DNA from: Alkalispirochaeta americana
GTDB lineage: Bacteria > Spirochaetota > Spirochaetia > DSM-27196 > Alkalispirochaetaceae
Assembly (NCBI RefSeq): GCF_900156105.1
Contig: NZ_FTMS01000004.1
Location: forward strand, 62,001-126,000
Direction: 5' to 3'
DNA length: 64,000 nucleotides
Within the stretch, counting starts at the first letter, position 1, and every line of letters begins with the position of its first letter. The notes under the pieces are model-generated. The model was not told where the DNA came from. It searched no databases and worked only from the letters and a program-made list of their open reading frames with translations. Positions 1-64,000 of the stretch are shown in pieces. Position numbers and translations under genes: made by a program.

Positions 1-611
1 TCCAGGAAGGTCAGGCTATCCCGGCTATTCTGGGACCTTTGGGCCAGCCCTCGCATATCGAACGGGTGGGCCATGTGGTCTGCGTCTGCGGAGGGATCGG
101 TGCCGCCCCCATGTACCCCATCGCCCAGGAGCTGCGGCGTCTGGGGAATCGCCTCACTGTGATTGTCGGAGCCCGTTCTGCAGAGCTCCTTATCCTGGAG
201 GATGAACTCCGGGCCCTGGCGGATGATCTTCTGGTGGTAACCGACGACGGAAGCGCCGGGCGAAAAGCTCTGGTAACAGAACCGCTTGAAGAGTTGTGCC
301 GGGAAAGCACGCCCCCCGTGGATCAGGTCTTTGTGATCGGCCCCCCCATCATGATGAAATTTGCCGCCGAGACAACCCGTCCCTTCGCGATTCCCACCGT
401 GGTGAGCCTGAACACCATCATGGTGGACGGTACCGGCATGTGCGGCGGGTGCCGCGTTACCATCGGGGAGGAGACCCGCTTTGTCTGCGTGGACGGCCCC
501 GAGTTCGACGGCCACCTGGTCGATTTCGATAACATGATGAAACGCCTCCAGAGCTACAAACATCAGGAGGCGAACGCCCGCGATATCTGCCGCCAGGGAG
601 GCACCCCATGA
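1..611 (+). CDS. nfnA: NfnA, FAD/[2Fe-2S] subunit of NADH-dependent ferredoxin:NADP+ oxidoreductase (5' end cut)
   Basis: The reading frame is open from base 3, so the gene begins before the window; about 200 C-terminal residues remain of a family usually near 280. The visible part holds the NAD-binding half (CVCGGIGAAPMYPIAQELR) and the C-terminal iron-sulfur motif GMCGGCRVTIG followed by FVCVDGPEFDGH, typical of NfnA/SudB and the electron-transfer subunits fused to or paired with glutamate-synthase-like flavoproteins. Family knowledge: NfnAB is a cytosolic electron-bifurcating complex that couples reduced ferredoxin and NADH oxidation to NADP+ reduction. The stop overlaps the start of nfnB by 4 bases (ATGA), so the two are translationally coupled. 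A SudB (sulfide dehydrogenase) name is the alternative for the same family. Confidence 0.88.
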   Translation, partial: QEGQAIPAILGPLGQPSHIERVGHVVCVCGGIGAAPMYPIAQELRRLGNRLTVIVGARSAELLILEDELRALADDLLVVTDDGSAGRKALVTEPLEELCRESTPPVDQVFVIGPPIMMKFAAETTRPFAIPTVVSLNTIMVDGTGMCGGCRVTIGEETRFVCVDGPEFDGHLVDFDNMMKRLQSYKHQEANARDICRQGGTP

Positions 612-2110
612 GCCACAAACCCTCTGAAGAACTTCATAACCTGGCCCGCACCCAGTGGGCAGCGCTTCAGGAAACACTCCAGGAACGCTCCCTGAAGCCA
701 AAGGAACGCCTGGCCTTGCCCCAGCAGGAAATGCCCTCCCAGGATCCTCTGGAACGGCGATGCAACATGCACGAGGTTGCCCTGGGATACACCGAAGAGC
801 AGGCCCGGATCGAGGCCGAGCGCTGTCTCCAGTGCCCCACCGCGCCGTGCGTTGCCGGGTGCCCCGTAGCGATCGATATTCCCCGGTTTATCCGCGAGAT
901 AACCGAAGGCAACTATCAGAAAGCCCTGGGGGTTATCCAGGAAACAAGCCTTCTCCCCTCGATCTGCGGCCGCGTCTGCCCTCAGGAGGTGCAATGTCAG
1001 GCCCCCTGCACCGTAGGAAAGGCCCTGAAGGATACCTTTGCCTCGGTCTCAATCGGCCGTCTGGAGCGATTTGTGGCAGACCGGGCCGCAGGCAGCTCCC
1101 CGGCTCCCCAGGTAAAACCCGAGACGGGGCGCCGCGTGGCGATCATCGGCAGCGGTCCCGCCAGCATCACCGCTGCCGCCGATATCCGGCGCGAGGGCCA
1201 CGCCGTTACCATCTTCGAAGCCTTCCACAAACCGGGGGGGGTTCTGGTCTACGGCATCCCCGAGTTTCGGCTCCCCAAGCGGATCGTTCAGGACGAGCTG
1301 GCAACCCTGGAAGCAATGGGCGTCTCGATCGTCCCCAATTTTCTGGTAGGACGCACCCGCACCCTGAAGCAACTTCTGGAAGAGGACAGCTTCGACGCGA
1401 TCTTTATCGGGAGTGGCGCGGGTCTGCCCAAGTTCATGCACATCGAGGGGGAGAACCTGGTGGGTGTCTTCTCGGCCAACGAGTTTCTCACCCGAAGCAA
1501 CCTCATGAAAGCCTACAACCGGGATGAGGCGGCTACGCCGATCTTCGAAGCGCCCGTCGTGGCCGTTCTCGGAGGAGGAAACGTCGCCATGGATGCCGCC
1601 CGCACGGCGGTACGGCTCGGTGCTCAGGAGGTGCATCTCTTCTACCGTCGAACCCGGGCAGAGATGCCCGCCCGGGCCGAGGAGGTAGACCACGCCGAGG
1701 AGGAAGGCGTGATCTTTCACTTTCTCCGGAGCCCCACGCGCATCCTGGGCGACCAGGACGACCGGGTCCAGGCGATCGAAGTCCTGGAGTACGAGCTGGG
1801 AGAACCCGACGAATCGGGCCGACGCCGCCCCGTGGCAGTTCCCGGCAGCGAATATACCGTCCCCGTGAACGCCGTGATCGTCTCTATCGGCAATGATTCG
1901 AACCCCCTTCTGACAGCCACAACCCCGGAACTGGAAACGAACCGCTGGGGAAACATCGTCGCCGACGAAAGCGGACAGACCAGTATGGACCGGGTCTTTG
2001 CCGGGGGTGATATCGTCCTGGGAGCAGCCACGGTTATTCTGGCCATGGGTCAGGGACGAGCCGCAGCGCAATCTATCAACACCATGCTCTGCGAAAACCA
2101 CCAGACCTGA
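608..2110 (+). CDS. nfnB: NfnB, FAD/4Fe-4S subunit (glutamate synthase small-chain family)
   Basis: 500 residues, slightly longer than the usual 460-470. The N-terminal third has the two-cluster cysteine arrangement of the GltD family (CLQCPTAPCVAGCPV, then CGRVCPQEVQCQAPC). It is followed by the FAD Rossmann motif (VAIIGSGPASITAAADI) and a second nucleotide-binding motif (VAVLGGGNVAMDAARTA). No large glutamate synthase subunit lies nearby, and the partner upstream is NfnA, so this is read as the NADP-reducing, bifurcating subunit rather than glutamate synthase. It starts on the ATG overlapping the nfnA stop. A GC-rich hairpin follows 6 bases after the stop. The main alternative, a stand-alone GltA-like enzyme, is unlikely because of the coupling to nfnA. 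Confidence 0.88.
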   Translation: MSHKPSEELHNLARTQWAALQETLQERSLKPKERLALPQQEMPSQDPLERRCNMHEVALGYTEEQARIEAERCLQCPTAPCVAGCPVAIDIPRFIREITEGNYQKALGVIQETSLLPSICGRVCPQEVQCQAPCTVGKALKDTFASVSIGRLERFVADRAAGSSPAPQVKPETGRRVAIIGSGPASITAAADIRREGHAVTIFEAFHKPGGVLVYGIPEFRLPKRIVQDELATLEAMGVSIVPNFLVGRTRTLKQLLEEDSFDAIFIGSGAGLPKFMHIEGENLVGVFSANEFLTRSNLMKAYNRDEAATPIFEAPVVAVLGGGNVAMDAARTAVRLGAQEVHLFYRRTRAEMPARAEEVDHAEEEGVIFHFLRSPTRILGDQDDRVQAIEVLEYELGEPDESGRRRPVAVPGSEYTVPVNAVIVSIGNDSNPLLTATTPELETNRWGNIVADESGQTSMDRVFAGGDIVLGAATVILAMGQGRAAAQSINTMLCENHQT

Positions 2111-2115
2111 CGCCC

Positions 2116-2139
2116 GGGGCACAGCCGAAGCGCTGCCCC
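2116..2139 (+). terminator. Hairpin after nfnB
   Basis: GGGGCA (2116-2121) pairs with TGCCCC (2134-2139) around a CGAA-containing loop directly after nfnB. Only a couple of T residues follow, so this is a stem-loop without a proper U-tract; termination efficiency is uncertain. Confidence 0.45.
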
Positions 2140-2186
2140 TTCTGCCGAGCCCACCTGCCGGCCAACCTCCAATCTGCGCCGTGTGT

Positions 2187-2215
2187 TTGACCTTTTTCCA
2201 AAAGAGGCCTACACT
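2187..2215 (+). promoter_or_regulatory. Promoter of the PAS histidine kinase gene
   Basis: TTGACC (2187-2192), a 17-base spacer and TACACT (2210-2215) give a good vegetative-type promoter. The predicted start of transcription near 2222 leaves about 14 bases before the ATG at 2236. Confidence 0.55.
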
Positions 2216-2235
2216 CGGCGCAGGAAACCTTTGGC

Positions 2236-3957
2236 ATGGAACCATTCAACAATCCTGCCTTTTTTTATCAACTCTTCCAGGGAATATCCGAGGCCGCCGC
2301 AGTTCTGGACGGCCAGGACAGGATCATAACGGTAAATCGCCGTTTCGAAAGCTTCTACGGATACCACCGCGACGCGATAACAGGACGCTACATAAACGAT
2401 CTCATCGTCCCCGATGCGCAGGCCCGGGAAGCTGAAGCCTATTCCCGAATCGTCCTCTCCGGAACCCCCCTCTCGGTGAACGCCATCCGGCGTCACGCCG
2501 ACGGCACCCCCCTGGAAGTTTCCATCTCGGCCCAACCCATCTTCCTGGAAGGGAAACAGGAGGCGCTCTTTGTCATGTACCGGGATATCACCGATCAGGT
2601 GATCCTCCTGGACAGCATAGATATCCACATCTGGTATCTTGCCCGTCCCGATACCTACGGGGCCGTCAACGATGCCCACGCACGCTTTCTGGGACGTTCC
2701 AAAGGGGAGATCCAGCACCAGCCCATCGAACAGCCCCTCTTTCGTGAAGGAAACCGGGAAGTCTTCTCTTCGGGCACGGAAACCACGGAAGAACGCTGGG
2801 CCGAGAGAGCCGATGGCGCCCGGCGGCTCCTGAAAATAACCAAGAAACCCCGGTTTGACCGGGAGGGACGCATAAAATACGTGGTGTGCACCGCCCGGGA
2901 CACCACCGAGGAACGGGACCAGGAAAACTCCCTGCGGCTTCTCTCGTCCATGGTAGAGCGAAGCGCCGACCCCATGGTCCGAACCGATGTGAACCACCGT
3001 ATCACCTACATGAACCCCGCTGCAGAAACTCACTTTGGCTGGACCACCCGGGAGGTAGCGGGAAAGAGCCCGGCCATCTTCAATGCCGAAGAACAGGCCG
3101 AGGCGATCCAGCAGGAAATTCTCGAGACGATCAAGTCGGGGCAGACCTACCAGGGGCGGCTGCGAAACCGCCGCAAGGACGGCAGCACCTTCATGGCCCA
3201 CATCAAGATCTCTCCCATCACCGATCGCCAGGGGGAGATCATCGGCTTCGTGGATATACAACGCGATATCTCGGCCGATCAGGAAGAGCTGGAGACCAGG
3301 GACCTCCTGCTCAAGGAGGTACAACACCGGGTCAAGAATAATCTGGCCACCGTGGTGAGCCTTCTTTCGCTCCAGGCAACACAGCAGGACGATTCCTCCG
3401 TCACCGGTGCCCTGGAAGACGCACGCCGCCGGATCGAGGCGGTTCTCACAGTCTACGAATCGCTCCACCAAAACCCGTCGACAGAGACGGTGCACCTTCC
3501 TTCCTATCTGGAACAGATTATCCAGAAGCTGAAGGAGTCTTTTGCTTCACCCCTGTCTTTCTGCTTCCGCTGGGACGAACAGGACGTGATCGTAGACAGC
3601 AGCACCGCTATCGCCCTGGGAATGATCGTGAACGAACTTCTGACAAACGCTGTGAAACACGCCTTTCCCCGGCAAAACCAGAACAACCACACCGGCGCCG
3701 TGGAGGTCTCCCTGGAAACACCCCCGCCCGGCACCAGGCATCTCCTGCGGGTAAGCAATAACGGAGACCCTCTGCCGGATCACCTGGAGCCAGGCGGCCC
3801 CGGTTGCGGCCTGGGCCTTACCCTGGTCCATAGCCTTGCGCAGAAAGTCCGGGGGGTTCTCTCGATCCACCGGGAGGAAGAGACCTCTTTCTCCGTGGCC
3901 TTTCCGGCCCAACCTCCCGGAACCTCTCAGGCCCCCCTTCGCCAGGGGCGATCGTAG
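2236..3957 (+). CDS. Cytosolic multi-PAS sensor histidine kinase (HisKA_2 type)
   Basis: 573 residues with no signal peptide or membrane segment, so probably a soluble sensor. There are three PAS-like segments (about residues 10-120, 125-235 and 235-350). They are followed by the HisKA_2 phosphoacceptor region LLKEVQHRVKNNLATVVSLL, with the probable phospho-His at 364, and a HATPase domain with N box NELLTNAVKHAF and a glycine-rich GCGLGLTLVHSLA. This kinase class often signals to stress or light responses, but the ligand cannot be read here. No response regulator is adjacent, so it is an orphan kinase. Its 3' end overlaps the convergent pyrC gene by 31 bases. Confidence 0.85.
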   Translation: MEPFNNPAFFYQLFQGISEAAAVLDGQDRIITVNRRFESFYGYHRDAITGRYINDLIVPDAQAREAEAYSRIVLSGTPLSVNAIRRHADGTPLEVSISAQPIFLEGKQEALFVMYRDITDQVILLDSIDIHIWYLARPDTYGAVNDAHARFLGRSKGEIQHQPIEQPLFREGNREVFSSGTETTEERWAERADGARRLLKITKKPRFDREGRIKYVVCTARDTTEERDQENSLRLLSSMVERSADPMVRTDVNHRITYMNPAAETHFGWTTREVAGKSPAIFNAEEQAEAIQQEILETIKSGQTYQGRLRNRRKDGSTFMAHIKISPITDRQGEIIGFVDIQRDISADQEELETRDLLLKEVQHRVKNNLATVVSLLSLQATQQDDSSVTGALEDARRRIEAVLTVYESLHQNPSTETVHLPSYLEQIIQKLKESFASPLSFCFRWDEQDVIVDSSTAIALGMIVNELLTNAVKHAFPRQNQNNHTGAVEVSLETPPPGTRHLLRVSNNGDPLPDHLEPGGPGCGLGLTLVHSLAQKVRGVLSIHREEETSFSVAFPAQPPGTSQAPLRQGRS

Positions 3958-5000
3958 GGGTCCAGAGGGTATTCCCGGGCAAGCTCCCGGTACTCATCCT
4001 CTCCAAAACAACCCTCCCGGGCCAGAGGGTTCGGGCGGAGCACATCCCGGGGCAGATCAAAGACCTCCCGGACCATGCCGCCCGTGATCGCCTCGAACCG
4101 CTCCGGTGACACCAGACCCCGCAGGAGCTCCTCGGCAACACGGCGAAACCCGGGAATCCCCGGAAGGCCCGCTGCTCCCCCGGCCTTGTCACGGGCCGTG
4201 TGAGGCGCATGGTCGCTTTCGAGCCAGGCCAGATCCCCCCGCACCAGAGACTGCACCAGCTCGCTCCGGGCCTTCTCGCTGCGCAGGGGAGGGTTCACAA
4301 TCTGCCGGTCCTCCCGGGTAAGCATCAGATGGTGCGGTGTGGCTGCCCCGGTGAGACGGAAGGGCAGCCCCCGTCCTTCGGACGCGATAATCCGGGCCGT
4401 TTCAGGAAGGGTCACGTGAGCAATATGAAGCGTTCCCCGAAAACCAGCTGCCTCGGCCAGGGCGATCTGGGTCTGCACCGAGGCGATCTCGGCTATGCCA
4501 GGCCGCGCGTCGGACCAGGTTTCAGGCTGATCCCGGCTGAACCGCTCTGGTTCAAGCAGATCTTCCCGTTCGGCATGAACCACCACTACCCCCCGATATC
4601 CTCCACGGGCCAGAGTTTTCCAGACCAGCCACTGCTCGGCCACGGTGATTACCCCCATCCGGCCCGTGCTGTGGCCCGCAAAGAGTTTCAGCCCCACCAT
4701 CCGGGGAAAAAGCTCATCCCGGGCCGCTGCAATATGCCGCACCTGGTCGGGGTCCGCCGTGATTCCACCGTAGATCCCGTGAAAGAGCCCCCCGCCCTCG
4801 GCGCTATCCAGCGATTCCAGGGCCCGATCGGCGTCGGCGATACGCCTCTGCACGGTCTCCCGGGTGGTCATGGCCGGGTTGGTGTTGGGCATCTCGAAGA
4901 CTGCCGACAGGCCTGCCCGCCAGGCTACACGAAATCCGTGAACCAGGGTCTCTTTCTGCGACTGCTCCCAGTCGCGAAGATGCACATGGGGGTCGATCAC
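3927..5000 (-). CDS. pyrC: Dihydroorotase
   Basis: 357 residues from the GTG at 5000, which overlaps the pyrDK stop (GTGA) and has AAGGAG 7 bases upstream; longer upstream extensions run through a tandem repeat and are not credible. The enzyme closes carbamoyl-aspartate to dihydroorotate, the third step of UMP synthesis. Amidohydrolase landmarks are visible: the metal-binding DPHVHLRDW at the N terminus, GLKLFAGHSTG (candidate carboxylated lysine), HAERED, HIAHVTLPET and ESDHAPHT. It is the last gene of the pyr operon and ends convergently inside the 3' end of the kinase gene. Confidence 0.93.
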   Translation of the reverse strand: MIDPHVHLRDWEQSQKETLVHGFRVAWRAGLSAVFEMPNTNPAMTTRETVQRRIADADRALESLDSAEGGGLFHGIYGGITADPDQVRHIAAARDELFPRMVGLKLFAGHSTGRMGVITVAEQWLVWKTLARGGYRGVVVVHAEREDLLEPERFSRDQPETWSDARPGIAEIASVQTQIALAEAAGFRGTLHIAHVTLPETARIIASEGRGLPFRLTGAATPHHLMLTREDRQIVNPPLRSEKARSELVQSLVRGDLAWLESDHAPHTARDKAGGAAGLPGIPGFRRVAEELLRGLVSPERFEAITGGMVREVFDLPRDVLRPNPLAREGCFGEDEYRELAREYPLDPYDRPWRRGA

Positions 5001-6697
5001 GGCGATGCTCCTTCCCGATATTCCCCGTATTGCCCGCATTCCCCGTATTCCCAGTATTGCCGGGCCGTTACAAAGGTACCGTACATACAGGTGAGCGCTC
5101 CCCCGCACTGACACGCCCCGCAGAGACCTACCCCGCAAAGCATGGTCTGCTCCAGCGACAGCCAGACCCTGTCGGGCGATATCCCTGCCCCCTCTGCCTC
5201 CCGGGCGGCCGCTTCCATAAAGGGCTCGGGTCCCACCACGTAGCAGGATAGCCCCTCCGCTCCACCCAGGGAGGACACCTCCCGCCCCACGTCCCGGAGC
5301 ACCCTGGCCTGCTCTCCCTCGTCCCGGACGATCCGCAGATCATCCTTGCCGGAAAGAATGGCCTGGAAGGTCTCGGACAAAGGTTTCTGCGTATCATCCC
5401 GGCGAAGCCCCACGAGGATTCGCAGAGGAACCTTCCGATCTGCCAGCTCCCGTGCCAGAGCAGGCAGCACAGCCGTGCCGCTGCCGGCACCTATCAGAAG
5501 CGCCGCCCGGGGAGTCTCCCGGGGAAGTCCCTCGCCGTAGGGACCGCGAAGATATACCGTATCTCCCGCCTCAACCTGCCCCAAAGCCCTCGAAAAAGGC
5601 CCCCGGCGATGCACCAGAAACCGCAACGGATCGGCATCGGCCGGCGAGAACGGCTTCTCTCCCACCCCGGGAAGCCACAGAAAACAGACCTGCCCGGCCC
5701 GATACGACAGGGACCCTTCCAGGGTTATCTCGCAGAGAGCATCGTCCAGATCCTTCCGGTGAGCCACCGTGAAGGGAGTAAAGGCCATCCCCGCTGCTTC
5801 TTTTCCGGGGGGAAGCTCCGCCCCCGGGACCCCTGCAAGGGACCGGAAAAGCTCCGGCCAGTCCCGCTGGTGATACCGGGCCAGAACACTGCCAACTCCC
5901 ACGGCAGTGGCCCCCAGGGACATCAGGGCACAGACGTCCTCATGAGTTTCCACCCCGCCCATACCGATAAGCGGGACCTCCGGCCCCAGGGCGCGACGGA
6001 TCTCGGCCACGCACTCCCGGGCACGCTCGCGAATCCAGCGGCCACTCTTTCCTCCCCGTCCTCCCAGAGGGTTCGAGAGGATCGACGCCCCCGAGTGGGG
6101 CTCGCGGTAGGCCTGGGGGTCTGCCGTATTAATCGCCACAATTCCCCGGGCGCCCCCCTCCACCGCCGCCCGGGCGATCCTGCCCGGATCGGGCGCATCG
6201 GGGGTCAGCTTGGCGTAGACGGGCACCGAACCCGCCTCGGCGCAGACCGCCGCCGTATATTCCCGCACCAGGGCCGGGTCGCTCCCGATAGCTGCACCGT
6301 AGCTCCCGCGTGCGTGGGGACAGGAGAAGTTCAGCTCCAGCATGTCTGCAAAAGGTGCCAACTCACGGGCCAGCAGGGCAAACTCTTCGGCAGAACCTCC
6401 CGCCAGGGATATATTGAGGCGACACCTGGCAGGCCAGCTTTTCCGGCGCGGTGCCAACTCCTGCAGTTCCCTCACCGTCTCGGCCAGCCCGGGGTTTCGG
6501 AGCCCCACGGCGTTGCCGAAGGATCCCGGCTCGGGCTCGGTCAGGATCGGCTCCCGGTTGCCCGGGTTGGGTTCCACCTGGATACTCTTGGTCGTGAGGA
6601 TCGACACGACGGTGTTCCGGGCAAACCAGTCGAGCATGGCGGGGTTCGTTGAGGCCACGCCGCTCACCGTGGCCAGAGGCACTTCCCGGGGACTCAC
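4997..6697 (-). CDS. pyrDK: PyrD-PyrK fusion: class 1B dihydroorotate dehydrogenase with fused electron-transfer domain
   Basis: 566 residues starting at a GTG that overlaps the pyrF stop. Residues 1-295 are a PyrD barrel: TTKS with Lys37 for FMN, NFSCPH with catalytic Cys126, and a C-terminal GMGGVETHED phosphate loop. Residues about 304-545 are a PyrK-type ferredoxin reductase: HRRGPFS for FAD, GAGSGTAVLP for NAD, and cysteines 521, 526, 529 and 537 placed as in the PyrK [2Fe-2S] site. In known class 1B enzymes PyrD and PyrK are separate chains forming a heterotetramer that passes electrons to NAD+. Here they form one polypeptide with no stop or frameshift between them. The last 20 residues are an unusual Tyr/Gly/Glu triplet repeat encoded by 9-base repeats. 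Confidence 0.9.
   Translation of the reverse strand: MSPREVPLATVSGVASTNPAMLDWFARNTVVSILTTKSIQVEPNPGNREPILTEPEPGSFGNAVGLRNPGLAETVRELQELAPRRKSWPARCRLNISLAGGSAEEFALLARELAPFADMLELNFSCPHARGSYGAAIGSDPALVREYTAAVCAEAGSVPVYAKLTPDAPDPGRIARAAVEGGARGIVAINTADPQAYREPHSGASILSNPLGGRGGKSGRWIRERARECVAEIRRALGPEVPLIGMGGVETHEDVCALMSLGATAVGVGSVLARYHQRDWPELFRSLAGVPGAELPPGKEAAGMAFTPFTVAHRKDLDDALCEITLEGSLSYRAGQVCFLWLPGVGEKPFSPADADPLRFLVHRRGPFSRALGQVEAGDTVYLRGPYGEGLPRETPRAALLIGAGSGTAVLPALARELADRKVPLRILVGLRRDDTQKPLSETFQAILSGKDDLRIVRDEGEQARVLRDVGREVSSLGGAEGLSCYVVGPEPFMEAAAREAEGAGISPDRVWLSLEQTMLCGVGLCGACQCGGALTCMYGTFVTARQYWEYGECGQYGEYREGASP
5011..5064. repeat. Six 9-base tandem repeats at the pyrDK 3' end
   Basis: Six consecutive 9-mers with consensus ATTCCCCGT (two exact copies; the others differ at one to four positions) lie just upstream of the pyrC start. 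In pyrDK they encode a three-residue repeat of the form (E/Q)-(Y/C)-G. The unit is a multiple of three, so copy-number change would keep the frame. Confidence 0.8.
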
Positions 6698-7620
6698 TGC
6701 AGGGCCTCGCCGTCCCGGAGCGCCAGGGCCTGGTGCATCGATCGATACGCTTCAGCCAGGGCATCCCGCCGTTCCCTTCGGCCCCGGGGCGCCTCGGCAG
6801 GAACCCAGGGAAAGAGTATTCCCCGCGATGCGTTCACCCGAACCAGCTCCAGAGGGTAACCGACAGAGCGAAGCACCTCCAGGGTCGCCTCGGCGGAGCC
6901 GCCCTGTTTTCCCACACCGGGAATCAGGAGTGGCACCGGAGCTGATGCCAGGTACGCCACAATCTCGCCCAACTCCTCCAGAGCCGTGGCACCAACAACA
7001 ATCCCCACACCAGGGAAGGTCCTGCTCCATTCCTGAACAACCCGGACCACCTCGCGGAACAGCGGGGTTTCTCCCCGGGAAGTTACAACCGGAAGGTTCT
7101 GGAACCGCGCCGCTCCGGGGTTGCTTGTCCGGGCCAGGGCGTAGACTCCCCGGCCCTCCATGAAAAAGGGGGTCACCGAATCGTCGCCCATCCAGGGCGA
7201 GACCGTCACCGCCTGGGCACCCCAGACCTGAAAGGCCTCACTGGCGTAGTTTTCGCTGGATCGGGCAATATCGCCGCGCTTGCTGTCCAGAATCACCGGA
7301 ATTCCCCGTTGCCGCTCCTGAAGAAGATCAAGAATCTTTGCCAGCGTGCGCGACCCCTGGTATTCCCCCTGACGGGGACGATCCAGGGCATGAAAATATC
7401 CCAAATTCGGCTTGTACGCTCCCGGCAGAAGCCCCGAGTGATCCACCACATCGAGGAAATCCTGTAGATGCTCCAGGATCACCTCTTCCGGCGATGGCCC
7501 TCCCAGCTGAGGTTCCTCCCGGCCGTAGCCAAGCCAGTCCATAACAGGGTCTATCCCCACACACAGAAGAGATCCAGCCCGCACCGCCGATTCCCGGAGG
7601 GTATCACGATAATTGTTCAT
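6694..7620 (-). CDS. pyrF: Orotidine 5'-phosphate decarboxylase (type 2)
   Basis: 308 residues from the ATG at 7620, which overlaps the pyrE stop (ATGA); an upstream start 12 codons earlier would lie inside pyrE. The enzyme decarboxylates OMP to UMP, the last step of the pathway. The catalytic motif DSKRGDIARS is clear, as are the N-terminal CVGIDP and the late PGVGKQGG phosphate-binding turn. The roughly 300-residue length and sequence layout fit the longer PyrF subfamily found in actinobacteria, myxobacteria and spirochaetes. Its stop overlaps the pyrDK GTG start. Confidence 0.93.
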   Translation of the reverse strand: MNNYRDTLRESAVRAGSLLCVGIDPVMDWLGYGREEPQLGGPSPEEVILEHLQDFLDVVDHSGLLPGAYKPNLGYFHALDRPRQGEYQGSRTLAKILDLLQERQRGIPVILDSKRGDIARSSENYASEAFQVWGAQAVTVSPWMGDDSVTPFFMEGRGVYALARTSNPGAARFQNLPVVTSRGETPLFREVVRVVQEWSRTFPGVGIVVGATALEELGEIVAYLASAPVPLLIPGVGKQGGSAEATLEVLRSVGYPLELVRVNASRGILFPWVPAEAPRGRRERRDALAEAYRSMHQALALRDGEALQ

Positions 7621-8324
7621 CGCCCTTCTCCCCACCCGAAAGGATCCTGTCGCCACCGGCGAATCGTCTCCATATCCTCCTGGCTCAAACCGCCCTGTTC
7701 AGCCGCAACGCCCAGAAGACACTCCAGATCAAAGATCGTCCAGAGCGGACAGGGCGTGGCGAGGCGCGAGAAAGCCCGGGGAGCCTCATCGAAACCGTAG
7801 GAAAAAATGGCTCCGCACCCCACAAGATCAGCCCCCGCCTCCAGGAGCGCCTCGGCCGCCGCCACAGCGCTCCCACCGGTGGAGATCAGATCTTCCACCA
7901 GAAGAATGCGGCGACCAGCCAGCGGCTTGGCAAGAAGCCCCTCTTCCCTGCTGAGACCCTCGATCTTTCGGGCCAGACCATGACCTTTCACGCTGGAACG
8001 AACGTAGTAAAAATCGGTACCCAAGGCCTCGGCCAGAACCGCCGCAGGAGCAATTCCGGCGCTGGCCGTCCCGGCCACACCCTGAATATCACCGGCCTCA
8101 CCCAGTCCGGAATGCCCGAGAAAACCAGCCCGCACCAGGGCCCGGCCCCGGGGGTACCGCATGAGCAACCGGTTGTCGTTGTAAATCGGCATGCGATACC
8201 CCGACGCCCAGGTGAAGGGATCCTCCGGGGAGAGCCGCACTGCCCCGATTTCCAGGGCAAAGGCAGCAGCCTCGCGCCCCACCGTTTCAGCATTTTGCTC
8301 CGGTTCACTGTGATCACATCTCAT
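7617..8324 (-). CDS. pyrE: Orotate phosphoribosyltransferase
   Basis: 235 residues. The PRPP-binding motif ILLVEDLISTGGS is intact, and the substrate loop is seen in YVRSSVKGHGLARKIEG. The enzyme adds ribose-5-phosphate from PRPP to orotate to make OMP, the substrate of the next gene's product. A GAGGGAG ribosome site precedes the ATG, and 42 bases separate it from pyrBI; the downstream junction to pyrF is a 4-base overlap. Confidence 0.93.
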   Translation of the reverse strand: MRCDHSEPEQNAETVGREAAAFALEIGAVRLSPEDPFTWASGYRMPIYNDNRLLMRYPRGRALVRAGFLGHSGLGEAGDIQGVAGTASAGIAPAAVLAEALGTDFYYVRSSVKGHGLARKIEGLSREEGLLAKPLAGRRILLVEDLISTGGSAVAAAEALLEAGADLVGCGAIFSYGFDEAPRAFSRLATPCPLWTIFDLECLLGVAAEQGGLSQEDMETIRRWRQDPFGWGEGR

Positions 8325-8366
8325 TCTTTCGTCTCCCTCGTTGTGTCCGCCCCTTCTGCGGATAGA

Positions 8367-9956
8367 TCATTTCCATATTTCCTGAAAGCTGTGGGTTTTG
8401 CTGCAATAGGCGCAGGCATACCGGTCCGTGCCGGTACGCCGAAACCGGGGAATAATGTGCTCTCCATTGGCAGGATGGGTAATACACGCCTCGTTCCGGC
8501 AGACCAGTTCGGGCAGCTCCTCGATACGCGGGGGAAAGCCCAGGCGAATCTTCCGCTGTACCTCGCCCCGGTGAATCACGTTCACCGTAGCACCCGGAAT
8601 AACGGCGGCCAGTTTGCGAACCGTCGTCTCGTCAGGATCGGGATACCCCGGGCGGAAGAGGATTCCCTTGGTCCCACTCTGCTCTCCCGTGGAGACCCAC
8701 TCTCCTCCCGTGCCGTGAAGTTCCATCACCCGAATCAGCGTTGCCAGATGCTCCCTGATCGCCGGGGCCGAATCTCCGGCGCAGATGTGATCCAGCACCA
8801 GGCCATCCCGAATTGGACGGATACCCTCGGAGTAGCGCTTGGGGCCGGAACCTGCCAGAGGAAGCTCGGTAACGCAGTCCTCATCGTCCTGTGGAACAGA
8901 ACCCAGGGGTCCCTGGTAATCATCACCGATCTTTCCTCCCAGCATGGCCAAGAGAACGATTCGCACAATCCAGCCGTTGGAGGATTGCCGTTCCCAGCCG
9001 TTCCATTCGGTATCGTCCAGCGCCACAGGAATCGTGGGATGTTCCCGGTGCCTCGGCAGGGGGTGATAAAAGCGTGTCCCCCGAGGCAGTTTTACCGTAT
9101 CCGCCGGGTCAAAGGTGATCGCCGCCCGGAGTTCGCCCTGACGCCGCAGAATCCTGTCTCCCATTCTTTCCAGCTGGGGCCGCGTGAAATACCACTGGGG
9201 AGCCACTCCGCCGGGATCGCACCCCAGGGAGAGATACTCTTCAATTGACCGGTACTCGCGCACCTGGAAGCCCTGGCTGCGCATCTCCTCCACGTAATGC
9301 GCGGGCATGGAGAGTTCCCGGGGCGCAACCAGATCAACCTGGACCTTCTGAAAAAGCCCCAGACCGCGTACCTTGGAGTGAACCGTCCGACCGTGATAGA
9401 GGTCTCCCACCAGAGCAAGGTGGATTTTTTCGTGCGACCAATTCAGATCCTCAAGGAAGGTAAACTCGTCCAGCAACTCCTGGGTGGGATGCTCGTGACG
9501 GCCATCACCGGCGTTGATAAAGGAAACCGGCCAGGACAAGCCATGGCGTCGCCGGTATTCCTGCAATCGCTCCTCCAGATGCCTGCACACCCCCTCGAGT
9601 TTGGTGCGCACCACAAAAATACGGTTGCCGTAGCCCACCAGGTTTGAGAAAGTATCAACATAGCTCTCGGATTTGTTGAAAGACGAACTCTCGGCGTTAA
9701 ACTCGGAAAACTTCATGCGGTGAAAATGGGCTGCGTTCTTGAAGGACTCCCGGGTACGGGTGCTGTCCTCCAGAAAGACTTCATAAAACCCGAAGTCCGG
9801 ATCATTTATTCTGAAGCGGTCCAGTTCCGCTTTATTCCCCGTAGCCATTGCCTCTTTCAATCGCCGGGCTTGCCCGTAGAGGTAGAGCCGTTCCTGGTGG
9901 TTCAGGTCTTCAATAACAGCCAGGGTCCGCCCGAGAAAGGGTGCCTCTCTGCTCAT
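8367..9956 (-). CDS. pyrBI: PyrB-PyrI fusion: aspartate carbamoyltransferase with fused regulatory domain
   Basis: 529 residues. The first about 345 are the catalytic chain: the carbamoyl-phosphate loop STRTR at residues 65-69, then HEHPTQELLDEF and FYHPLPRHRE. The last about 165 are a PyrI-type regulatory chain ending in a four-cysteine zinc site (CRNEAC about 25 residues before CAYC). Fused PyrBI proteins are known from Thermotoga and some treponemes. Family knowledge predicts allosteric control by nucleotides. The start has a strong AGGGGGTGATC ribosome site, and its ATG overlaps the stop of the leader ORF (ATGA). No carAB genes are in the window. Confidence 0.94.
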   Translation of the reverse strand: MSREAPFLGRTLAVIEDLNHQERLYLYGQARRLKEAMATGNKAELDRFRINDPDFGFYEVFLEDSTRTRESFKNAAHFHRMKFSEFNAESSSFNKSESYVDTFSNLVGYGNRIFVVRTKLEGVCRHLEERLQEYRRRHGLSWPVSFINAGDGRHEHPTQELLDEFTFLEDLNWSHEKIHLALVGDLYHGRTVHSKVRGLGLFQKVQVDLVAPRELSMPAHYVEEMRSQGFQVREYRSIEEYLSLGCDPGGVAPQWYFTRPQLERMGDRILRRQGELRAAITFDPADTVKLPRGTRFYHPLPRHREHPTIPVALDDTEWNGWERQSSNGWIVRIVLLAMLGGKIGDDYQGPLGSVPQDDEDCVTELPLAGSGPKRYSEGIRPIRDGLVLDHICAGDSAPAIREHLATLIRVMELHGTGGEWVSTGEQSGTKGILFRPGYPDPDETTVRKLAAVIPGATVNVIHRGEVQRKIRLGFPPRIEELPELVCRNEACITHPANGEHIIPRFRRTGTDRYACAYCSKTHSFQEIWK

Positions 9957-10147
9957 TGATCACCCCCTCTGGCCAGCGCCGCCTTCGGCCAGACCCGAAA
10001 ACCCTCCGGGAAAAAGCGCAAAAAAAATGGCACCGGAAATTCCGGTGCCACCATTTCAATAGGAACAGCGAGGTCGCCTTTGGACCGCCGCCGTTCCGAA
10101 CAATACTCTGCATACCAACCCCGCCAGGGATTTTCAATCGTTGTCAT
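9953..10147 (-). CDS. Putative pyr leader peptide (PyrL-like), 64 residues
   Basis: A short ORF begins 11 bases after the predicted -10 box, runs through the terminator hairpin and ends on a TGA overlapping the pyrBI start. The terminator U-run is read as Phe codons in PVPFFLRFFP, reminiscent of the Phe-rich stretch of the enterobacterial pyrL leader. By analogy, a ribosome close behind RNA polymerase would block the hairpin when UTP is low. There is no clear ribosome site, which fits the leaderless starts seen elsewhere in the window. A second overlapping frame (ATG near 10113) is an alternative leader, so translation of this ORF is an inference. Confidence 0.45.
   Translation of the reverse strand: MTTIENPWRGWYAEYCSERRRSKGDLAVPIEMVAPEFPVPFFLRFFPEGFRVWPKAALARGGDQ
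10020..10050 (-). terminator. Intrinsic terminator/attenuator in the pyrBI leader
   Basis: A perfect 10-base-pair stem (TGGCACCGGA with TCCGGTGCCA, loop of 3) is followed on the minus strand by eight consecutive T residues. It lies between the pyr promoter and pyrBI, about 65 bases before the ATG, so it must be read through for operon expression. This is strong evidence for transcription attenuation; the sensing mechanism is inferred. Confidence 0.85.
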
Positions 10148-10158
10148 ATTGAGACCTG

Positions 10159-10187
10159 AGGCTACCCGGGCTTCATGGGGCTGTCAA
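10159..10187 (-). promoter_or_regulatory. Promoter of the pyr operon
   Basis: TTGACA (10182-10187), a 17-base spacer and TAGCCT (10159-10164). The -35 is perfect and the -10 keeps T1, A2 and T6. Predicted transcription start is near 10152. Confidence 0.6.
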
Positions 10188-10191
10188 GCCC

Positions 10192-10755
10192 TCACAATCC
10201 CTCGTTGCCCACCTCGGTCTCGTCTTCGGGATTCTGGGGCTTGTTACTGCTGACAAGTGCCGCCAGGGGATCATCCGTTGCCAGAATCTCCCGGATGCGG
10301 AAAAACCGCATATTTTCCCGATCCTGCTGTTCTTCAGGAGAAGCCCGCAGGTAATCCTGGTAGTTTTGCAACTCGCCGTAGAGGCGTGAGAACCGATCAT
10401 GCCAGGTAAGGGCTGCTTGCTGGTGGCGGGCCAGGTAATTCAGAAGTTCTGCCCGGTCCACCTCCTGGAGCCGCGCCTCGGCCTCCTGGGGCGTGTCATA
10501 GACTCCCACCAGCAGAGTGTGCCAGAGGGAGAACCAGACAAACTGGGGTTTTCGGTGATCGGATCCTGCGCAACCCGGACAGTACAACTCTTCCCGGATT
10601 ACACCGCTGAGAATGGGCGATCCCTGCACGAGATCCCCCACGTGATACTCCCGAAGCCCCGGCTCAAAAACCTTGGTCTGAACCTCGGTGATAGCGGTTT
10701 CGCAATTTGCGCATGCCCGGGGAGGGTCAAACCGCACGGTGTCAAAAATACCCAT
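10192..10755 (-). CDS. Uncharacterised zinc-ribbon protein
   Basis: 187 residues, not matched to a family I recognise. Two CxxC pairs (Cys15/Cys18 and Cys59/Cys62) suggest an N-terminal zinc ribbon; the middle (about residues 85-140) is rich in charged and aromatic residues and probably helical; the C-terminal 25 residues are acidic and likely disordered. There is no signal peptide or membrane segment. It sits alone between ugd and the pyr operon on the same strand and has its own promoter (TTGCGG, 17 bases, TACCAT) only 6 bases before the ATG, so it is probably leaderless. A nucleic-acid-binding role is possible but not shown. Confidence 0.6.
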   Translation of the reverse strand: MGIFDTVRFDPPRACANCETAITEVQTKVFEPGLREYHVGDLVQGSPILSGVIREELYCPGCAGSDHRKPQFVWFSLWHTLLVGVYDTPQEAEARLQEVDRAELLNYLARHQQAALTWHDRFSRLYGELQNYQDYLRASPEEQQDRENMRFFRIREILATDDPLAALVSSNKPQNPEDETEVGNEGL

Positions 10756-10761
10756 GCCTCT

Positions 10762-10790
10762 ATGGTAGTACGCCTTCGTCAGGACCGCAA
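10762..10790 (-). promoter_or_regulatory. Promoter of the zinc-ribbon gene (leaderless type)
   Basis: TTGCGG (10785-10790), spacer of 17, TACCAT (10762-10767), then 6 bases to the ATG at 10755. No Shine-Dalgarno is possible in this space. Confidence 0.5.
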
Positions 10791-10859
10791 GATCCCTTTG
10801 GCGTGTCCCCTTCTTCTGCCCCCGGGATCACCCCGTCGGTCCCGCATCCAGCCCCGGTT

Positions 10860-12026
10860 TCAGTCTCTTGTAAAGAGATCCCTGGTGTAGACCTTTTCCC
10901 GCACATCTTCGAGTTCCGGATGCATCCGGTTCGAGACAATCACGTCGGAGATCGCCTTGAATTCCTCGAAATCTTTCACCACAGGACTGTTATAGAATTC
11001 CTCTTCCTGCAAGGCCGGTTCATAAACCACAACGGGAACACCCTTGGCCTTAATCCGTTTCATGATACCCTGAACTGCGCTGGCCCGGAAATTATCGCTG
11101 TCGGTCTTCATGGTAAGTCGATAGACCCCAACTGTTTTTGGTCCTTTGGCCAGAATCCGATCGGCCACATAATCTTTCCGCGTCCTGTTGGCATCGACAA
11201 TGGCCTTGATGATGTTATTGGGCACAGCATCGTAGTTTGCCAGGAGCTGTTTGGTATCCTTGGGCAGACAGTAGCCCCCATAGCCAAAACTGGGATTGTT
11301 GTAATGATCCCCGATCCGCGGATCAAGCCCCACCCCCTCGATAATCTGCCTCGCATCAAGACCATGGGCCTCGGCGTAGCTGTCCAGCTCGTTAAAATAG
11401 GCAACCCGCAATGCCAGATAGGTGTTGGAAAAGAGCTTCACCGCCTCAGCCTCGGTGGAATTGGTAAAGAGGATGGATATATCCTGCTTTGCTGCCCCCT
11501 GGGCAAGAAGATTCGCAAACCTTCGGGCCCGGTCGGAATCCTCGCCCACTATTATTCTGCTGGGGTAAAGATTATCGTAGAGCGCCCGGCCCTCCCGCAA
11601 AAACTCCGGGGAAAAGATAATATTCGTCGTTCCAAAACGCTCGCATACATCCCGGGTATAGCCCACAGGAACGGTGGATTTGATCACCATGACCGCTTCC
11701 GGATTTATATCCAGAACATCCTGAATCACGGCCTCCACCGTGGAGGTGTTAAAGTAGTTTGTTCCGGGATCGTAATCGGTGGGCGTGGCGATAATAACGT
11801 ACTCCGCACCGGTATAGGCGGCTTTTTTATCCGTCGTGGCCGTGAGGTCCAGCTCCTTCTCCGCCAGGTACGCCTCAATTTCTGCATCGACAATGGGCGA
11901 ACGCCGGGTATTAATCAGCCGCACCTTTTCTTCAAGAATATCCAGGGCAACCACCGTATTATGCTGCGCCAAAAGCACCGCATTGGAGAGACCTACATAG
12001 CCGGTCCCGGCAACTGCTATTTTCAC
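10860..12026 (-). CDS. ugd: UDP-glucose 6-dehydrogenase
   Basis: 388 residues from the GTG at 12026, chosen because AAGGAG lies 7 bases upstream and translation then begins [14 protein letters not shown], the N-terminal NAD-binding motif of the short Ugd class. The catalytic cysteine sits in [15 protein letters not shown], and the length equals that of the enterobacterial enzyme. It oxidises UDP-glucose to UDP-glucuronate, feeding surface polysaccharide synthesis. No glycosyltransferase genes are adjacent, so the end product is unknown. Related UDP-N-acetyl sugar dehydrogenases are longer, which makes them less likely. Confidence 0.9.
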
Positions 12027-12185
12027 TGCTTTACTCCTTGGAAAAATCTCCTGCCCCGCAACCTGAGCACTCATCAAAGCTGGAGGCTATCTCTCCAAAG
12101 CCTAGCGCGAACGCCAAAAGAAGTCTATCGATATTCTTTTATCATTCCTGGCAGGAAGGACCCTTTCATACTCCCCTGATCCTGG

Positions 12186-12191
12186 TATAGT
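12186..12191 (+). promoter_or_regulatory. -10 element of the nitroreductase gene (leaderless type)
   Basis: TATAGT preceded by TGG (extended -10) ends 8 bases before the ATG at 12200. There is no Shine-Dalgarno, so the transcript probably starts at or next to the start codon. Confidence 0.5.
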
Positions 12192-12199
12192 CTGTTCCC

Positions 12200-12808
12200 A
12201 TGAGCTTTCAGGAACTGGTTCAGCTGCGACGCAGCCTTCGATCCTACTCATCCCGACCGGTCCCGACCGAGGCAATCCAGACGTGTCTTGAAGCAGCGCG
12301 CCTGGCTCCCTCGGCCTGCAACGCCCAGCCCTGGCATTACCTGGTGGTCACCGAGCCCGAGAGGGTGCGCACTCTGGCCCTGCTCACCCGCGCCCCCGGA
12401 GGAAAACTGAACAATTTTGTCGAGCAAGCCCCGGTGATCGTGGCAGTAGTGGCAGAGCGGCCCAACATCAGCTCCCGCGTTGGGGCCTTTCTCAAACGAA
12501 AACCCTTTTATCTCCTGGACATCGGCATATCGGCTGAGCATTTTTGCCTTCAGGCAGAGGAACTGGGGCTGGGAACCTGCATGATCGGCTGGTTCCAGGA
12601 ACGGGCGGCAGCCCGGCTCCTGGGTGTGCCCCGGTCACGACGAATCGCGCTCCTGATCACCCTGGGCTATTCTGGCGGTGACCCCTCACCCGAGGGCAAT
12701 CCCCCGGGGATCAGACCACCAAAGAAGCGCAAACCCCTGGGGCAGATTGCCAGCTCCAACAACTACGGAACCCCCTGGCAGGAGCATGCTATAATTGCCG
12801 CCCCCTGA
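12200..12808 (+). CDS. Nitroreductase-family flavoprotein
   Basis: 202 residues beginning ELVQLRRSLRSYSSRPVP, the FMN-binding arginine signature of nitroreductases, with APSACNAQPWHYLVV and the later GLGTCMIGWF, both typical of the fold. These enzymes transfer hydride from NAD(P)H via FMN to nitro compounds, quinones or unknown substrates; the substrate cannot be assigned. The gene stands alone, and its last 46 bases overlap the convergent glycosidase gene. Confidence 0.82.
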   Translation: MSFQELVQLRRSLRSYSSRPVPTEAIQTCLEAARLAPSACNAQPWHYLVVTEPERVRTLALLTRAPGGKLNNFVEQAPVIVAVVAERPNISSRVGAFLKRKPFYLLDIGISAEHFCLQAEELGLGTCMIGWFQERAAARLLGVPRSRRIALLITLGYSGGDPSPEGNPPGIRPPKKRKPLGQIASSNNYGTPWQEHAIIAAP

Positions 12809-14814
12809 AGACAGGGTACAGTTATCCGGACTTCATCGTTCTCACCCGCCAGAATCGGCAGGATCTGTTGATCGGGAACAATTTCAGCACGGCTAATCCT
12901 GAATTTCCCCCGTGGACGCAGTGTAATTGTCAGGTCGTGCAGAGGAACCACATCTTCGATCACATCCAGAGAACGGCCGCGCCTCTCTGGAACATAATAA
13001 AGAAGATGTACCAGGAGACATCGCTTTTCCGGATGATACCGAACGGTACTGATCAAACCTGAAGGGCCATCGTGACTGCACACATCCTGACCGATCAGTT
13101 CCTCCACAGCGTTTCGAACCAGCAATTTTACCCATCGGGGGCTCCGTTCACAGTAGGTGGTGAATAGGGGGTGGGCAAAGTACAAAGACCGGTCCGTGGA
13201 TATCACCGCAGGTAACCCCGTGCGGGACCTATCGGGGGGACTCTGCTGATGCGAGCAGTATCGTCGGGGTGAGCGGTCAAAGAAAGACGGTGTGATCGAA
13301 AGCTCCACCCGCCCCTTCTCTCCGGGAATTACCTCCCGGCCCCTCAGGTACATCACATGGGGCGTTTCAGGCAGATCCCTTCCAAGAGGCCCCAGAGGTA
13401 CAAGATAATCAGCAAAATCATTCCTCTCATAGACCCTTCCGTGAGGATCCTCCCCTGTACCATCGCAAAGATGCTGCGGTGCAGAAACAACACCAAGTGT
13501 TGGAAACGTAGCATCGAACGTTGCCAGCACCCGTCCGCCACCCGCCAAAAATGAATCAACAAACTCCTTGGTCCGGGACGTCACCGGAACTTTATCGGGA
13601 AAAATCAGCAACTCGTAGGGCGTCGTATCCGATGCAAGATCGATCACGGAAAACTGAAACCCACACTCCTGGAGAATCCGCACAGCACCAATCATTTCCA
13701 AAGGCTGTTCTGACTGTGACCATTCTTCTGTCGTGACCAGGGCAATTCTGCCAAGCGGCCTGGTTCCCCGCACCCAGGGTTCCACCGCCTGGACCCGTTG
13801 GAACACATCCCCGATGAGCTCATAGGCATGCATATCGAGCTTTCCCGAGGGAACCAGTTGATCCCCCACAGAGCAACCCGCCCCGTGGGCAAGCATTTGA
13901 AAACACTCAAACTCCAGGGCTGCTTTATTTTTGTATGAGTGAAAATCACCCCAGTAGGTATGAAATCTACCGGTCATGCCAATCATTTCTTTCCCCAGCC
14001 CCTGGGCGTAGCGGACAACATAGGGGAAATGGGTGTACCCCCACCCTCCCGAGGGAAGAGACTCAATCTCCAGATGAGAAAAGCTTTCGAGAGACGAGCG
14101 AAGTCTCGGCGCCACGTGAGAGGCATTGTAAAAAACGGCGCACTCAGGATTCGTCCTCCTGATCATTTCGGACATCTCCAGCCGAAACCGGTCCGCCACG
14201 TGCCGTGCAAAAATCATTCTGTCTTCTTCATTCCAGGGGTCCAACCCTTCTTGTTCCATTCCTGAGAGACACCAGGGACACAGGCACGGAACATCCCTCA
14301 CGATATCAAAAAACAGACCCTGGGGGGCGAACCGTTCCAGAAGCTCCCGGGTATGGTCAAAGAGAAAATCCCGGTAGGGGGTGTTCACACAGAGCGTCGC
14401 ATAGAACCCCGCCTCCAGCGGTCTTTGCCCGTGCCATCCTCCGTGCTCATCCTGACAACACCATTCGGGATGCTCTCGCATCATCCATCCATCCCACTGC
14501 ACCGTGGTATAGAGAGGAACCCTTATTCCCCGCTCGCGAAGGGCGTGAATCTGTTCGTCCAGAAGATTGGTCCGTTCCAGATGCGGATGGATAAGATGCG
14601 GATGTTTTTCCGATTGATAGTAAAGATATCCGTGATGGCACCGGGCAAAACAGGTGATCGAATCAACATGGGCCGTCGCCAGTCTCTCGGCAAATTCCTC
14701 GGGATCAAAGTCTGCACCGACCCCTCCGATATGACCGCTTGTATGAAAGTCCAGGTGAACCTGGCGAAACGACAGATGGCTCTGTCCAGGATTACTGTAG
14801 GTCTGATCTGTCAT
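12763..14814 (-). CDS. Predicted GHL6-like glycoside hydrolase
   Basis: 683 residues, cytosolic (no signal peptide). The first about 340 look like a TIM barrel of the GHL6/alpha-L-fucosidase-like group: HVDSITCFARCHHGYLYY, YTTVQWDGWMMREHPEW, and LFFDIVRDVPCLCPWC with acidic residues at the strand end. The middle (about 350-480) resembles a GH42-type beta-galactosidase trimerisation domain (LLIFPDKVPVTS, GGGRVLATFDA), and the C terminus a beta-sandwich. It is last in an operon with a sugar ABC transporter, so it likely cleaves the imported oligosaccharide; substrate unknown. An AAGGAG ribosome site precedes the ATG; the gap to the permease is 5 bases. Confidence 0.68.
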   Translation of the reverse strand: MTDQTYSNPGQSHLSFRQVHLDFHTSGHIGGVGADFDPEEFAERLATAHVDSITCFARCHHGYLYYQSEKHPHLIHPHLERTNLLDEQIHALRERGIRVPLYTTVQWDGWMMREHPEWCCQDEHGGWHGQRPLEAGFYATLCVNTPYRDFLFDHTRELLERFAPQGLFFDIVRDVPCLCPWCLSGMEQEGLDPWNEEDRMIFARHVADRFRLEMSEMIRRTNPECAVFYNASHVAPRLRSSLESFSHLEIESLPSGGWGYTHFPYVVRYAQGLGKEMIGMTGRFHTYWGDFHSYKNKAALEFECFQMLAHGAGCSVGDQLVPSGKLDMHAYELIGDVFQRVQAVEPWVRGTRPLGRIALVTTEEWSQSEQPLEMIGAVRILQECGFQFSVIDLASDTTPYELLIFPDKVPVTSRTKEFVDSFLAGGGRVLATFDATFPTLGVVSAPQHLCDGTGEDPHGRVYERNDFADYLVPLGPLGRDLPETPHVMYLRGREVIPGEKGRVELSITPSFFDRSPRRYCSHQQSPPDRSRTGLPAVISTDRSLYFAHPLFTTYCERSPRWVKLLVRNAVEELIGQDVCSHDGPSGLISTVRYHPEKRCLLVHLLYYVPERRGRSLDVIEDVVPLHDLTITLRPRGKFRISRAEIVPDQQILPILAGENDEVRITVPCLQGAAIIACSCQGVP

Positions 14815-14819
14815 GGCCT

Positions 14820-15671
14820 TTACTCCTTCAGGGCGCCCGCCGCCAAACCATGCTCAATTCGTTCCTGAAAGAGCATATAAATTACAATCATGGGTATGAT
14901 CGCCACCGTCACCGCAGCAAAGACAGGTCCCAGCTCAATGTGCCAGGATCCCTGGAATCGCAAAAGCGCCAGGGAGATCGTATTCATTCTGGGGCGATTT
15001 ATAAAAAGCAAGGCAAAAATCAAATCGTTGTAGATCCCCCGAAAGGTAATGATTCCCGCTGTGGCAAGAGCCGGTGTACTCAGGGGAAGTACAATCCGAA
15101 AGAGCACATGCCCTGGCCTGGCTCCGTCGATAATCGCGCTCTCCTCCAGCTGCGCCGGGATTCCCCGCATAAACCCGGTGATGATTAACACCGCCAGGGG
15201 AACACTGAACCCGCTGTAGAGAACAATCAACGAAGAATAGCGATTTGCCAGGCCTGCCCGGTTAATCATGCGAACCAGGGGTATCAGGGTTGAATGGATC
15301 GGAATCATGATTCCCAACGCAAAGAAGAGAAACACCCAGGGCAGATATCGCAATCGGTACCGCGCCAGAGCAAAGGCGGCCATACTTGCCGTCACCAGCA
15401 CCAAGGCGGTTGCTCCTATTCCGAAAAACAGACTATTCCCGATTGCCAGAACCATGTTGTGGCGGCCAAAGGCAGCAGCATAATTTCCAATCCGCCAAAT
15501 CTGCGGCAAAGCAAAAGGGTTATAATAGATCTCGTCGGTGGATTTGAAGGACGAGAGAATGGAAAAGACCAGGGGATACAGGGTGAGCAATGCCCATATT
15601 CCGGCAAAGCAGTACCCGCCCAGACGTCCTGCCGAGAGAAATCTCCTGGAGCCACAGGTCTGAACGATCAT
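14820..15671 (-). CDS. Carbohydrate ABC transporter permease, MalG type (CUT1)
   Basis: 283 residues with about six hydrophobic segments. The cytoplasmic EAA-like loop EESAIIDGARPGHVLFRIVLP identifies an importer permease of the CUT1 sugar family. It pairs with the MalF-type permease encoded immediately upstream (ATGA overlap) and the binding protein before that. No ATPase gene is present, so a shared MsmX/UgpC-like ATPase elsewhere is presumed, as usual for such loci. Confidence 0.88.
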   Translation of the reverse strand: MIVQTCGSRRFLSAGRLGGYCFAGIWALLTLYPLVFSILSSFKSTDEIYYNPFALPQIWRIGNYAAAFGRHNMVLAIGNSLFFGIGATALVLVTASMAAFALARYRLRYLPWVFLFFALGIMIPIHSTLIPLVRMINRAGLANRYSSLIVLYSGFSVPLAVLIITGFMRGIPAQLEESAIIDGARPGHVLFRIVLPLSTPALATAGIITFRGIYNDLIFALLFINRPRMNTISLALLRFQGSWHIELGPVFAAVTVAIIPMIVIYMLFQERIEHGLAAGALKE

Positions 15672-16558
15672 AGATCCTCCCTGGGGGCGAATAATTTCTG
15701 AAGCACACCCGTCGCAAGCAGACTCAGGAGTAACACGATAACTCCGATAGCGCTTCCAACACCAAAACGGGAATAATTAAAGGCCTGATAATAGAGCATC
15801 GTCACAGGGACATCGGATGCGCCATTTGGCCCCCCACCGGTCATCACGAAAATCATGTCGAAAACCTTCAGTGAGCCCGTCACCATCAGGATGAAATAGA
15901 GGCGGAAGCTTTCCCGCATCAGGGGAACCGTAATGTGAAACAGCGCGCCCAGATATCCCACTCCGTCAATGGCGCCGGCCTGGTATAACTCGTCGGGAAT
16001 TGAAACCAGACCTGCCGAAAATATGATCATGTTCAGCCCCGCAAAAACCCAGGCGCTCACGAAGGCCACCGAAAAAATTGCCATCTGGGGATCTCCGAGC
16101 CAGTTTTGAGCAAGACCGGAGAATCCCGCAGTCCGAAAGAAGGTGTTTATGGCCCCCGTGGCTGGATTCATGATGTGTTTCCACAGGATGCCCACGGCCG
16201 TAACCGGAAGAACCACGGGCAGGAAATACGCAACCTTGAACAATCGGGCACCCCGAAGCGTCGACGTAACAACCAGCGCCAGGACAAAAGCAAGAGGCCC
16301 CTGAAAGAGAACTCCCTGCAATAGAAAGACCCCCACGTTTCGCAGGGCCACCCGGAACTCCTGACTCTCCAAAACGAACCGGTAATTATCAAACCCCCGA
16401 AACTCCAAAGGAGAAACGGGAATACCGTTCCAGGTATGGAAACTCAAATGAATCGCATCAACTATTGGGTAGACCATGCAACCCACGTACAAAAGCACCG
16501 CCGGCATCAGAAAACAGAGGGTGGAAAAAACCGGCCTGGCCGACCTGGACTCCATCAT
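15668..16558 (-). CDS. Carbohydrate ABC transporter permease, MalF type (CUT1)
   Basis: 296 residues with six predicted membrane helices, the first starting LCFLMPAVLLYVGCMVYPIV. An EAA-like loop appears in ELYQAGAIDGVGYLGALFHI. It would form the membrane channel with the MalG-type partner downstream. The start has a strong GAGGAGG site; two adjacent ATGs (16558 and 16555) are possible. Confidence 0.88.
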   Translation of the reverse strand: MMESRSARPVFSTLCFLMPAVLLYVGCMVYPIVDAIHLSFHTWNGIPVSPLEFRGFDNYRFVLESQEFRVALRNVGVFLLQGVLFQGPLAFVLALVVTSTLRGARLFKVAYFLPVVLPVTAVGILWKHIMNPATGAINTFFRTAGFSGLAQNWLGDPQMAIFSVAFVSAWVFAGLNMIIFSAGLVSIPDELYQAGAIDGVGYLGALFHITVPLMRESFRLYFILMVTGSLKVFDMIFVMTGGGPNGASDVPVTMLYYQAFNYSRFGVGSAIGVIVLLLSLLATGVLQKLFAPREDL

Positions 16559-16586
16559 CGGGGACCTCCTCGCTCAAGCCCTTGAC

Positions 16587-17897
16587 TTACCGGCCACCCC
16601 GGTCCACTTCCTGCTGAATCTCCCGGGCAGCTTCTCGGGGGGTCTGTCCTGCAAACATCCCCTGAATGCTGTTCCTGAGACGATCAGTCATCTGCGGAAG
16701 AGAATCGTAGGAATCCAGATCGGTTCGAAGAGCCTGGGCGTCTGCAAGTGCCTGCGCATGCTCCGCTGTCAGCCGGTCTACGGCGTCAGAATCCACCTCC
16801 AGACGAACCGGGTAAACTCCACCACCCACAGCCTCCTGAATCGTGGCAAAAGCCTCGGGAGAAGTCAGGAACTTCAACAGGGAAATAACAATCTCCTGCC
16901 GTTCAGGCGACATGGTCCCTGAAAGAGAAAGACCCCCGGCAGCACCTCCCATCCAGACCCTTCGGTGCTGAGGATAGTCAGCAAAGGAAGGAAAAGGAAT
17001 AAACCCTATATGCTCAGCCAGAGGCGAAGCATTCGCAGAACCGATGTACCAACTTCCGTCCATATGCATGGCAGTATCACCACCATGAAAAAGCGCTACT
17101 TCTTCGTTGTGAGAGGCCGTCACCACGTTGTCCCCAAAAAACCCCCGCCTGTGCCAGTTATCAATCAGGTCAAGCACCTCGAGCACCTCGGGACCATCCC
17201 ACCGAATCGATCGATCGGCCAGACCGTGGGCAATCTCCGCTCCATGGCGCTTGAGCATCAGATTTGTAAAGAGATGACCGCCCCGCCAGATCGCATGGTT
17301 TCCAATCGCCATGGGAACAATCCCTTTTTCCATGAGGGCCTCGGCCACTATCTCGAAATCTTCAACTGTCCTCGGAGGTTCAAGTCCCAGGTCCCGGAAG
17401 ATCTGCCTGTTATAGAATATTCCCACCCCATATGATTCGTAGGGAACACCATATACTCCCTCCAGATCTTGAAACTGCCAGTTTTCAAAAAGGGGAAGAA
17501 AGAAATCCTGCCATTCCGGATCTTCCGTCAAAAAAGGTTCCAGATTCAGATAGACCCCGTTTTCTGCGTATTGCCGAAAAGCAGCCCCTCCCAAGGTATA
17601 GACCACGTCAGGAGTATTCCCGGTAGCAATCGCCGTTCGCAGCCGATCGTTGAAAGAGATCTCATTTCCCACCGATTCATCGACGACTCTCACATTCTCG
17701 TGAAGATCATCGAAATCCCGTAACAGTTGCTGAAACGCGGCCTCATGGGGAGCATCACTGGCCCAACGGGTTTGAACACGAATCTCCTGGCGGCCTCCCT
17801 TTCGTTCTCCAGTACCGCCAGCACGGACATCACCGGAAACACCGCAAAAAAAGAGAGAAACCATTACAACAGCAATCCCGGTCCGAATTATTCGCAT
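16587..17897 (-). CDS. Extracellular sugar-binding protein of the ABC importer
   Basis: 436 residues from the ATG at 17897, preceded by AAAGGAG. Residues 1 to about 30 are a signal peptide (MRIIRTGIAVVMVSLFFCG, possible cleavage after VRA); a Cys at residue 17 could make it a lipoprotein, but the lipobox is poor. The mature part has the type 1 solute-binding fold seen in CUT1 systems (TPDVVYTLGGAAFRQY, YGVPYESYGVGIFYNRQIF, GDTAMHMDGSWY). It captures the oligosaccharide for the two permeases downstream. Expression is probably controlled by the response regulator encoded next door. Confidence 0.88.
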   Translation of the reverse strand: MRIIRTGIAVVMVSLFFCGVSGDVRAGGTGERKGGRQEIRVQTRWASDAPHEAAFQQLLRDFDDLHENVRVVDESVGNEISFNDRLRTAIATGNTPDVVYTLGGAAFRQYAENGVYLNLEPFLTEDPEWQDFFLPLFENWQFQDLEGVYGVPYESYGVGIFYNRQIFRDLGLEPPRTVEDFEIVAEALMEKGIVPMAIGNHAIWRGGHLFTNLMLKRHGAEIAHGLADRSIRWDGPEVLEVLDLIDNWHRRGFFGDNVVTASHNEEVALFHGGDTAMHMDGSWYIGSANASPLAEHIGFIPFPSFADYPQHRRVWMGGAAGGLSLSGTMSPERQEIVISLLKFLTSPEAFATIQEAVGGGVYPVRLEVDSDAVDRLTAEHAQALADAQALRTDLDSYDSLPQMTDRLRNSIQGMFAGQTPREAAREIQQEVDRGGR

Positions 17898-17916
17898 ACC
17901 AACTCCTTTCGTAATT

Positions 17917-17938
17917 CCAGATCGCGGCATGCATCTGG
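17917..17938. promoter_or_regulatory. Inverted repeat upstream of the sugar-transport genes
   Basis: CCAGAT and ATCTGG separated by 10 bases, about 20 bases before the binding-protein start. It may be an operator for the AraC-type regulator or a chance repeat; no promoter was assigned with confidence in this 105-base gap. Confidence 0.25.
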
Positions 17939-18002
17939 CCTGCTGGTATTGTCCACCGCCTTTTTCGTACCGTGAATGGATTCTTATTGGAAGATTTCGG
18001 AT

Positions 18003-19502
18003 TTATTTTGTCTTTTGTCGAAATCGCCGGAGAACGACCGAGGGAGCTTCGCCGTAGTGACGCTTAAAGCAACGGCTAAAGTAGTAAGGATCCTGGTACC
18101 CACAGGCCGAGGCAACTTCCCCCAGGTCAGAAGCACCCTCACGCATAACCGTAAGCGCGTGTTCCAGCCTTCGAGCGGTAAGATACTCTGTCACAGATTG
18201 CCCCGTTTGTTGCTTGAACAGCGTGGAAAGGTAACTTGGATTCGCCGCAGCTCCCTGAGCTATCTCATTCAGGGACAAACGGGAATCGGCAAAGCGTTCT
18301 TCCATAACCTGCCGCGCAGCATCGACATGGCGCAAAGCGGGCGAGCAAGGAGAAGATAACCGGGAAAACTCTCCAGTCAGTCGTTGTACAAGCTGACACC
18401 GGGCATCTTCCAGATCACGGGAGTTTCCGAGAATCTCGGCAACCTCCCGAGGAAGAACCCTATCCCTTCCCCGGGTATCGTACGCAAAAACATACAAAAA
18501 CAGATCGGCCAGAACATGTTCCAGAACACGATACGACGGGAGCCGTTCCCCCAGCAGGGTAAAAAGTTTTTCCAGAAACTCTCCAACCAGGTGAGCATCG
18601 CGCTGCATCAAGGCGGCAAAGATCTGAACCTGAATTCCCCGAATCATATCAGGTTCAACCGCACCAGCAGACCCAACAGCTTCAGCCGAACACGATTGCT
18701 CCAGGGGAGCATCCGGAAAAAACCGTCTCGTCAACGCCCTCTCTTTTGCCAAGGTAGCCCAGATCTGAGCCGCAGAACGGTCGAAATCCTCCGTTTCAAC
18801 CTCGCCCAGAACAACACCGGCACACAGACCCTGACGAAGATCCTCTGCCGGGTTCAAAAGGGCAGTGATAGAGGAATATTCAATTGTCTGGCCTCGGAAA
18901 AACAAGACCACTCCCGCGGCATCACATTCCTGACCGAGCAAAACCTCCTTCACCGGGAGGCCGGGAAAAAGGACTTTTTCCACCCAGAGGAGGACTTCGC
19001 GGCTGAGCAGGCTCGGTGAATCGGGAAAGAGACCAAATCCTTGAACCGCCACGCATAGAACCCTCTCCCCCTGGATCAAAGGAGATGGTGTAAACCAGAG
19101 CCGTTCTGAAGGATCCTTCCTTTTCTGGGACATAACCACTTCTCGCACTGCCCGAAGGAGCTCCTCTGAATCCACCGGTTTGAGCACATAGTCCCGCACA
19201 CGGGATCGCAAAGCCCGACGCGCAAAGGAAAAGTCATCGTGTCCCGTCAAAACGATTACCTCTCCCTGGTACTCCTCTCGACGAAGGGTTTCCACCAGTG
19301 ATAAACCATCAAGACGAGGCATAACGACATCGGTTACGACCAACGAAATGGTCTCTTCGCGACAACACCGAAGTGCTTCCGCCCCATCACAGGCCAGGAG
19401 AATACGCGAGAAACCTGCCTCTTCCCAAGAGAAAGCACCCCGAAGACGATCCAGCGCCAGAGGTTCGTCATCCACAAGCAGAACGGTTTTTTCCTCTCTC
19501 AC
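18003..19502 (-). CDS. YesN-type response regulator (REC plus AraC DNA-binding domain)
   Basis: 499 residues starting at a GTG that overlaps the kinase stop. Receiver domain at residues 5-125: VLLVDDEPLALDRLR, LVVTDVVMPRLDG with the phospho-Asp, and a conserved Lys in YVLKPVDSEEL. A long middle region of unknown fold follows, then two AraC helix-turn-helix motifs at the C terminus (SLNEIAQGAAANPSYLSTLF and EVASACGYQDPYYFSRCFKR). Family knowledge: these regulators activate adjacent sugar-uptake genes when phosphorylated by YesM-like kinases, exactly the arrangement here. Confidence 0.9.
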   Translation of the reverse strand: MREEKTVLLVDDEPLALDRLRGAFSWEEAGFSRILLACDGAEALRCCREETISLVVTDVVMPRLDGLSLVETLRREEYQGEVIVLTGHDDFSFARRALRSRVRDYVLKPVDSEELLRAVREVVMSQKRKDPSERLWFTPSPLIQGERVLCVAVQGFGLFPDSPSLLSREVLLWVEKVLFPGLPVKEVLLGQECDAAGVVLFFRGQTIEYSSITALLNPAEDLRQGLCAGVVLGEVETEDFDRSAAQIWATLAKERALTRRFFPDAPLEQSCSAEAVGSAGAVEPDMIRGIQVQIFAALMQRDAHLVGEFLEKLFTLLGERLPSYRVLEHVLADLFLYVFAYDTRGRDRVLPREVAEILGNSRDLEDARCQLVQRLTGEFSRLSSPCSPALRHVDAARQVMEERFADSRLSLNEIAQGAAANPSYLSTLFKQQTGQSVTEYLTARRLEHALTVMREGASDLGEVASACGYQDPYYFSRCFKRHYGEAPSVVLRRFRQKTK

Positions 19503-21232
19503 CTGTTCTCCAGACCTTCTCTTAATCGCGGGTATTTCCCTGCCCGGGGAATCAGAAGGCAGACCTCCGTTCCCTCACCGGGCTTTGAATGAACCTGAAC
19601 AAGACCGGAGAAGCCAAAAGCCGTCTCCAGCCGTTCGGTTACACTGGACAAACCAAACCCTTTTCTGTGACTTCCGGGAGAAAACCCTGCACCATCGTCA
19701 TGAACCCGTATCAAGGCCCCCTCAATTTCTGAAGTGGCCCTTATGGTGCAAAGCCCTCCTCGGGGAGAAGGTTTCAGGCCATGCAAAATCGCATTTTCCA
19801 CCACTGGCTGGAGCAGCATCCTCGGCAAGGGGACTTCAGAAATCAGCGGATCCGCTTCTATCTTCCATGCGAAAGCCCCCCGATACCGAACCTGGAGTAG
19901 TTTCAGGTAATCATCGCAGAGAGCGAGCTCCTCGCCTATTGTGGAAACGCTCCGGCCCCCACCCAGAACCCGACGATAAAATCGACACAGCGTCTGAATA
20001 AAGGACGGAATATCATGAGCCGCCCCAGTTTCGGCCAGACCGGCCACGGTATCCAACGTGTTGTAGAGAAAGTGTGGATTCATCCGCAGCCGCATCGCCT
20101 CAAGAGCCTGTTCCCGCTCCGCCTCATGACTCTCTCTGATTTCTTCCAGAAGAGACGAAATTCTGTCCAGCATTTCATTGAACGTTCGGGCCAGATGTCC
20201 CAGCTCGTCCCGATTTGTTATCTCCACCCGAACTTCCATATCCCCAGCGGCAACGTCGTTCATCGTTTCTGCCATGGCACGAAGGGGCTGAGAAAACCAG
20301 GAAGCAATAACTCTGGCCGCCACAATGGTAACCAACACACCCAGAAATCCCAAAAACCCGAACGTCAAAAGCGCCGGGAAAAGATCCCGGAAAACCAATC
20401 CACGGGGAATTGCACCTGCTACAGCCCACCCTGTGGCCGGTATCGTCTCAAAGAAGAAGAGAGACTGCCCCCGGGAAACCTGAACCTGGCCAGAGCGAAA
20501 TGATTCGAGACGGGTAAAAAGTCGATCCTTGTTTCGAGCAGAAATAATCACGCCCTGGCGATCAATCAAATAGATCTCACTTCCAGGGCCCAGAGAAACC
20601 TCCTCGTAGAAATCAGCCAGGGTGCGCTCGGCCAGGTAAATTTCAACAAATCCCAGATGATTTCCGGTGTTCCAGTCGTAGATTGCCCGAGCCAGTGAAA
20701 GAAGCGGGAGAGGTCGCCCGTCACGAGTATGATTTCTGCTATGGGTAGGACGCCAGAGCAGTTCTCCCCGGTTTTCCAGCAACCACAGGCGAGCGTCTCG
20801 AGGAATATCCTCCACTGCCGACAGAAAGCCTGAAGCAAAACGGTAGCCTTCGCGATCATGAATTATCAAGGAATCTACCTTGGATCGAGGATAGACAATG
20901 CTGTTCATGGGACCGTGTACGCGTCGTGTCATTTCAAACGAGGGAGGTCCCGAATCACCTTGTCGTTCCCGCAGAGCCTCCTGAACCGTCGGAGAAGCAC
21001 TGATAAGTCGGGAGTAATGCTCGATACTCTCTCCGAGAAGTTCAATTTTTTCCCGAACCAGCACCAGGCTTTGTCTGGTACTTTCCAGGCGCTGTACCCG
21101 AAGTCTTCGATAGGCCTGATGACCAAGAACTACCGTCACCAAAATGATAAGCGTTGCTGCAAAGATAGAAATGACCAAACGGACCTTGCGTTCAATCGAT
21201 ACCGTACTCCAGCCGGGCCATGGCCACCTCAT
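19499..21232 (-). CDS. YesM-type membrane sensor histidine kinase
   Basis: 577 residues from the ATG at 21232; this start is set by a TGC-TATACT promoter element 10 bases upstream, and longer upstream reading runs into the divergent gene. There is an N-terminal membrane segment (LVISIFAATLIILVTVVLG), a large extracytoplasmic sensor, a second membrane segment near residue 300, then HAMP. The His_kinase motif MNPHFLYNTLDTVAGLAE carries the phospho-His, and the ATPase domain has GAGFSPG and GFGLSSVTERL. It probably senses the sugar or its loaded binding protein and phosphorylates the co-encoded regulator. Confidence 0.9.
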   Translation of the reverse strand: MRWPWPGWSTVSIERKVRLVISIFAATLIILVTVVLGHQAYRRLRVQRLESTRQSLVLVREKIELLGESIEHYSRLISASPTVQEALRERQGDSGPPSFEMTRRVHGPMNSIVYPRSKVDSLIIHDREGYRFASGFLSAVEDIPRDARLWLLENRGELLWRPTHSRNHTRDGRPLPLLSLARAIYDWNTGNHLGFVEIYLAERTLADFYEEVSLGPGSEIYLIDRQGVIISARNKDRLFTRLESFRSGQVQVSRGQSLFFFETIPATGWAVAGAIPRGLVFRDLFPALLTFGFLGFLGVLVTIVAARVIASWFSQPLRAMAETMNDVAAGDMEVRVEITNRDELGHLARTFNEMLDRISSLLEEIRESHEAEREQALEAMRLRMNPHFLYNTLDTVAGLAETGAAHDIPSFIQTLCRFYRRVLGGGRSVSTIGEELALCDDYLKLLQVRYRGAFAWKIEADPLISEVPLPRMLLQPVVENAILHGLKPSPRGGLCTIRATSEIEGALIRVHDDGAGFSPGSHRKGFGLSSVTERLETAFGFSGLVQVHSKPGEGTEVCLLIPRAGKYPRLREGLENR

Positions 21233-21242
21233 AATGGCCACC

Positions 21243-21274
21243 AGTATAGCAGACCCGGGGAAGAATGCTATAAT
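21243..21274. promoter_or_regulatory. Back-to-back extended -10 promoters
   Basis: On the plus strand TGCTATAAT ends at 21274, 6 bases before the PHP gene ATG. On the minus strand TGCTATACT ends at 21243, 10 bases before the kinase ATG. The two elements form a near-perfect inverted repeat with a 14-base spacer. Neither gene has a convincing Shine-Dalgarno, although GGTGG precedes the kinase start. Confidence 0.6.
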
Positions 21275-21280
21275 CAAACC

Positions 21281-22402
21281 ATGATGAAGACGATTCTCGC
21301 GGGCGCTCTCTTTATCCCTGTTCTTTTTGTGGCATTCCCGTTCTTTTTTCGAGCCGCCTCCGGTCCCGCGCCGACAGGATCCCCTGCAGAAGGGCACCCC
21401 CTGTATACCGTTCCGCTCCCGGAAGATCTTCCGCCCCGGGATATCCTTCTCCACAACCCCTATCAGGAAATCGACTGGTCCAGAGCAACTCCCCACAAGG
21501 CAAATCTCCACACCCACACCCGTTACAGCGATGGCCTCTACTCACCCCGACGCATGATCCAGGAATACCAGCAGCGGGGCTACACCATCCTTGCCATTAC
21601 CGATCACAACCACGTGACCTGGCCCTGGCCCGATCCCGATCACACCAGCCAGGAAAACTACCCGGAAATGATCCGAATTATGGGGAACGAGATATCCGAT
21701 GTGCACCATCTGGGCAGCTATTTTACCAATTACAACATCGCCGGCCGCCGCTACCGTCCCATTGTGGGCCGTCTTGGACAACGCCGGGCGGAGATCACCA
21801 TCCAGGATGTGCTGAAGCAGATCGGCCAGCGCCAGGGCGCGGCCGTTCTCTTTCATCCCGGCCGCTACTCTCACTCCCTGGAATGGTATTACGATCTCTT
21901 CCTCGAGTATCCCCATCTGCTGGGTCTGGAAATCATAAACCGGAATAACCGATATCCCCAGGACAGGTATCTCTGGGATTCCCTTCTCTCGGCCCTGATG
22001 CCCGAGCGGCCCCTCTGGGGATTCGCCTCGGACGACGCCCACCGGCTGGGCCACATCGGCTACGCCTTTTCTGTCTTTCCCCTGGAAGAAGCAACACCCC
22101 GGACGGTGCGCTCTGCCATGGAACGGGGAGCCTTCTACACGTCCCACACTACCACGGCCACCTCAGCTCCGGACATCACCCACATCATCCACGACCCCCG
22201 GGAGGGAACCGTGACCATTCGTTCCAGTGAGGAAGACCTGTCTCTGCGCTGGATATCTCTGGGGCGAGAGGTCCACCGGGGAGAGACCCTTCCCTACCGG
22301 GATATTCCGGGAATCGATCGCTACGTCCGGGCAGAACTGCATCGGAAACGATCCGACGGAATCACCTTCACCAACCCCTTTCCGGTCTCGTCCCGGCCGT
22401 AA
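21281..22402 (+). CDS. PHP-domain metallo-phosphoesterase, exported or membrane-anchored
   Basis: 373 residues. The N terminus is a signal peptide or anchor (ILAGALFIPVLFVAFPFFF). The PHP fold is shown by KANLHTHTRYSDG, AITDHNHVTWPW, a middle VLFHPGRYSHSLEWYYD and FASDDAHRLGH, supplying the usual histidine/aspartate metal ligands. PHP proteins hydrolyse phosphoesters of nucleotides, histidinol phosphate or small metabolites; the substrate is unknown, and an extracytoplasmic location would be less usual. The ATG is placed 6 bases after a TATAAT, so the mRNA is probably leaderless; a second ATG follows directly. Confidence 0.8.
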   Translation: MMKTILAGALFIPVLFVAFPFFFRAASGPAPTGSPAEGHPLYTVPLPEDLPPRDILLHNPYQEIDWSRATPHKANLHTHTRYSDGLYSPRRMIQEYQQRGYTILAITDHNHVTWPWPDPDHTSQENYPEMIRIMGNEISDVHHLGSYFTNYNIAGRRYRPIVGRLGQRRAEITIQDVLKQIGQRQGAAVLFHPGRYSHSLEWYYDLFLEYPHLLGLEIINRNNRYPQDRYLWDSLLSALMPERPLWGFASDDAHRLGHIGYAFSVFPLEEATPRTVRSAMERGAFYTSHTTTATSAPDITHIIHDPREGTVTIRSSEEDLSLRWISLGREVHRGETLPYRDIPGIDRYVRAELHRKRSDGITFTNPFPVSSRP

Positions 22403-22423
22403 GGCCGCCCTCGCAGGCGTCGT

Positions 22424-23266
22424 CTACCGCAACGGAACACGAACCTCCAGGCCCAACCCCTCCTCATCCAGAGTGGGAGCCAGCTGGAAGGGCGCCTCGG
22501 TATTTCTGCGGTGCAATGCTGGAACAAGCCAGCCCACGGCGCTTCCCCAGACCATTCCCGCAGCAACATCGGTAATGAAGTGTCTCCCTGCCGCCACACG
22601 GGACACAGCGACTCCCGTGGCAAGCCCGTAGGAGGCGGCACTCACCATATACCGGGTCCTGCGCTCCATCTCCAGATCGGCCATGATAACCGTTGCAAAG
22701 GTCGCTGCGGCAAAGGTGTGGGTGGCATGTCCCGAAAAGAAGGATTTCCGGGATCCCTGATCGGTCATGTGCTCCTTTGGCGTATCATCGTAATAGGCAT
22801 GGGGCCGGTAGCGCGGGAAAAAATGGAGAAGTGTCTCCTTGGATCCGTAGGAAAGAAGCAGGGTCTGGCCGTACATCATCCCCAGGGTAAAAAGTTCGGA
22901 GAAGTTGCGATTTGCCGCTGCAGGGAACGGTGCCAGGAGGGCCACAAAAAAGAGGGCGTGCCCCGTAACCTGCAGCGTCTCGTTGTACCGATTCACCACC
23001 AGCCGGTCCAGGGGGTTGATGTCACTCTTGTCGAGCCGTTCGGGCCCGTATTCCGCCGCCGTGGTATGGGGATTTGTCTCTTCCAGAAGATAACTGAGAC
23101 CGGTAAGACCCAGACCGGTAGCGGTAATCGCCACCTCGCGGCGGAGCGAGAGTTCATAGGGAAAAGCGGGCGAAACCTCGTACCAGTCCCAGGGAAGAGC
23201 CCCCAGAGGGCCCCCCGAAACAACCAGGGCCGCAACCGCAAGAAAAGAGAAAAACTTTTGTGCCAT
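22424..23266 (-). CDS. PAP2-family membrane-associated phosphatase
   Basis: 280 residues with an N-terminal signal sequence (FFSFLAVAALVVSGGPLGA) and several hydrophobic stretches. The three phosphatase motifs are present: a Lys/Arg motif ending in FFPRYRPHAYY, SFFSGHATHTFAAAT and SRVAAGRHFITDVAAG. Such proteins dephosphorylate undecaprenyl pyrophosphate, lipid A or other lipid phosphates on the outer face of the inner membrane; which one is unknown. A TATGAT box lies 9 bases before the ATG with no Shine-Dalgarno, so it may be leaderless. Confidence 0.82.
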   Translation of the reverse strand: MAQKFFSFLAVAALVVSGGPLGALPWDWYEVSPAFPYELSLRREVAITATGLGLTGLSYLLEETNPHTTAAEYGPERLDKSDINPLDRLVVNRYNETLQVTGHALFFVALLAPFPAAANRNFSELFTLGMMYGQTLLLSYGSKETLLHFFPRYRPHAYYDDTPKEHMTDQGSRKSFFSGHATHTFAAATFATVIMADLEMERRTRYMVSAASYGLATGVAVSRVAAGRHFITDVAAGMVWGSAVGWLVPALHRRNTEAPFQLAPTLDEEGLGLEVRVPLR

Positions 23267-23275
23267 GGAAGGCGG

Positions 23276-23281
23276 ATCATA
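23276..23281 (-). promoter_or_regulatory. -10 element of the PAP2 gene (leaderless type)
   Basis: TATGAT on the minus strand (five of six consensus bases), 9 bases before the ATG at 23266. No clear -35 was found. Confidence 0.4.
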
Positions 23282-23343
23282 TCAGGGATCGGACTCGCAG
23301 AAAACCGCCCCAGAGGAAAACCTGTACCACCCGGGACACGAGA

Positions 23344-24540
23344 CTAGAACCGAACTCCCGCAAAAAGCCGGAGCAGCAGATCTTCCTGAAAAGCACCGAA
23401 CTCGCTGTCGGCGGCCCCGCTGGTCCAGATGATCTCGGCCCCCGCCTCAAAGGGAAGGATCCCCAGAAAGAGGATCTCCTGTTCCACCAGCATACTCTGA
23501 TCGTCCAGGTTCCGCGTGACCCGGTGTTCGCTTCGCCAGCGCGAAGATCCCTCCAGACGAAGCCTCATCTGAAGGTAGTGTTCTCCGGGGCGCAGAAAGG
23601 CGCCCGCTCCATCGCTGGTTACCTGAAAGGGAGGATCCTGGCTCGTGTGGTTCAGGGCAAGACCGTTATAATGATACTCTCCCGTCAGTTCCAGATAGCC
23701 CCCCTGGGGAAGCTCCTCCCGGAACCCACCGGAGAATCCCGCCAGAACACGGGGTTGCCAGTCCTGCTCGTGGGGGTTGTAACACTCCAGGGCAATTTCT
23801 GTCCCTCCCAGAAAGCGTTCCCCCCCCCGGGAGGCATACACACCGGGTCGCACCATGGTGTCTCTCTGCATCACCACCGTTCCACCCCACCGAAGTTCTT
23901 CCGAGAGAGCCCTCTCTGCCGTGAACGCTCCCCGGACCAGGCGCCAGGGCGTGTCTGTCCCCTCGGTATCGTCAAAGGCATCCTGAAACGCCAGGGCGGC
24001 TGAAAGAAACCGCCGGGAATCACCACCGAACCGAAATTCCACCCCGTCAAAACCGGGATTTCGGTCCCGCAACGCCCCCCGGGGGTGCAATCCGTCGGTA
24101 ACAGAGAAAAACAACCCCGCCGGGTTTCCCTCTTCCCACAGAATCTGTCGGCCCGCAGTAAGCTCAGCCCCCGGGACCAGGGAAGACCTCAGGAAAGCCT
24201 GGTATATTTCATGGGATATCTCGGCCCGGGCCGGATTCTCCGCTCCCGTTCCACCCGTTCCTGTCCGGGGCCAGCTTCTCGGTGCGGGATCGTAATAGAT
24301 GCCGTGATCAACCAGAAAAAGAGCGCTCTCCGAAACAACCCGGTGCTGCGCCAGAACCTCCCCGGCAGAACCGGATTCCCAGGTATCCCGTTTATCCTCA
24401 TCCACCACAGCCAGGGAATCCCTCCTGTGACCGGTCTCTCCGTATATTCGAACCGTTGCTTCCACCGAATAGGGCAGATCTGCCACGAGCGGAACCGCAC
24501 AACCCAGCAAAAGAAGCCCCGCAAGCACCCCTCTTCGCAT
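23344..24540 (-). CDS. Predicted outer-membrane beta-barrel protein
   Basis: 398 residues from the ATG at 24540 (GAGGGAG site upstream). A signal peptide (MRRGVLAGLLLLGCAVPLVA) is followed by alternating hydrophobic strands, and the protein ends in LLLRLFAGVRF; a terminal Phe is the usual signal for the BAM complex. No enzymatic motif is seen. The family is unknown to me; a porin- or alginate-export-like barrel is a reasonable guess only. Confidence 0.6.
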   Translation of the reverse strand: MRRGVLAGLLLLGCAVPLVADLPYSVEATVRIYGETGHRRDSLAVVDEDKRDTWESGSAGEVLAQHRVVSESALFLVDHGIYYDPAPRSWPRTGTGGTGAENPARAEISHEIYQAFLRSSLVPGAELTAGRQILWEEGNPAGLFFSVTDGLHPRGALRDRNPGFDGVEFRFGGDSRRFLSAALAFQDAFDDTEGTDTPWRLVRGAFTAERALSEELRWGGTVVMQRDTMVRPGVYASRGGERFLGGTEIALECYNPHEQDWQPRVLAGFSGGFREELPQGGYLELTGEYHYNGLALNHTSQDPPFQVTSDGAGAFLRPGEHYLQMRLRLEGSSRWRSEHRVTRNLDDQSMLVEQEILFLGILPFEAGAEIIWTSGAADSEFGAFQEDLLLRLFAGVRF

Positions 24541-24568
24541 TGATTCTCCCTCTTCAGATATGCATACT
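24540..24568 (+). promoter_or_regulatory. Promoter of the NadR-like gene
   Basis: TTGATT (24540-24545), a 17-base spacer, CATACT (24563-24568), with 12 bases to the ATG at 24581. Its position rules out the earlier ATG at 24560, which would lie inside the promoter. Confidence 0.45.
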
Positions 24569-24580
24569 CTACCACTCTCA

Positions 24581-25411
24581 ATGAACGGCGTCATCCTGGG
24601 GCGTTTTATGCCCCCCCACAACGGTCATCTCTTCCTGGTCGATTTTGCGCGTGCCATGGTGGACCACCTCTATATTCTGGTCTGCACCCTCTCGTCGGAA
24701 ATAATCCCCGGTGAAACACGATTTCAGTGGATGCAGGAGCTTGCTCCCCACTGCACAGTCCTCCATATCACCCAGGAAATCCCCCAGGCCCACCGGGATT
24801 CACCACAGGCCCCGGCCCTCTGGGCTCAGGCGATCCATCAGGCTGTGCCCGGGCAGATCGATCGCGTCTTTGCCTCGGAACCCTACGGCCACGAACTGGC
24901 CCGACATCTGAAAGCCCAATTTATCCCCCTGGACCCCTCGCGGAGCAATATTCCTGTTTCGGCATCGATGATCCGGGAAGACCCCTGGACACACTGGGAA
25001 CATCTGCCCCCGCCGGTACGGCCCTGGTTTCTCCGGCGCGTTGCCGTCATAGGCAATCCCGCCCTGGCAGAGAGCCTCGCCGCAGCACTCCGTACCGTTA
25101 CGGCCCATCCCTACCAGGAGTTTCTCCGCACCTTCGGGAACTCCCCTGCCTTCGAAGAATCCCTGTCGGAAGACGACTGCGCCCGGGCAAACCAGGCAAC
25201 CCTCGCAGCCCTGGCACGCCGCGCCAGGCGGGTCATCTTTCAGGCACTTCCCGCCCCGGAAGATCTCGAAAACCTTCCTTCCCAGGCCCGGCCCCACCTC
25301 ATTATAGCCGATCAGCCACTTTATCACTCCGGATCCGCTTTTCTCCAGACATCAGAGGCCACGGCCGAAACGGTAGAGCGAATCCTGATCTCACACAAAC
25401 TCCTGGCCTGA
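24581..25411 (+). CDS. NadR-like NMN adenylyltransferase with degenerate ribosylnicotinamide kinase domain
   Basis: 276 residues. The N-terminal half is a nucleotidyltransferase: GRFMPPHNGH (the HxGH motif) at residues 7-16 and the C-terminal motif IPVSASMIRE near 124-133, as in NadR. It would join NMN and ATP to make NAD. The C-terminal half aligns by eye with the NadR kinase domain (WFLRRVAVIG onward), but the P-loop reads GNPALAES (about 158-165), lacking the Gly and Lys of GxxxxGKS, so kinase activity is probably lost. No helix-turn-helix is present. Start chosen from promoter position; the gene lies divergent to the barrel gene. Confidence 0.75.
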   Translation: MNGVILGRFMPPHNGHLFLVDFARAMVDHLYILVCTLSSEIIPGETRFQWMQELAPHCTVLHITQEIPQAHRDSPQAPALWAQAIHQAVPGQIDRVFASEPYGHELARHLKAQFIPLDPSRSNIPVSASMIREDPWTHWEHLPPPVRPWFLRRVAVIGNPALAESLAAALRTVTAHPYQEFLRTFGNSPAFEESLSEDDCARANQATLAALARRARRVIFQALPAPEDLENLPSQARPHLIIADQPLYHSGSAFLQTSEATAETVERILISHKLLA

Positions 25412-25422
25412 CACTGAAGGGT

Positions 25423-25473
25423 TGCATAACCCGTGAGCGCGTAGCGCGCATCGGGTTGATGCAGTTGTTAGTC
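25423..25473 (-). repeat. attC-like imperfect palindrome at the 3' end of the toxin gene
   Basis: TGCATAACCCG (25423-25433) pairs with CGGGTTGATGCA (25452-25463) with one bulged base, enclosing GCGCG-TA-GCGCGC; GTTGTTAGTC follows to 25473. On the minus strand this reads like an integron attC: an ACTAAC box 5 bases after the toxin stop, a hairpin with an extrahelical base, then GTTATGC. It is a single site, without an integrase nearby. Confidence 0.4.
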
Positions 25474-25477
25474 GAAT

Positions 25478-25804
25478 TCATTTCATTAATTTTTTATACA
25501 AAATATCCTGCAGATTTCTGCGGCCATCGATTACCATGATAATTATTACATTTTTTTCTTCCAAATTATAGATGACACGCCATGGATATACTAAAATTTC
25601 CCTATACTTATTATTTTCATACTCCAATAATTCTGGAATAAACCTTCCCTCATTTGCGAAATATGATAATCTTTTTACTTTTTCTTCAACCAAAGCCATT
25701 TTTTTCAGCGCAATTTCAACATTATCTTTTGCAATGTATTTTCCTATCTCAAGCAAGTCTTTTTCTGCAGAAGATGTCCAAAATACTTTATATTCTGGAT
25801 TCAT
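25478..25804 (-). CDS. RelE/ParE-family toxin
   Basis: 108 residues with the compact ParE/RelE pattern: YKVFWTSSAEKDLLEIGKYI at the start, YREILVYPWRVIYNLEE, and a final VIIIMVIDGRRNLQDIL. Such toxins poison gyrase (ParE) or cleave ribosome-bound mRNA (RelE); the branch is not certain, although the YREI...RVIY pattern is common to plasmid-type ParE/StbE. The start overlaps the antitoxin stop (ATGA). The gene pair is far richer in A+T than everything around it, indicating acquisition. Confidence 0.85.
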   Translation of the reverse strand: MNPEYKVFWTSSAEKDLLEIGKYIAKDNVEIALKKMALVEEKVKRLSYFANEGRFIPELLEYENNKYREILVYPWRVIYNLEEKNVIIIMVIDGRRNLQDILYKKLMK

Positions 25805-26079
25805 TTCTGAAGTTCTTCCCTTAGCGCAGAGAAAACCTCTTCAGTTGATTTTAAATTTCCTTCTTGTATATCCTTCTCTGAGATTCTAATTAATTTCATC
25901 ATTGCCATGGTATTTTGCATTTCTTGATAACTTTCCACATCAAGCATAACTGCTTTCGCTTCGCCATTCTGTGTAATAATTATTGGACTTTGTTTTTCCG
26001 CCAGATACTTTAGCATATCTGCTGTATGGCTTTTTACGTATGAAACCGGCTTTATATCATGTGCTATATCAAACTGCAT
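25801..26079 (-). CDS. Phd/YefM-family antitoxin
   Basis: 92 residues. The N-terminal DNA-binding part (IKPVSYVKSHTADMLKYL, then PIIITQNGEAKAVMLDVESY) is the classic Phd/YefM fold, and the C-terminal 35 charged residues would wrap the toxin. AGGAG lies just before the ATG. It would neutralise the downstream toxin and repress its own promoter, whose region holds a 7-base inverted repeat. Confidence 0.88.
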   Translation of the reverse strand: MQFDIAHDIKPVSYVKSHTADMLKYLAEKQSPIIITQNGEAKAVMLDVESYQEMQNTMAMMKLIRISEKDIQEGNLKSTEEVFSALREELQK

Positions 26080-26088
26080 ATTAATCTC

Positions 26089-26118
26089 CTGTCTTTATAT
26101 GATACTGTATTAAGACAG
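26089..26118. promoter_or_regulatory. Operator-like inverted repeat in the toxin-antitoxin promoter
   Basis: CTGTCTT (26089-26095) and AAGACAG (26112-26118) flank TATCAT, which lies 17 bases from a TTGTAA on the minus strand (promoter). This is a likely site for Phd autorepression. Confidence 0.5.
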
Positions 26119-26149
26119 ATTTTACAATTTTTTTCTGCGCGAAGCGTCC

Positions 26150-26156
26150 CCCTAAC
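26150..26156 (-). other. GTTAGGG core-like site upstream of the antitoxin
   Basis: The minus strand reads GTTAGGG, one base from the integron core GTTRRRY, at the point where AT-rich module DNA returns to GC-rich host DNA. With the palindrome at the other end it would delimit a gene cassette of about 0.7 kb. The motif is short and could be chance. Confidence 0.3.
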
Positions 26157-26213
26157 GGACACTGGCCGGCCCCGCATACCCCGCCGGATCGTTCCCCAAT
26201 CCGCCAACCTGAA

Positions 26214-26242
26214 TTGACACCGCGTCCCAAGACACCTACAGT
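26214..26242 (+). promoter_or_regulatory. Promoter of the nfeD-SPFH operon (leaderless type)
   Basis: TTGACA (26214-26219), a 17-base spacer, TACAGT (26237-26242), and 8 bases to the ATG at 26251. No Shine-Dalgarno fits. Confidence 0.6.
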
Positions 26243-26250
26243 AGTATTCT

Positions 26251-26766
26251 ATGGACAGTGCAGTCTGGGCCGTTATGGGAGGGCTGTTGTTGCTGGCAGA
26301 GTTCGGCTTTCCGGAGTTCATCCTGGTGTTCTTCGGCCTGGGAGCCCTGCTCAACGCTCTGGTGATCGCGCTCTCTCCCCATCTTCAGGGAGCCTACCAT
26401 CTCCAGATAATTCTCTGGGCAGCCACCAGCTGCCTCAGCCTTCTGGCGTTGCGGCGATACCTCTCGGCCTGGTTTTGCGGAGCCCCCGGTGAGCCCCAGC
26501 CCGGCCCGTTCGAAGAAGATCTGGGCGCCACCGCCGAAACAATAGAACCAATCAGCCCGGAACACCCCGGCCGGATCCGTTTCCGGGGAACCTCCTGGCA
26601 GGCAATCTCTGCCGGCGAGGCGATCCCCCGGGGAACTACCGTAACAATCCTGGGCCGTGACAACGTCACCTACCTGGTCACCCCGGAAGAAGAACACGAA
26701 CCAACCCTGAAGGAGCAGGACCCACATTCCTCCGCCGAAGGCGGCGGAGATCACCCCCCCAACTAA
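26251..26766 (+). CDS. Short NfeD-family membrane protein
   Basis: 171 residues: two to three membrane helices (about residues 5-75), then a soluble OB-fold-like domain (GRIRFRGTSWQAISAGEAIP, GTTVTILGRDNVTYLV), the layout of short NfeD proteins. Family knowledge: NfeD partners SPFH/stomatin proteins, and the next two genes encode these, so the three likely form a membrane microdomain complex. The protein lacks the ClpP-like protease domain of long NfeD. The C-terminal 25 residues are acidic and low-complexity. Confidence 0.82.
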   Translation: MDSAVWAVMGGLLLLAEFGFPEFILVFFGLGALLNALVIALSPHLQGAYHLQIILWAATSCLSLLALRRYLSAWFCGAPGEPQPGPFEEDLGATAETIEPISPEHPGRIRFRGTSWQAISAGEAIPRGTTVTILGRDNVTYLVTPEEEHEPTLKEQDPHSSAEGGGDHPPN

Positions 26767-26777
26767 GGAGCGTTACC

Positions 26778-27707
26778 ATGTCTATCTTCGCCGCGTATAT
26801 CAGCTCGGTTCTCTTACTGCTGCTGGTCTTCACCATCTTTTTCAAGCTGATCCGGATCGTCCCCGAACAGCAAGCCTGGGTTGTAGAGCAACTGGGAAAG
26901 TTCCACACCATCCTTGGTCCGGGACTCCACCTGGTTATCCCCGTAGTGCAACGGGTCTCCTACAAGCAAATCATGAAAGAAGAGGTTATCGACGTCCCGC
27001 CCCAGCTGTGCATCACCAAGGACAACGTCCAGGTATCGGTGGACGGAATCCTCTATCTGCAAGTGGTGGATCCGGAAAAAGCCAGTTACGGTATCGATGA
27101 CTACCGCTTTGCCACGGCCCAGCTTGCCCAGACCACCATGCGTTCCGAGATCGGAAAAATCGAGCTGGATCGAAGCTTTTCCGAACGGGACCAGATCAAC
27201 GACGCCATCGTCCGCAGTGTTGACCTGGCCAGCGATCCCTGGGGCATCAAGGTGACCCGCTATGAAATCCGGGATATCACCCCCTCCGCCACGGTCATGG
27301 AAGCAATGCAGCAACAGGTCCGGGCAGAACGGGAAAAACGGGCCGAGGTTCTTTCCAGCGAGGGAATCCGCGAAGCCAGAATCAACAGCTCCAAGGGAGA
27401 CCGCCAGCAATCGATCAACCTCTCCCAGGGAGAACGGCAGCGGCGGATCAACGAGGCCGAGGGCCGCGCCCAGGCCACGGAAATCATCTCTGCAGCCACG
27501 GCCGAAGGAATCAGCCTGGTTGCCTCGGCAATTGACCTGCCCCAGGGAAAATCAGCTGTAGCCGGCCGGGTGGCCCAGCAATTTCTGGCCAGGCTCGGCG
27601 ATATCCTCCAGACAAGCAATACCGCCGTACTGCCCGCAGATCTTGCGCAGCTCCGGGCTGTTCTTGATTCCCTTCGATCCAATACGACCCCAGGAGGTGT
27701 TTCGTGA
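26778..27707 (+). CDS. SPFH/stomatin-like protein (first of two)
   Basis: 309 residues. One N-terminal membrane helix (YISSVLLLLLVFTIFFKLI) is followed by the SPFH domain (VPEQQAWVVEQLGKFHTILG, KDNVQVSVDGILYLQVVD) and a C-terminal coiled coil rich in Glu/Arg/Ala (about residues 180-250). It would oligomerise at the inner membrane and organise membrane proteins or protease access. It is preceded by NfeD and followed, with a GTGA overlap, by a close paralogue. Confidence 0.88.
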   Translation: MSIFAAYISSVLLLLLVFTIFFKLIRIVPEQQAWVVEQLGKFHTILGPGLHLVIPVVQRVSYKQIMKEEVIDVPPQLCITKDNVQVSVDGILYLQVVDPEKASYGIDDYRFATAQLAQTTMRSEIGKIELDRSFSERDQINDAIVRSVDLASDPWGIKVTRYEIRDITPSATVMEAMQQQVRAEREKRAEVLSSEGIREARINSSKGDRQQSINLSQGERQRRINEAEGRAQATEIISAATAEGISLVASAIDLPQGKSAVAGRVAQQFLARLGDILQTSNTAVLPADLAQLRAVLDSLRSNTTPGGVS

Positions 27708-28624
27708 ATCCTCTCTTCCCCTTGCAAGTCGTTCTGACAGCCCTCTCGGTGGTGCTGGTCGTGTCCATTCTCCGCAGCCTCCGGGTGGTACCGGCAAAAT
27801 CTGTTCTGGTCATCGAGCGCCTTGGCAAATATGCCAAGACCCTTCACGCAGGGTTCCACATTCTGGTTCCCTTTCTGGACCGCGTCGCCTATACCCACAG
27901 CCTGAAAGAGCAGGCAATCGATGTTCCCACCCAGCCCTGTTTCACCTGGGATAACGTCAAGGTCGATGTAGACGGAGTTCTCTACTATCGCGTGGTGGAT
28001 CCCAAAAAAGCCAGTTACGGAATCACCAATTACGAGTACGCCACGGTTCAACTTGCCCAAACCACCATGCGCTCGGTCATCGGAAAACTGGAGCTGGACA
28101 AAACCTTCGAGGAACGGGACAGCATTAACGCCGCCATCGTGGCTGAAGTAGACGCTGCCGGCAGCGCCTGGGGCGTGGAAGTGACTCGCTACGAGATCCA
28201 GAACATCGATGTCCCTTCAGAGATTCTTCAGGCCATGGAAGCCCAGCTCCGGGCAGAGCGGGAGAAACGCGGACAAATAGCACGATCTCTGGGAGAAATG
28301 GAGTCAAAGATCAACCACTCCGTGGGAGAAATGGAAGAGTCCATCAATCGTTCCGAGGGTGAAAAGGAAAAATGGATCAACGAGGCCGAAGGTCAGGCCG
28401 CAGAGATCAGAGCCCTGGCCTCCGCCACGGCAGCCTCGCTTCGGGAGATTGCCAAGGCCCTGGAGGCCCCCAGCGGTGACGAGGCCCTCTCGTTGCAACT
28501 GGCAGAACAGTATCTGGGAGAACTCCGCCATCTGGCCCGCAAGGAAACCCAGGTCATCCTTCCTCTGAATCTCACGGACATGGAGGGAGTTCTTGACTCG
28601 GTCCGGGCACTGATCAAGTCCTGA
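27704..28624 (+). CDS. SPFH/stomatin-like protein (second of two)
   Basis: 306 residues, clearly paralogous to the preceding gene along its whole length (for example VPAKSVLVIERLGKYAKTLH and WDNVKVDVDGVLYYRVVDPK). It has an N-terminal helix, an SPFH domain and a coiled coil. The two proteins diverge mainly in the coiled-coil region, so a hetero-oligomer is plausible, as for HflK/HflC, although each looks more like QmcA than HflK or HflC. Starts at the GTG overlapping the previous stop. Confidence 0.87.
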   Translation: MNPLFPLQVVLTALSVVLVVSILRSLRVVPAKSVLVIERLGKYAKTLHAGFHILVPFLDRVAYTHSLKEQAIDVPTQPCFTWDNVKVDVDGVLYYRVVDPKKASYGITNYEYATVQLAQTTMRSVIGKLELDKTFEERDSINAAIVAEVDAAGSAWGVEVTRYEIQNIDVPSEILQAMEAQLRAEREKRGQIARSLGEMESKINHSVGEMEESINRSEGEKEKWINEAEGQAAEIRALASATAASLREIAKALEAPSGDEALSLQLAEQYLGELRHLARKETQVILPLNLTDMEGVLDSVRALIKS

Positions 28625-28635
28625 TACGTTCCTCG

Positions 28636-28672
28636 GCCGTGCCGCCCCTTGGAAGGAGCGGCGCGGCACGGC
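28636..28672. terminator. Hairpin between the SPFH genes and the convergent ClC gene
   Basis: A perfect 10-base-pair stem (GCCGTGCCGC with GCGGCACGGC) with a 17-base loop lies in the 58-base convergent gap. It lacks a U-tract, so it may act as a bidirectional stem-loop terminator or just protect the 3' ends. Confidence 0.5.
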
Positions 28673-28682
28673 AGACCGGGGG

Positions 28683-30131
28683 TTAGTAATCCATCCGGTC
28701 GTCGGTGTCGCCCGACCCCTGGGATTCCTCTTCTATGGTTCTTCCCTCCAGCGAAAGCCCCCTGCCGGGGTTATCCCGGTATCCCCGGAAAAAAGAGCGA
28801 AAAAGATTGATAATTCCCCGGCGGTCAAAGACCTGTTCCACCTGGTGCACCTCAAGATCCATGAAGAAGGGCTTCTTCTGGTGAATTATCTGGCTTGGAT
28901 AGACACTCACATGGCCCACCACAAGATACGCCACTGCGCAGGCCACGGCAGCATAGCTCCCGGTGGCCACCCCGAAGAGCTCCATGGCCATCATGATCGC
29001 CGCGATCGGTGTGTTCGCAGCGGCTGCAAGAAAAGCCACCATGCCAATCGCCGAGAACATGCCCACGCTCTGCCCCAGAATCTGCGCCCAATAGTTACCC
29101 GAAGTGGCCCCGATAAAAAAGATCGGCCCCAGGATTCCTCCACTTCCCCCTGACCCCAGGGTAAGGGAGGTGGTGATGATCTTGAAAAACGGTGCAATTC
29201 CCCGAAAAGCCTCTCCATCCAGGGCAGCATCGACAACACCCGTGCCAACGCCCAGATAGTTGGTTGTTCCCGTAAGAAAAACGATCCCCACAAGAACCAG
29301 CCCGGCCAGCGCCCCCTTCAGGGGTTTCCAGAGGGGAATACGCTCCACCAGGTGCTCCGTTCGGGTCAGACCGGAGACCAGCAAAATCGCCATGAGCCCC
29401 AGAAGCGCTCCGAAACCAATCATATGGAGCAGCATGATGATCTCCGTCTCGATCTGAACAGGCACGTTATAGCTCAGGTGGCTGACCCCCAGCACACGGG
29501 TAACTATGAGAGCCGAGTAGGAGGCGATCAGGGAAGGAAGAAAGCGATTGTAGGAAAACCGGCCGATGTGCAGCACCTCCGCCGCGAAGAGTGCTGCGGC
29601 GATGGGCGTACCAAAGACACCGGCAAATCCCGCACTGATCCCGCACTGGACAAAGCGCTGTCTGTCGATGGGTGTCATGCGTAGCATCGAGGCAACCCCC
29701 GAGGCAACCCCCGCCCCGATCTGGGCACTGGGGCCTTCTTTTCCCGCAGACCCTCCCAGGATCAGGGTAATCAGCGTGGCCACCATCTTCACCGGGATAA
29801 CCCGGAGGCGCATCATACCCTCTTTTTCGTGAAGAGCCTCGATCACCTTTTCCGTGCCGTGGCCCTGCGCGTCAGGTGCAAGCCAGTTCACCAGAAAACT
29901 GCTCAAAAAGAGCCCCAGCGGAACCAGAAGAAAATACCACTGCCACTGCCGCACCGCCCCCGAGCCGGCATCCAGCAGGAGCAAAAAGGCCGCCACGGGG
30001 ATCCCCACGATTACACCAGCCAGAGCTGCCAGAACAATCCACTTGCCCGTAGTGAGCAGGATCAAGGTTTGCAATACCGCAAAGCGCACCCATCGATTCA
30101 TCATGACGATATCATCTACCAGAATCATCAT
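28683..30131 (-). CDS. ClC-family chloride channel/transporter
   Basis: 482 residues with about ten hydrophobic helices. Selectivity-filter motifs are recognisable: GGSAGKEGPSAQIGAGVAS (GKEGP in place of the common GREGP), GFAGVFGTPIAAALFA, and GSGGSGGILGPIFFIG near the third filter segment. It would move chloride, or exchange chloride or fluoride for protons, across the inner membrane. The short acidic C terminus has no CBS domains. The start is uncertain: an ATG 10 codons later (30101) gives a more typical N terminus. Confidence 0.85.
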   Translation of the reverse strand: MMILVDDIVMMNRWVRFAVLQTLILLTTGKWIVLAALAGVIVGIPVAAFLLLLDAGSGAVRQWQWYFLLVPLGLFLSSFLVNWLAPDAQGHGTEKVIEALHEKEGMMRLRVIPVKMVATLITLILGGSAGKEGPSAQIGAGVASGVASMLRMTPIDRQRFVQCGISAGFAGVFGTPIAAALFAAEVLHIGRFSYNRFLPSLIASYSALIVTRVLGVSHLSYNVPVQIETEIIMLLHMIGFGALLGLMAILLVSGLTRTEHLVERIPLWKPLKGALAGLVLVGIVFLTGTTNYLGVGTGVVDAALDGEAFRGIAPFFKIITTSLTLGSGGSGGILGPIFFIGATSGNYWAQILGQSVGMFSAIGMVAFLAAAANTPIAAIMMAMELFGVATGSYAAVACAVAYLVVGHVSVYPSQIIHQKKPFFMDLEVHQVEQVFDRRGIINLFRSFFRGYRDNPGRGLSLEGRTIEEESQGSGDTDDRMDY

Positions 30132-30275
30132 AAGATCAAGAAAAAGAGCAGATATTCAGATAATGTGATAATTTGGCGCCTCGAACTATCGTCCCCCCGG
30201 TACCCAAGAGACATCCCGGCGGAACCTGTGATAGTCTTGGATTTCTACAAGATTTTAAATATGCGGAGAACCACC

Positions 30276-31916
30276 TTGGAACGAGTATTTGTTGCAGGAC
30301 ACAAGAATCCTGACATGGACAGCACCTGTGCAGCCCATTGCTACGCCGCACTAAAGCAACGCCTGAACCCGGGCTTTACCTATCTGCCCATTCGCAGCGG
30401 TCCTCTGAGCGATCAGATCCAGGAAGTCTTTGCCCAGGCCGGGATTTCCGTTCCTCCCCACTACGATACGATCGCTCCCACAGTGGGGCTCGTGGCACGC
30501 CGAAGCCCCGTACTGATCGCTCCCGACGATCCAGTGCTGGAGGTTTTCAACGCCGTCAAGATACGAACCATCAGCTCCGTCCCCGTTATTGCCCAGGACT
30601 CAACCTTTGCAGCCATGGTAGGCGTAAACGAGATCACCTCCTACGTGGCGTCTCAAAACCAGGAGCACCGTCCGATCTATACCTTTCTTGTGGAAAACTT
30701 CGAGAAGGTCCTGCCGGGAACACTCCTTCAGCGGGGCGCACAAAACCGCTTTGATGCTTCACTGGTCACCTCGGCAATGCCGGTGGAGCAGTCCCTGAAA
30801 CGCCTGAAGCGCATGGAGTCGCCTCCGCTACTGGTGGTGGGCCACATACCGGAGATTATTGCCTGCGCCGTGAAGAATCAGTTCCCTGCGATCGTTCTCA
30901 CGGGAATAACGTCGCCCCGGGAGATTGAAAAACTGATTAAAGGATACAAGGGATCCGTTTTTCTCTCCGAAACCGATACAGCCGAGTCGATCAGGATGCT
31001 TCGCCTGAGCTCACCGGTCTCCACCATCATGGACACTCAGGTGCCCCGTCTGCAGGCAGATATGCCCTTCGATGAGGCAAAAGCGCTCCTCCTGAGCTCC
31101 TCCTACCGGGGGCTTCCCGTCTTTGAGGGGGAGGAGTTTATCGGTATCGTGAGCCGCCGGTCCTTTATCGAACGCCCCCGGCCAAAACTCATCATGGTGG
31201 ATCACAACGAGCTCTCTCAGGCCGTGGACGGCGCGGAGCAGGCGGAACTTCTGGAGATAGTCGATCATCATCGTCTTGCCCCTCCCTCCACAAACAGCCC
31301 CATCGAGGTGACAACCCGTGTTGTGGGCAGCACCTGCACGCTTATCTACGAAGAGTTCTCGGCCCGAGGATTTGCCATCGAACCCGATATTGCCCTGCTC
31401 CTCCTGTCGGGTATTATCTCCGATACGGTGAATCTTCAGTCTCCCACCACCACCGAAGCAGACCGGCGGGCCATTCTTCGTCTTGAGACAATCACGAGCA
31501 TCTCCGCCGCAGAGCACGCCCAGAAACTTTTTGCCCAGATAAAAGCCCTGGGCCAGCGGGAACCCCAGGAGATCATCCTCTCGGACTTCAAACTCTACGA
31601 GCAAAAGGGCATTCCCTTTGGTATCGGACAGGTGGAGGTAACCACCTTGAGCGACTCCGCCTCCTATCGTGATCGACTGCTCCAGGCCCTGGAGGATGTG
31701 GCCAACCAGAAGCGTATCGACTGGGCCATGCTCATGGTAACGGACGTGATCAAACGGGACAGCCTGCTTCTTTCCAGCGGCTATCCTGCGGGAGAAACAC
31801 TCCTCCCCTTCCGGAAGCAGGCAGAACGAACCTTCGATCTTTCGGGAGTCCTCTCCCGAAAGAAGCAGCTTCTGCCGGAAATCATGCGGGTTCTTTCAAA
31901 GGCCGGGGCTCAATAG
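30276..31916 (+). CDS. ppaC: Manganese-dependent inorganic pyrophosphatase with CBS/DRTGG regulatory insert
   Basis: 546 residues from a TTG at 30276, preferred to the ATG at 30261 because GGAG lies 7 bases before the TTG and family members start just before VFVAGHKNPDMDS. This family II (DHH) pyrophosphatase has that N-terminal motif, IMVDHNELSQAV, EIVDHHRLAPP and a C-terminal DHHA2 domain. Inserted after residue about 70 are two CBS motifs flanking a DRTGG-like domain, as in CBS-pyrophosphatases regulated by adenine nucleotides and diadenosine polyphosphates. It hydrolyses pyrophosphate in the cytosol. Confidence 0.9.
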   Translation: MERVFVAGHKNPDMDSTCAAHCYAALKQRLNPGFTYLPIRSGPLSDQIQEVFAQAGISVPPHYDTIAPTVGLVARRSPVLIAPDDPVLEVFNAVKIRTISSVPVIAQDSTFAAMVGVNEITSYVASQNQEHRPIYTFLVENFEKVLPGTLLQRGAQNRFDASLVTSAMPVEQSLKRLKRMESPPLLVVGHIPEIIACAVKNQFPAIVLTGITSPREIEKLIKGYKGSVFLSETDTAESIRMLRLSSPVSTIMDTQVPRLQADMPFDEAKALLLSSSYRGLPVFEGEEFIGIVSRRSFIERPRPKLIMVDHNELSQAVDGAEQAELLEIVDHHRLAPPSTNSPIEVTTRVVGSTCTLIYEEFSARGFAIEPDIALLLLSGIISDTVNLQSPTTTEADRRAILRLETITSISAAEHAQKLFAQIKALGQREPQEIILSDFKLYEQKGIPFGIGQVEVTTLSDSASYRDRLLQALEDVANQKRIDWAMLMVTDVIKRDSLLLSSGYPAGETLLPFRKQAERTFDLSGVLSRKKQLLPEIMRVLSKAGAQ

Positions 31917-31929
31917 CCCTGGCCTCAGG

Positions 31930-32556
31930 CTAGAGACCCACAATACCCAGGTTTTCCACAAACATCTCAACCCCGCCCAGGAGCATCTGCACCGCCATGG
32001 TGGTAAGGATCATGCCCATAAGCCGTTCCACCGCAGCCAGCCCCCGACGGCCCAGAACACGCCGCAACCCTTCGGCCGAGAACAGCACCAGGGCTGCGCA
32101 AAGCCAGGCCACAAGAAGTGCCAGAAACCAGTCCATGATCCGATCCGGGTGCTGCGTGGCCAGAAGAATCAGCGTGGCCATGGTGGAAGGACCGGCGATC
32201 AAGGGAACCGCCATGGGAACCACCAGAGGTTCCTCGGCAGATTGTGCTCCGGGAGTGCTGTTCCCCTCTGTGGCGGGAATAACATGGTGGGGAAAGATCA
32301 TGCGGAGGGCGATCAGAAAGAGGATCACCCCGCCGCCGATGCTCAGGGCGGGCTGGGATATATGCATTCCCTGGAGAATATATTTTCCGAAGAAGAGAAA
32401 AGCCGAGAGGATGGCCAGGGCAATGACCATCTCGCGCAGAATGATTGCCTTTCTCCGGGCGGGGTCCACGTTACCCAGGAGTCCCAGAAAAATCGGGATG
32501 TTTCCCAGGGGATCGACCACCAGAAATAGCGTGACCGCCGCTGCGTAAATACTCAT
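31930..32556 (-). CDS. MarC-family integral membrane protein
   Basis: 208 residues with six hydrophobic helices. Family landmarks: the N-terminal LFLVVDPLGNIPIFLGLLG and a middle PLIAGPSTMATLILLATQ. Function is unknown; despite the name MarC proteins are not established drug exporters. It converges on ppaC with a 13-base gap. Confidence 0.85.
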   Translation of the reverse strand: MSIYAAAVTLFLVVDPLGNIPIFLGLLGNVDPARRKAIILREMVIALAILSAFLFFGKYILQGMHISQPALSIGGGVILFLIALRMIFPHHVIPATEGNSTPGAQSAEEPLVVPMAVPLIAGPSTMATLILLATQHPDRIMDWFLALLVAWLCAALVLFSAEGLRRVLGRRGLAAVERLMGMILTTMAVQMLLGGVEMFVENLGIVGL

Positions 32557-32612
32557 AGGAACACCAGACTACCAGAAAAACCTGGTTCTCATGAACCCCG
32601 CGGGGGTGCGCC

Positions 32613-33884
32613 TCAGGGACGCACCCGTTTTCGGTCCCGGGGAAAGAGCGAGGCCTCCTTCACGTTCTGGAGACCCAGTATTTTCTGGGTAAGCCGCTCC
32701 AGGCCGATTGCAAACCCCCCGTGGGGCGGACAGCCGTACCGGAAAACGGAGCAATAATCGCCAAGACCCTCTTCGGTAAGACCAAAGCGGGGAAGCGTAT
32801 CCAGAAGCTCCTGGTAGCGGTGAATCCGCTGTCCCCCCGTGGTAATTTCCAGTCCGCGAAAGAGGAGATCGAAGCTTCGGGTTTTCATTCCCTCCGGATA
32901 GGTGTAGAAAGGCCGCTTTTTGCGGGGAAAAGCCGTTACAAAGACCGCCTCCACTCCCTCCTCGTCCAGAGCCCACTGGCAGAGCTCGCGTTCTCCCTCG
33001 GGGGTAATCTCAAAAACACTCTTTCCGGTACGTTCTTTCAGGATCTGCCGTGCCTCGTCGTAGGTCACCCGGGGAGTCTTCTGGAACTCCTCCGCCCCGG
33101 GGACCCGCGCTCCGTATTCTTCCAGGGTTTTTCCGTGATTCTCTGTCAGGGACTGAAACATCTCGCCCAGAATCTCCGTCTCCAGATCCATCAGATCCGA
33201 GTCGGAATCGATAAAGGCCATTTCCACGTCCAGTGAGACATACTCGTTCAGATGGCGGGCCGTATCGTGTTTTTCGGCCCGGTAGGCAGCACCGATCTCA
33301 AAAACCCGTTCCAGGCCGCTTGCAACCATAGCCTGCTTGTAAAACTGGGGGCTCTGGGCCAGATAAAGGGTCTCACCAAAATAATCCACCGAAAAGAGCC
33401 CCGTGCCGCCCTCGGTACCGGAACCGATGAGCTTGCTCGACTTTACCTCCGTAAATCCCCGTTTTCGCAGGGCCGACGAAAAAGCCGCCAGAAGCTCTGA
33501 CTGGACCTCGAAAATGCGCCGTATTCGGGGATTTCGCAGGGACACCACCCGATGGTCCAAAATCGTCTCAAGACCAACCTGATCCAGCTCCTTGTTCACC
33601 GGCAGGGGTAACTCGGCGGCAACAAGGCCCAAAACCTCCGTAGATTCAGCCCGGATCTCGTACCCCCCAGGCGCCTTTTCACTGGCCCCCACGGTGCCGC
33701 GAACCCGAACCACCGTCTCCTGACCGAAGGACGGCTCTTCATCGTAGACCAGCTGCACCATGCCGGAACGGTCTCGCAGAAGCACGAAGGTGATACCCCC
33801 CAGATTCCGGATCCGGTGAACCCATCCGCAAACCTCTGCGGAATCTCCTTCCCGGGAAGGTATATCGCAAGCAAGTACTCTCAT
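32613..33884 (-). CDS. aspS2: Archaeal-type aspartyl-tRNA synthetase, probably non-discriminating
   Basis: 423 residues, the short AspS2 form lacking the bacterial GAD insert (bacterial AspRS is near 590). N-terminal OB fold with GWVHRIRNLGGITFVLLRD; class II motifs follow (RFFEVQ-type motif 1 as IRRIFEVQSELLAAF, YRAEKHDTARHLNEY as motif 2, and GGFAIGLERLTQKI as motif 3). His23 after GWV is where, from memory, discriminating archaeal enzymes carry Trp and non-discriminating ones His. It lies directly downstream of gatCAB, so it probably charges both tRNA-Asp and tRNA-Asn with Asp. AAGGAG site before the ATG. Confidence 0.88.
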   Translation of the reverse strand: MRVLACDIPSREGDSAEVCGWVHRIRNLGGITFVLLRDRSGMVQLVYDEEPSFGQETVVRVRGTVGASEKAPGGYEIRAESTEVLGLVAAELPLPVNKELDQVGLETILDHRVVSLRNPRIRRIFEVQSELLAAFSSALRKRGFTEVKSSKLIGSGTEGGTGLFSVDYFGETLYLAQSPQFYKQAMVASGLERVFEIGAAYRAEKHDTARHLNEYVSLDVEMAFIDSDSDLMDLETEILGEMFQSLTENHGKTLEEYGARVPGAEEFQKTPRVTYDEARQILKERTGKSVFEITPEGERELCQWALDEEGVEAVFVTAFPRKKRPFYTYPEGMKTRSFDLLFRGLEITTGGQRIHRYQELLDTLPRFGLTEEGLGDYCSVFRYGCPPHGGFAIGLERLTQKILGLQNVKEASLFPRDRKRVRP

Positions 33885-33927
33885 GGCTCTCTCCTTTTCT
33901 ATAACTTCACCAGCCCCAGGCCCTGCA

Positions 33928-36372
33928 TCAGACGTCCATCAGGGCCAGAACACCTTCGCGCTGGGCCTCCCGGGATTGGGTCTCGCCCTCGCAGAGCACC
34001 TCAAGCTGGGCCACCACCAGGCGCGTGAAGGCACTTTCCGTGGTCAGCCCCCCCATGGGAACAGCCCCTTCCCGCCAGAGAGCGTGGGCCGTGACGTACT
34101 CGGAAAAGTCCACCACACCCTCCTGCTGGGAGGTGCAGAAAAAGAGGATCCCCCGCTCCCGTCCCTGCTCCAGAGCACCGCGAAGCGAGAAGGGACCTTC
34201 CCGGAGGCTTGCAGTTCCCCTGTCAAAGATCTCCAGCACAAAAGCCCGAATACCGGCATCCATCAGGGTTATCAGGATATCACCCCGCATTCCCGGGTAG
34301 ACCCGAACAATACAGGTCTGGCCCAGGACCTCTTCCAGGAGCCTCGTCAAATCCTCACAGGAAGAGCTTCGCGCCACCGGGGCCAGCGATGGACCGCTGC
34401 GCGTGAGATCCTCGGGGTTCCAGGTACGAAACGAGTTGGCCCCCCCGGAATCAATCCGCTCGAACCTGAGATTGAGAGGCAGAAAGTCGTCGTCACCGTA
34501 GACTACATGAACCCCGGCGCTGCCACCGGCGGCACAGATCACAGCCGAGCGCAAGTTGGCCCCGGATCCTCCCGGAGAATTCTCCTCGGGCGGACCTTCA
34601 CCCGCTGTAAGCACGATCGGTACCGGTGTATCAGCAAAAAACCAGTGAACCAGGCTGGCCGTGTACGCCAGGGTATCGGTACCATGGGCGATCACGATCC
34701 CCTGAACACCGCCACGATCAAGCGTCTCGGCGATACGACTCACCAGGGCAGCCCAATCGGCAGGGGTAATCTCTTCGCTCAAAAACTGCCCCAACCGGAC
34801 CTCGTCAAAGACAATCGAATCGGGCAGATCCGGATCGGCCTCAAAGAGCCGGGCCAGGCTTACCAGATCCCCCGGCTCAATGAGCCCGTCCTCCCGGCGT
34901 ACACCCGCTATGGCCCCACCAAAGGAGAGGACCTGAATCGACGACACCCTGCGGGGAGCGTTGATCATCTCCTGCAACAGGGCCTGGGCAGCGCCCGGCT
35001 CTGCCCTGCCGCCGGTAGCCTTCATCACCTTCCCCATGAGAAATCCCAGCGGTTTGGTTTCTCCCTGGCGAATCTCCTCCACGGGGAAGAGGTTTTCCTT
35101 CAGAACCTGTTGCAGAAATGGTTCCAGCTCCTCCCGAGTCGAGAGCTGTTTCCAGCCCCGTTCCTGGATGATGACCAGCGGGTTCTTGTCCTCCAGAAAA
35201 ACCTGCTCCAGGGTCTGCTTGGCAATTTTTCCGTGAATCGTCCCCTGGGCAAGGAGGTTCAGAAGTTCTGCCAGTCGCTGTGGCGTCAGGGGCGAGGCCG
35301 AAAGGGTCCCGCCCGTTCGGTTCAGAATTTTCCGGACATCCCCGGCCAGCCAGACCAGGGCCTGATCGGGAGCTCCGCCGGCATCCACAACTGCCTCAAA
35401 AAAATCGGCGGTGCTCTTCTCGTCGCAGAGAAAATCGGCCTGGCTTGCCGAGAACCCCCACCATTCGCGAAAGCGGGCCCGCCGCACTGCGGGAAGCTCC
35501 ACCAGGCGATCCTGAAGCCCCTCAAGAAAATCCTCATCGGCCCGGAACGGCGGGAGATCCGGCTCGGGAAAGTAGCGGTAATCGTGGGCGAGTTCCTTGC
35601 TGCGCATACTCGAACTCTGATCGCGATTCTCGTTCCAGAGACGCGTTTCCTGGGTCACCGTACCACCGCGATCAAGAATCTCCTGGTGCCGGGCGATCTC
35701 GTAGGTCAGAGCCTTGCGAACAAAACGCGAACTGTTGAGATTTTTTATCTCCACCTTTTGCCCCAGGCCCTGTCCCCGGAGATTCACCGAAACGTTGGCA
35801 TCGCAGCGAAGCGACCCCTCCTCCATATTGCCGTCGGAGACCCCCAGATACTGTACGATCCTGCGCATTTCCTGAAGCAAGAGCTCAGCCTCCTCGCCGA
35901 TCTCCAGATCCGGCTCGGTGACGATCTCCAGAAGCGGGGTTCCGGCCCGGTTGTAATCCAGCAGCGACATATCGCCGGCGTGGATCATCTTTCCCGCGTC
36001 CTCTTCCAGGTGAATCTGATGGATACGAACCCTCTTCTTCTTTTTCCGAAACTCCAGATCGATGTATCCCCCCGTCCCCAGAGGCTGGTAGTACTGGGTT
36101 ATCTGATAGTTCTTGGGGAGATCGGGGTAAAAGTAGTTTTTCCGATCGAAGGATGAAACCGGAGCAAGCTGGCAATTCAGAGCCCGGGCAAGAAGATACC
36201 CCAAAGTAATCGCCTCCCGGTTCAGGGACGGCAAAACCCCCGGATAGCCCAGGCAGACGGGGCAGATGTTGGTGTTTGGCTCGTCACCGAACGTGACGGG
36301 ACACTCGCAAAAGACCTTGGTCTTTGTCTGGAGCTGTACATGAATTTCCAGGCCGATAAAGGACTGATACAT
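33928..36372 (-). CDS. gatB: GatB fused to a degenerate L-asparaginase/GatD-like domain
   Basis: 814 residues, against about 475 for GatB. Residues 1-473 are a complete GatB: YQSFIGLEIHVQLQTKTKVF, CPVCLGYPGVLPSLNR, NRAGTPLLEIVTEPDL and the C-terminal YqeY-like tail (LGFLMGKVMKATGGRAEPGA). Residues 474-814 match the asparaginase I/GatD fold: VLSFGGAIAG where the family has TGGTI, IVIAHGTDTLAYTAS, VRVYPGMRGD and PMGGLTTESAF. The nucleophile Thr is Ala (487) and the catalytic Lys appears to be Arg (639), while HGTDT (563-567) is kept. No stop or frameshift separates the parts. The start has an AGGGAGG site and shares one base with the gatA stop. GatB binds and amidates Asp/Glu-tRNA; the extra domain's role is unknown. 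Confidence 0.88.
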   Translation of the reverse strand: MYQSFIGLEIHVQLQTKTKVFCECPVTFGDEPNTNICPVCLGYPGVLPSLNREAITLGYLLARALNCQLAPVSSFDRKNYFYPDLPKNYQITQYYQPLGTGGYIDLEFRKKKKRVRIHQIHLEEDAGKMIHAGDMSLLDYNRAGTPLLEIVTEPDLEIGEEAELLLQEMRRIVQYLGVSDGNMEEGSLRCDANVSVNLRGQGLGQKVEIKNLNSSRFVRKALTYEIARHQEILDRGGTVTQETRLWNENRDQSSSMRSKELAHDYRYFPEPDLPPFRADEDFLEGLQDRLVELPAVRRARFREWWGFSASQADFLCDEKSTADFFEAVVDAGGAPDQALVWLAGDVRKILNRTGGTLSASPLTPQRLAELLNLLAQGTIHGKIAKQTLEQVFLEDKNPLVIIQERGWKQLSTREELEPFLQQVLKENLFPVEEIRQGETKPLGFLMGKVMKATGGRAEPGAAQALLQEMINAPRRVSSIQVLSFGGAIAGVRREDGLIEPGDLVSLARLFEADPDLPDSIVFDEVRLGQFLSEEITPADWAALVSRIAETLDRGGVQGIVIAHGTDTLAYTASLVHWFFADTPVPIVLTAGEGPPEENSPGGSGANLRSAVICAAGGSAGVHVVYGDDDFLPLNLRFERIDSGGANSFRTWNPEDLTRSGPSLAPVARSSSCEDLTRLLEEVLGQTCIVRVYPGMRGDILITLMDAGIRAFVLEIFDRGTASLREGPFSLRGALEQGRERGILFFCTSQQEGVVDFSEYVTAHALWREGAVPMGGLTTESAFTRLVVAQLEVLCEGETQSREAQREGVLALMDV

Positions 36373-37808
36373 CAGGAACCTCCCTGAGCTGAATCCCTGC
36401 CCTGGTGCCACTCGGCAAAGGAACAGGAGGAATCGGGGAATTCCGGCGGAAAAACCGCCGAGAGCTCTTGCGCCACCCCGCAGAGATCCTCTTCCGAGAA
36501 GGCCGGACCCATGAGCTGCATTCCCACGGGAAGCCCCTCCTCGAGCCCCGTAGGAACGGCAAGAGAGGGCAGACCCGCCAGGTTTGCCGTACAGGTAAAG
36601 CGGTCGGCCACCTTTTGCTGGAAGGAATCCATTCCATCAGCCGGATCCCGCAGAAAGGCCTGGCGGGGAAAGACCGGCATCAGCAGGGCCTGCACTCCCT
36701 GGTACACCCGATCCAGTTCCTGGCGAATGAGGGTTCGGATTTTCTGGGCCCGCAGATAAAATTGATCCTGAAAGCCGCTGCGCAGGACGAACGTTCCCAG
36801 GAGTATCCTCAGTTTTACCTCGTCGCCAAGAGCCTGGCTTCGAGCTTTCCGCATCAGTTCCTCGGGGTTTTCCGCAAAAGCCGGCTGATGGCCGTAGCGG
36901 ATTCCGTTATACCGCGCCAGATTTGCACTTGCCTCGGCAGTCGCTATGGTGTAATAGGCCGGTACAACATAATCCAGAGTAGAGAGACGAACCGGCTCCA
37001 GACGATATCCGAGATCAGTCAGGGCCTGCTTCGTGGCCTGGTAATTCCGTTCTACCTCGGGGGAAAGACCCAGATCTCCCTGAAGTACGCCTATCGCCCC
37101 TGAAGAACCTCCAGCGCCGGTGGGGCCAGCTTTGGAGTTCTCCTGGTGGGGCCAGGCCCGCGAGGTCTGATCCCGGGGATCTTCTCCCCGAATCGCCCGA
37201 AAAACCGCTGTGACATCCTCTATGCGGGCACCCAGAACACCGATGGTCTCCAGAGAGGAGGCGTAGGCCGTTAAACCAAAGCGGGAAACAGCTCCGTAGG
37301 TGGGCTTGAGTCCGTAGACACCGCAAAAAGCCGCCGGTTGACGCACGGACCCTCCCGTATCGCTCCCCAGAGCAACCGGAACCAGCTGTTGCGCCACGGC
37401 AGCGGCAGATCCTCCGCTGGACCCGCCGGCGACCCGGGAATGATCCCAGGGATTCACCGTTGTACCCAGAGGTGTGTTGGCCGTGGAACTTCCCATACCG
37501 AACTCATCCATGTTGGTCTTGCCCACCACCAGAGCCCCTGCCCTGACCAACCGCTCCACAGCCGTCGCCGTATAGGGGGCATTCAGGGACTGAAGCATTG
37601 AAGAACCGCAGGTGAGATGATACCCCTCGACGGCGATGTTATCCTTCACCGCCAGGGGAAAGTCAGTCAGATCGGAGCCGGTCGCCCCGGAGGCGCAGTC
37701 CCAGACCTCGGGGACTCCTATTTCCAGAAAGGATCCTGTCCTCTGATCCTGATCCTCCAGAAAGGAACGATACCTCTCGCGCGGAAGCGCTTCTGTTTTT
37801 TTGTTCAT
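36372..37808 (-). CDS. gatA: GatA, glutamine amidase subunit of Asp/Glu-tRNA amidotransferase
   Basis: 478 residues. The amidase-signature Ser-cisSer-Lys triad is visible in LAVKDNIAVEG (Lys), AGGSSGGSAAAVAQQ and GSDTGGSVRQPAAFCG (nucleophile Ser). It hydrolyses glutamine to supply ammonia to GatB. Full length, so the complex does not need the fused asparaginase-like domain as its ammonia source. It follows gatC by 36 bases and overlaps gatB by one base (TGATG). Confidence 0.95.
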   Translation of the reverse strand: MNKKTEALPRERYRSFLEDQDQRTGSFLEIGVPEVWDCASGATGSDLTDFPLAVKDNIAVEGYHLTCGSSMLQSLNAPYTATAVERLVRAGALVVGKTNMDEFGMGSSTANTPLGTTVNPWDHSRVAGGSSGGSAAAVAQQLVPVALGSDTGGSVRQPAAFCGVYGLKPTYGAVSRFGLTAYASSLETIGVLGARIEDVTAVFRAIRGEDPRDQTSRAWPHQENSKAGPTGAGGSSGAIGVLQGDLGLSPEVERNYQATKQALTDLGYRLEPVRLSTLDYVVPAYYTIATAEASANLARYNGIRYGHQPAFAENPEELMRKARSQALGDEVKLRILLGTFVLRSGFQDQFYLRAQKIRTLIRQELDRVYQGVQALLMPVFPRQAFLRDPADGMDSFQQKVADRFTCTANLAGLPSLAVPTGLEEGLPVGMQLMGPAFSEEDLCGVAQELSAVFPPEFPDSSCSFAEWHQGRDSAQGGS

Positions 37809-37844
37809 GACAATGTTCTCTGGGCCGGTACGGGGTACCTGGCC

Positions 37845-38132
37845 TTACAATACGTTGGGGATAGCGATCAGGCGATCTTCAAGATCGGGCGCCTGTTCCA
37901 GCACAGCGTCAGCAAGATTGGCGGGATTATTATTGTGCGCCCCGTCAGGGCGCAGGCGATTGGAAGCGGCGAGAATTTGTGTTGTGGGCTCCACATTTTT
38001 CACATCAATTGCCGCCATGGTGGTAAAATACTCAAGCATTTGGTCTACCGCACCGGCCAGCGCGGCAACCCCCGATTCATCCAGCTCAAGCATGGCCATG
38101 GCGGCGGTTATTTTGAGCTCTTGGGGATCCAT
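37845..38132 (-). CDS. gatC: GatC subunit of Asp/Glu-tRNA amidotransferase
   Basis: 95 residues from the ATG at 38132, chosen because a TTGACA/CATAGT promoter ends 7 bases upstream; an upstream start at 38168 would lie in the -35. The pattern ITAAMAMLELDESGVAALAG and the C-terminal LRPDGAHNNNPANLADAVLE are typical of GatC, the small subunit that clamps GatA to GatB. First gene of gatC-gatA-gatB-aspS2. Confidence 0.9.
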   Translation of the reverse strand: MDPQELKITAAMAMLELDESGVAALAGAVDQMLEYFTTMAAIDVKNVEPTTQILAASNRLRPDGAHNNNPANLADAVLEQAPDLEDRLIAIPNVL

Positions 38133-38139
38133 GGAAAAA

Positions 38140-38168
38140 ACTATGCCGATGTGGTATAAGCGTGTCAA
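38140..38168 (-). promoter_or_regulatory. gatC promoter (leaderless type)
   Basis: Perfect TTGACA (38163-38168), exactly 17 bases, CATAGT (38140-38145), then 7 bases to the ATG. No Shine-Dalgarno. Confidence 0.65.
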
Positions 38169-38172
38169 GTAA

Positions 38173-38191
38173 ATCCATAGGTTTTATGGAT
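38173..38191. promoter_or_regulatory. Palindrome upstream of the gatC promoter
   Basis: ATCCATA and TATGGAT with a 5-base centre, starting 5 bases upstream of the gatC -35 box and about 12 bases before a plus-strand TTGACT. A possible regulator site shared by the two divergent promoters. Confidence 0.35.
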
Positions 38192-38203
38192 ATCTCAAGC
38201 GGT

Positions 38204-38232
38204 TTGACTTATGATTCAGGGTGCGGTACGTT
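38204..38232 (+). promoter_or_regulatory. Candidate promoter of the GH63-like gene
   Basis: TTGACT (38204-38209), 17-base spacer, TACGTT (38227-38232). The same hexamers and spacing occur upstream of ahcY. About 77 bases of leader would follow. Confidence 0.4.
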
Positions 38233-38316
38233 CTATCCTTCCCTTCGGGTTCCTTCCCCTCGGGCAGTAGCTATATGTGTATAGTCAGGAAATTTGTGTA
38301 ATCGGGAAATAACAGC

Positions 38317-39750
38317 GTGGTCAAAAAAGAGTTTCCAACAGTACATTTTTACGATCAGGATTTTGTAGATCTCTACGAACAGACCTGGGCATGGGTGCGG
38401 GATTACTGGCGCGATCCGGCCGAGCAGAATGGAGAAAACCCCTTTGGGGTTCGGTTTTTTGTGGATCCGCAATCAAACCGGATCAACCAGTTTGATGCCA
38501 TCTTCTCCACCTTCTTTCTGGTCTACAGCAACCGTCTCTACCCCGCCTCAAACCAGCTTGACGGGTTCTATAACCGCCAGGAAGAAAACGGGGCCATCCG
38601 CAGCGACTACTGCCTGGAGACGGGCGAGCCCCTCCTGTCGCCGGAAAACCCCCAGGGAGCAGCACCGCCGCTCTTTGCCTGGGCGGAGTACAACCTCTAT
38701 CACAAGGTGGGGAACAAAAAGCGGATCAAGGAGATCATGCCCATCCTGGAACGCCACTATCAGTGGCTGGAAGAGACCTTCAAGGACGAAACAGGTATGT
38801 ACCACGTCCCCCTGGAAGCCACCGGCATGGTGAACGCCCCCCGGGAGGAGGCCTATTATCCTGTCGACTTCAATACCCAGCAAGCCATGAACTCCTCCTT
38901 CATGGCAGAACTCGGTCACGTCCTGAACGACAAGGACATCGAGTTTCGGTACCGTCGACAGTATTTTTCTCTCAAAACCCGAATTAACCAGCAGATGTGG
39001 GACGAGAAGAGCGGCTTCTACTACGACCTCAACAAGGAGCAACAGCGGGTGGGCGTCAAGACCGCCGCAAGTTTCTGGACGCTCCTCACGGATATCCCCA
39101 ACGAGGTCCGCTCCAACAGCATGATCGAGCACCTGAAGGATTCCTCCGGTTTTGCCACAGAGAACCCCTTCCCTACGGTGGCCGTCTCGGAACCCTCTTT
39201 TTCGGAAAACGGCGAGGGCTACCGAGGATCGGTCTTTCCTCCCTATACCTTCATGATAATCAAGGGCCTGGAAAAACAGCACCAGTGGGAAATGGCCCGG
39301 GAGTACGCGATCCGCCACCTCTATTGCATGCTGGATACGCTCCATCCCGAAGGAAACAAACGAGGCAACGTCTACGAAGCCTACCGGCCAAACCGGGAGG
39401 GAAAAGCCTCCTGGACGGGAAACCCCGAGTTCCCCCGAGCCATGCATCTGCCCTTTGTGGGCCTCTCCACAGTTGCCCTGATGATAGAGAACGTCATCGG
39501 CCTCTTGGTGAGTCTCCCCAGAAAGACCGTACGCTGGGTTGTCCCGACCCTGGAGATCATGGGAATCGAAAACCTGAATCTCCGGCGCAACACGATCACC
39601 ATTCTCAGCAAGAAGAGCGGCCGGGGATGGGAAATTCGTCACGAATCGGAAAAACTCTACTATTTCACCCTGGATCTGCTTGACCAGGGCAAGGAAAAAA
39701 CCCTTCCTATCCCCTCGGGCAAGTGCTCCATGCTGGTAGACAAAATGTAA
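38317..39750 (+). CDS. Six-hairpin glycoside hydrolase (GH63/mannosylglycerate-hydrolase-like)
   Basis: 477 residues starting at a GTG, without a signal peptide. The pattern AAPPLFAWAEYNLYHKVGNK, then DFNTQQAMNSSFMAELGHVL, MWDEKSGFYYDL and NGEGYRGSVFPPYTFMIIKG fits the (alpha/alpha)6-barrel group that includes GH63 glucosidases, mannosylglycerate/glucosylglycerate hydrolases and trehalases. A role in compatible-solute or oligosaccharide breakdown is plausible; the substrate is not readable. The final about 90 residues form a beta-rich tail. Divergent from gatC. Confidence 0.7.
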   Translation: MVKKEFPTVHFYDQDFVDLYEQTWAWVRDYWRDPAEQNGENPFGVRFFVDPQSNRINQFDAIFSTFFLVYSNRLYPASNQLDGFYNRQEENGAIRSDYCLETGEPLLSPENPQGAAPPLFAWAEYNLYHKVGNKKRIKEIMPILERHYQWLEETFKDETGMYHVPLEATGMVNAPREEAYYPVDFNTQQAMNSSFMAELGHVLNDKDIEFRYRRQYFSLKTRINQQMWDEKSGFYYDLNKEQQRVGVKTAASFWTLLTDIPNEVRSNSMIEHLKDSSGFATENPFPTVAVSEPSFSENGEGYRGSVFPPYTFMIIKGLEKQHQWEMAREYAIRHLYCMLDTLHPEGNKRGNVYEAYRPNREGKASWTGNPEFPRAMHLPFVGLSTVALMIENVIGLLVSLPRKTVRWVVPTLEIMGIENLNLRRNTITILSKKSGRGWEIRHESEKLYYFTLDLLDQGKEKTLPIPSGKCSMLVDKM

Positions 39751-39755
39751 CCTTC

Positions 39756-39779
39756 CGGGGCGGCCCGGGTGCCGCCCCG
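39756..39779. terminator. Bidirectional hairpin between convergent genes
   Basis: CGGGGCGGC pairs with GCCGCCCCG (9 base pairs, 6-base loop) in the 34-base gap between the glycosidase and the FrdB-like gene. No U-tract on either side. Confidence 0.55.
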
Positions 39780-39784
39780 AGCTC

Positions 39785-40585
39785 CTATTCCTTCCCGGGT
39801 TCCTGCTTTGTCTTTTTGATCTTCTTCTGGAGTTGGACGATATGCTTTGCCGGATAGACCCCTGTGGGGCATACCTGGCTACACGCCAGGTGGCGATCGC
39901 ATCCCCACACACCCCGATCGGAGTCTACCTGGGGAAGCAGCTCCCCCGACCGTTCGGGGTGCTTCGTTACCTCCCGGTTATAGGAGGCAAGCCCGGCAGG
40001 CCCCATGAAATCCCGCATCGTTACCACGGGACAAGAGGAAACACAGAGGCCACATTCAATGCAATTCTCAAAACGTTGGTACTCGGCGATTTCCTGGGGA
40101 ACCTCGCTCCCCTTATTTGCCTCGCTGGGGCGCAGATAATCGGCATCACGGGGAAAATCCCTGAAAAGGCGAGCAGGATCAACCGCCAGATCGCCCAGAT
40201 GATCCATTGTCTGCAGGGGACGAACCTCGATGGCAAAGGATTTTCGATCCTGCCCGGCCGCCTCGGCTTCCTCCACCAGATCCATCACCCGGGTGGTGCA
40301 GGCCAGGGCCTGGTTGTTGTTCACAATCATCCCGCAGGTTCCGCATGATCCGTGATGACAGGAGTGACGGAACATCAGGGTCAGGTCTATATTGCTCTTG
40401 ATCCATTCCAGGGCATCCACCAGAGTGGTGTGGCCTTTCACGGGCACCACGTACTGTCCCCACTTCTCTTCCCGCTGGGGCCGGGCGATTCGAAACCGCA
40501 CCATTCGCACCGGTTCACCCGAAAGGGTCTGAAACTCCTGGGGCTGATCGTTGTGTTGAGAATCGTTCTGCGGGGAATCGCTCAT
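39785..40585 (-). CDS. FrdB/SdhB-like iron-sulfur subunit
   Basis: 266 residues. The [2Fe-2S] domain has CHHGSCGTCGMIVN plus a later Cys (QALACTTRV); the C-terminal half carries FENCIECGLCVSSCP and LACSQVCPTGVYPAK for the [4Fe-4S] and [3Fe-4S]/[4Fe-4S] clusters. This is the electron-relay subunit of succinate dehydrogenase/fumarate reductase. Here its only neighbour is a GlpA-like flavoprotein, with an ATGA overlap, and no SdhA/FrdA or membrane anchor gene is present. The first about 25 residues are a polar extension. Confidence 0.85.
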   Translation of the reverse strand: MSDSPQNDSQHNDQPQEFQTLSGEPVRMVRFRIARPQREEKWGQYVVPVKGHTTLVDALEWIKSNIDLTLMFRHSCHHGSCGTCGMIVNNNQALACTTRVMDLVEEAEAAGQDRKSFAIEVRPLQTMDHLGDLAVDPARLFRDFPRDADYLRPSEANKGSEVPQEIAEYQRFENCIECGLCVSSCPVVTMRDFMGPAGLASYNREVTKHPERSGELLPQVDSDRGVWGCDRHLACSQVCPTGVYPAKHIVQLQKKIKKTKQEPGKE

Positions 40586-41778
40586 GAGGCCGCTCCTTTC
40601 GTGACAAGATCGGAATTATAGAAGGCCCGGTGCTGCAAAAGGGGTGTTTCGGCGGTGCGGCAGGGTTCCTGGACACCAACAAGATCACAAATCAGATCGA
40701 CTGTTTTTTCTCCCATGGCACGCAGGACCGTTGCTTTTCCACCGATGATCGAGATAAACCCCTTCAATCCATCGGACCGGCCGTGATCGATGGCAATAAA
40801 ATCCCGGGAGAGCTTTCGCCCGTCCTCAATATTGCTCGAGGCTCCCGCCAGGGGCCTGCTGGCAGACCAGGCTGCATGGAAGGGCGTCTCTCCGAAAATT
40901 GGCATCAGTTCCGTGGCCCGGCGCGTCAGGTAGTCGATATCGGCCCGGGGAACCTCCACCGTATCGGGATCGTCGGTTTTCCACTGGGTGGACCCGATGA
41001 TGGACAGCCCCCGCTGGGGAACAATGATATCGCCGTCACCGGCAGGATGGAGATGGCTCACCACCATGTTGTTCAGCCGCTTTTTTACCGCCACCATCGT
41101 TCCCGGCGCAGGCGTAACGGGTATATGAATCCCTGCCAGGGCCGCAACCTTTTCTGCCCAGGCTCCGGTGGCACTCACCACCAGATCGGCAGCTATATCG
41201 GATTCTTCCTGAGTGGCGTGGTTTAGCACCCGCACCCCCGTGACCACGCCGGCCTTGCTGTGAATACCCACCACTTCCGTAAATGTTCTGATATCGGCAC
41301 CCGCAACACGGGCGGTGGCAAAGAAGTGAAGCGGCAGACGCCAGGCATCGATTGTGCCATCGGGAACCTGCACAGCCATCTTGATCTCCCGATTCAGATG
41401 CGGTTCCATTCGGAAGGCCTGCTCCAGCGGTATTTCCCGAACAGGTATGGTTGATTCCTGACAGGCCTGGACAAACTCGGGAGCAAAAGCCAGATCTTCC
41501 TCGTTCAACGCCACAAAGAGCCCGTAGTTCATTTCCAGGGCCTGGGGAGCGATCTTTTGAAGTATCCGGACCTCGTCCATACACTCCCGGGCAATCTCCC
41601 GATCTCCCACGGCGTAGCGTGCACCGGAATGGAGTTGGCCGTGATGCCTTCCCGTGGTTCCGCTGGTAAGTTCTCCCCGTTCCACCAGGGTCGCTGTGAA
41701 ACCCCGCTGTATCAAATCATGGATGATCGCGGCACCGGTTCCGCCGCCGCCGATAACCACTACGTGCCCGTGTGACAT
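40582..41778 (-). CDS. GlpA-like FAD-dependent glycerol-3-phosphate dehydrogenase
   Basis: 398 residues. N-terminal FAD motif VVVIGGGGTGAAIIHDLIQR, then TSGTTGRHHGQLHSGARYAV and ATGAWAEKVAALAG, as in GlpA of anaerobic glycerol-3-phosphate dehydrogenase; SIIGGKATVLRAMGEKTVD lies near the end. It is shorter than enterobacterial GlpA, lacking the C-terminal iron-sulfur (BFD-like) part. It would oxidise glycerol-3-phosphate to DHAP and pass electrons to the FrdB-like partner. GlpB and GlpC are absent. Very strong GAGGAGG site. A related 2-hydroxyacid oxidase of the DAO family is the alternative. Confidence 0.8.
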   Translation of the reverse strand: MSHGHVVVIGGGGTGAAIIHDLIQRGFTATLVERGELTSGTTGRHHGQLHSGARYAVGDREIARECMDEVRILQKIAPQALEMNYGLFVALNEEDLAFAPEFVQACQESTIPVREIPLEQAFRMEPHLNREIKMAVQVPDGTIDAWRLPLHFFATARVAGADIRTFTEVVGIHSKAGVVTGVRVLNHATQEESDIAADLVVSATGAWAEKVAALAGIHIPVTPAPGTMVAVKKRLNNMVVSHLHPAGDGDIIVPQRGLSIIGSTQWKTDDPDTVEVPRADIDYLTRRATELMPIFGETPFHAAWSASRPLAGASSNIEDGRKLSRDFIAIDHGRSDGLKGFISIIGGKATVLRAMGEKTVDLICDLVGVQEPCRTAETPLLQHRAFYNSDLVTKGAAS

Positions 41779-41863
41779 GCTGGTCCTCCTCGGAAAATCT
41801 CGGAAATAATGATAACTCGACTTGTCAGGATTAGCAACTGTAAATTAAAGACATTACGTTTGT

Positions 41864-42751
41864 TCATCGACGTAACAGATGCTGGAGATCCTGGGGGGTA
41901 CCATAGTCGCTGACAAAGCGCTCGATCAGCCGCCGGGCAATGCTGTATGCGTCGGGGATTTCCGGGGGAATCTCCCCCGGAGCAAACCAGTCTGCCGAGA
42001 CAATCTCATCATCCTGGAGAGAAATTTCTCCTCCGGCGTATTCCGCCGTGAAAGCAGCCATCAAGGCCGTGGGAAACGGCCAGGGTTGGCTTGCCAGGTA
42101 GCGAATATTCTTTATGGCAATGCCGCACTCCTCCTGAACCTCCCGGGCCGCCGCCTGCTCCAGGGTTTCCCCCGCCTCAACAAACCCTGCAAGAACACTG
42201 TGCATCTTTCCCTGATGACGATGAGAATGAGCCAGGAGAAGTTTTCCCTGGCGGACAACCGCCACGATCACGGCAGGAGAAATCCGGGGATAGCTCGTTG
42301 CCCCACAGGCGCTGCACTGCTTTGCCATCTCATCGGGGATCATCTCCATGGGGGCGGCGCAGGTGCCGCAAAAACGGGAGGACCGGTCCCAGTACGCCAG
42401 ATGAAACGCCTGGTTTGCAATGGTGCATTCCTCGGGATACATCGTGTCCGGAGCGTTGCGCCGACTGATCAGAAGAAACCGTTCCCCCTCCTTCGTCCGA
42501 AAGGGCCGATCCACCAGGGGAGCAAGGTGCTGGCGGTCGACGAAAAACCCCTTGCCTCTGACGGGAGAGTTTCCGGGAAAATCCAGAGCTGAAGCAGGAG
42601 AAACGATCCCCAGATCCCGAAGTTGCTCCTCCCGGGGGAGCTCATGACAGGGGTGGCAGGGTTGGTCACGGGACGCTGTCTTCCGTTCCAGAACCAGAAC
42701 ACTCCAGTTATCCGGAAAAATCGCAAGGCGGCGCTCTTCCCGAGAAGTCAC
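41864..42751 (-). CDS. nudC: NADH pyrophosphatase (NudC-type Nudix hydrolase)
   Basis: 295 residues. A central four-Cys zinc ribbon (FCGTCAAPM, then CSACGATSYPR) precedes the Nudix box GFVEAGETLEQAAAREVQEE and, after it, SQPWPFPTALM, the SQPWPFPxS signature of NudC. The family splits NAD(H) to NMN(H) and AMP and removes NAD caps from RNA. Starts at a GTG overlapping the stop of the membrane-protein gene upstream. Confidence 0.92.
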   Translation of the reverse strand: MTSREERRLAIFPDNWSVLVLERKTASRDQPCHPCHELPREEQLRDLGIVSPASALDFPGNSPVRGKGFFVDRQHLAPLVDRPFRTKEGERFLLISRRNAPDTMYPEECTIANQAFHLAYWDRSSRFCGTCAAPMEMIPDEMAKQCSACGATSYPRISPAVIVAVVRQGKLLLAHSHRHQGKMHSVLAGFVEAGETLEQAAAREVQEECGIAIKNIRYLASQPWPFPTALMAAFTAEYAGGEISLQDDEIVSADWFAPGEIPPEIPDAYSIARRLIERFVSDYGTPQDLQHLLRR

Positions 42752-43275
42752 CGGCGAGCCCTCGATTTTGCCGTGACCATGAGAAGCAGAAGTTCAAGAA
42801 TAAAAAAGACCAGGAATACCATCACCAGAGCCGTGTACAGGGGCGGTCCGGGAATAAGCCAGAGACCGGTCAGGTAGAGGCTGCCACCGGCACTCCAGGC
42901 GAGAGCCCAAAAGAGGACAAGAAAAACCGGGTGCTTTACCGAGGCGAGATACCGGTAGGCCACAGACCGACGCACCGCAAGAAGCGTCACAACCCAGGAT
43001 ACTCCCGCAAAGGCCAGAAGCACGCGGGGAACCCCGGGATCCCCAAGATCCCCCCCCCGAAGAATGTAAAGAACCACCAGTGCAACCAGGAACGCAAAGG
43101 CCCCCGTGCTCACCTGGACCATCAAGGCATAGCAATGGCACCAGGGACTGCGCCGGCCATCGTAAAATCCGTGGACAGCACCCAGCCCCAGGGCAAGAAG
43201 GGGAAGGAGAAAAAAAGGAACCAGCGCCCCCAGCCCAAAAGAATCGAGGGTCAAAAAAATAGTATCGACGGTCAT
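42748..43275 (-). CDS. Small integral membrane protein of unknown function
   Basis: 175 residues, about four to five membrane helices (for example FFLLPLLALGLGAVHGFYDG and the final ALVMVFLVFFILELLLLMV). No family recognised. It is the first gene of a pair with nudC (GTGA overlap). The start at 43275 follows a TTGCCT-17-TACAAT promoter ending 13 bases upstream; a longer start at 43317 would overlap that promoter. Confidence 0.65.
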   Translation of the reverse strand: MTVDTIFLTLDSFGLGALVPFFLLPLLALGLGAVHGFYDGRRSPWCHCYALMVQVSTGAFAFLVALVVLYILRGGDLGDPGVPRVLLAFAGVSWVVTLLAVRRSVAYRYLASVKHPVFLVLFWALAWSAGGSLYLTGLWLIPGPPLYTALVMVFLVFFILELLLLMVTAKSRARR

Positions 43276-43288
43276 GACTGTTCCGAGT

Positions 43289-43317
43289 ATTGTAAACGAC
43301 TCTAGGGGGGCAGGCAA
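43289..43317 (-). promoter_or_regulatory. Promoter of the membrane protein-nudC pair
   Basis: TTGCCT (43312-43317), 17-base spacer, TACAAT (43289-43294), with 13 bases to the ATG at 43275 and no Shine-Dalgarno, giving a leader of about 6 bases. Confidence 0.5.
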
Positions 43318-43320
43318 CGG

Positions 43321-44238
43321 ATGAATTCACATATCCTTGGACAAACGGCGGCACTCGCCACAGCGTTTTGCTGGGCAATAACCTGTCTCTCCTTTGAAGC
43401 TGCGGGAAAACGGGTAGGATCCTTGCAAGTCAATCTGCTGCGCCTTGGTTTTGCCCTTCCCATTTTCACGGCCTACCTGATGGTTCGCCAGGGTCAACTC
43501 TTTCCCCGGGACGCAGACTGGCACATCTGGATCTGGCTCTCCTCTTCGGGAATTGTGGGGTTTTTTCTGGGAGATCTTTTTCTCTTTCAAGCCTTTGTCG
43601 ACGTGGGAGCCAGAATGGCCATGCTCATCTACGCCACGGTCCCTCCACTGACAGCGCTTATGGGGTGGCTCATTCTGGGAGAACATCTGGAGCCAGCCCA
43701 GTTTGCCGCCATGGGAATCACCGTAGCAGGAATAATCCTCGTCACCACCGGGAAGCCGTCGGCTCCCCCAAAATCAGCGGCACCGTCAACGCCCATACAC
43801 ATTCACACGGTTCGGGGCATCTGGTTTGCGCTCCTGGGAGCGCTTGGACAGGCCCTTGGGCTCGTTCTCAGCCGGTTTGGTGCCCCCGACTACGATCCCT
43901 TTGCAGCAACCCAGATTCGGGCTCTCGCCGGTTTCCTTTCATTTCTCCTGTTCTTTCTCTGTACCGGCCGAATCCGCCGCGCCCTGGCAAGCTTTCGTGA
44001 CCTTCCAGCCTGCCGCCACATCCTGAGAGGCGCCTTTTTTGGGCCCTTTCTCGGTGTCTCGCTGGGCCTCCTGGCCGCGCAAAAAACCTCCACGGCGATC
44101 GCCTCAACAATTATGGCCACCGTTCCGATCCTGCTCATTCCCATCGCCATCATCGGCTTTCGCCAGACTGTGACGATGAGGGAAACGGCAGGAGCCCTTC
44201 TGGCTGTGGGCGGGGTAGCACTGCTTTTTCTGGGGTAG
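43321..44238 (+). CDS. EamA/DMT-family transporter
   Basis: 305 residues with ten predicted membrane helices in two EamA repeats (first ending near MGWLILGEHLEPAQFAAMGI, second near FRQTVTMRETAGALLAVGGV). Drug/metabolite transporter superfamily members export amino acids, purines or sugars; the substrate is unknown. It is divergent from the preceding membrane-protein gene and convergent with deoD. Confidence 0.82.
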   Translation: MNSHILGQTAALATAFCWAITCLSFEAAGKRVGSLQVNLLRLGFALPIFTAYLMVRQGQLFPRDADWHIWIWLSSSGIVGFFLGDLFLFQAFVDVGARMAMLIYATVPPLTALMGWLILGEHLEPAQFAAMGITVAGIILVTTGKPSAPPKSAAPSTPIHIHTVRGIWFALLGALGQALGLVLSRFGAPDYDPFAATQIRALAGFLSFLLFFLCTGRIRRALASFRDLPACRHILRGAFFGPFLGVSLGLLAAQKTSTAIASTIMATVPILLIPIAIIGFRQTVTMRETAGALLAVGGVALLFLG

Positions 44239-44272
44239 GAACAAGAGCCGGTCAAGGCCCCGCTCCCGGGGG

Positions 44273-45004
44273 TCACTCTGTTTTGGAGGCCTCCGCCTGG
44301 GCCCTGCGGGCAACTTCCAGGGCCACCTCTACCATCTGGTGAAAGCCGGTCTGCCGGTCCTGGGCGCTCAGCTCCTTTTCCTGCACAAGACTGTCGCTCA
44401 CCGTAAGGAGCGCCAGGGCCTCACGTCCATGACGGGCAGCCAGGGTATAGAGCTGGTTAGCCTCCATCTCCACGGCAAGAACACCATGGCGGGCCCAAAC
44501 CTTCCACTGGGAGGGATCATCGTCATAAAAAGTGTCGCTCGAGAGGATGCTTCCCGCATGAAAGGGTATTCCCTCCTCCTCCACCACAGCCAGGGCCTTT
44601 CTCAAAAGATTCCAGCTGGCCGTTGCTGCGTAGTCCATTCCGCCAAATCGACTGCGATTCATGGCAGAATTCGTGGAGGCACTTACTGCAAGAATGAGTT
44701 CCCGCAAGGCTATTTCTGATTGCATCGATCCGCAGGATCCTATCCGAATCAATCGCTGAACCCCGAAAAACCGCATCAACTCCGTAGCGTAGATCGCCAT
44801 GGAGGGCATTCCCATCCCGGATCCCTGGACGGATATCCTCTCCCCCTTCCAGAGCCCGGTAAAACCCAACATTCCCCGCACGTTGTTATACTGGTGAACG
44901 TCGGAAAGCCAGTTCTCTGCGACAAACTGCGCTCTCAAAGGATCTCCCGGCATCAAAACCGTTTCAGCTATTTCTCCCGGTTGTGCCCCTATATGAGTAC
45001 TCAC
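44273..45004 (-). CDS. deoD: Purine-nucleoside phosphorylase, DeoD type
   Basis: 243 residues from a GTG with AAGGAGG 8 bases upstream. Motifs of the hexameric DeoD class: VLMPGDPLRAQFVAENWL, RIGSCGSM for phosphate binding, SSDTFYDDDPSQWK and AVEMEANQLYTLAA. It phosphorolyses purine (deoxy)ribonucleosides for salvage. Its start lies 41 bases inside the 3' end of lplA, in another frame. Confidence 0.93.
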   Translation of the reverse strand: MSTHIGAQPGEIAETVLMPGDPLRAQFVAENWLSDVHQYNNVRGMLGFTGLWKGERISVQGSGMGMPSMAIYATELMRFFGVQRLIRIGSCGSMQSEIALRELILAVSASTNSAMNRSRFGGMDYAATASWNLLRKALAVVEEEGIPFHAGSILSSDTFYDDDPSQWKVWARHGVLAVEMEANQLYTLAARHGREALALLTVSDSLVQEKELSAQDRQTGFHQMVEVALEVARRAQAEASKTE

Positions 45005-46064
45005 GAAAATCTCCTCCTTCTGTTCTATGGTGTACCAAATCTGTGCCTGCAATCCTGCTATTGCTCCGCCCGATACCGCGAAGAACCTCATCGCAGCGCA
45101 TACCCAGGAGCGATTCCTTCCTGAAACGCCGAGGATCGCTGCAGTGTACCATGATATGCCGGATTCTGCCCTCCTCGATAACAAGCTCGGCGGTTCCCTT
45201 TTCCCTGCTGTGTTTCAGCTCTTTTTCCGGTTCCGGCTTTTCCTCTTCCAATGGATCCATCTCGCAGAGGTATTCTTCCAGGTGCGACAGGGGAATTTCC
45301 AGAACGAACTCCGGCGTTGCGCCATAACGCCACTCCCAGGAGAGCATCTTCCTGTAGTAGGCATCAACCTCGGGAAACGCAGCAAGACTGCTCCGGTCAA
45401 GGTACTCCTCCCTGCAGGCTCCCCCGTAAAAGGTGGCGAAGGCCTCCTTCAGCGCCGCTGCCAGGGTATCGTGGGAGATCGTCTTGCAGAGATCCGCCAG
45501 ATTCGCCACAGGAGAGGAAACAGATCTGGACCCCCGGGCCCGGAGGGGCTTCTCCGACGGAAGAAGGTACTCCTGAAGCCGCTCCAGGTCGGCCTTGATC
45601 AAAAGGGTTCCATGATGGAAACACCGCTGACGGGTATGTTTGAAGGCGTTTCCCGAAATTTTCCGCTTCCCCTGATCTGTTGCAACCAGAATATCGTTGC
45701 GGTCCGACCGCTGCACCTGGAGACCGAACCAGGAAAGGGCCTTCAAGACAATCTGAAAGTTATGGTCCTGCTGGTAGGAATCGGCGGGAGAAATAAAGGT
45801 AAAGTTGGTATTTCCCCGATCATGATATACCGTACCGCCCCCGCTCTGGCGACGCACCAGGTGAACCCCGACAGCATCCATAGCGGGGACATTGCACTCC
45901 ACCCAGGGATTCTGGTACCGGCCAATCACCACGGAAGGGTCGTTCCGCCACAGAAAGAGAGTTTGTGTCCCCGGCGGGTTGCTTCGAAAAAGCCAATCCT
46001 CCACGGCCAGATTGAACCAGGGATCCCCCGAGGGTGAATGGAAGACACGCACATCCGGTCTCAT
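44964..46064 (-). CDS. lplA: Lipoate-protein ligase A
   Basis: 366 residues. Signature HLVRRQSGGGTVYHDRGNTN (lipoyl-AMP site) and KRKISGNAFKHTRQRCFHHG are intact, and a C-terminal accessory domain of about 100 residues follows. It attaches scavenged lipoate to carrier domains such as the GcvH encoded at 52063-52446. The last 41 bases also carry the start and ribosome site of deoD. Its ATG is 15 bases from the divergent pth start. Confidence 0.92.
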   Translation of the reverse strand: MRPDVRVFHSPSGDPWFNLAVEDWLFRSNPPGTQTLFLWRNDPSVVIGRYQNPWVECNVPAMDAVGVHLVRRQSGGGTVYHDRGNTNFTFISPADSYQQDHNFQIVLKALSWFGLQVQRSDRNDILVATDQGKRKISGNAFKHTRQRCFHHGTLLIKADLERLQEYLLPSEKPLRARGSRSVSSPVANLADLCKTISHDTLAAALKEAFATFYGGACREEYLDRSSLAAFPEVDAYYRKMLSWEWRYGATPEFVLEIPLSHLEEYLCEMDPLEEEKPEPEKELKHSREKGTAELVIEEGRIRHIMVHCSDPRRFRKESLLGMRCDEVLRGIGRSNSRIAGTDLVHHRTEGGDFREYSYRGTTGRNS

Positions 46065-46066
46065 GG

Positions 46067-46072
46067 TACTCT
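46067..46072 (+). promoter_or_regulatory. -10 element of pth (leaderless type)
   Basis: TGG-TACTCT, an extended -10 form, ends 7 bases before the ATG at 46080. No Shine-Dalgarno; no strong -35. Confidence 0.4.
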
Positions 46073-46079
46073 ACTTACT

Positions 46080-46646
46080 ATGAAGCAGAGATCTCGACAA
46101 CCGTCTTTCCCGAGACTGATCGTATTTCTGGGAAATCCTGGAAACGCCTACACCCGCAGTCGTCATAATTTTGCCTGGATGGTGATGGATTCACTTTTTC
46201 CCGATCAGCAGGGATGGAAGGAAAAGTTTCACGGCCGGTTTCTCCGCCAGGACAACCTGGTTTTTCTGAAACCTCTGGCGTTCATGAACAACAGCGGAAA
46301 AAGCGCAGCAGCGGCGCTTCATTTTTTCGGCTGGCCCCTGGAGGAGCTTCTGGTTGTTCACGATGACCTGGAAACACCCTTTGGAACGGTTCAATGCACT
46401 TTTGGAGGTGGTCATCGAGGCAACAACGGCCTGCGCTCAATCATCACCCTCTGCGGAGGAAATGATTTCTGGCGCTTCCGCCTGGGAATTGGCCGTCCTC
46501 CCGGGGGCAGGAAGCCGGGAGACTGGGTGCTGGAACGGTTTTCCCCCCACGAAGAAGCACTCCTTCCTGAAATCACAACAGAATCAGCCAGGTTCCTCCT
46601 TGAACAGTGCGGGAAACCTCAAGAAAAGAAGCTGGTTTTTGCGTGA
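46080..46646 (+). CDS. pth: Peptidyl-tRNA hydrolase
   Basis: 188 residues from the ATG at 46080. Family motifs: LIVFLGNPGNAYTRSRHNFA (catalytic His and Asn), FLKPLAFMNNSGKSA, VVHDDLETPFGTVQ and GGGHRGNNGLRSI. It recycles peptidyl-tRNA dropped from ribosomes. The C terminus is a little short and ends in KKLVFA. Confidence 0.93.
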   Translation: MKQRSRQPSFPRLIVFLGNPGNAYTRSRHNFAWMVMDSLFPDQQGWKEKFHGRFLRQDNLVFLKPLAFMNNSGKSAAAALHFFGWPLEELLVVHDDLETPFGTVQCTFGGGHRGNNGLRSIITLCGGNDFWRFRLGIGRPPGGRKPGDWVLERFSPHEEALLPEITTESARFLLEQCGKPQEKKLVFA

Positions 46647-46671
46647 CACAAACCGGAAATATGCTATTATT
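46644..46671 (+). promoter_or_regulatory. Promoter of the outer-membrane protein gene
   Basis: GTGACA and TATTAT separated by 16 bases, overlapping the end of pth; a leader of roughly 50 bases would follow. Confidence 0.4.
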
Positions 46672-46725
46672 CGCGAACATTTTAAGATACGTTTTGGAAA
46701 TACATTGAAACCTGACAGGTATACC

Positions 46726-48309
46726 ATGAAGATACATTTTTTTTCCCGCTCCTTTCTCACAGCCCTGGGGCTTCTTTTTCTTGCAGGAGCCCTTCCCGGC
46801 TTGTCGGCAGAGGAGGCAATGCCCCCGGCCGCACCAGAATCAACACAACGGGAATCCCCGGGACCGGAAGATCCAGATCAGGCAACTCCGATAGCTGACC
46901 AGAGGCCCCTGGTAATCCACGATATTTCCTGGACGCTTCAGGGAAGAACCCGGCGCTGGGTTCTGGAACAGCTTCTGGATATAGAAAAGGGTCTCCAGTT
47001 CCCCTCCCTGGAAGCACTTGAGGCGTTCCTCCGGGAACAACAGCAGCTCCTCACCAACCAGAGAGAGCTTCAAAGCAGCTCCGTAACCTACGAGATCCTC
47101 CCCCCCGATTCTCCGGATGACGATGACCCTCTGTCCCCGCAGCGCCTCCACCTGACGGTGGAAACCCAGGACACCTGGAACGTAATCGCCCTTCCCTACG
47201 TTCGCTACGACTCCAACGACGGGCTATTATTGAGCTTCCGCATCAGGGACTACAATTTTTTTGGCACCCTCCAGGATCTTCGCATCGACCTGGATTACGA
47301 GTTTACCGATGACGATGAAAACATCGTAACCCTTTCATCGGAGATCAAACTTCCCTTTCAGGCCTTTCAGCGAGACTGGGCTCTGGTGATGGAGCAGTCT
47401 CTCTCTCTGGAGGAAGACGAGTTCGATCTTGAACTCGGCATCGGTCTGGAATACTACTTCTCCTGGCTCAGACGGGACTGGACCCTGGGATTCATGCAGG
47501 AGTACCGCTATCTCACCGATGACGACGAGGACGATAACGACTACTTTACCAACTCCCTCACCCTGGGAACGGGGATCGATCTTCCCGTAGTCCTTCCCGG
47601 TTTCGGCCAGCTTCGGTACCTTCCCTCGGTGAAGGGTGAGGTAAAATACCGCCCGGGCGGGATCAGCGAGGAACGCAAAGGGACCACGGCGGGCTTTGAA
47701 CACGGCCTGCGAGCGGGCCGGGCAAACTGGGAGGGGAACTACCGCCAGGGCCTGACCCTTTCTCTGGAAAACGAAAACACCTACAACATCACCACCGAGT
47801 CCTGGGAGCAGGAGATCACCACCCGCGTCTCGGGATACCGGGCCTTCCTCCGGGGAGGACGCGACGGGTGGCCCCGGCTGGGAATCAGCGGGAGTCTCTC
47901 TTCGTTTTATCTGATTAATGGTGCCGACGATGACCAGGACGATGCAGCAAAAGATGCCCGGGGCATCCTGAACGACAAGATGAACGGAGACCTGGGAATA
48001 TTTCTCAATCTTGATGTGCTTCTCACGGTCTGGACCCTCAGACCCGTCTTCGAGATGCAGATCGGCCCCTTCTTCGATATCGCTTACGTCCGGGACACCC
48101 GGGGAGATTTCCACGAGTCCTCTTCCTTCGATCGCCACCGCGATATCCAGTATAGCGCCGGCTTCTCGGTGATCGGCTTTCCCCTCTTTGCCCGCAGCCT
48201 CTTTCTCAGGGGAACCTACGGACTGGACCTGGAAGAGATCTACAACGGAACAAGCCCGCTTGACGGGAACGCCCGGGTCATCTTTATCGGGCTGGGACAC
48301 CACTACTGA
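46726..48309 (+). CDS. Predicted outer-membrane beta-barrel with N-terminal POTRA-like segment
   Basis: 527 residues with a signal peptide (FLTALGLLFLAGALPGLSA). Residues 25-60 are Pro/Glu-rich; residues about 65-150 look like a POTRA-type domain (DISWTLQGRTRRWVLEQLLD, then a strand ending TVETQDTWN). About 370 residues of alternating strands follow, ending FIGLGHHY with a terminal aromatic. This layout suggests an Omp85/surface-antigen relative with a single POTRA. Several Asp-rich loops (DDDEDDND) may bind calcium. Function unknown. Confidence 0.65.
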   Translation: MKIHFFSRSFLTALGLLFLAGALPGLSAEEAMPPAAPESTQRESPGPEDPDQATPIADQRPLVIHDISWTLQGRTRRWVLEQLLDIEKGLQFPSLEALEAFLREQQQLLTNQRELQSSSVTYEILPPDSPDDDDPLSPQRLHLTVETQDTWNVIALPYVRYDSNDGLLLSFRIRDYNFFGTLQDLRIDLDYEFTDDDENIVTLSSEIKLPFQAFQRDWALVMEQSLSLEEDEFDLELGIGLEYYFSWLRRDWTLGFMQEYRYLTDDDEDDNDYFTNSLTLGTGIDLPVVLPGFGQLRYLPSVKGEVKYRPGGISEERKGTTAGFEHGLRAGRANWEGNYRQGLTLSLENENTYNITTESWEQEITTRVSGYRAFLRGGRDGWPRLGISGSLSSFYLINGADDDQDDAAKDARGILNDKMNGDLGIFLNLDVLLTVWTLRPVFEMQIGPFFDIAYVRDTRGDFHESSSFDRHRDIQYSAGFSVIGFPLFARSLFLRGTYGLDLEEIYNGTSPLDGNARVIFIGLGHHY

Positions 48310-48317
48310 GAGCAACT

Positions 48318-48344
48318 CCTGCCGGGGCCAGAGGCCGCGGCAGG
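48318..48344. terminator. Hairpin between convergent genes
   Basis: CCTGCC pairs with GGCAGG around a GC-rich loop that itself holds GGCC/GGCC, in the 43-base gap between the outer-membrane protein gene and metF. No U-tract. Confidence 0.4.
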
Positions 48345-48352
48345 ATCACCCC

Positions 48353-49243
48353 CTACAAGCGGTAGCTCTCGAGCCCCAAGTTTCTGCAAATATGGATTGT
48401 GGACCAGGAATTATTCAGCGTATAGAGGTGAACACCGGGCACATCACGGTTCAGAAGATCCGCCACCTGAGCCGTTGCCCAGTGTGTACCCACCCGGTTT
48501 ACCCCCTGATCGTCGTGAGTACGCTCCACCGCCCGAAGGAGCGGAGCGGGAAAACGAGCCCCTGCAGCAAGCTCGGCCATCCGCTGCATCCCTTTTCTGG
48601 TTGTAACGGGCATGATCCCCGGAACAACGGGAAGACTGATCCCGGCTAATTTCAGACGCTCCACGTAATCAAAATAATCCCGATTATCAAAGAAGAGCTG
48701 CGTCACGATATAATCGGCCCCGGCCTCCACCTTCCGGCGCAGATATTCGATCTCCAGAAGACGGTTTGGCGTATCGGGGTGCCCCTCGGGAAATCCTGCA
48801 ACCCCGATAGACGCCTCGGGCATATGATCGCGAATAAAGGAAACCAGCTCGGCGGCGCAGGAGAACTCTGTCTCTCTGCCCGAGGGGATGGTTCCCTCCT
48901 GGGGATCTCCACGAAGGGCCAGGATATTGAAAACCCCCGCCCTTCGGTATTGATCAAGAATACCGGCAATTTCCTTTCGGGAAGACCCAACGCAGGTAAG
49001 ATGAGCAACAACGGTAAGGTTAAATTCGTTTTGTATTCTCGTAACCAATCGATGGGTATATTCCCGTGTGGATCCCCCCGCACCGTAGGTAACACTCACA
49101 TAAGCCGGCTCCAGAGGCAACAGGTCTTCACCTATGCTATGAAAGAGCCTGCTCCACCCCTTTTCAGTCCGGGGAGGGAAAAACTCAAAACTGAAGAGCG
49201 TTTTTCCCCGGCTCAAAAGATCCGATACCCGTTCAATTGCCAT
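48353..49243 (-). CDS. metF: 5,10-methylenetetrahydrofolate reductase
   Basis: 296 residues: FSFEFFPPRTEKGW at the N terminus (catalytic Glu), AHLTCVGSSRKEI, ILALRGDPQEG and EAGADYIVTQLFFDN are all family signatures. It reduces methylene-THF to methyl-THF for methionine synthesis. It follows metK by 14 bases and completes an ahcY-metK-metF methyl-cycle operon; methionine synthase is not in the window. Confidence 0.95.
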   Translation of the reverse strand: MAIERVSDLLSRGKTLFSFEFFPPRTEKGWSRLFHSIGEDLLPLEPAYVSVTYGAGGSTREYTHRLVTRIQNEFNLTVVAHLTCVGSSRKEIAGILDQYRRAGVFNILALRGDPQEGTIPSGRETEFSCAAELVSFIRDHMPEASIGVAGFPEGHPDTPNRLLEIEYLRRKVEAGADYIVTQLFFDNRDYFDYVERLKLAGISLPVVPGIMPVTTRKGMQRMAELAAGARFPAPLLRAVERTHDDQGVNRVGTHWATAQVADLLNRDVPGVHLYTLNNSWSTIHICRNLGLESYRL

Positions 49244-49257
49244 CGCCGGAAGACCCC

Positions 49258-50445
49258 TTACCCCGCCGCCTGCTGAAGGTCTTTCACGCGGTCGGTCTTC
49301 TCCCAGGAAAACTCAGGACGGCCAAAGTGCCCGTAGGCTGCTGTCTTTCCGTACAGCGGCCTCAGCAGATCCAGGGTCGTTATAATCCCCTTGGGGGTAA
49401 GATCGAAGGTCTTTTCCACAGCCTTCTCAATGGTACTCTCGGGAATCGTGGCTGTGCCGAAGGTCTCGACCATAACACTTACCGGAAAGGGAACACCGAT
49501 GGCGTAGGAAAGCTGTACCTCACATCGTTCAGCCAGCCCGGCGGCAACGATATTTTTTGCAACATATCTCGCCATGTAGGCAGCGCTGCGGTCAACTTTG
49601 CTGGGATCCTTCCCGCTGAAGGCCCCCCCGCCGTGGCGCCCCATGCCACCGTAAGTATCAACAATGATCTTTCTTCCCGTAAGCCCCGAATCGCCGTGGG
49701 GACCTCCAATAACAAAGCGCCCCGTGGGGTTCACCAGATAACGGGTCGACTCATCAAGAAGCCCCGTAGGATTCAGAACGGGTTTGATTACCTGCTCCAC
49801 CACGGCCTGGCTAATTTCCTCATGTGATATGTCGGGATCGTGCTGGTGGCTCACCACCACCGTATCTATCCGTTTGGGCGCCATCCCTTCGTACTCAATG
49901 GTAACCTGACTTTTTGAATCGGGTCTCATCCAGGAGATCTGCTTGCTTTTTCGCAATTCCGCAGCCTTCTGAAGAATCTGGTGGGAGAACATAATCGGTG
50001 CCGGCATAAGCTCGGGTGTTTCCTGGCAGGCGTAGCCGAACATCATTCCCTGATCACCGGCGCCTTGCTGCCCCTGGTACTCTTTCAACCCCGATCCGCT
50101 TACTCCCTGGGATATATCGGGGCTTTGGGAATGAATGGCGTTTAAAACGCTCATGGACTCATAATCCAACCCGTAGGAGGGATTGGTGTAGCCAATATCT
50201 TTTGCCACTTCCCGAGCTACCTGTTGAACATCAACGTATGTTGATGTTGTTATCTCCCCCCCCACCAGCACCAGGCCGGTGGTAGTGAAGGTTTCGCAGG
50301 CAACCCGGCTCTCGGGATCATCGGCAAGGCAGGCATCCAGAATTGCATCAGAAATCTGATCGGCCAGCTTGTCCGGGTGCCCCTCGCTCACGGACTCCGA
50401 GGTAAAAAGGTACCGGCGTCCCGCCGATACACCTTGTGCGTTCAT
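49258..50445 (-). CDS. metK: S-adenosylmethionine synthetase
   Basis: 395 residues from the ATG at 50445 (AAGGAG upstream). Signatures: [33 protein letters not shown] and [19 protein letters not shown]. It makes SAM from methionine and ATP. Placed between ahcY and metF. Confidence 0.96.
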
Positions 50446-50467
50446 ACTTCTTTGCTCCTTCAATACT

Positions 50468-51958
50468 TCAATACCGGTAGGCCTCGGGCTTAAAGGGACC
50501 CGAAAGAGGCACACCAATGTAATCAGCTTGTTCCGGCGTCAGCCTGGTAAGTTCGACCCCAAGTTTTTCCAGATGAAGTCGGGCAACCTCTTCATCGAGT
50601 ATTTTATCCAGAACACGCACACCCGGCTTGTAGTCCGCCCGGTGGCTCCAGAGATCGAGCTGTGCCAAAACCTGGTTGGTAAAACTGTTACTCATGACAA
50701 AACTGGGATGGCCCGTGGCATTCCCCAAATTCACCAGTCGTCCCTCGCTCAGAAGATAGATGGAATGGGGCAGAATGGGGTTGCCTGCACTGTCAGGGCC
50801 ACCCCTCCAGGTATACTTGTCCACCTGGGGTTTAATATTTTCCCGAACCACCAGATCCGAGGCATTCAGGCGTTCCACCTGGATCTCGTTATCGAAATGA
50901 CCAATATTTGCCACAATCGCCTGATCCTTCATCCCCTGGAGGTGTTCCAGAGTGATAATATCCCTGTTCCCCGTGGTGGTGACAAAAATATCTCCCTGGG
51001 AAAGAACCGTCTCCAGCCGTTTTACTTCGTAGCCTTCCATTGACGCCTGGAGTGCACAAATGGGATCAATCTCGGTTACGATCACCCGTGCCCCCTGATT
51101 TCGGAGGCTCTGGGCACATCCCTTGCCAACATCACCATAGCCGCAAACCACAGCAACCTTTCCAGCGATCATGACATCGGTTCCCCGCTTGATTCCGTCA
51201 ATCAAGCTTTCACGACACCCATACAGGTTGTCAAACTTGCTTTTGGTGACACTGTCGTTGACGTTGATCGCCGGAACCAGAAGCGTTCCCTCCAGGGCCA
51301 TGCGGTATAACCGATGGACTCCGGTTGTGGTCTCCTCGCTCACACCGCACCATTCAGAAACAAGACGCTGAAAATACTGGGGATCCTGGCGATGAACTTT
51401 TTTCAGGAGCGCCTTGATGACCCCTTCCTCGTGGCTACCCGACGGTTCTTCCACCCAGGTATCACCCTTTTCCATCTGAACGCCCTTGTGAAGCAGCAGT
51501 GTTGCGTCTCCACCGTCATCAACGATGAGCTGCGGACCCTTGCCCCCGGGAAAGGAGAGCGCCTTAAGAGTCATATCCCAATACTCTTCAAGAGTTTCTC
51601 CCTTGAAGGCAAAAACCGGAACACCTCGAGGTTCTTCCGGAGTCCCTCCCGCGCCGGGAGGACCCACAGCAATAGCCGCTGCAGCGTGGTCCTGAGTAGA
51701 AAAAATATTACAGCTTGCCCAACGAAGATCGGCACCAAGCTCTGCCAGAGTTTCAATAAGAACCGCTGTCTGAACGGTCATATGGAGGGATCCGGAAATA
51801 CGAACACCCGCAAGAGGTTTCAGAGGGCCGTATTTTTTCCGTGTTGCCATGAGACCGGGCATCTCATACTCGGCGATAGTCAATTCTTTCCGGCCCCACT
51901 CGGCCAGAGAGAGATCGCGGACATGATAATCGGACGGGGAAAGGGGTGACGTTTTCAT
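50468..51958 (-). CDS. ahcY: S-adenosylhomocysteine hydrolase
   Basis: 496 residues, the long form with an insertion around residues 150-190, as in many bacteria. NAD-binding [18 protein letters not shown], substrate region [20 protein letters not shown], and the C-terminal EAYRY with its conserved Lys/Tyr are present. It splits SAH to adenosine and homocysteine. Head of the methyl-cycle operon; AAGGAG before the ATG. Confidence 0.96.
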
Positions 51959-51970
51959 GTGTTCTCCTTC

Positions 51971-52020
51971 GTTCGGTCAACAGGAAACGTACAACGATAC
52001 CCTCCTACAGTCAACCGAAC
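51971..52020 (-). promoter_or_regulatory. ahcY promoter flanked by an inverted repeat
   Basis: TTGACT (52009-52014), 17-base spacer, TACGTT (51986-51991). Arms GTTCGGT (51971-51977) and ACCGAAC (52014-52020) flank the promoter; the upstream arm is not transcribed, so a DNA operator is more likely than an RNA switch. The regulator is unknown. Confidence 0.45.
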
Positions 52021-52027
52021 GAGAAAA

Positions 52028-52048
52028 CGCCCCTTATCGGGAGGGCTT
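52028..52048 (-). terminator. Weak hairpin after gcvH
   Basis: On the minus strand GCCCTCCCGATAAGGGGC folds imperfectly and is followed by GTTTT. A weak terminator at best. Confidence 0.35.
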
Positions 52049-52062
52049 ATGAAGGTTCGTCT

Positions 52063-52446
52063 TTACAGTCCCTCGGTGTAGGTTTTGTAGGTGGCACTAT
52101 CCATGAGATTCTCCACCTCGGCGGGATCATCAAGTTTTACTGTGATAATCCAGCCCTCACCAAAGGGGTCTTTATTAATCGTTTCGGGAGTATCCTTGAG
52201 AGCTTCGTTGCACGAAAGAACCTTACCGCTCACCGGCATATAGAGATCGCTGGCAGCTTTCACGCTCTCCACAACACCCAGAGGCTGACCCTTCTTGAGA
52301 GTGCTTCCCACTTCGGGAAATTCCACAAAGACAACATCACCCAGCTCATCCTGGGCGTAATCGGAAATTCCGATGGTTGCCGTCTCTCCCTCGGTTCGAA
52401 CCCATTCATGGCTGTCCTGATACCATACTTTCTCATCGAAGGTCAT
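52063..52446 (-). CDS. gcvH: Glycine cleavage system H protein
   Basis: 127 residues from the ATG at 52446 (AGGAG 8 bases upstream). EWVRTEGETATIGISDYAQD, then LGVVESVKAASDLYMPVSG, with Lys in ESVKAASD as the lipoylation site. It shuttles the aminomethyl group in glycine cleavage. gcvT and gcvP are not adjacent, so it stands alone here; lplA at 44964-46064 could lipoylate it. Confidence 0.94.
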   Translation of the reverse strand: MTFDEKVWYQDSHEWVRTEGETATIGISDYAQDELGDVVFVEFPEVGSTLKKGQPLGVVESVKAASDLYMPVSGKVLSCNEALKDTPETINKDPFGEGWIITVKLDDPAEVENLMDSATYKTYTEGL

Positions 52447-52668
52447 AGCGATACTCCTATCGTTTTCCACAACTTATCCACATTGCGTGGACAAATAATC
52501 ACCCCCCCCAGGGGGGAAAATACCCTAAAATATCACAATTATTGTAGAAATATTTCTATTTTTGCGGAATCTGCGACGCTCTTCTGCCCCGCTTCGGGAT
52601 ACATCTTCGAAGGTATCCAAAAGTTATCCACAACGATTCCACAATGTTTCCTCTTTCGCGGACGATTT
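52447..52668. other. Intergenic region with DnaA boxes between jag and gcvH
   Basis: No gene in 222 bases. It holds two perfect DnaA boxes TTATCCACA in plus orientation (52474-52482, 52624-52632), a near box TTTTCCACA (52463-52471), a run of eight C and six G residues around 52502-52516, and an AT-rich stretch (about 52517-52565). It may be an auxiliary DnaA-binding or regulatory site. Confidence 0.5.
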
Positions 52669-53385
52669 TTATTTGCTTCCGCGATAAAAAATTCGCACCT
52701 GCTTATAGAGGCCTTCGCCTTCACTTTCGGTGCCGATATCTTCAATATCGTTCAGTGTAGTATGAATGAGCCGCCGTTCAAAGGGGTTCATCGGTTCCAG
52801 CAACTTGCTTCCACGATTTCGCTTTACCTGATCTCCCACTTTGTGTGCAAGCTGGATCAACTGTTCTTCCCGGCGCCCCCGGTATCCCTCGGTATCAAGG
52901 ATAACCTTTATTTCAGAATCAACAAAACGTCCCGAGAGAACGTTTGTCAAAAGCTGCAGGGCATCCAGATTTTTTCCCTTGCGGCCGATCAGGATATTTG
53001 TGTGTTCCGAGTCCAGACGGATTCCAATTTTATTCGATTCCCGAAAAGTAATCGATATTTTTGAGGGGAATCCCATTTTTTCCGTGACCGTCGTAACAAA
53101 ATCAACCACGGCATGCTCAAAATCTGTCTCGGGGCGAAGGGGCTCACCTTTTCCGTGAACACTACCTGCGCTGCTTGCAGGAGTTGCGGCATTTCGCTTT
53201 TCCCTGGGAGCTTCTTCCTTTTCGGAATAGTGGACGGCAATCCGGACCGCCTTGTTCCGGCCAAACAAGCCGCCGCTTCGGGTTGATACGATCTCCACCT
53301 CAAACTCGTGCGATTCAAGCCCAAGCGCTTTCACAGCAGCGTCTATTGCGTCCTGCTCTGTGCGCCCTTCAAATTCTTGTACCAT
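52669..53385 (-). CDS. jag: Jag/KhpB RNA-binding protein
   Basis: 238 residues. N-terminal Jag domain (EFEGRTEQDAIDAAVKALGL), a variable linker, a KH domain with ILIGRKGKNLDALQLLTNVL and a C-terminal R3H motif (NPFERRLIHTTLNDI). It binds RNA together with KhpA in other bacteria. Placed 3 bases after yidC, its usual neighbour. Confidence 0.92.
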   Translation of the reverse strand: MVQEFEGRTEQDAIDAAVKALGLESHEFEVEIVSTRSGGLFGRNKAVRIAVHYSEKEEAPREKRNAATPASSAGSVHGKGEPLRPETDFEHAVVDFVTTVTEKMGFPSKISITFRESNKIGIRLDSEHTNILIGRKGKNLDALQLLTNVLSGRFVDSEIKVILDTEGYRGRREEQLIQLAHKVGDQVKRNRGSKLLEPMNPFERRLIHTTLNDIEDIGTESEGEGLYKQVRIFYRGSK

Positions 53386-53388
53386 TAT

Positions 53389-55161
53389 CTACTCCGTCAC
53401 CTGGTGTTTTCGCTTCCCTGTAATGTATGCCTGCTGTGCCACTGTAAGAATATTTGAAAAAATCCAGTAGACCAGCAAGCCGCTGGGCATGTTGTAAAGG
53501 ATGAAAAAGAACATCAGGGGCAATCCGTATTGCATCATTTTCATCTGACTATTGCTGGTTCCTGCAGCAGGGTTCTGCATCAGTTTACTCGATAAAAGCT
53601 GACTTGCAACAAATAATATCGGCAGCAACCGTAAATCGTTCCAGCCAAGAAGGGGAAGAACGAAATCGCCAAAGTTCCAGATCGATTCCGGGGCAGAAAG
53701 ATCCGTTATCCATCCGGAAATGAAGGTGGCACCACGCAGATCAAAGTGGTTATTAAAGACACCAAACATGGCGATGAAAAAGGGAAACTGCACCAGCATG
53801 GGCAAACACCCGCCCAAGGGATTGACGCCCTCTTTTTTGTAGAGTTCTCCCATGGCCTGGTTCATTTTTTGGGGATTATCCTTGTGCTTTTCCCGAAGCT
53901 CCTGAATTTTTGGGTTCAGGATCTGCATCTTGCTGGTACTCTCAAAGCTCTTGTGGGTAAGAGGAAAAAGCAGAATTTTCACGATAATCGTGAGAATAAT
54001 GATCGCAGCTCCATAATTGGGGACAAAACGATAGATAATCTGCATGGCGAACTTCAGGATATTTTCCAGCCACCCGAAGAGAAGGCGATTATCTTCAATT
54101 TTCCCGAAATCCATGTTCTGAAGACCCAGGGCATTGTCACCGGACCGATCGTACCGGTTCAGCACTTGGGTAACTTTTGGCCCCACATAAAACCGTTGAA
54201 CGTCCCGATTTGCCGCACTTCGAAAAACCGGTCGGGACAGATACAGGGCAGCCCCATCATCAAGCCCGCGAGGGGTCTCACTGGAGAAGGTCCATGTATA
54301 GTTTGCAGATCCCGGAACAGCGATAACAGCGAAATATTTCCCTGCTATCGAGGCCCAGTGAAGTCGGTCCGTTTTCTGGTTTCGATCTTCGTTGCGTAGC
54401 CGGATTTCCCGCCGACGCCCTCCATCGTAATAGAAAAACTTTCGGTACTCGTTTCTTCCGTCCAGTTCCGCGTAGGAAGGACCAATTTGGGGTCCAAAGG
54501 AAACGCTATAGGAGCTCCCTGCGTAGTCCAGGGGAATTACCTGGTTTACCGAGTTTGTTATCTCGACAATCGTCTCGATCACATACTCGCCAGGATAAAA
54601 CCGAAAGGTCCGGCGCACTTCAAAGGGTTGGCCAGGAGTCCCTTCGATGTAGAAATCCCGGCGAAATACCATGGTATGAGGATCATCGGTGTAAACTTTC
54701 TCGAAAAGAGCTTCCACAGGGGGAGCCGTTTCATTTCCAAAATGAAACTCCAGAGCTCCCCTGTTGGTTTCTCCCCGCTTGATCATCTCCACAGGCTGAT
54801 CGCCATCGGCATAGGAGAGGAGTTTGAGCGAAATGATCCGAGCTCCCGCAGGGTCAAACACCACACGCATCGTCTCGTTTTCGTAGGTTACAACATCACT
54901 CGACAAACCATCCTGAGGCACTTCGCGCACAGGATTGCCCAGCACGGGACGCTCCGAGAGAGTAACCTCTTCCCGTGGTGGCAGTTCCTGCTGGCTCTCA
55001 CCCTCTGCCCTCGAGGGGGGGGCGGCATCCCGGGAATCGATTCGTTCTGTGGTCTCTGCGACAGGTATTGGCTCCGGGGGATACAGTATGTTCTGCACCG
55101 TAAAACCAATTGTAATAACTATGACCGACAGAACAACCGCAAGAAGGGTGTTCTTTTCCAT
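53389..55161 (-). CDS. yidC: YidC membrane protein insertase
   Basis: 590 residues, the Gram-negative type: an N-terminal anchor (LLAVVLSVIVITIGFTVQNI), a large periplasmic domain to about residue 345, and the conserved core with NPLGGCLPMLVQFPFFIAMF and GWNDLRLLPILFVASQLLSS. It inserts membrane proteins with or without SecYEG. Its AAGGA site overlaps the rnpA stop. No yidD lies between rnpA and yidC. Confidence 0.96.
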   Translation of the reverse strand: MEKNTLLAVVLSVIVITIGFTVQNILYPPEPIPVAETTERIDSRDAAPPSRAEGESQQELPPREEVTLSERPVLGNPVREVPQDGLSSDVVTYENETMRVVFDPAGARIISLKLLSYADGDQPVEMIKRGETNRGALEFHFGNETAPPVEALFEKVYTDDPHTMVFRRDFYIEGTPGQPFEVRRTFRFYPGEYVIETIVEITNSVNQVIPLDYAGSSYSVSFGPQIGPSYAELDGRNEYRKFFYYDGGRRREIRLRNEDRNQKTDRLHWASIAGKYFAVIAVPGSANYTWTFSSETPRGLDDGAALYLSRPVFRSAANRDVQRFYVGPKVTQVLNRYDRSGDNALGLQNMDFGKIEDNRLLFGWLENILKFAMQIIYRFVPNYGAAIIILTIIVKILLFPLTHKSFESTSKMQILNPKIQELREKHKDNPQKMNQAMGELYKKEGVNPLGGCLPMLVQFPFFIAMFGVFNNHFDLRGATFISGWITDLSAPESIWNFGDFVLPLLGWNDLRLLPILFVASQLLSSKLMQNPAAGTSNSQMKMMQYGLPLMFFFILYNMPSGLLVYWIFSNILTVAQQAYITGKRKHQVTE

Positions 55162-55170
55162 TATTGTTCC

Positions 55171-55518
55171 TTAGCTCTGAGGAATCGCTTCCGCCCGGCG
55201 AAGCAAGGTCTCTACCTGCAAAAACCGGTCGGAAAACTCATACAATCCGGGATAAAGGACAAAAGCCATATCGTAGTGGCCTCTTAGTTGCCCTTTTATC
55301 AGCCGGTATACTTCGCGTACATGTCGTCGTGCCCGATTCCGGGCTACTGCCCCCCGGAACATCCGGGGCGTAGTGAATAAAACACGGCTCCATCCCAGAT
55401 CATTCTCGACAATCCGAAGATGGAGCCCCTGCGTGCGATACACGACCTTACTGGAAAAAACGATTGATATCTCCGGTTTGCTCCGAAGAATTTCCGCTTT
55501 AGTAAGGTTTTTTCTCAT
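55171..55518 (-). CDS. rnpA: Ribonuclease P protein component
   Basis: 115 residues from the ATG at 55518, inside rpmH. The RNA-binding signature [15 protein letters not shown] is clear, and the N-terminal basic part [13 protein letters not shown] is typical. It assists the RNase P RNA in 5' tRNA processing. Overlaps the rpmH 3' end by 20 bases in another frame, without a good ribosome site of its own. Confidence 0.9.
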
Positions 55519-55654
55519 CCGCAACCGAAAGCTTCTTTCGTCCCTTTGCCCGACGGCGCTTGAGCACAAGACGCCCACCGGCAGTTTTCATACGGGCTCG
55601 GAAGCCAAATTTCCGGTTACGTTTGACGCGACTCGGTTGATAGGTTCGCTTCAT
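55499..55654 (-). CDS. rpmH: 50S ribosomal protein L34
   Basis: 51 residues. [20 protein letters not shown] followed by [20 protein letters not shown] is unmistakable L34. A GAGGAG site lies 8 bases before the ATG. The last residues (about ADEKKPY) extend beyond the usual 44-46 and are encoded where the gene overlaps rnpA. Confidence 0.96.
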
Positions 55655-55715
55655 GGGGTATTCTCCTCGTCAGTTCGTAACAGGCGCGCAGTATAACGGC
55701 CGTGATCACCCTATG

Positions 55716-56222
55716 TCAACGTGAATCGTCCCGTTTCCGCAAGGCCTCTTCAAGTCCCTTCAAGTGACTCATGAAATCAGGATCCCTATAGGCGCTGTCC
55801 AGATCTTCCTGATACGCCTCCTGAGAGGCCTCTTGCAGGGAAACATCTTCGTTTTTTTCTGGAAGGGGCGGTTCGGGATTTTCCCCGGGAGGAATCCCTT
55901 TTGGCTCTGTCGAGAAATCAAGTGAAGAAACAACCATGAGATGAAGATTTCGAACCCCCAGGTCAGGAAAGGTTCGTTGAATCGATGCCACGATCTTTCG
56001 TTGTTCCAGGTGCATTCGCTGAAGCCACCCCGGATGATCAACTCCGACACGAACAGAACCGTTTTTTACATCGAGAACACGGGAATGAGCCGCAAAATCG
56101 GTCCCAACAATCCTGGGCCAGGCCACAACGAAGGGAACAATGCCATTTTCATCTTTCGCGCCCAGGGAATCCACTAGCCGAACGATCAGATCGCGGGCGC
56201 TACTCTCGTTGAAACCTTCCAT
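55716..56222 (-). CDS. dciA: DciA-like (DUF721) protein, predicted replicative helicase loader
   Basis: 168 residues from the ATG at 56222, overlapping the recF 3' end by 23 bases. The DUF721 core is seen in FVVAWPRIVGTDFAAHSRVL and VRVGVDHPGWLQRMHLEQRK; the C-terminal 60 residues are acidic and Glu/Pro-rich. DciA is the ancestral DnaB loader in bacteria lacking DnaC/DnaI, and the position beside recF fits. Longer upstream starts would lie within recF. Confidence 0.82.
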   Translation of the reverse strand: MEGFNESSARDLIVRLVDSLGAKDENGIVPFVVAWPRIVGTDFAAHSRVLDVKNGSVRVGVDHPGWLQRMHLEQRKIVASIQRTFPDLGVRNLHLMVVSSLDFSTEPKGIPPGENPEPPLPEKNEDVSLQEASQEAYQEDLDSAYRDPDFMSHLKGLEEALRKRDDSR

Positions 56223-57279
56223 CCGAAATAGTATATACCATTGTCTCCTCGGTACGATAGTCCCGAAAAATATTTCCCGGAAGGAATGTAAAGAGTCGCT
56301 GCTCTGCCGGGGGAAGCCTCGAAATAAACCTGTCCCGGCGAAGCCCATCCAGCTCCAGAAGAACATCGTCCAGGAGTAAAAGCGGAAGGCGTCCCGTTTC
56401 TTTCAAAAAAAATCTGGCCTGGGCAACACGCAGAATGAGTGAAACCAGACGAACTTGCCCCGTTGAAGCGAGGGACAGAAAATCACGGTCGCCATAGCGA
56501 AAAAAAAATTTATCCCTATGTGGCCCACTCGTTGTTGTTCGAAGAACTCTCTCGCGGGCATGATTCTTTGCAAGAATTTCAAGAACATCCTCGATGGTTT
56601 TACAACCCTTCCAGCTAGCCTGATACTCTATGGTAAGATCTTCCGAAAGACCTGCAATATAGCGGAACTCTTGGGAAAAAACATGATTAAATGATCGTAA
56701 AACGTCTTCCCTCCGTCGTTGAAGAGAAAGTCCTGCTTCAGCCAGGTGGTAATCATAAACAGAAATCATCTCGTAATCATGACTTTTCAGGAGTTGATTC
56801 CTGTTTTTGAGAATTTTTCGATATCTTCGAAGATCATCGATATAGAGGGGATAATTCATGCTCAGGGTCTGATCAACAAACCACCGCTGTTTTTCCGGAG
56901 ATCCACTGACAAAGTCCATATCACCGTGACGAAAGACAACCGTTGGAATAAGAGAAACCATGTCTTTTCTGTCCTGTATGGTTTTTCCGTCCCGATGAAG
57001 GGTTTTCCGGGATTCTTCGTAGCGGACTTCCATACGAAATCGATCTTCCCGGGAGGTAAAAAAACCGTCCAGGGCCATTTGATCTTCCCCGTGACGGCAT
57101 ACCTCCTGGTCATGGCGCGTGCGAAAACTCCCCCCATAACTCAAATAGTAAAGAGACTCAAGAAAGTTGCTTTTTCCCTGGCCGTTTTCCCCTATCAAAA
57201 AAACCTGGGGAGCAGCAATATCGATTTTTCCATCTCCCAAGTTCCGGAAATTGAATAATCGAACCCAATCAAATCCCAC
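56200..57279 (-). CDS. recF: RecF recombination-repair ATPase
   Basis: 359 residues. Walker A GENGQGKSNFLES, ABC-like signature LSLASTGQVRLVSL and Walker B LPLLLLDDVLLELD are intact. It loads RecA at gaps with RecO and RecR. It follows dnaN by 16 bases and overlaps dciA. Confidence 0.95.
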   Translation of the reverse strand: MGFDWVRLFNFRNLGDGKIDIAAPQVFLIGENGQGKSNFLESLYYLSYGGSFRTRHDQEVCRHGEDQMALDGFFTSREDRFRMEVRYEESRKTLHRDGKTIQDRKDMVSLIPTVVFRHGDMDFVSGSPEKQRWFVDQTLSMNYPLYIDDLRRYRKILKNRNQLLKSHDYEMISVYDYHLAEAGLSLQRRREDVLRSFNHVFSQEFRYIAGLSEDLTIEYQASWKGCKTIEDVLEILAKNHARERVLRTTTSGPHRDKFFFRYGDRDFLSLASTGQVRLVSLILRVAQARFFLKETGRLPLLLLDDVLLELDGLRRDRFISRLPPAEQRLFTFLPGNIFRDYRTEETMVYTISDGRFQRE

Positions 57280-57295
57280 AATCGACCGTATTCCG

Positions 57296-58408
57296 TTACT
57301 GAAGCTGCATGGGCATCACAATGTGATAATACCGGTCAAGAGGTTCCGAATAAATTGTAAGGGCCTTGTTCGGCTCAGTAAAATGGAGAGAAATTGTATC
57401 AGTATTGATTACACGAAGAGGATCCACCAAATACATATAATTCAGGGCAATTGTTGTATCGGGACCTTCAAATTCGACAGATACACTTTCCCGTGCTACA
57501 CCTACTTCACTTTCTTCGCTCCGAATCTGAATTTGCCCCGATGAGATATCAAGGTAAATCCTTCGGGATTTTTCTACCATCAGAGCAACCCGCTTTAAGG
57601 CCTCGGAAAAAACTGCTTTTTCCAGTTGAACACTGTAATGCTGCGTTTCGGGAATTACCCGACGGTAATTTGGAAACTGTCCCTCGATAAGGGATGAAGA
57701 GATGTAATGATTTTCAAAGGCAAAGAAAATGTGCTTGTCAGCAATTGCCATCTGAAGCATTCCCTCTCCCGTTGAAAGACGCCGAACAAGATTAAGTACC
57801 TTTGGTGGAATGATTACTCCCTCAAACGATTCGAGCCCTTCAGGTATTTCGTGAGATATCAGAGACAATCGGCGACCATCGGTTGCAACCATGATCAGTT
57901 TGTCATCATCAGTCTCCAGATATACCCCGTTCATGAAAAATCGAGTCTCGTCGTCAGAAACAGCAAAAGCAGTTTGTGTAACCATCTCGGCAAAATCAGC
58001 CTGGGGAAAATCGAAGTACCCCGAATCGATGTGCGTCTGAAGTTCGGGAAACTTGTCGGCAGGAATACTGCGAAGACGAAAATCAATTTCCTTGAACTTC
58101 GGGCGAATTACGAAATTCTCCCCTGTTGTTGCTGATCCCTGCTCAAACTCGATTTCTCCTTCGGGAAGAGAACGCAAAATGCCCTGGAGTTTGTCGCAGA
58201 AGACGGTGGTGATTCCCGGTTCGGTGACAATTACAGGAATTCTCGTTTCGAAACTTACCTTGAGATCAGTTGCCCGAACGATGAGCTCTCCATCGGCTGC
58301 ATGAAGCAAAACATTCGAGAGAATAGACATGTTTGAACGGGAGGCAATAATCTCCTGTGCGATCTGTACCTCACGAAGAATGAGGTCTTTTTCTACGGTG
58401 AACTTCAC
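57296..58408 (-). CDS. dnaN: DNA polymerase III sliding clamp (beta subunit)
   Basis: 370 residues from a GTG with AAGGAG 9 bases upstream. Three clamp repeats; conserved DGRRLSLISHEIPEG in the middle and YHIVMPMQLQ at the end. It tethers Pol III to DNA. Separated from dnaA by a 208-base region with DnaA-box-like repeats. Confidence 0.97.
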   Translation of the reverse strand: MKFTVEKDLILREVQIAQEIIASRSNMSILSNVLLHAADGELIVRATDLKVSFETRIPVIVTEPGITTVFCDKLQGILRSLPEGEIEFEQGSATTGENFVIRPKFKEIDFRLRSIPADKFPELQTHIDSGYFDFPQADFAEMVTQTAFAVSDDETRFFMNGVYLETDDDKLIMVATDGRRLSLISHEIPEGLESFEGVIIPPKVLNLVRRLSTGEGMLQMAIADKHIFFAFENHYISSSLIEGQFPNYRRVIPETQHYSVQLEKAVFSEALKRVALMVEKSRRIYLDISSGQIQIRSEESEVGVARESVSVEFEGPDTTIALNYMYLVDPLRVINTDTISLHFTEPNKALTIYSEPLDRYYHIVMPMQLQ

Positions 58409-58616
58409 TTTCCAGAACTCCTTTCCCCATAGGGATTATATATGTATATCAGTAGTAGTAATAGCAGAGACGGTGGATTTGTGGAAAACCCACTCAATCT
58501 CATATGCTGTATATCCTTAGCGGGGGGATAACCCGGTCATGGTTATCCCGGTGTTATCCCCTTATCCACAGTCCGTGAGGTTTTCCCCCGGTTATCCCGA
58601 GGATACACCCCGGTTA
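58409..58616. other. dnaA-dnaN intergenic region with clustered DnaA-box-like motifs
   Basis: One perfect box TTATCCACA at 58562-58570; TTATCCCG/TTATCCCC variants at about 58542, 58554 and 58592; one reversed copy near 58526 (GGGGATAACC); a reversed TTTTCCACA-type box at 58480-58488. The GC-rich half (58520-58616) contrasts with an AT-rich half toward dnaN. Confidence 0.6.
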
Positions 58617-60020
58617 TCAGGCTCGGCTGCCCTCCTCTTTTATCTTTCGGATAAGGGTCTGGATAATGTCTTCTATGGTGGGATCGGTGCGCATTCGACT
58701 GCTTATTCGCTGACAGGCGTGCATGACCGTGGTGTGATCTCGCCCTCCAAACTCAAGACCCACATCGGTCATGGATGCTTCAGTTATTTCCCGGGTGATA
58801 TACATTGCCATTTGACGCGGAAATGCCACTTGTCGGGTTCGTTTCTTTCCCTTCAGTTCGTTGGCAGAAAGGTTAAAGTAATCGGCCACAACCCGCTGGA
58901 TGACATCTACGGTAATATTATTCTGGGTGGGGCTCGAGAAAAAGTCTTTCAGTTGTCTTTGAGCTACTTCCAGGGAAACTTCCTTGTTCACCAGTTCCGC
59001 GTAGGCAATGATCCGCGTAAGAGCAGCTTCCAGATCACGAACGTTGGTGGTTATTTTCTGACAGATCAGGTTGATTACATCGTTAGCAACGTAAACACCT
59101 TGTTTCTCGGCTTTCTTTTTGAGAATAGCCACGGCTGTTTCCATTTGAGGTGGCTGAAGATCAACGGTTAGTCCTCGGGTAAAGCGGTTCTGGAGTCGTT
59201 CCGTAATATCCTTGATTTCACTTACAGGCCGGTCAGAGGTAAAAATCATTTGTTTTTTTGCATCAAAAAGAGCATTGAAGGTATGGAAAAGTTCTTCCTG
59301 GGTTTCGTGCTTCTTTTGAAGAAAGTGAATGTCGTCAATGAGTAGAACGTCAGCTTTTCGGTATTTGTTTTTAAAGAGGTGAGTTTTATTTTCCTGGATT
59401 GATCGTATGAACTCATTTGTGAAATCTTCGGCTGTTACATAGACAATTTTTGCATTGTCTTTCTCTTGCCATACGGAATTTCCGATCGATTGCAGGAGAT
59501 GAGTTTTTCCTAATCCCACTCCTCCGTAAATGAGGCAGGGGTTGTAGGTTGTTCCGGGGTTTTTTGAAATTGCGATCGCTGCGTTTGCAGCAAAGCGGTT
59601 ATTATCACCCACCACAAAGTTTGTAAAGGTATATTCTTCGTTCAGCCCCGGGGCAGGTAAGGAATTTCCAGGGTTTTGTTTTTTTTCTTCCGATGGGGAC
59701 TGGTCGTTTCTTTTTTGGGTATCGTCCCGTGTTTCCTGATAGGTTTTTTCCTGAACCATTTCAGTTTTTGCAATACTGAAATGAATTTGAAAGGATCGGC
59801 CTGAAAGCTGTCTCAGGGTCTTCAGGATCAGATCAAGGTACCTCTGTTTTACCTGATCCCGATAAAATGATGAAGGAACAGTGACGGTGATAGAATCTTC
59901 ATCAGATTCGGTATATTCGATTTGCTGGAACCACATTACGTGTTCCTGCTCCGAAACTTGTTGCTGTATTATTTTCAGTGCTTCGTCCCAGAATACTCTG
60001 TTACCTTGCCATTCGCTCAT
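58617..60020 (-). CDS. dnaA: Chromosomal replication initiator DnaA
   Basis: 467 residues in four domains: an N-terminal helicase-interaction domain, a linker rich in Gln/Glu/Lys/Asn (about residues 88-120), AAA+ with Walker A YGGVGLGKTHLLQSIG and Walker B ADVLLIDDIHFLQ, and the DNA-binding domain with GLEFGGRDHTTVMHACQRI. GAGG precedes the ATG. Two DnaA boxes lie within 32 bases of the start, which suggests autoregulation. Confidence 0.97.
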   Translation of the reverse strand: MSEWQGNRVFWDEALKIIQQQVSEQEHVMWFQQIEYTESDEDSITVTVPSSFYRDQVKQRYLDLILKTLRQLSGRSFQIHFSIAKTEMVQEKTYQETRDDTQKRNDQSPSEEKKQNPGNSLPAPGLNEEYTFTNFVVGDNNRFAANAAIAISKNPGTTYNPCLIYGGVGLGKTHLLQSIGNSVWQEKDNAKIVYVTAEDFTNEFIRSIQENKTHLFKNKYRKADVLLIDDIHFLQKKHETQEELFHTFNALFDAKKQMIFTSDRPVSEIKDITERLQNRFTRGLTVDLQPPQMETAVAILKKKAEKQGVYVANDVINLICQKITTNVRDLEAALTRIIAYAELVNKEVSLEVAQRQLKDFFSSPTQNNITVDVIQRVVADYFNLSANELKGKKRTRQVAFPRQMAMYITREITEASMTDVGLEFGGRDHTTVMHACQRISSRMRTDPTIEDIIQTLIRKIKEEGSRA

Positions 60021-62241
<2,221 letters not shown>

Positions 62242-62255
62242 AACAGGAGTACAGG

Positions 62256-64000
62256 GTGTCTGATAAACAGGCGGCTGCGCGGATTATACCCGTTGCTATT
62301 GAGGATGAAGTAAAAGAGTCGTATCTCAATTATGCCATGTCCGTTATTGTGAGCCGGGCCTTGCCGGATGTGCGGGACGGATTGAAACCGGTACACCGCC
62401 GGATTCTCTACGGCATGCACTCCATGGGGCTCCGATCGGACCGGCCCTTCAAAAAAGCTGCGCGCATTGTGGGAGATGTACTGGGAAAGTTCCATCCCCA
62501 CGGTGATCAAAGTGTCTACGACGCATTGGTGCGGCTTGCCCAGACCTTTTCGCTTCGTTACCCCGTGGTGAACGGCCAGGGAAACTTCGGGTCTGTCGAT
62601 GGCGACCCTCCTGCAGCGATGAGGTATACCGAGGCAAAGCTGCATAAAGTCGCTGAAGAAATTCTTCGCGACATCAATAAAGAAACAGTAGATTTTGGAC
62701 CAAATTACGATGATTCCGATGAGGAACCCCTGGTATTGCCCGGAGCGTTTCCTTTTCTCCTGGCAAACGGGGCGTCAGGAATCGCTGTGGGTATGGCTAC
62801 GAACATTCCGCCGCACAATTTGCGGGAGATTGCCAACGCCGTGGGAGCAATGCTGGACGATCCCGATATCTCCGGTGAAGCTCTCTGTGATCATATAAAA
62901 GGCCCCGATTTTCCTACGGGAGGCACAATTTATGGCTACCGGGGGATTCGTTCAGCCTACTTGACCGGCAAGGGAAGGGTTGTTGTCCGCTCCTGTTTTA
63001 CCATAGAGGAAAACAAGCGGGGCCGCGATGTGATCGTGGTGAACGAAATTCCCTACATGGTAAACAAGGCAAATCTGATTACTCGCATCGCCGATCTTGT
63101 GAGAGACCGGAAAATAGACGGGATCGCCGATCTGCGGGATGAGTCGGACCGGAACGGCATGAGAATCGTGATAGAGCTGAAGCGGGATTCCAACGTAAAG
63201 GTGATCCTGAACCAGCTCTTTACCCATACCCAGATGCAGGTTAACTTCAACGTGAACTCTCTGGCCCTTGTGAATGGTCGGCCGCAGGTTCTTACGTTGC
63301 GGGACATGGTGCGCCATTTTATTGCTCACCGTCACGAGGTGGTGGTGCGGCGCACGAAGTTCGATCTTCGCAAGGCTGAAGAGCGGGAACACATCCTGCT
63401 TGGCCTCAAGATCGCTCTGGACAATATCGACGAGGTAATACGCATCATCCGGGAAGCTGCCGATGTGGAAACGGCCCGAGGAGCTCTGATGAGCACCTTC
63501 GAGCTCTCGGAAAAACAGGCCCAGGCGATCCTCGACATGCGGTTGCAAAAGCTTACGAGCCTTGAGACAAAAAAGATTATCGATGAGCTTGAGGAAGTGC
63601 GGGCAATAATTCGTGATCTCCGGGAATTACTGGGGAGCGAGCTCAAAATTCGGGAGCTTATCAAACGGGAAACCTACGAAATTGCAGAGAAGTTCGGTGA
63701 CGAACGGCGCACACGGATTGAACCTCATGAGATCGAGGCAATCGATATCGAGGATTTGATCCAAAAGGAAACGATGGTAGTTCTTTTGAGCCATCGCGGT
63801 TTTATTAAGCGCCTTCCCTACAGTTTGTATAAGACCCAGGGCAGGGGGGGCCGGGGGCTCAACTCCTCAAGCAATCTTCGGGAAGATGATTTTATCGAGC
63901 ACGTTTTTCTGGGATCCACCCACGATCACGTCCTGTTCTTTACAAGTATCGGGAAAGCCTATTACCTGAAGGTCCATGAGATACCCGAGGCATCACGCCA
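62256..64000 (+). CDS. gyrA: DNA gyrase subunit A (3' end cut)
   Basis: Starts at the GTG at 62256 with AGGAG upstream, 14 bases after gyrB, and stays open to the window edge (581 codons). Catalytic Tyr124 is in [10 protein letters not shown]; the region equivalent to the E. coli quinolone-resistance region reads [14 protein letters not shown], with Gln85 at the Ser83 position. The breakage-reunion domain is complete, and the segment at the end (about residue 505 on, from [15 protein letters not shown]) begins the C-terminal wrapping domain. Confidence 0.97.

Follow-up and report, generated by a model that had tools for sequence, protein, structure and literature searches.

How is the pyrimidine operon of the spirochaete Alkalispirochaeta americana controlled? 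A promoter, a short open reading frame (ORF), and an intrinsic terminator hairpin lie directly ahead of its first gene, pyrBI, and an earlier sequence-only reading of this DNA proposed attenuation of the pyrL type outside the enterobacteria. In the UTP-sensitive attenuation of Escherichia coli and Salmonella pyrL-pyrBI, worked out by Turnbough and co-workers (PMC10135430, PMC3641672), abundant UTP leads to fast polymerase, hairpin formation, and termination, and scarce UTP leads to pausing, ribosome catch-up, and read-through (PMC10135430). The DNA analyzed here (the window) is a stretch of 64,000 nucleotides. Its promoter, ORF, terminator, gene overlap, conservation, U enrichment, and lack of PyrR were all read from the sequence and from comparison with related genomes. 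The most likely reading is translation-coupled transcription attenuation in response to the supply of pyrimidine nucleotides, probably UTP; the leader would belong to the pyrL type by its anatomy, and its function is predicted.

The pyrBI operon and its leader

The operon has the order pyrBI-E-F-DK-C and lies on the minus strand. Its first gene (8367-9956) encodes a fused PyrB-PyrI aspartate carbamoyltransferase of 529 amino acids that is 88-89% identical to the PyrBI of Alkalispirochaeta alkalica (NZ_KB891712.1). The protein scores above cut-off for the catalytic model TIGR00670 and for the Pfam domains PyrI and PyrI_C; the match to the bifunctional PyrB/PyrI model PRK13376 of NCBIfam is strong (E=1.4e-208) yet stays below that model's curated cut-off. 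Domain matches identify the following genes as pyrE, for orotate phosphoribosyltransferase (7617-8324), pyrF, for OMP decarboxylase of subfamily 2 (6694-7656), and a gene for PyrD fused to a PyrK-like electron-transfer subunit (4997-6697), all on the minus strand. In the 566-residue PyrD-PyrK-like ORF, dihydroorotate dehydrogenase occupies residues 7-274 and the PyrK-like part residues ~324-559. The next gene (3927-5138, minus strand) is pyrC-like, with a TIGR00857 dihydroorotase match (window ~4110-5003) whose E-value of 1.5e-40 is below the model's cut-off. Directly upstream of the pyrBI promoter, on the same strand, a 187-residue protein with CxxC-type motifs is encoded at 10192-10755; it has no match in Pfam or NCBIfam, and it also precedes pyrBI in A. 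alkalica.

The promoter, called like those of all other leaders by consensus match, consists of a -35 element TTGACA (10182-10187, minus strand) and a weak -10 element TAGCCT (10159-10164, minus strand) separated by a 17-bp spacer. The start region predicted from this spacing, CAGGTCTCAAT (10148-10158, minus strand), contains AATAT, and the transcript probably begins within a few nucleotides of the leader ATG, so that the leader would be near-leaderless. The leader ORF (9953-10147, minus strand) runs for 64 codons from its ATG (10147-10145) through the terminator to a TGA (9955-9953) that overlaps the pyrBI ATG (9956-9954) as ATGA. The Shine-Dalgarno-like sequence of pyrBI, AGAGGGGG (9963-9970, minus strand), thus lies within the leader ORF.

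The terminator hairpin, TGGCACCGGA-ATT-TCCGGTGCCA (10028-10050, minus strand), has 10 perfect base pairs, a loop of ATT, and a computed folding energy of -18.1 kcal/mol; its arms are kept in relatives. It is followed by a tract of eight T residues (10020-10027, minus strand), and the U-tract begins 71 nt before the pyrBI ATG. The perfect stem with eight T residues between a TTGACA promoter and pyrBI (10050-10020) and the 64-codon ORF that crosses it to end on the pyrBI ATG (10147-9953), both described by the sequence-only reading, are confirmed; its account of the U-run as Phe codons holds for the first two, and the third codon of TTT TTT TTG encodes Leu. Terminators were called with a scoring specific to this analysis, against a background of 452 kb of related stretches. 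No other hairpin in the 64-kb window reaches a score of at least 18 with a T-rich tail, and among the 19 such hairpins in the 452 kb, the window hairpin included, it is the only one crossed by an ATG-initiated ORF that ends where a long downstream ORF begins.

Conservation of the leader in relatives and across the class

Close comparisons were made with a set of eight readable leaders (the f1-type set), seven from the family of the window (f1) and one from G029, a genome assigned to another part of the order. The G029 PyrBI shows 71% identity, and the G029 promoter is almost the same as that of another member, G005. All eight have TTGACA in the same place, a -10 element (TATCCT, TATCGT, TATAGT, TAGCGT, or TACGCT in the relatives), an ATG about 9-12 nt past the -10 element, a hairpin with arms GGCACCGG/CCGGTGCC or base-paired variants of these, a T-tract, and an ORF that stays open through both. 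This is the conservation of hairpin and ORF that the sequence-only reading had called for. The ORF stops end at +4, +4, +4, +1, +4, +4, +4, and +8 of the pyrBI ATG (exactly ATGA in 6/8), and the U-tract begins 34-71 nt before that ATG.

The ORF remains open in the face of extensive sequence change. The leaders vary from 122 to 203 nt and are unalignable, and the phase of the hairpin relative to the ORF takes all three values. Upstream of the hairpin, the leaders are no more alike than shuffled sequences; the one exception is the pair formed by the window and A. alkalica (81% identity), where codon positions 1, 2, and 3 differ about equally (alignment counted by eye). A conserved leader peptide was accordingly rejected. 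Across the eight leaders, the leader frame has no stop in 467 codons and the other two frames have 30 in 933 (Fisher p=4e-6; p=1.5e-5 without the closest relative, A. alkalica). Since the peptides are unrelated and the frame is nevertheless open, translation rather than the peptide appears to be conserved. When single leaders were shuffled with the frame relation fixed, the probability of an ORF open to the pyrBI start was 0.17-0.60, with a product of 10^-4.3; a single such ORF is not rare in GC-rich DNA, and the evidential weight therefore falls on the frame comparison and the class-wide test.

The G029 locus (L012, G029:C77:28405-33018) belongs to family f7.g8, in which most other sampled members show pyrB and pyrI as separate matches. 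Its fused PyrBI resembles that of Alkalispirochaeta and stands behind the same promoter and leader. Either horizontal transfer or assembly contamination would account for its presence there.

The class-wide test drew on 395 Spirochaetia genomes and on the regions upstream of fused-PyrBI genes from many genera, 94 loci including the f1-type set, with the proviso that loci within one family are not independent. A terminator is present in 77/94 loci overall; among the 85 loci that are not f1-type, 69 have one no more than 100 nt from pyrBI. No terminator satisfied the analysis criteria in the remaining 17/94, one of them truncated, and the device is thus not universal. A short ORF was counted when it was promoter-proximal or Shine-Dalgarno-led and ended no more than 15 nt short of the hairpin, or farther downstream; such an ORF reaches the hairpin in 67/77 terminator-bearing loci, as against a mean of 6.1 and a maximum of 16 in shuffled leaders, and a stricter test that admitted only Shine-Dalgarno-led ORFs gave 41/69 loci against 5.8 +- 2.3 expected. 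The layout differs between families: in f16, the largest family sampled, the ORF is mostly Shine-Dalgarno-led and stops inside or beside the hairpin, whereas in f1 and f33 it crosses the terminator and ends on pyrBI. Two f33 loci (L040 and L041) carry an ORF through the terminator with ATGA on pyrBI, in a family other than f1. In f30, f33, and f34 the leader ATG again lies almost at the predicted RNA 5' end; near-leaderless status is less certain in f16, where the same ORFs often have an internal Shine-Dalgarno-led start.

These comparisons bear on two explanations in which the leader is no attenuator. The hairpin might simply terminate the upstream gene (10755-10192), with a pyrBI promoter further downstream and an ORF that is an accident of GC-rich sequence. 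That gene does end at 10192, on the same strand and just before the promoter, and an ORF of this kind stays open through the hairpin in about one-third of shuffles. However, the upstream genes differ where they are readable (the window, G005, and G003), while the promoter, ORF, and hairpin stay with pyrBI, to which the device therefore belongs; the promoter precedes the hairpin in 8/8 leaders, the leader frame alone is free of stops, and leader ORFs are in excess throughout the class. This explanation retains a slim chance. By appearance of sequence only, the upstream gene is SGNH-type hydrolase-like in G005 and ArsR-type regulator-like in G003. The ORF might instead encode a conserved small protein, or serve only for translational re-start at pyrBI through ATGA, with the hairpin incidental. 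The overlap of stop and start in the f1-type leaders, in f33, and in one f16 leader fits re-start, but most other families have an ORF that already stops at or close to the hairpin, well short of pyrBI, and it is the terminator and U-tract that are conserved rather than any peptide; the probability of this reading is close to negligible.

The probable signal

A sensor of UTP would need U residues where a slowed polymerase can matter, and the leaders are enriched in them at that position. In the f1-type set, the T fraction is 0.37 in the last quarter before the hairpin and 0.17 before it, a difference present in 8/8 leaders (p=0.004); in the 69 non-f1-type leaders the values are 0.42 and 0.25 (p=6e-12). 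Hairpin loops are also T-rich (0.87 in f1-type leaders versus 0.30 in other terminators of the same genomes), and 5/8 f1-type leaders have a U5 loop. A polymerase short of UTP would thus slow before the 3' arm is made, at a point where a ribosome can act, and the enrichment supports UTP as the candidate signal. In the window itself the enrichment is modest (T fraction 0.32 in the last quarter versus 0.21 in the rest, with a longest pre-hairpin T-run of 2), so that UTP-specific sensing rests mainly on the relatives. This modest enrichment and the weak -10 element count against the attenuator reading, as do the 17/94 loci that lack a terminator and the dependence among loci of one family.

Two further explanations accept a regulatory leader and change its signal. 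If the attenuator is translation-coupled, the ribosome could stall in response to an amino acid (e.g., arginine, which shares carbamoyl phosphate) or to general translation capacity. The leaders do read open, some are rich in Arg and Lys, and Arg enrichment reaches z=2.9 in the non-f1-type set; but it is only z=1.0 in the f1-type leaders, no amino acid is consistently enriched across leaders, the peptides are not conserved, and a UTP sensor would need the U enrichment that is seen before and within the hairpin. A sensor of the trp or his type was rejected, since there is no shared codon run and no antiterminator fold that a stalled ribosome could favor. An amino-acid or translational signal is accordingly improbable, if not extremely so. 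The chance is very slim that the leader is instead a protein- or ligand-dependent RNA switch, either PyrR-like or a riboswitch. Its terminator before a pyr operon is the layout of PyrR control, and the fold of the whole window leader is somewhat more stable than those of shuffles (z=-2.4); the strong terminator hairpin may be enough to account for this value. Against such a switch, PyrR (NF003549) has no match in the window's genome (95.6% complete), in agreement with the search that the sequence-only reading had suggested, and none above cut-off among the genomes of its family. Rfam gives no plausible match near the window site, the PyrR site included, and none at gathering thresholds in relatives. 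The leaders, unalignable as they are, show no fold that competes with the terminator hairpin: a pause hairpin before the terminator is visible in the window but was rejected as a conserved element (mean z 0.04 for pre-hairpin folding over eight leaders), and antiterminator pairing to the hairpin 5' arm was rejected likewise (mean z 0.36). The earlier failure to recognize a PyrR-like antiterminator structure is thus borne out, with no alternative fold and no Rfam match at curated thresholds.

Proposed attenuation and start-site slippage compared with known systems

In the preferred reading, UTP-sensitive attenuation, the start site, translation of the ORF, polymerase pausing, and read-through at low UTP are predicted steps. 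Polymerase would start just upstream of the leader ATG, and a ribosome could load almost at once. With plentiful UTP, polymerase would stay ahead of the ribosome, the hairpin would form, and transcription would stop at the T8 tract. With scarce UTP, polymerase would slow where U residues are concentrated upstream of the hairpin and, for most relatives, in the U5 loop as well; the ribosome could then catch up and cover the hairpin 5' arm, and transcription would continue into pyrBI-E-F-DK-C. A ribosome that finishes on the pyrBI start at ATGA could also couple the two translations.

The likeness to E. coli pyrL-pyrBI extends to the promoter, the short ORF, the U-rich stretch, the GC hairpin with T8 inside the ORF, and the pyrB start right behind the ORF stop, as well as to the target, aspartate carbamoyltransferase, and the absence of a repressor. 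The differences are several. In contrast to E. coli, the spirochaete, of a different phylum, has a PyrB-PyrI fusion with pyrE-F-DK-C behind it in a larger operon; most relatives have a U5 hairpin loop, and the U-tract of the window itself is weaker. In E. coli, 3 nt separate the end of pyrL from pyrB, whereas the window leader stop overlaps the pyrBI start, and pyrL has the Shine-Dalgarno sequence GGGAGG, whereas the window leader ATG has none and lies almost at the predicted RNA 5' end. Bacillus-type PyrR attenuation also places an intrinsic terminator before a pyr operon; unlike that system, the spirochaete leaders yielded no PyrR, PyrR site, antiterminator, or anti-antiterminator.

The conserved leaders and the class-wide layout support the earlier proposal of pyrL-type attenuation outside the enterobacteria and suggest that coupling between ribosome and polymerase controls the pyrimidine pathway in spirochaetes too. 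If so, UTP-sensing attenuation is not confined to enterobacteria but also spans an entire class in a second phylum, and a near-leaderless leader ORF would be an unusual route for timely ribosome loading. Bacillus is reported to have uncoupled transcription and translation. Whether ribosomes outside the Proteobacteria follow polymerase closely enough to control termination becomes a testable question. No description of attenuation at spirochaete pyrBI was found in the openly available papers searched; the main review of pyrimidine control lay outside this coverage.

The first known examples of a second UTP-dependent device, reiterative initiation, were pyrBI, codBA, and upp, and it also operates at carAB P1 (GUUUGC); a run of three T residues and an A start favor it (PMC6245113). 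Four f1-type relatives (L013, L015, L016, and L017) have AATTT directly before the leader ATG, 6-7 nt past the -10 element: TATCCT, TATCGT, or TATAGT is followed by CCCGCC, CCCGTC, or CTCGTC and then by AATTT. The order resembles TATAAT-GCCGGAC-AATTTG of E. coli pyrBI, where the spacing to the first A is 7 nt as compared with about 6 nt in the relatives. At the start region the window and its closest relative both read AATAT, not AATTT. Judged by a run of three T residues immediately following an A start 7-8 nt from the -10 element, slippage in the window itself was rejected for want of a T-run.

A wider proposal joins these elements: a class-wide, peptide-independent UTP sensor at pyrBI in the Spirochaetia that needs close coupling of transcription and translation, near-leaderless loading at the RNA 5' end in several families, and AATTT slippage on the same promoter in part of the Alkalispirochaeta family. 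That all of this holds jointly is a tentative idea, somewhat more doubtful than probable. If true, an unrelated phylum combines the two devices by which E. coli pyrBI senses UTP, through convergence or deep ancestry. Elsewhere in the window's genome, upstream of carA (L120, G000:C5), where no terminator was seen by eye, GCAATTT follows a TATTGT hexamer and is possibly another slippage-type start.
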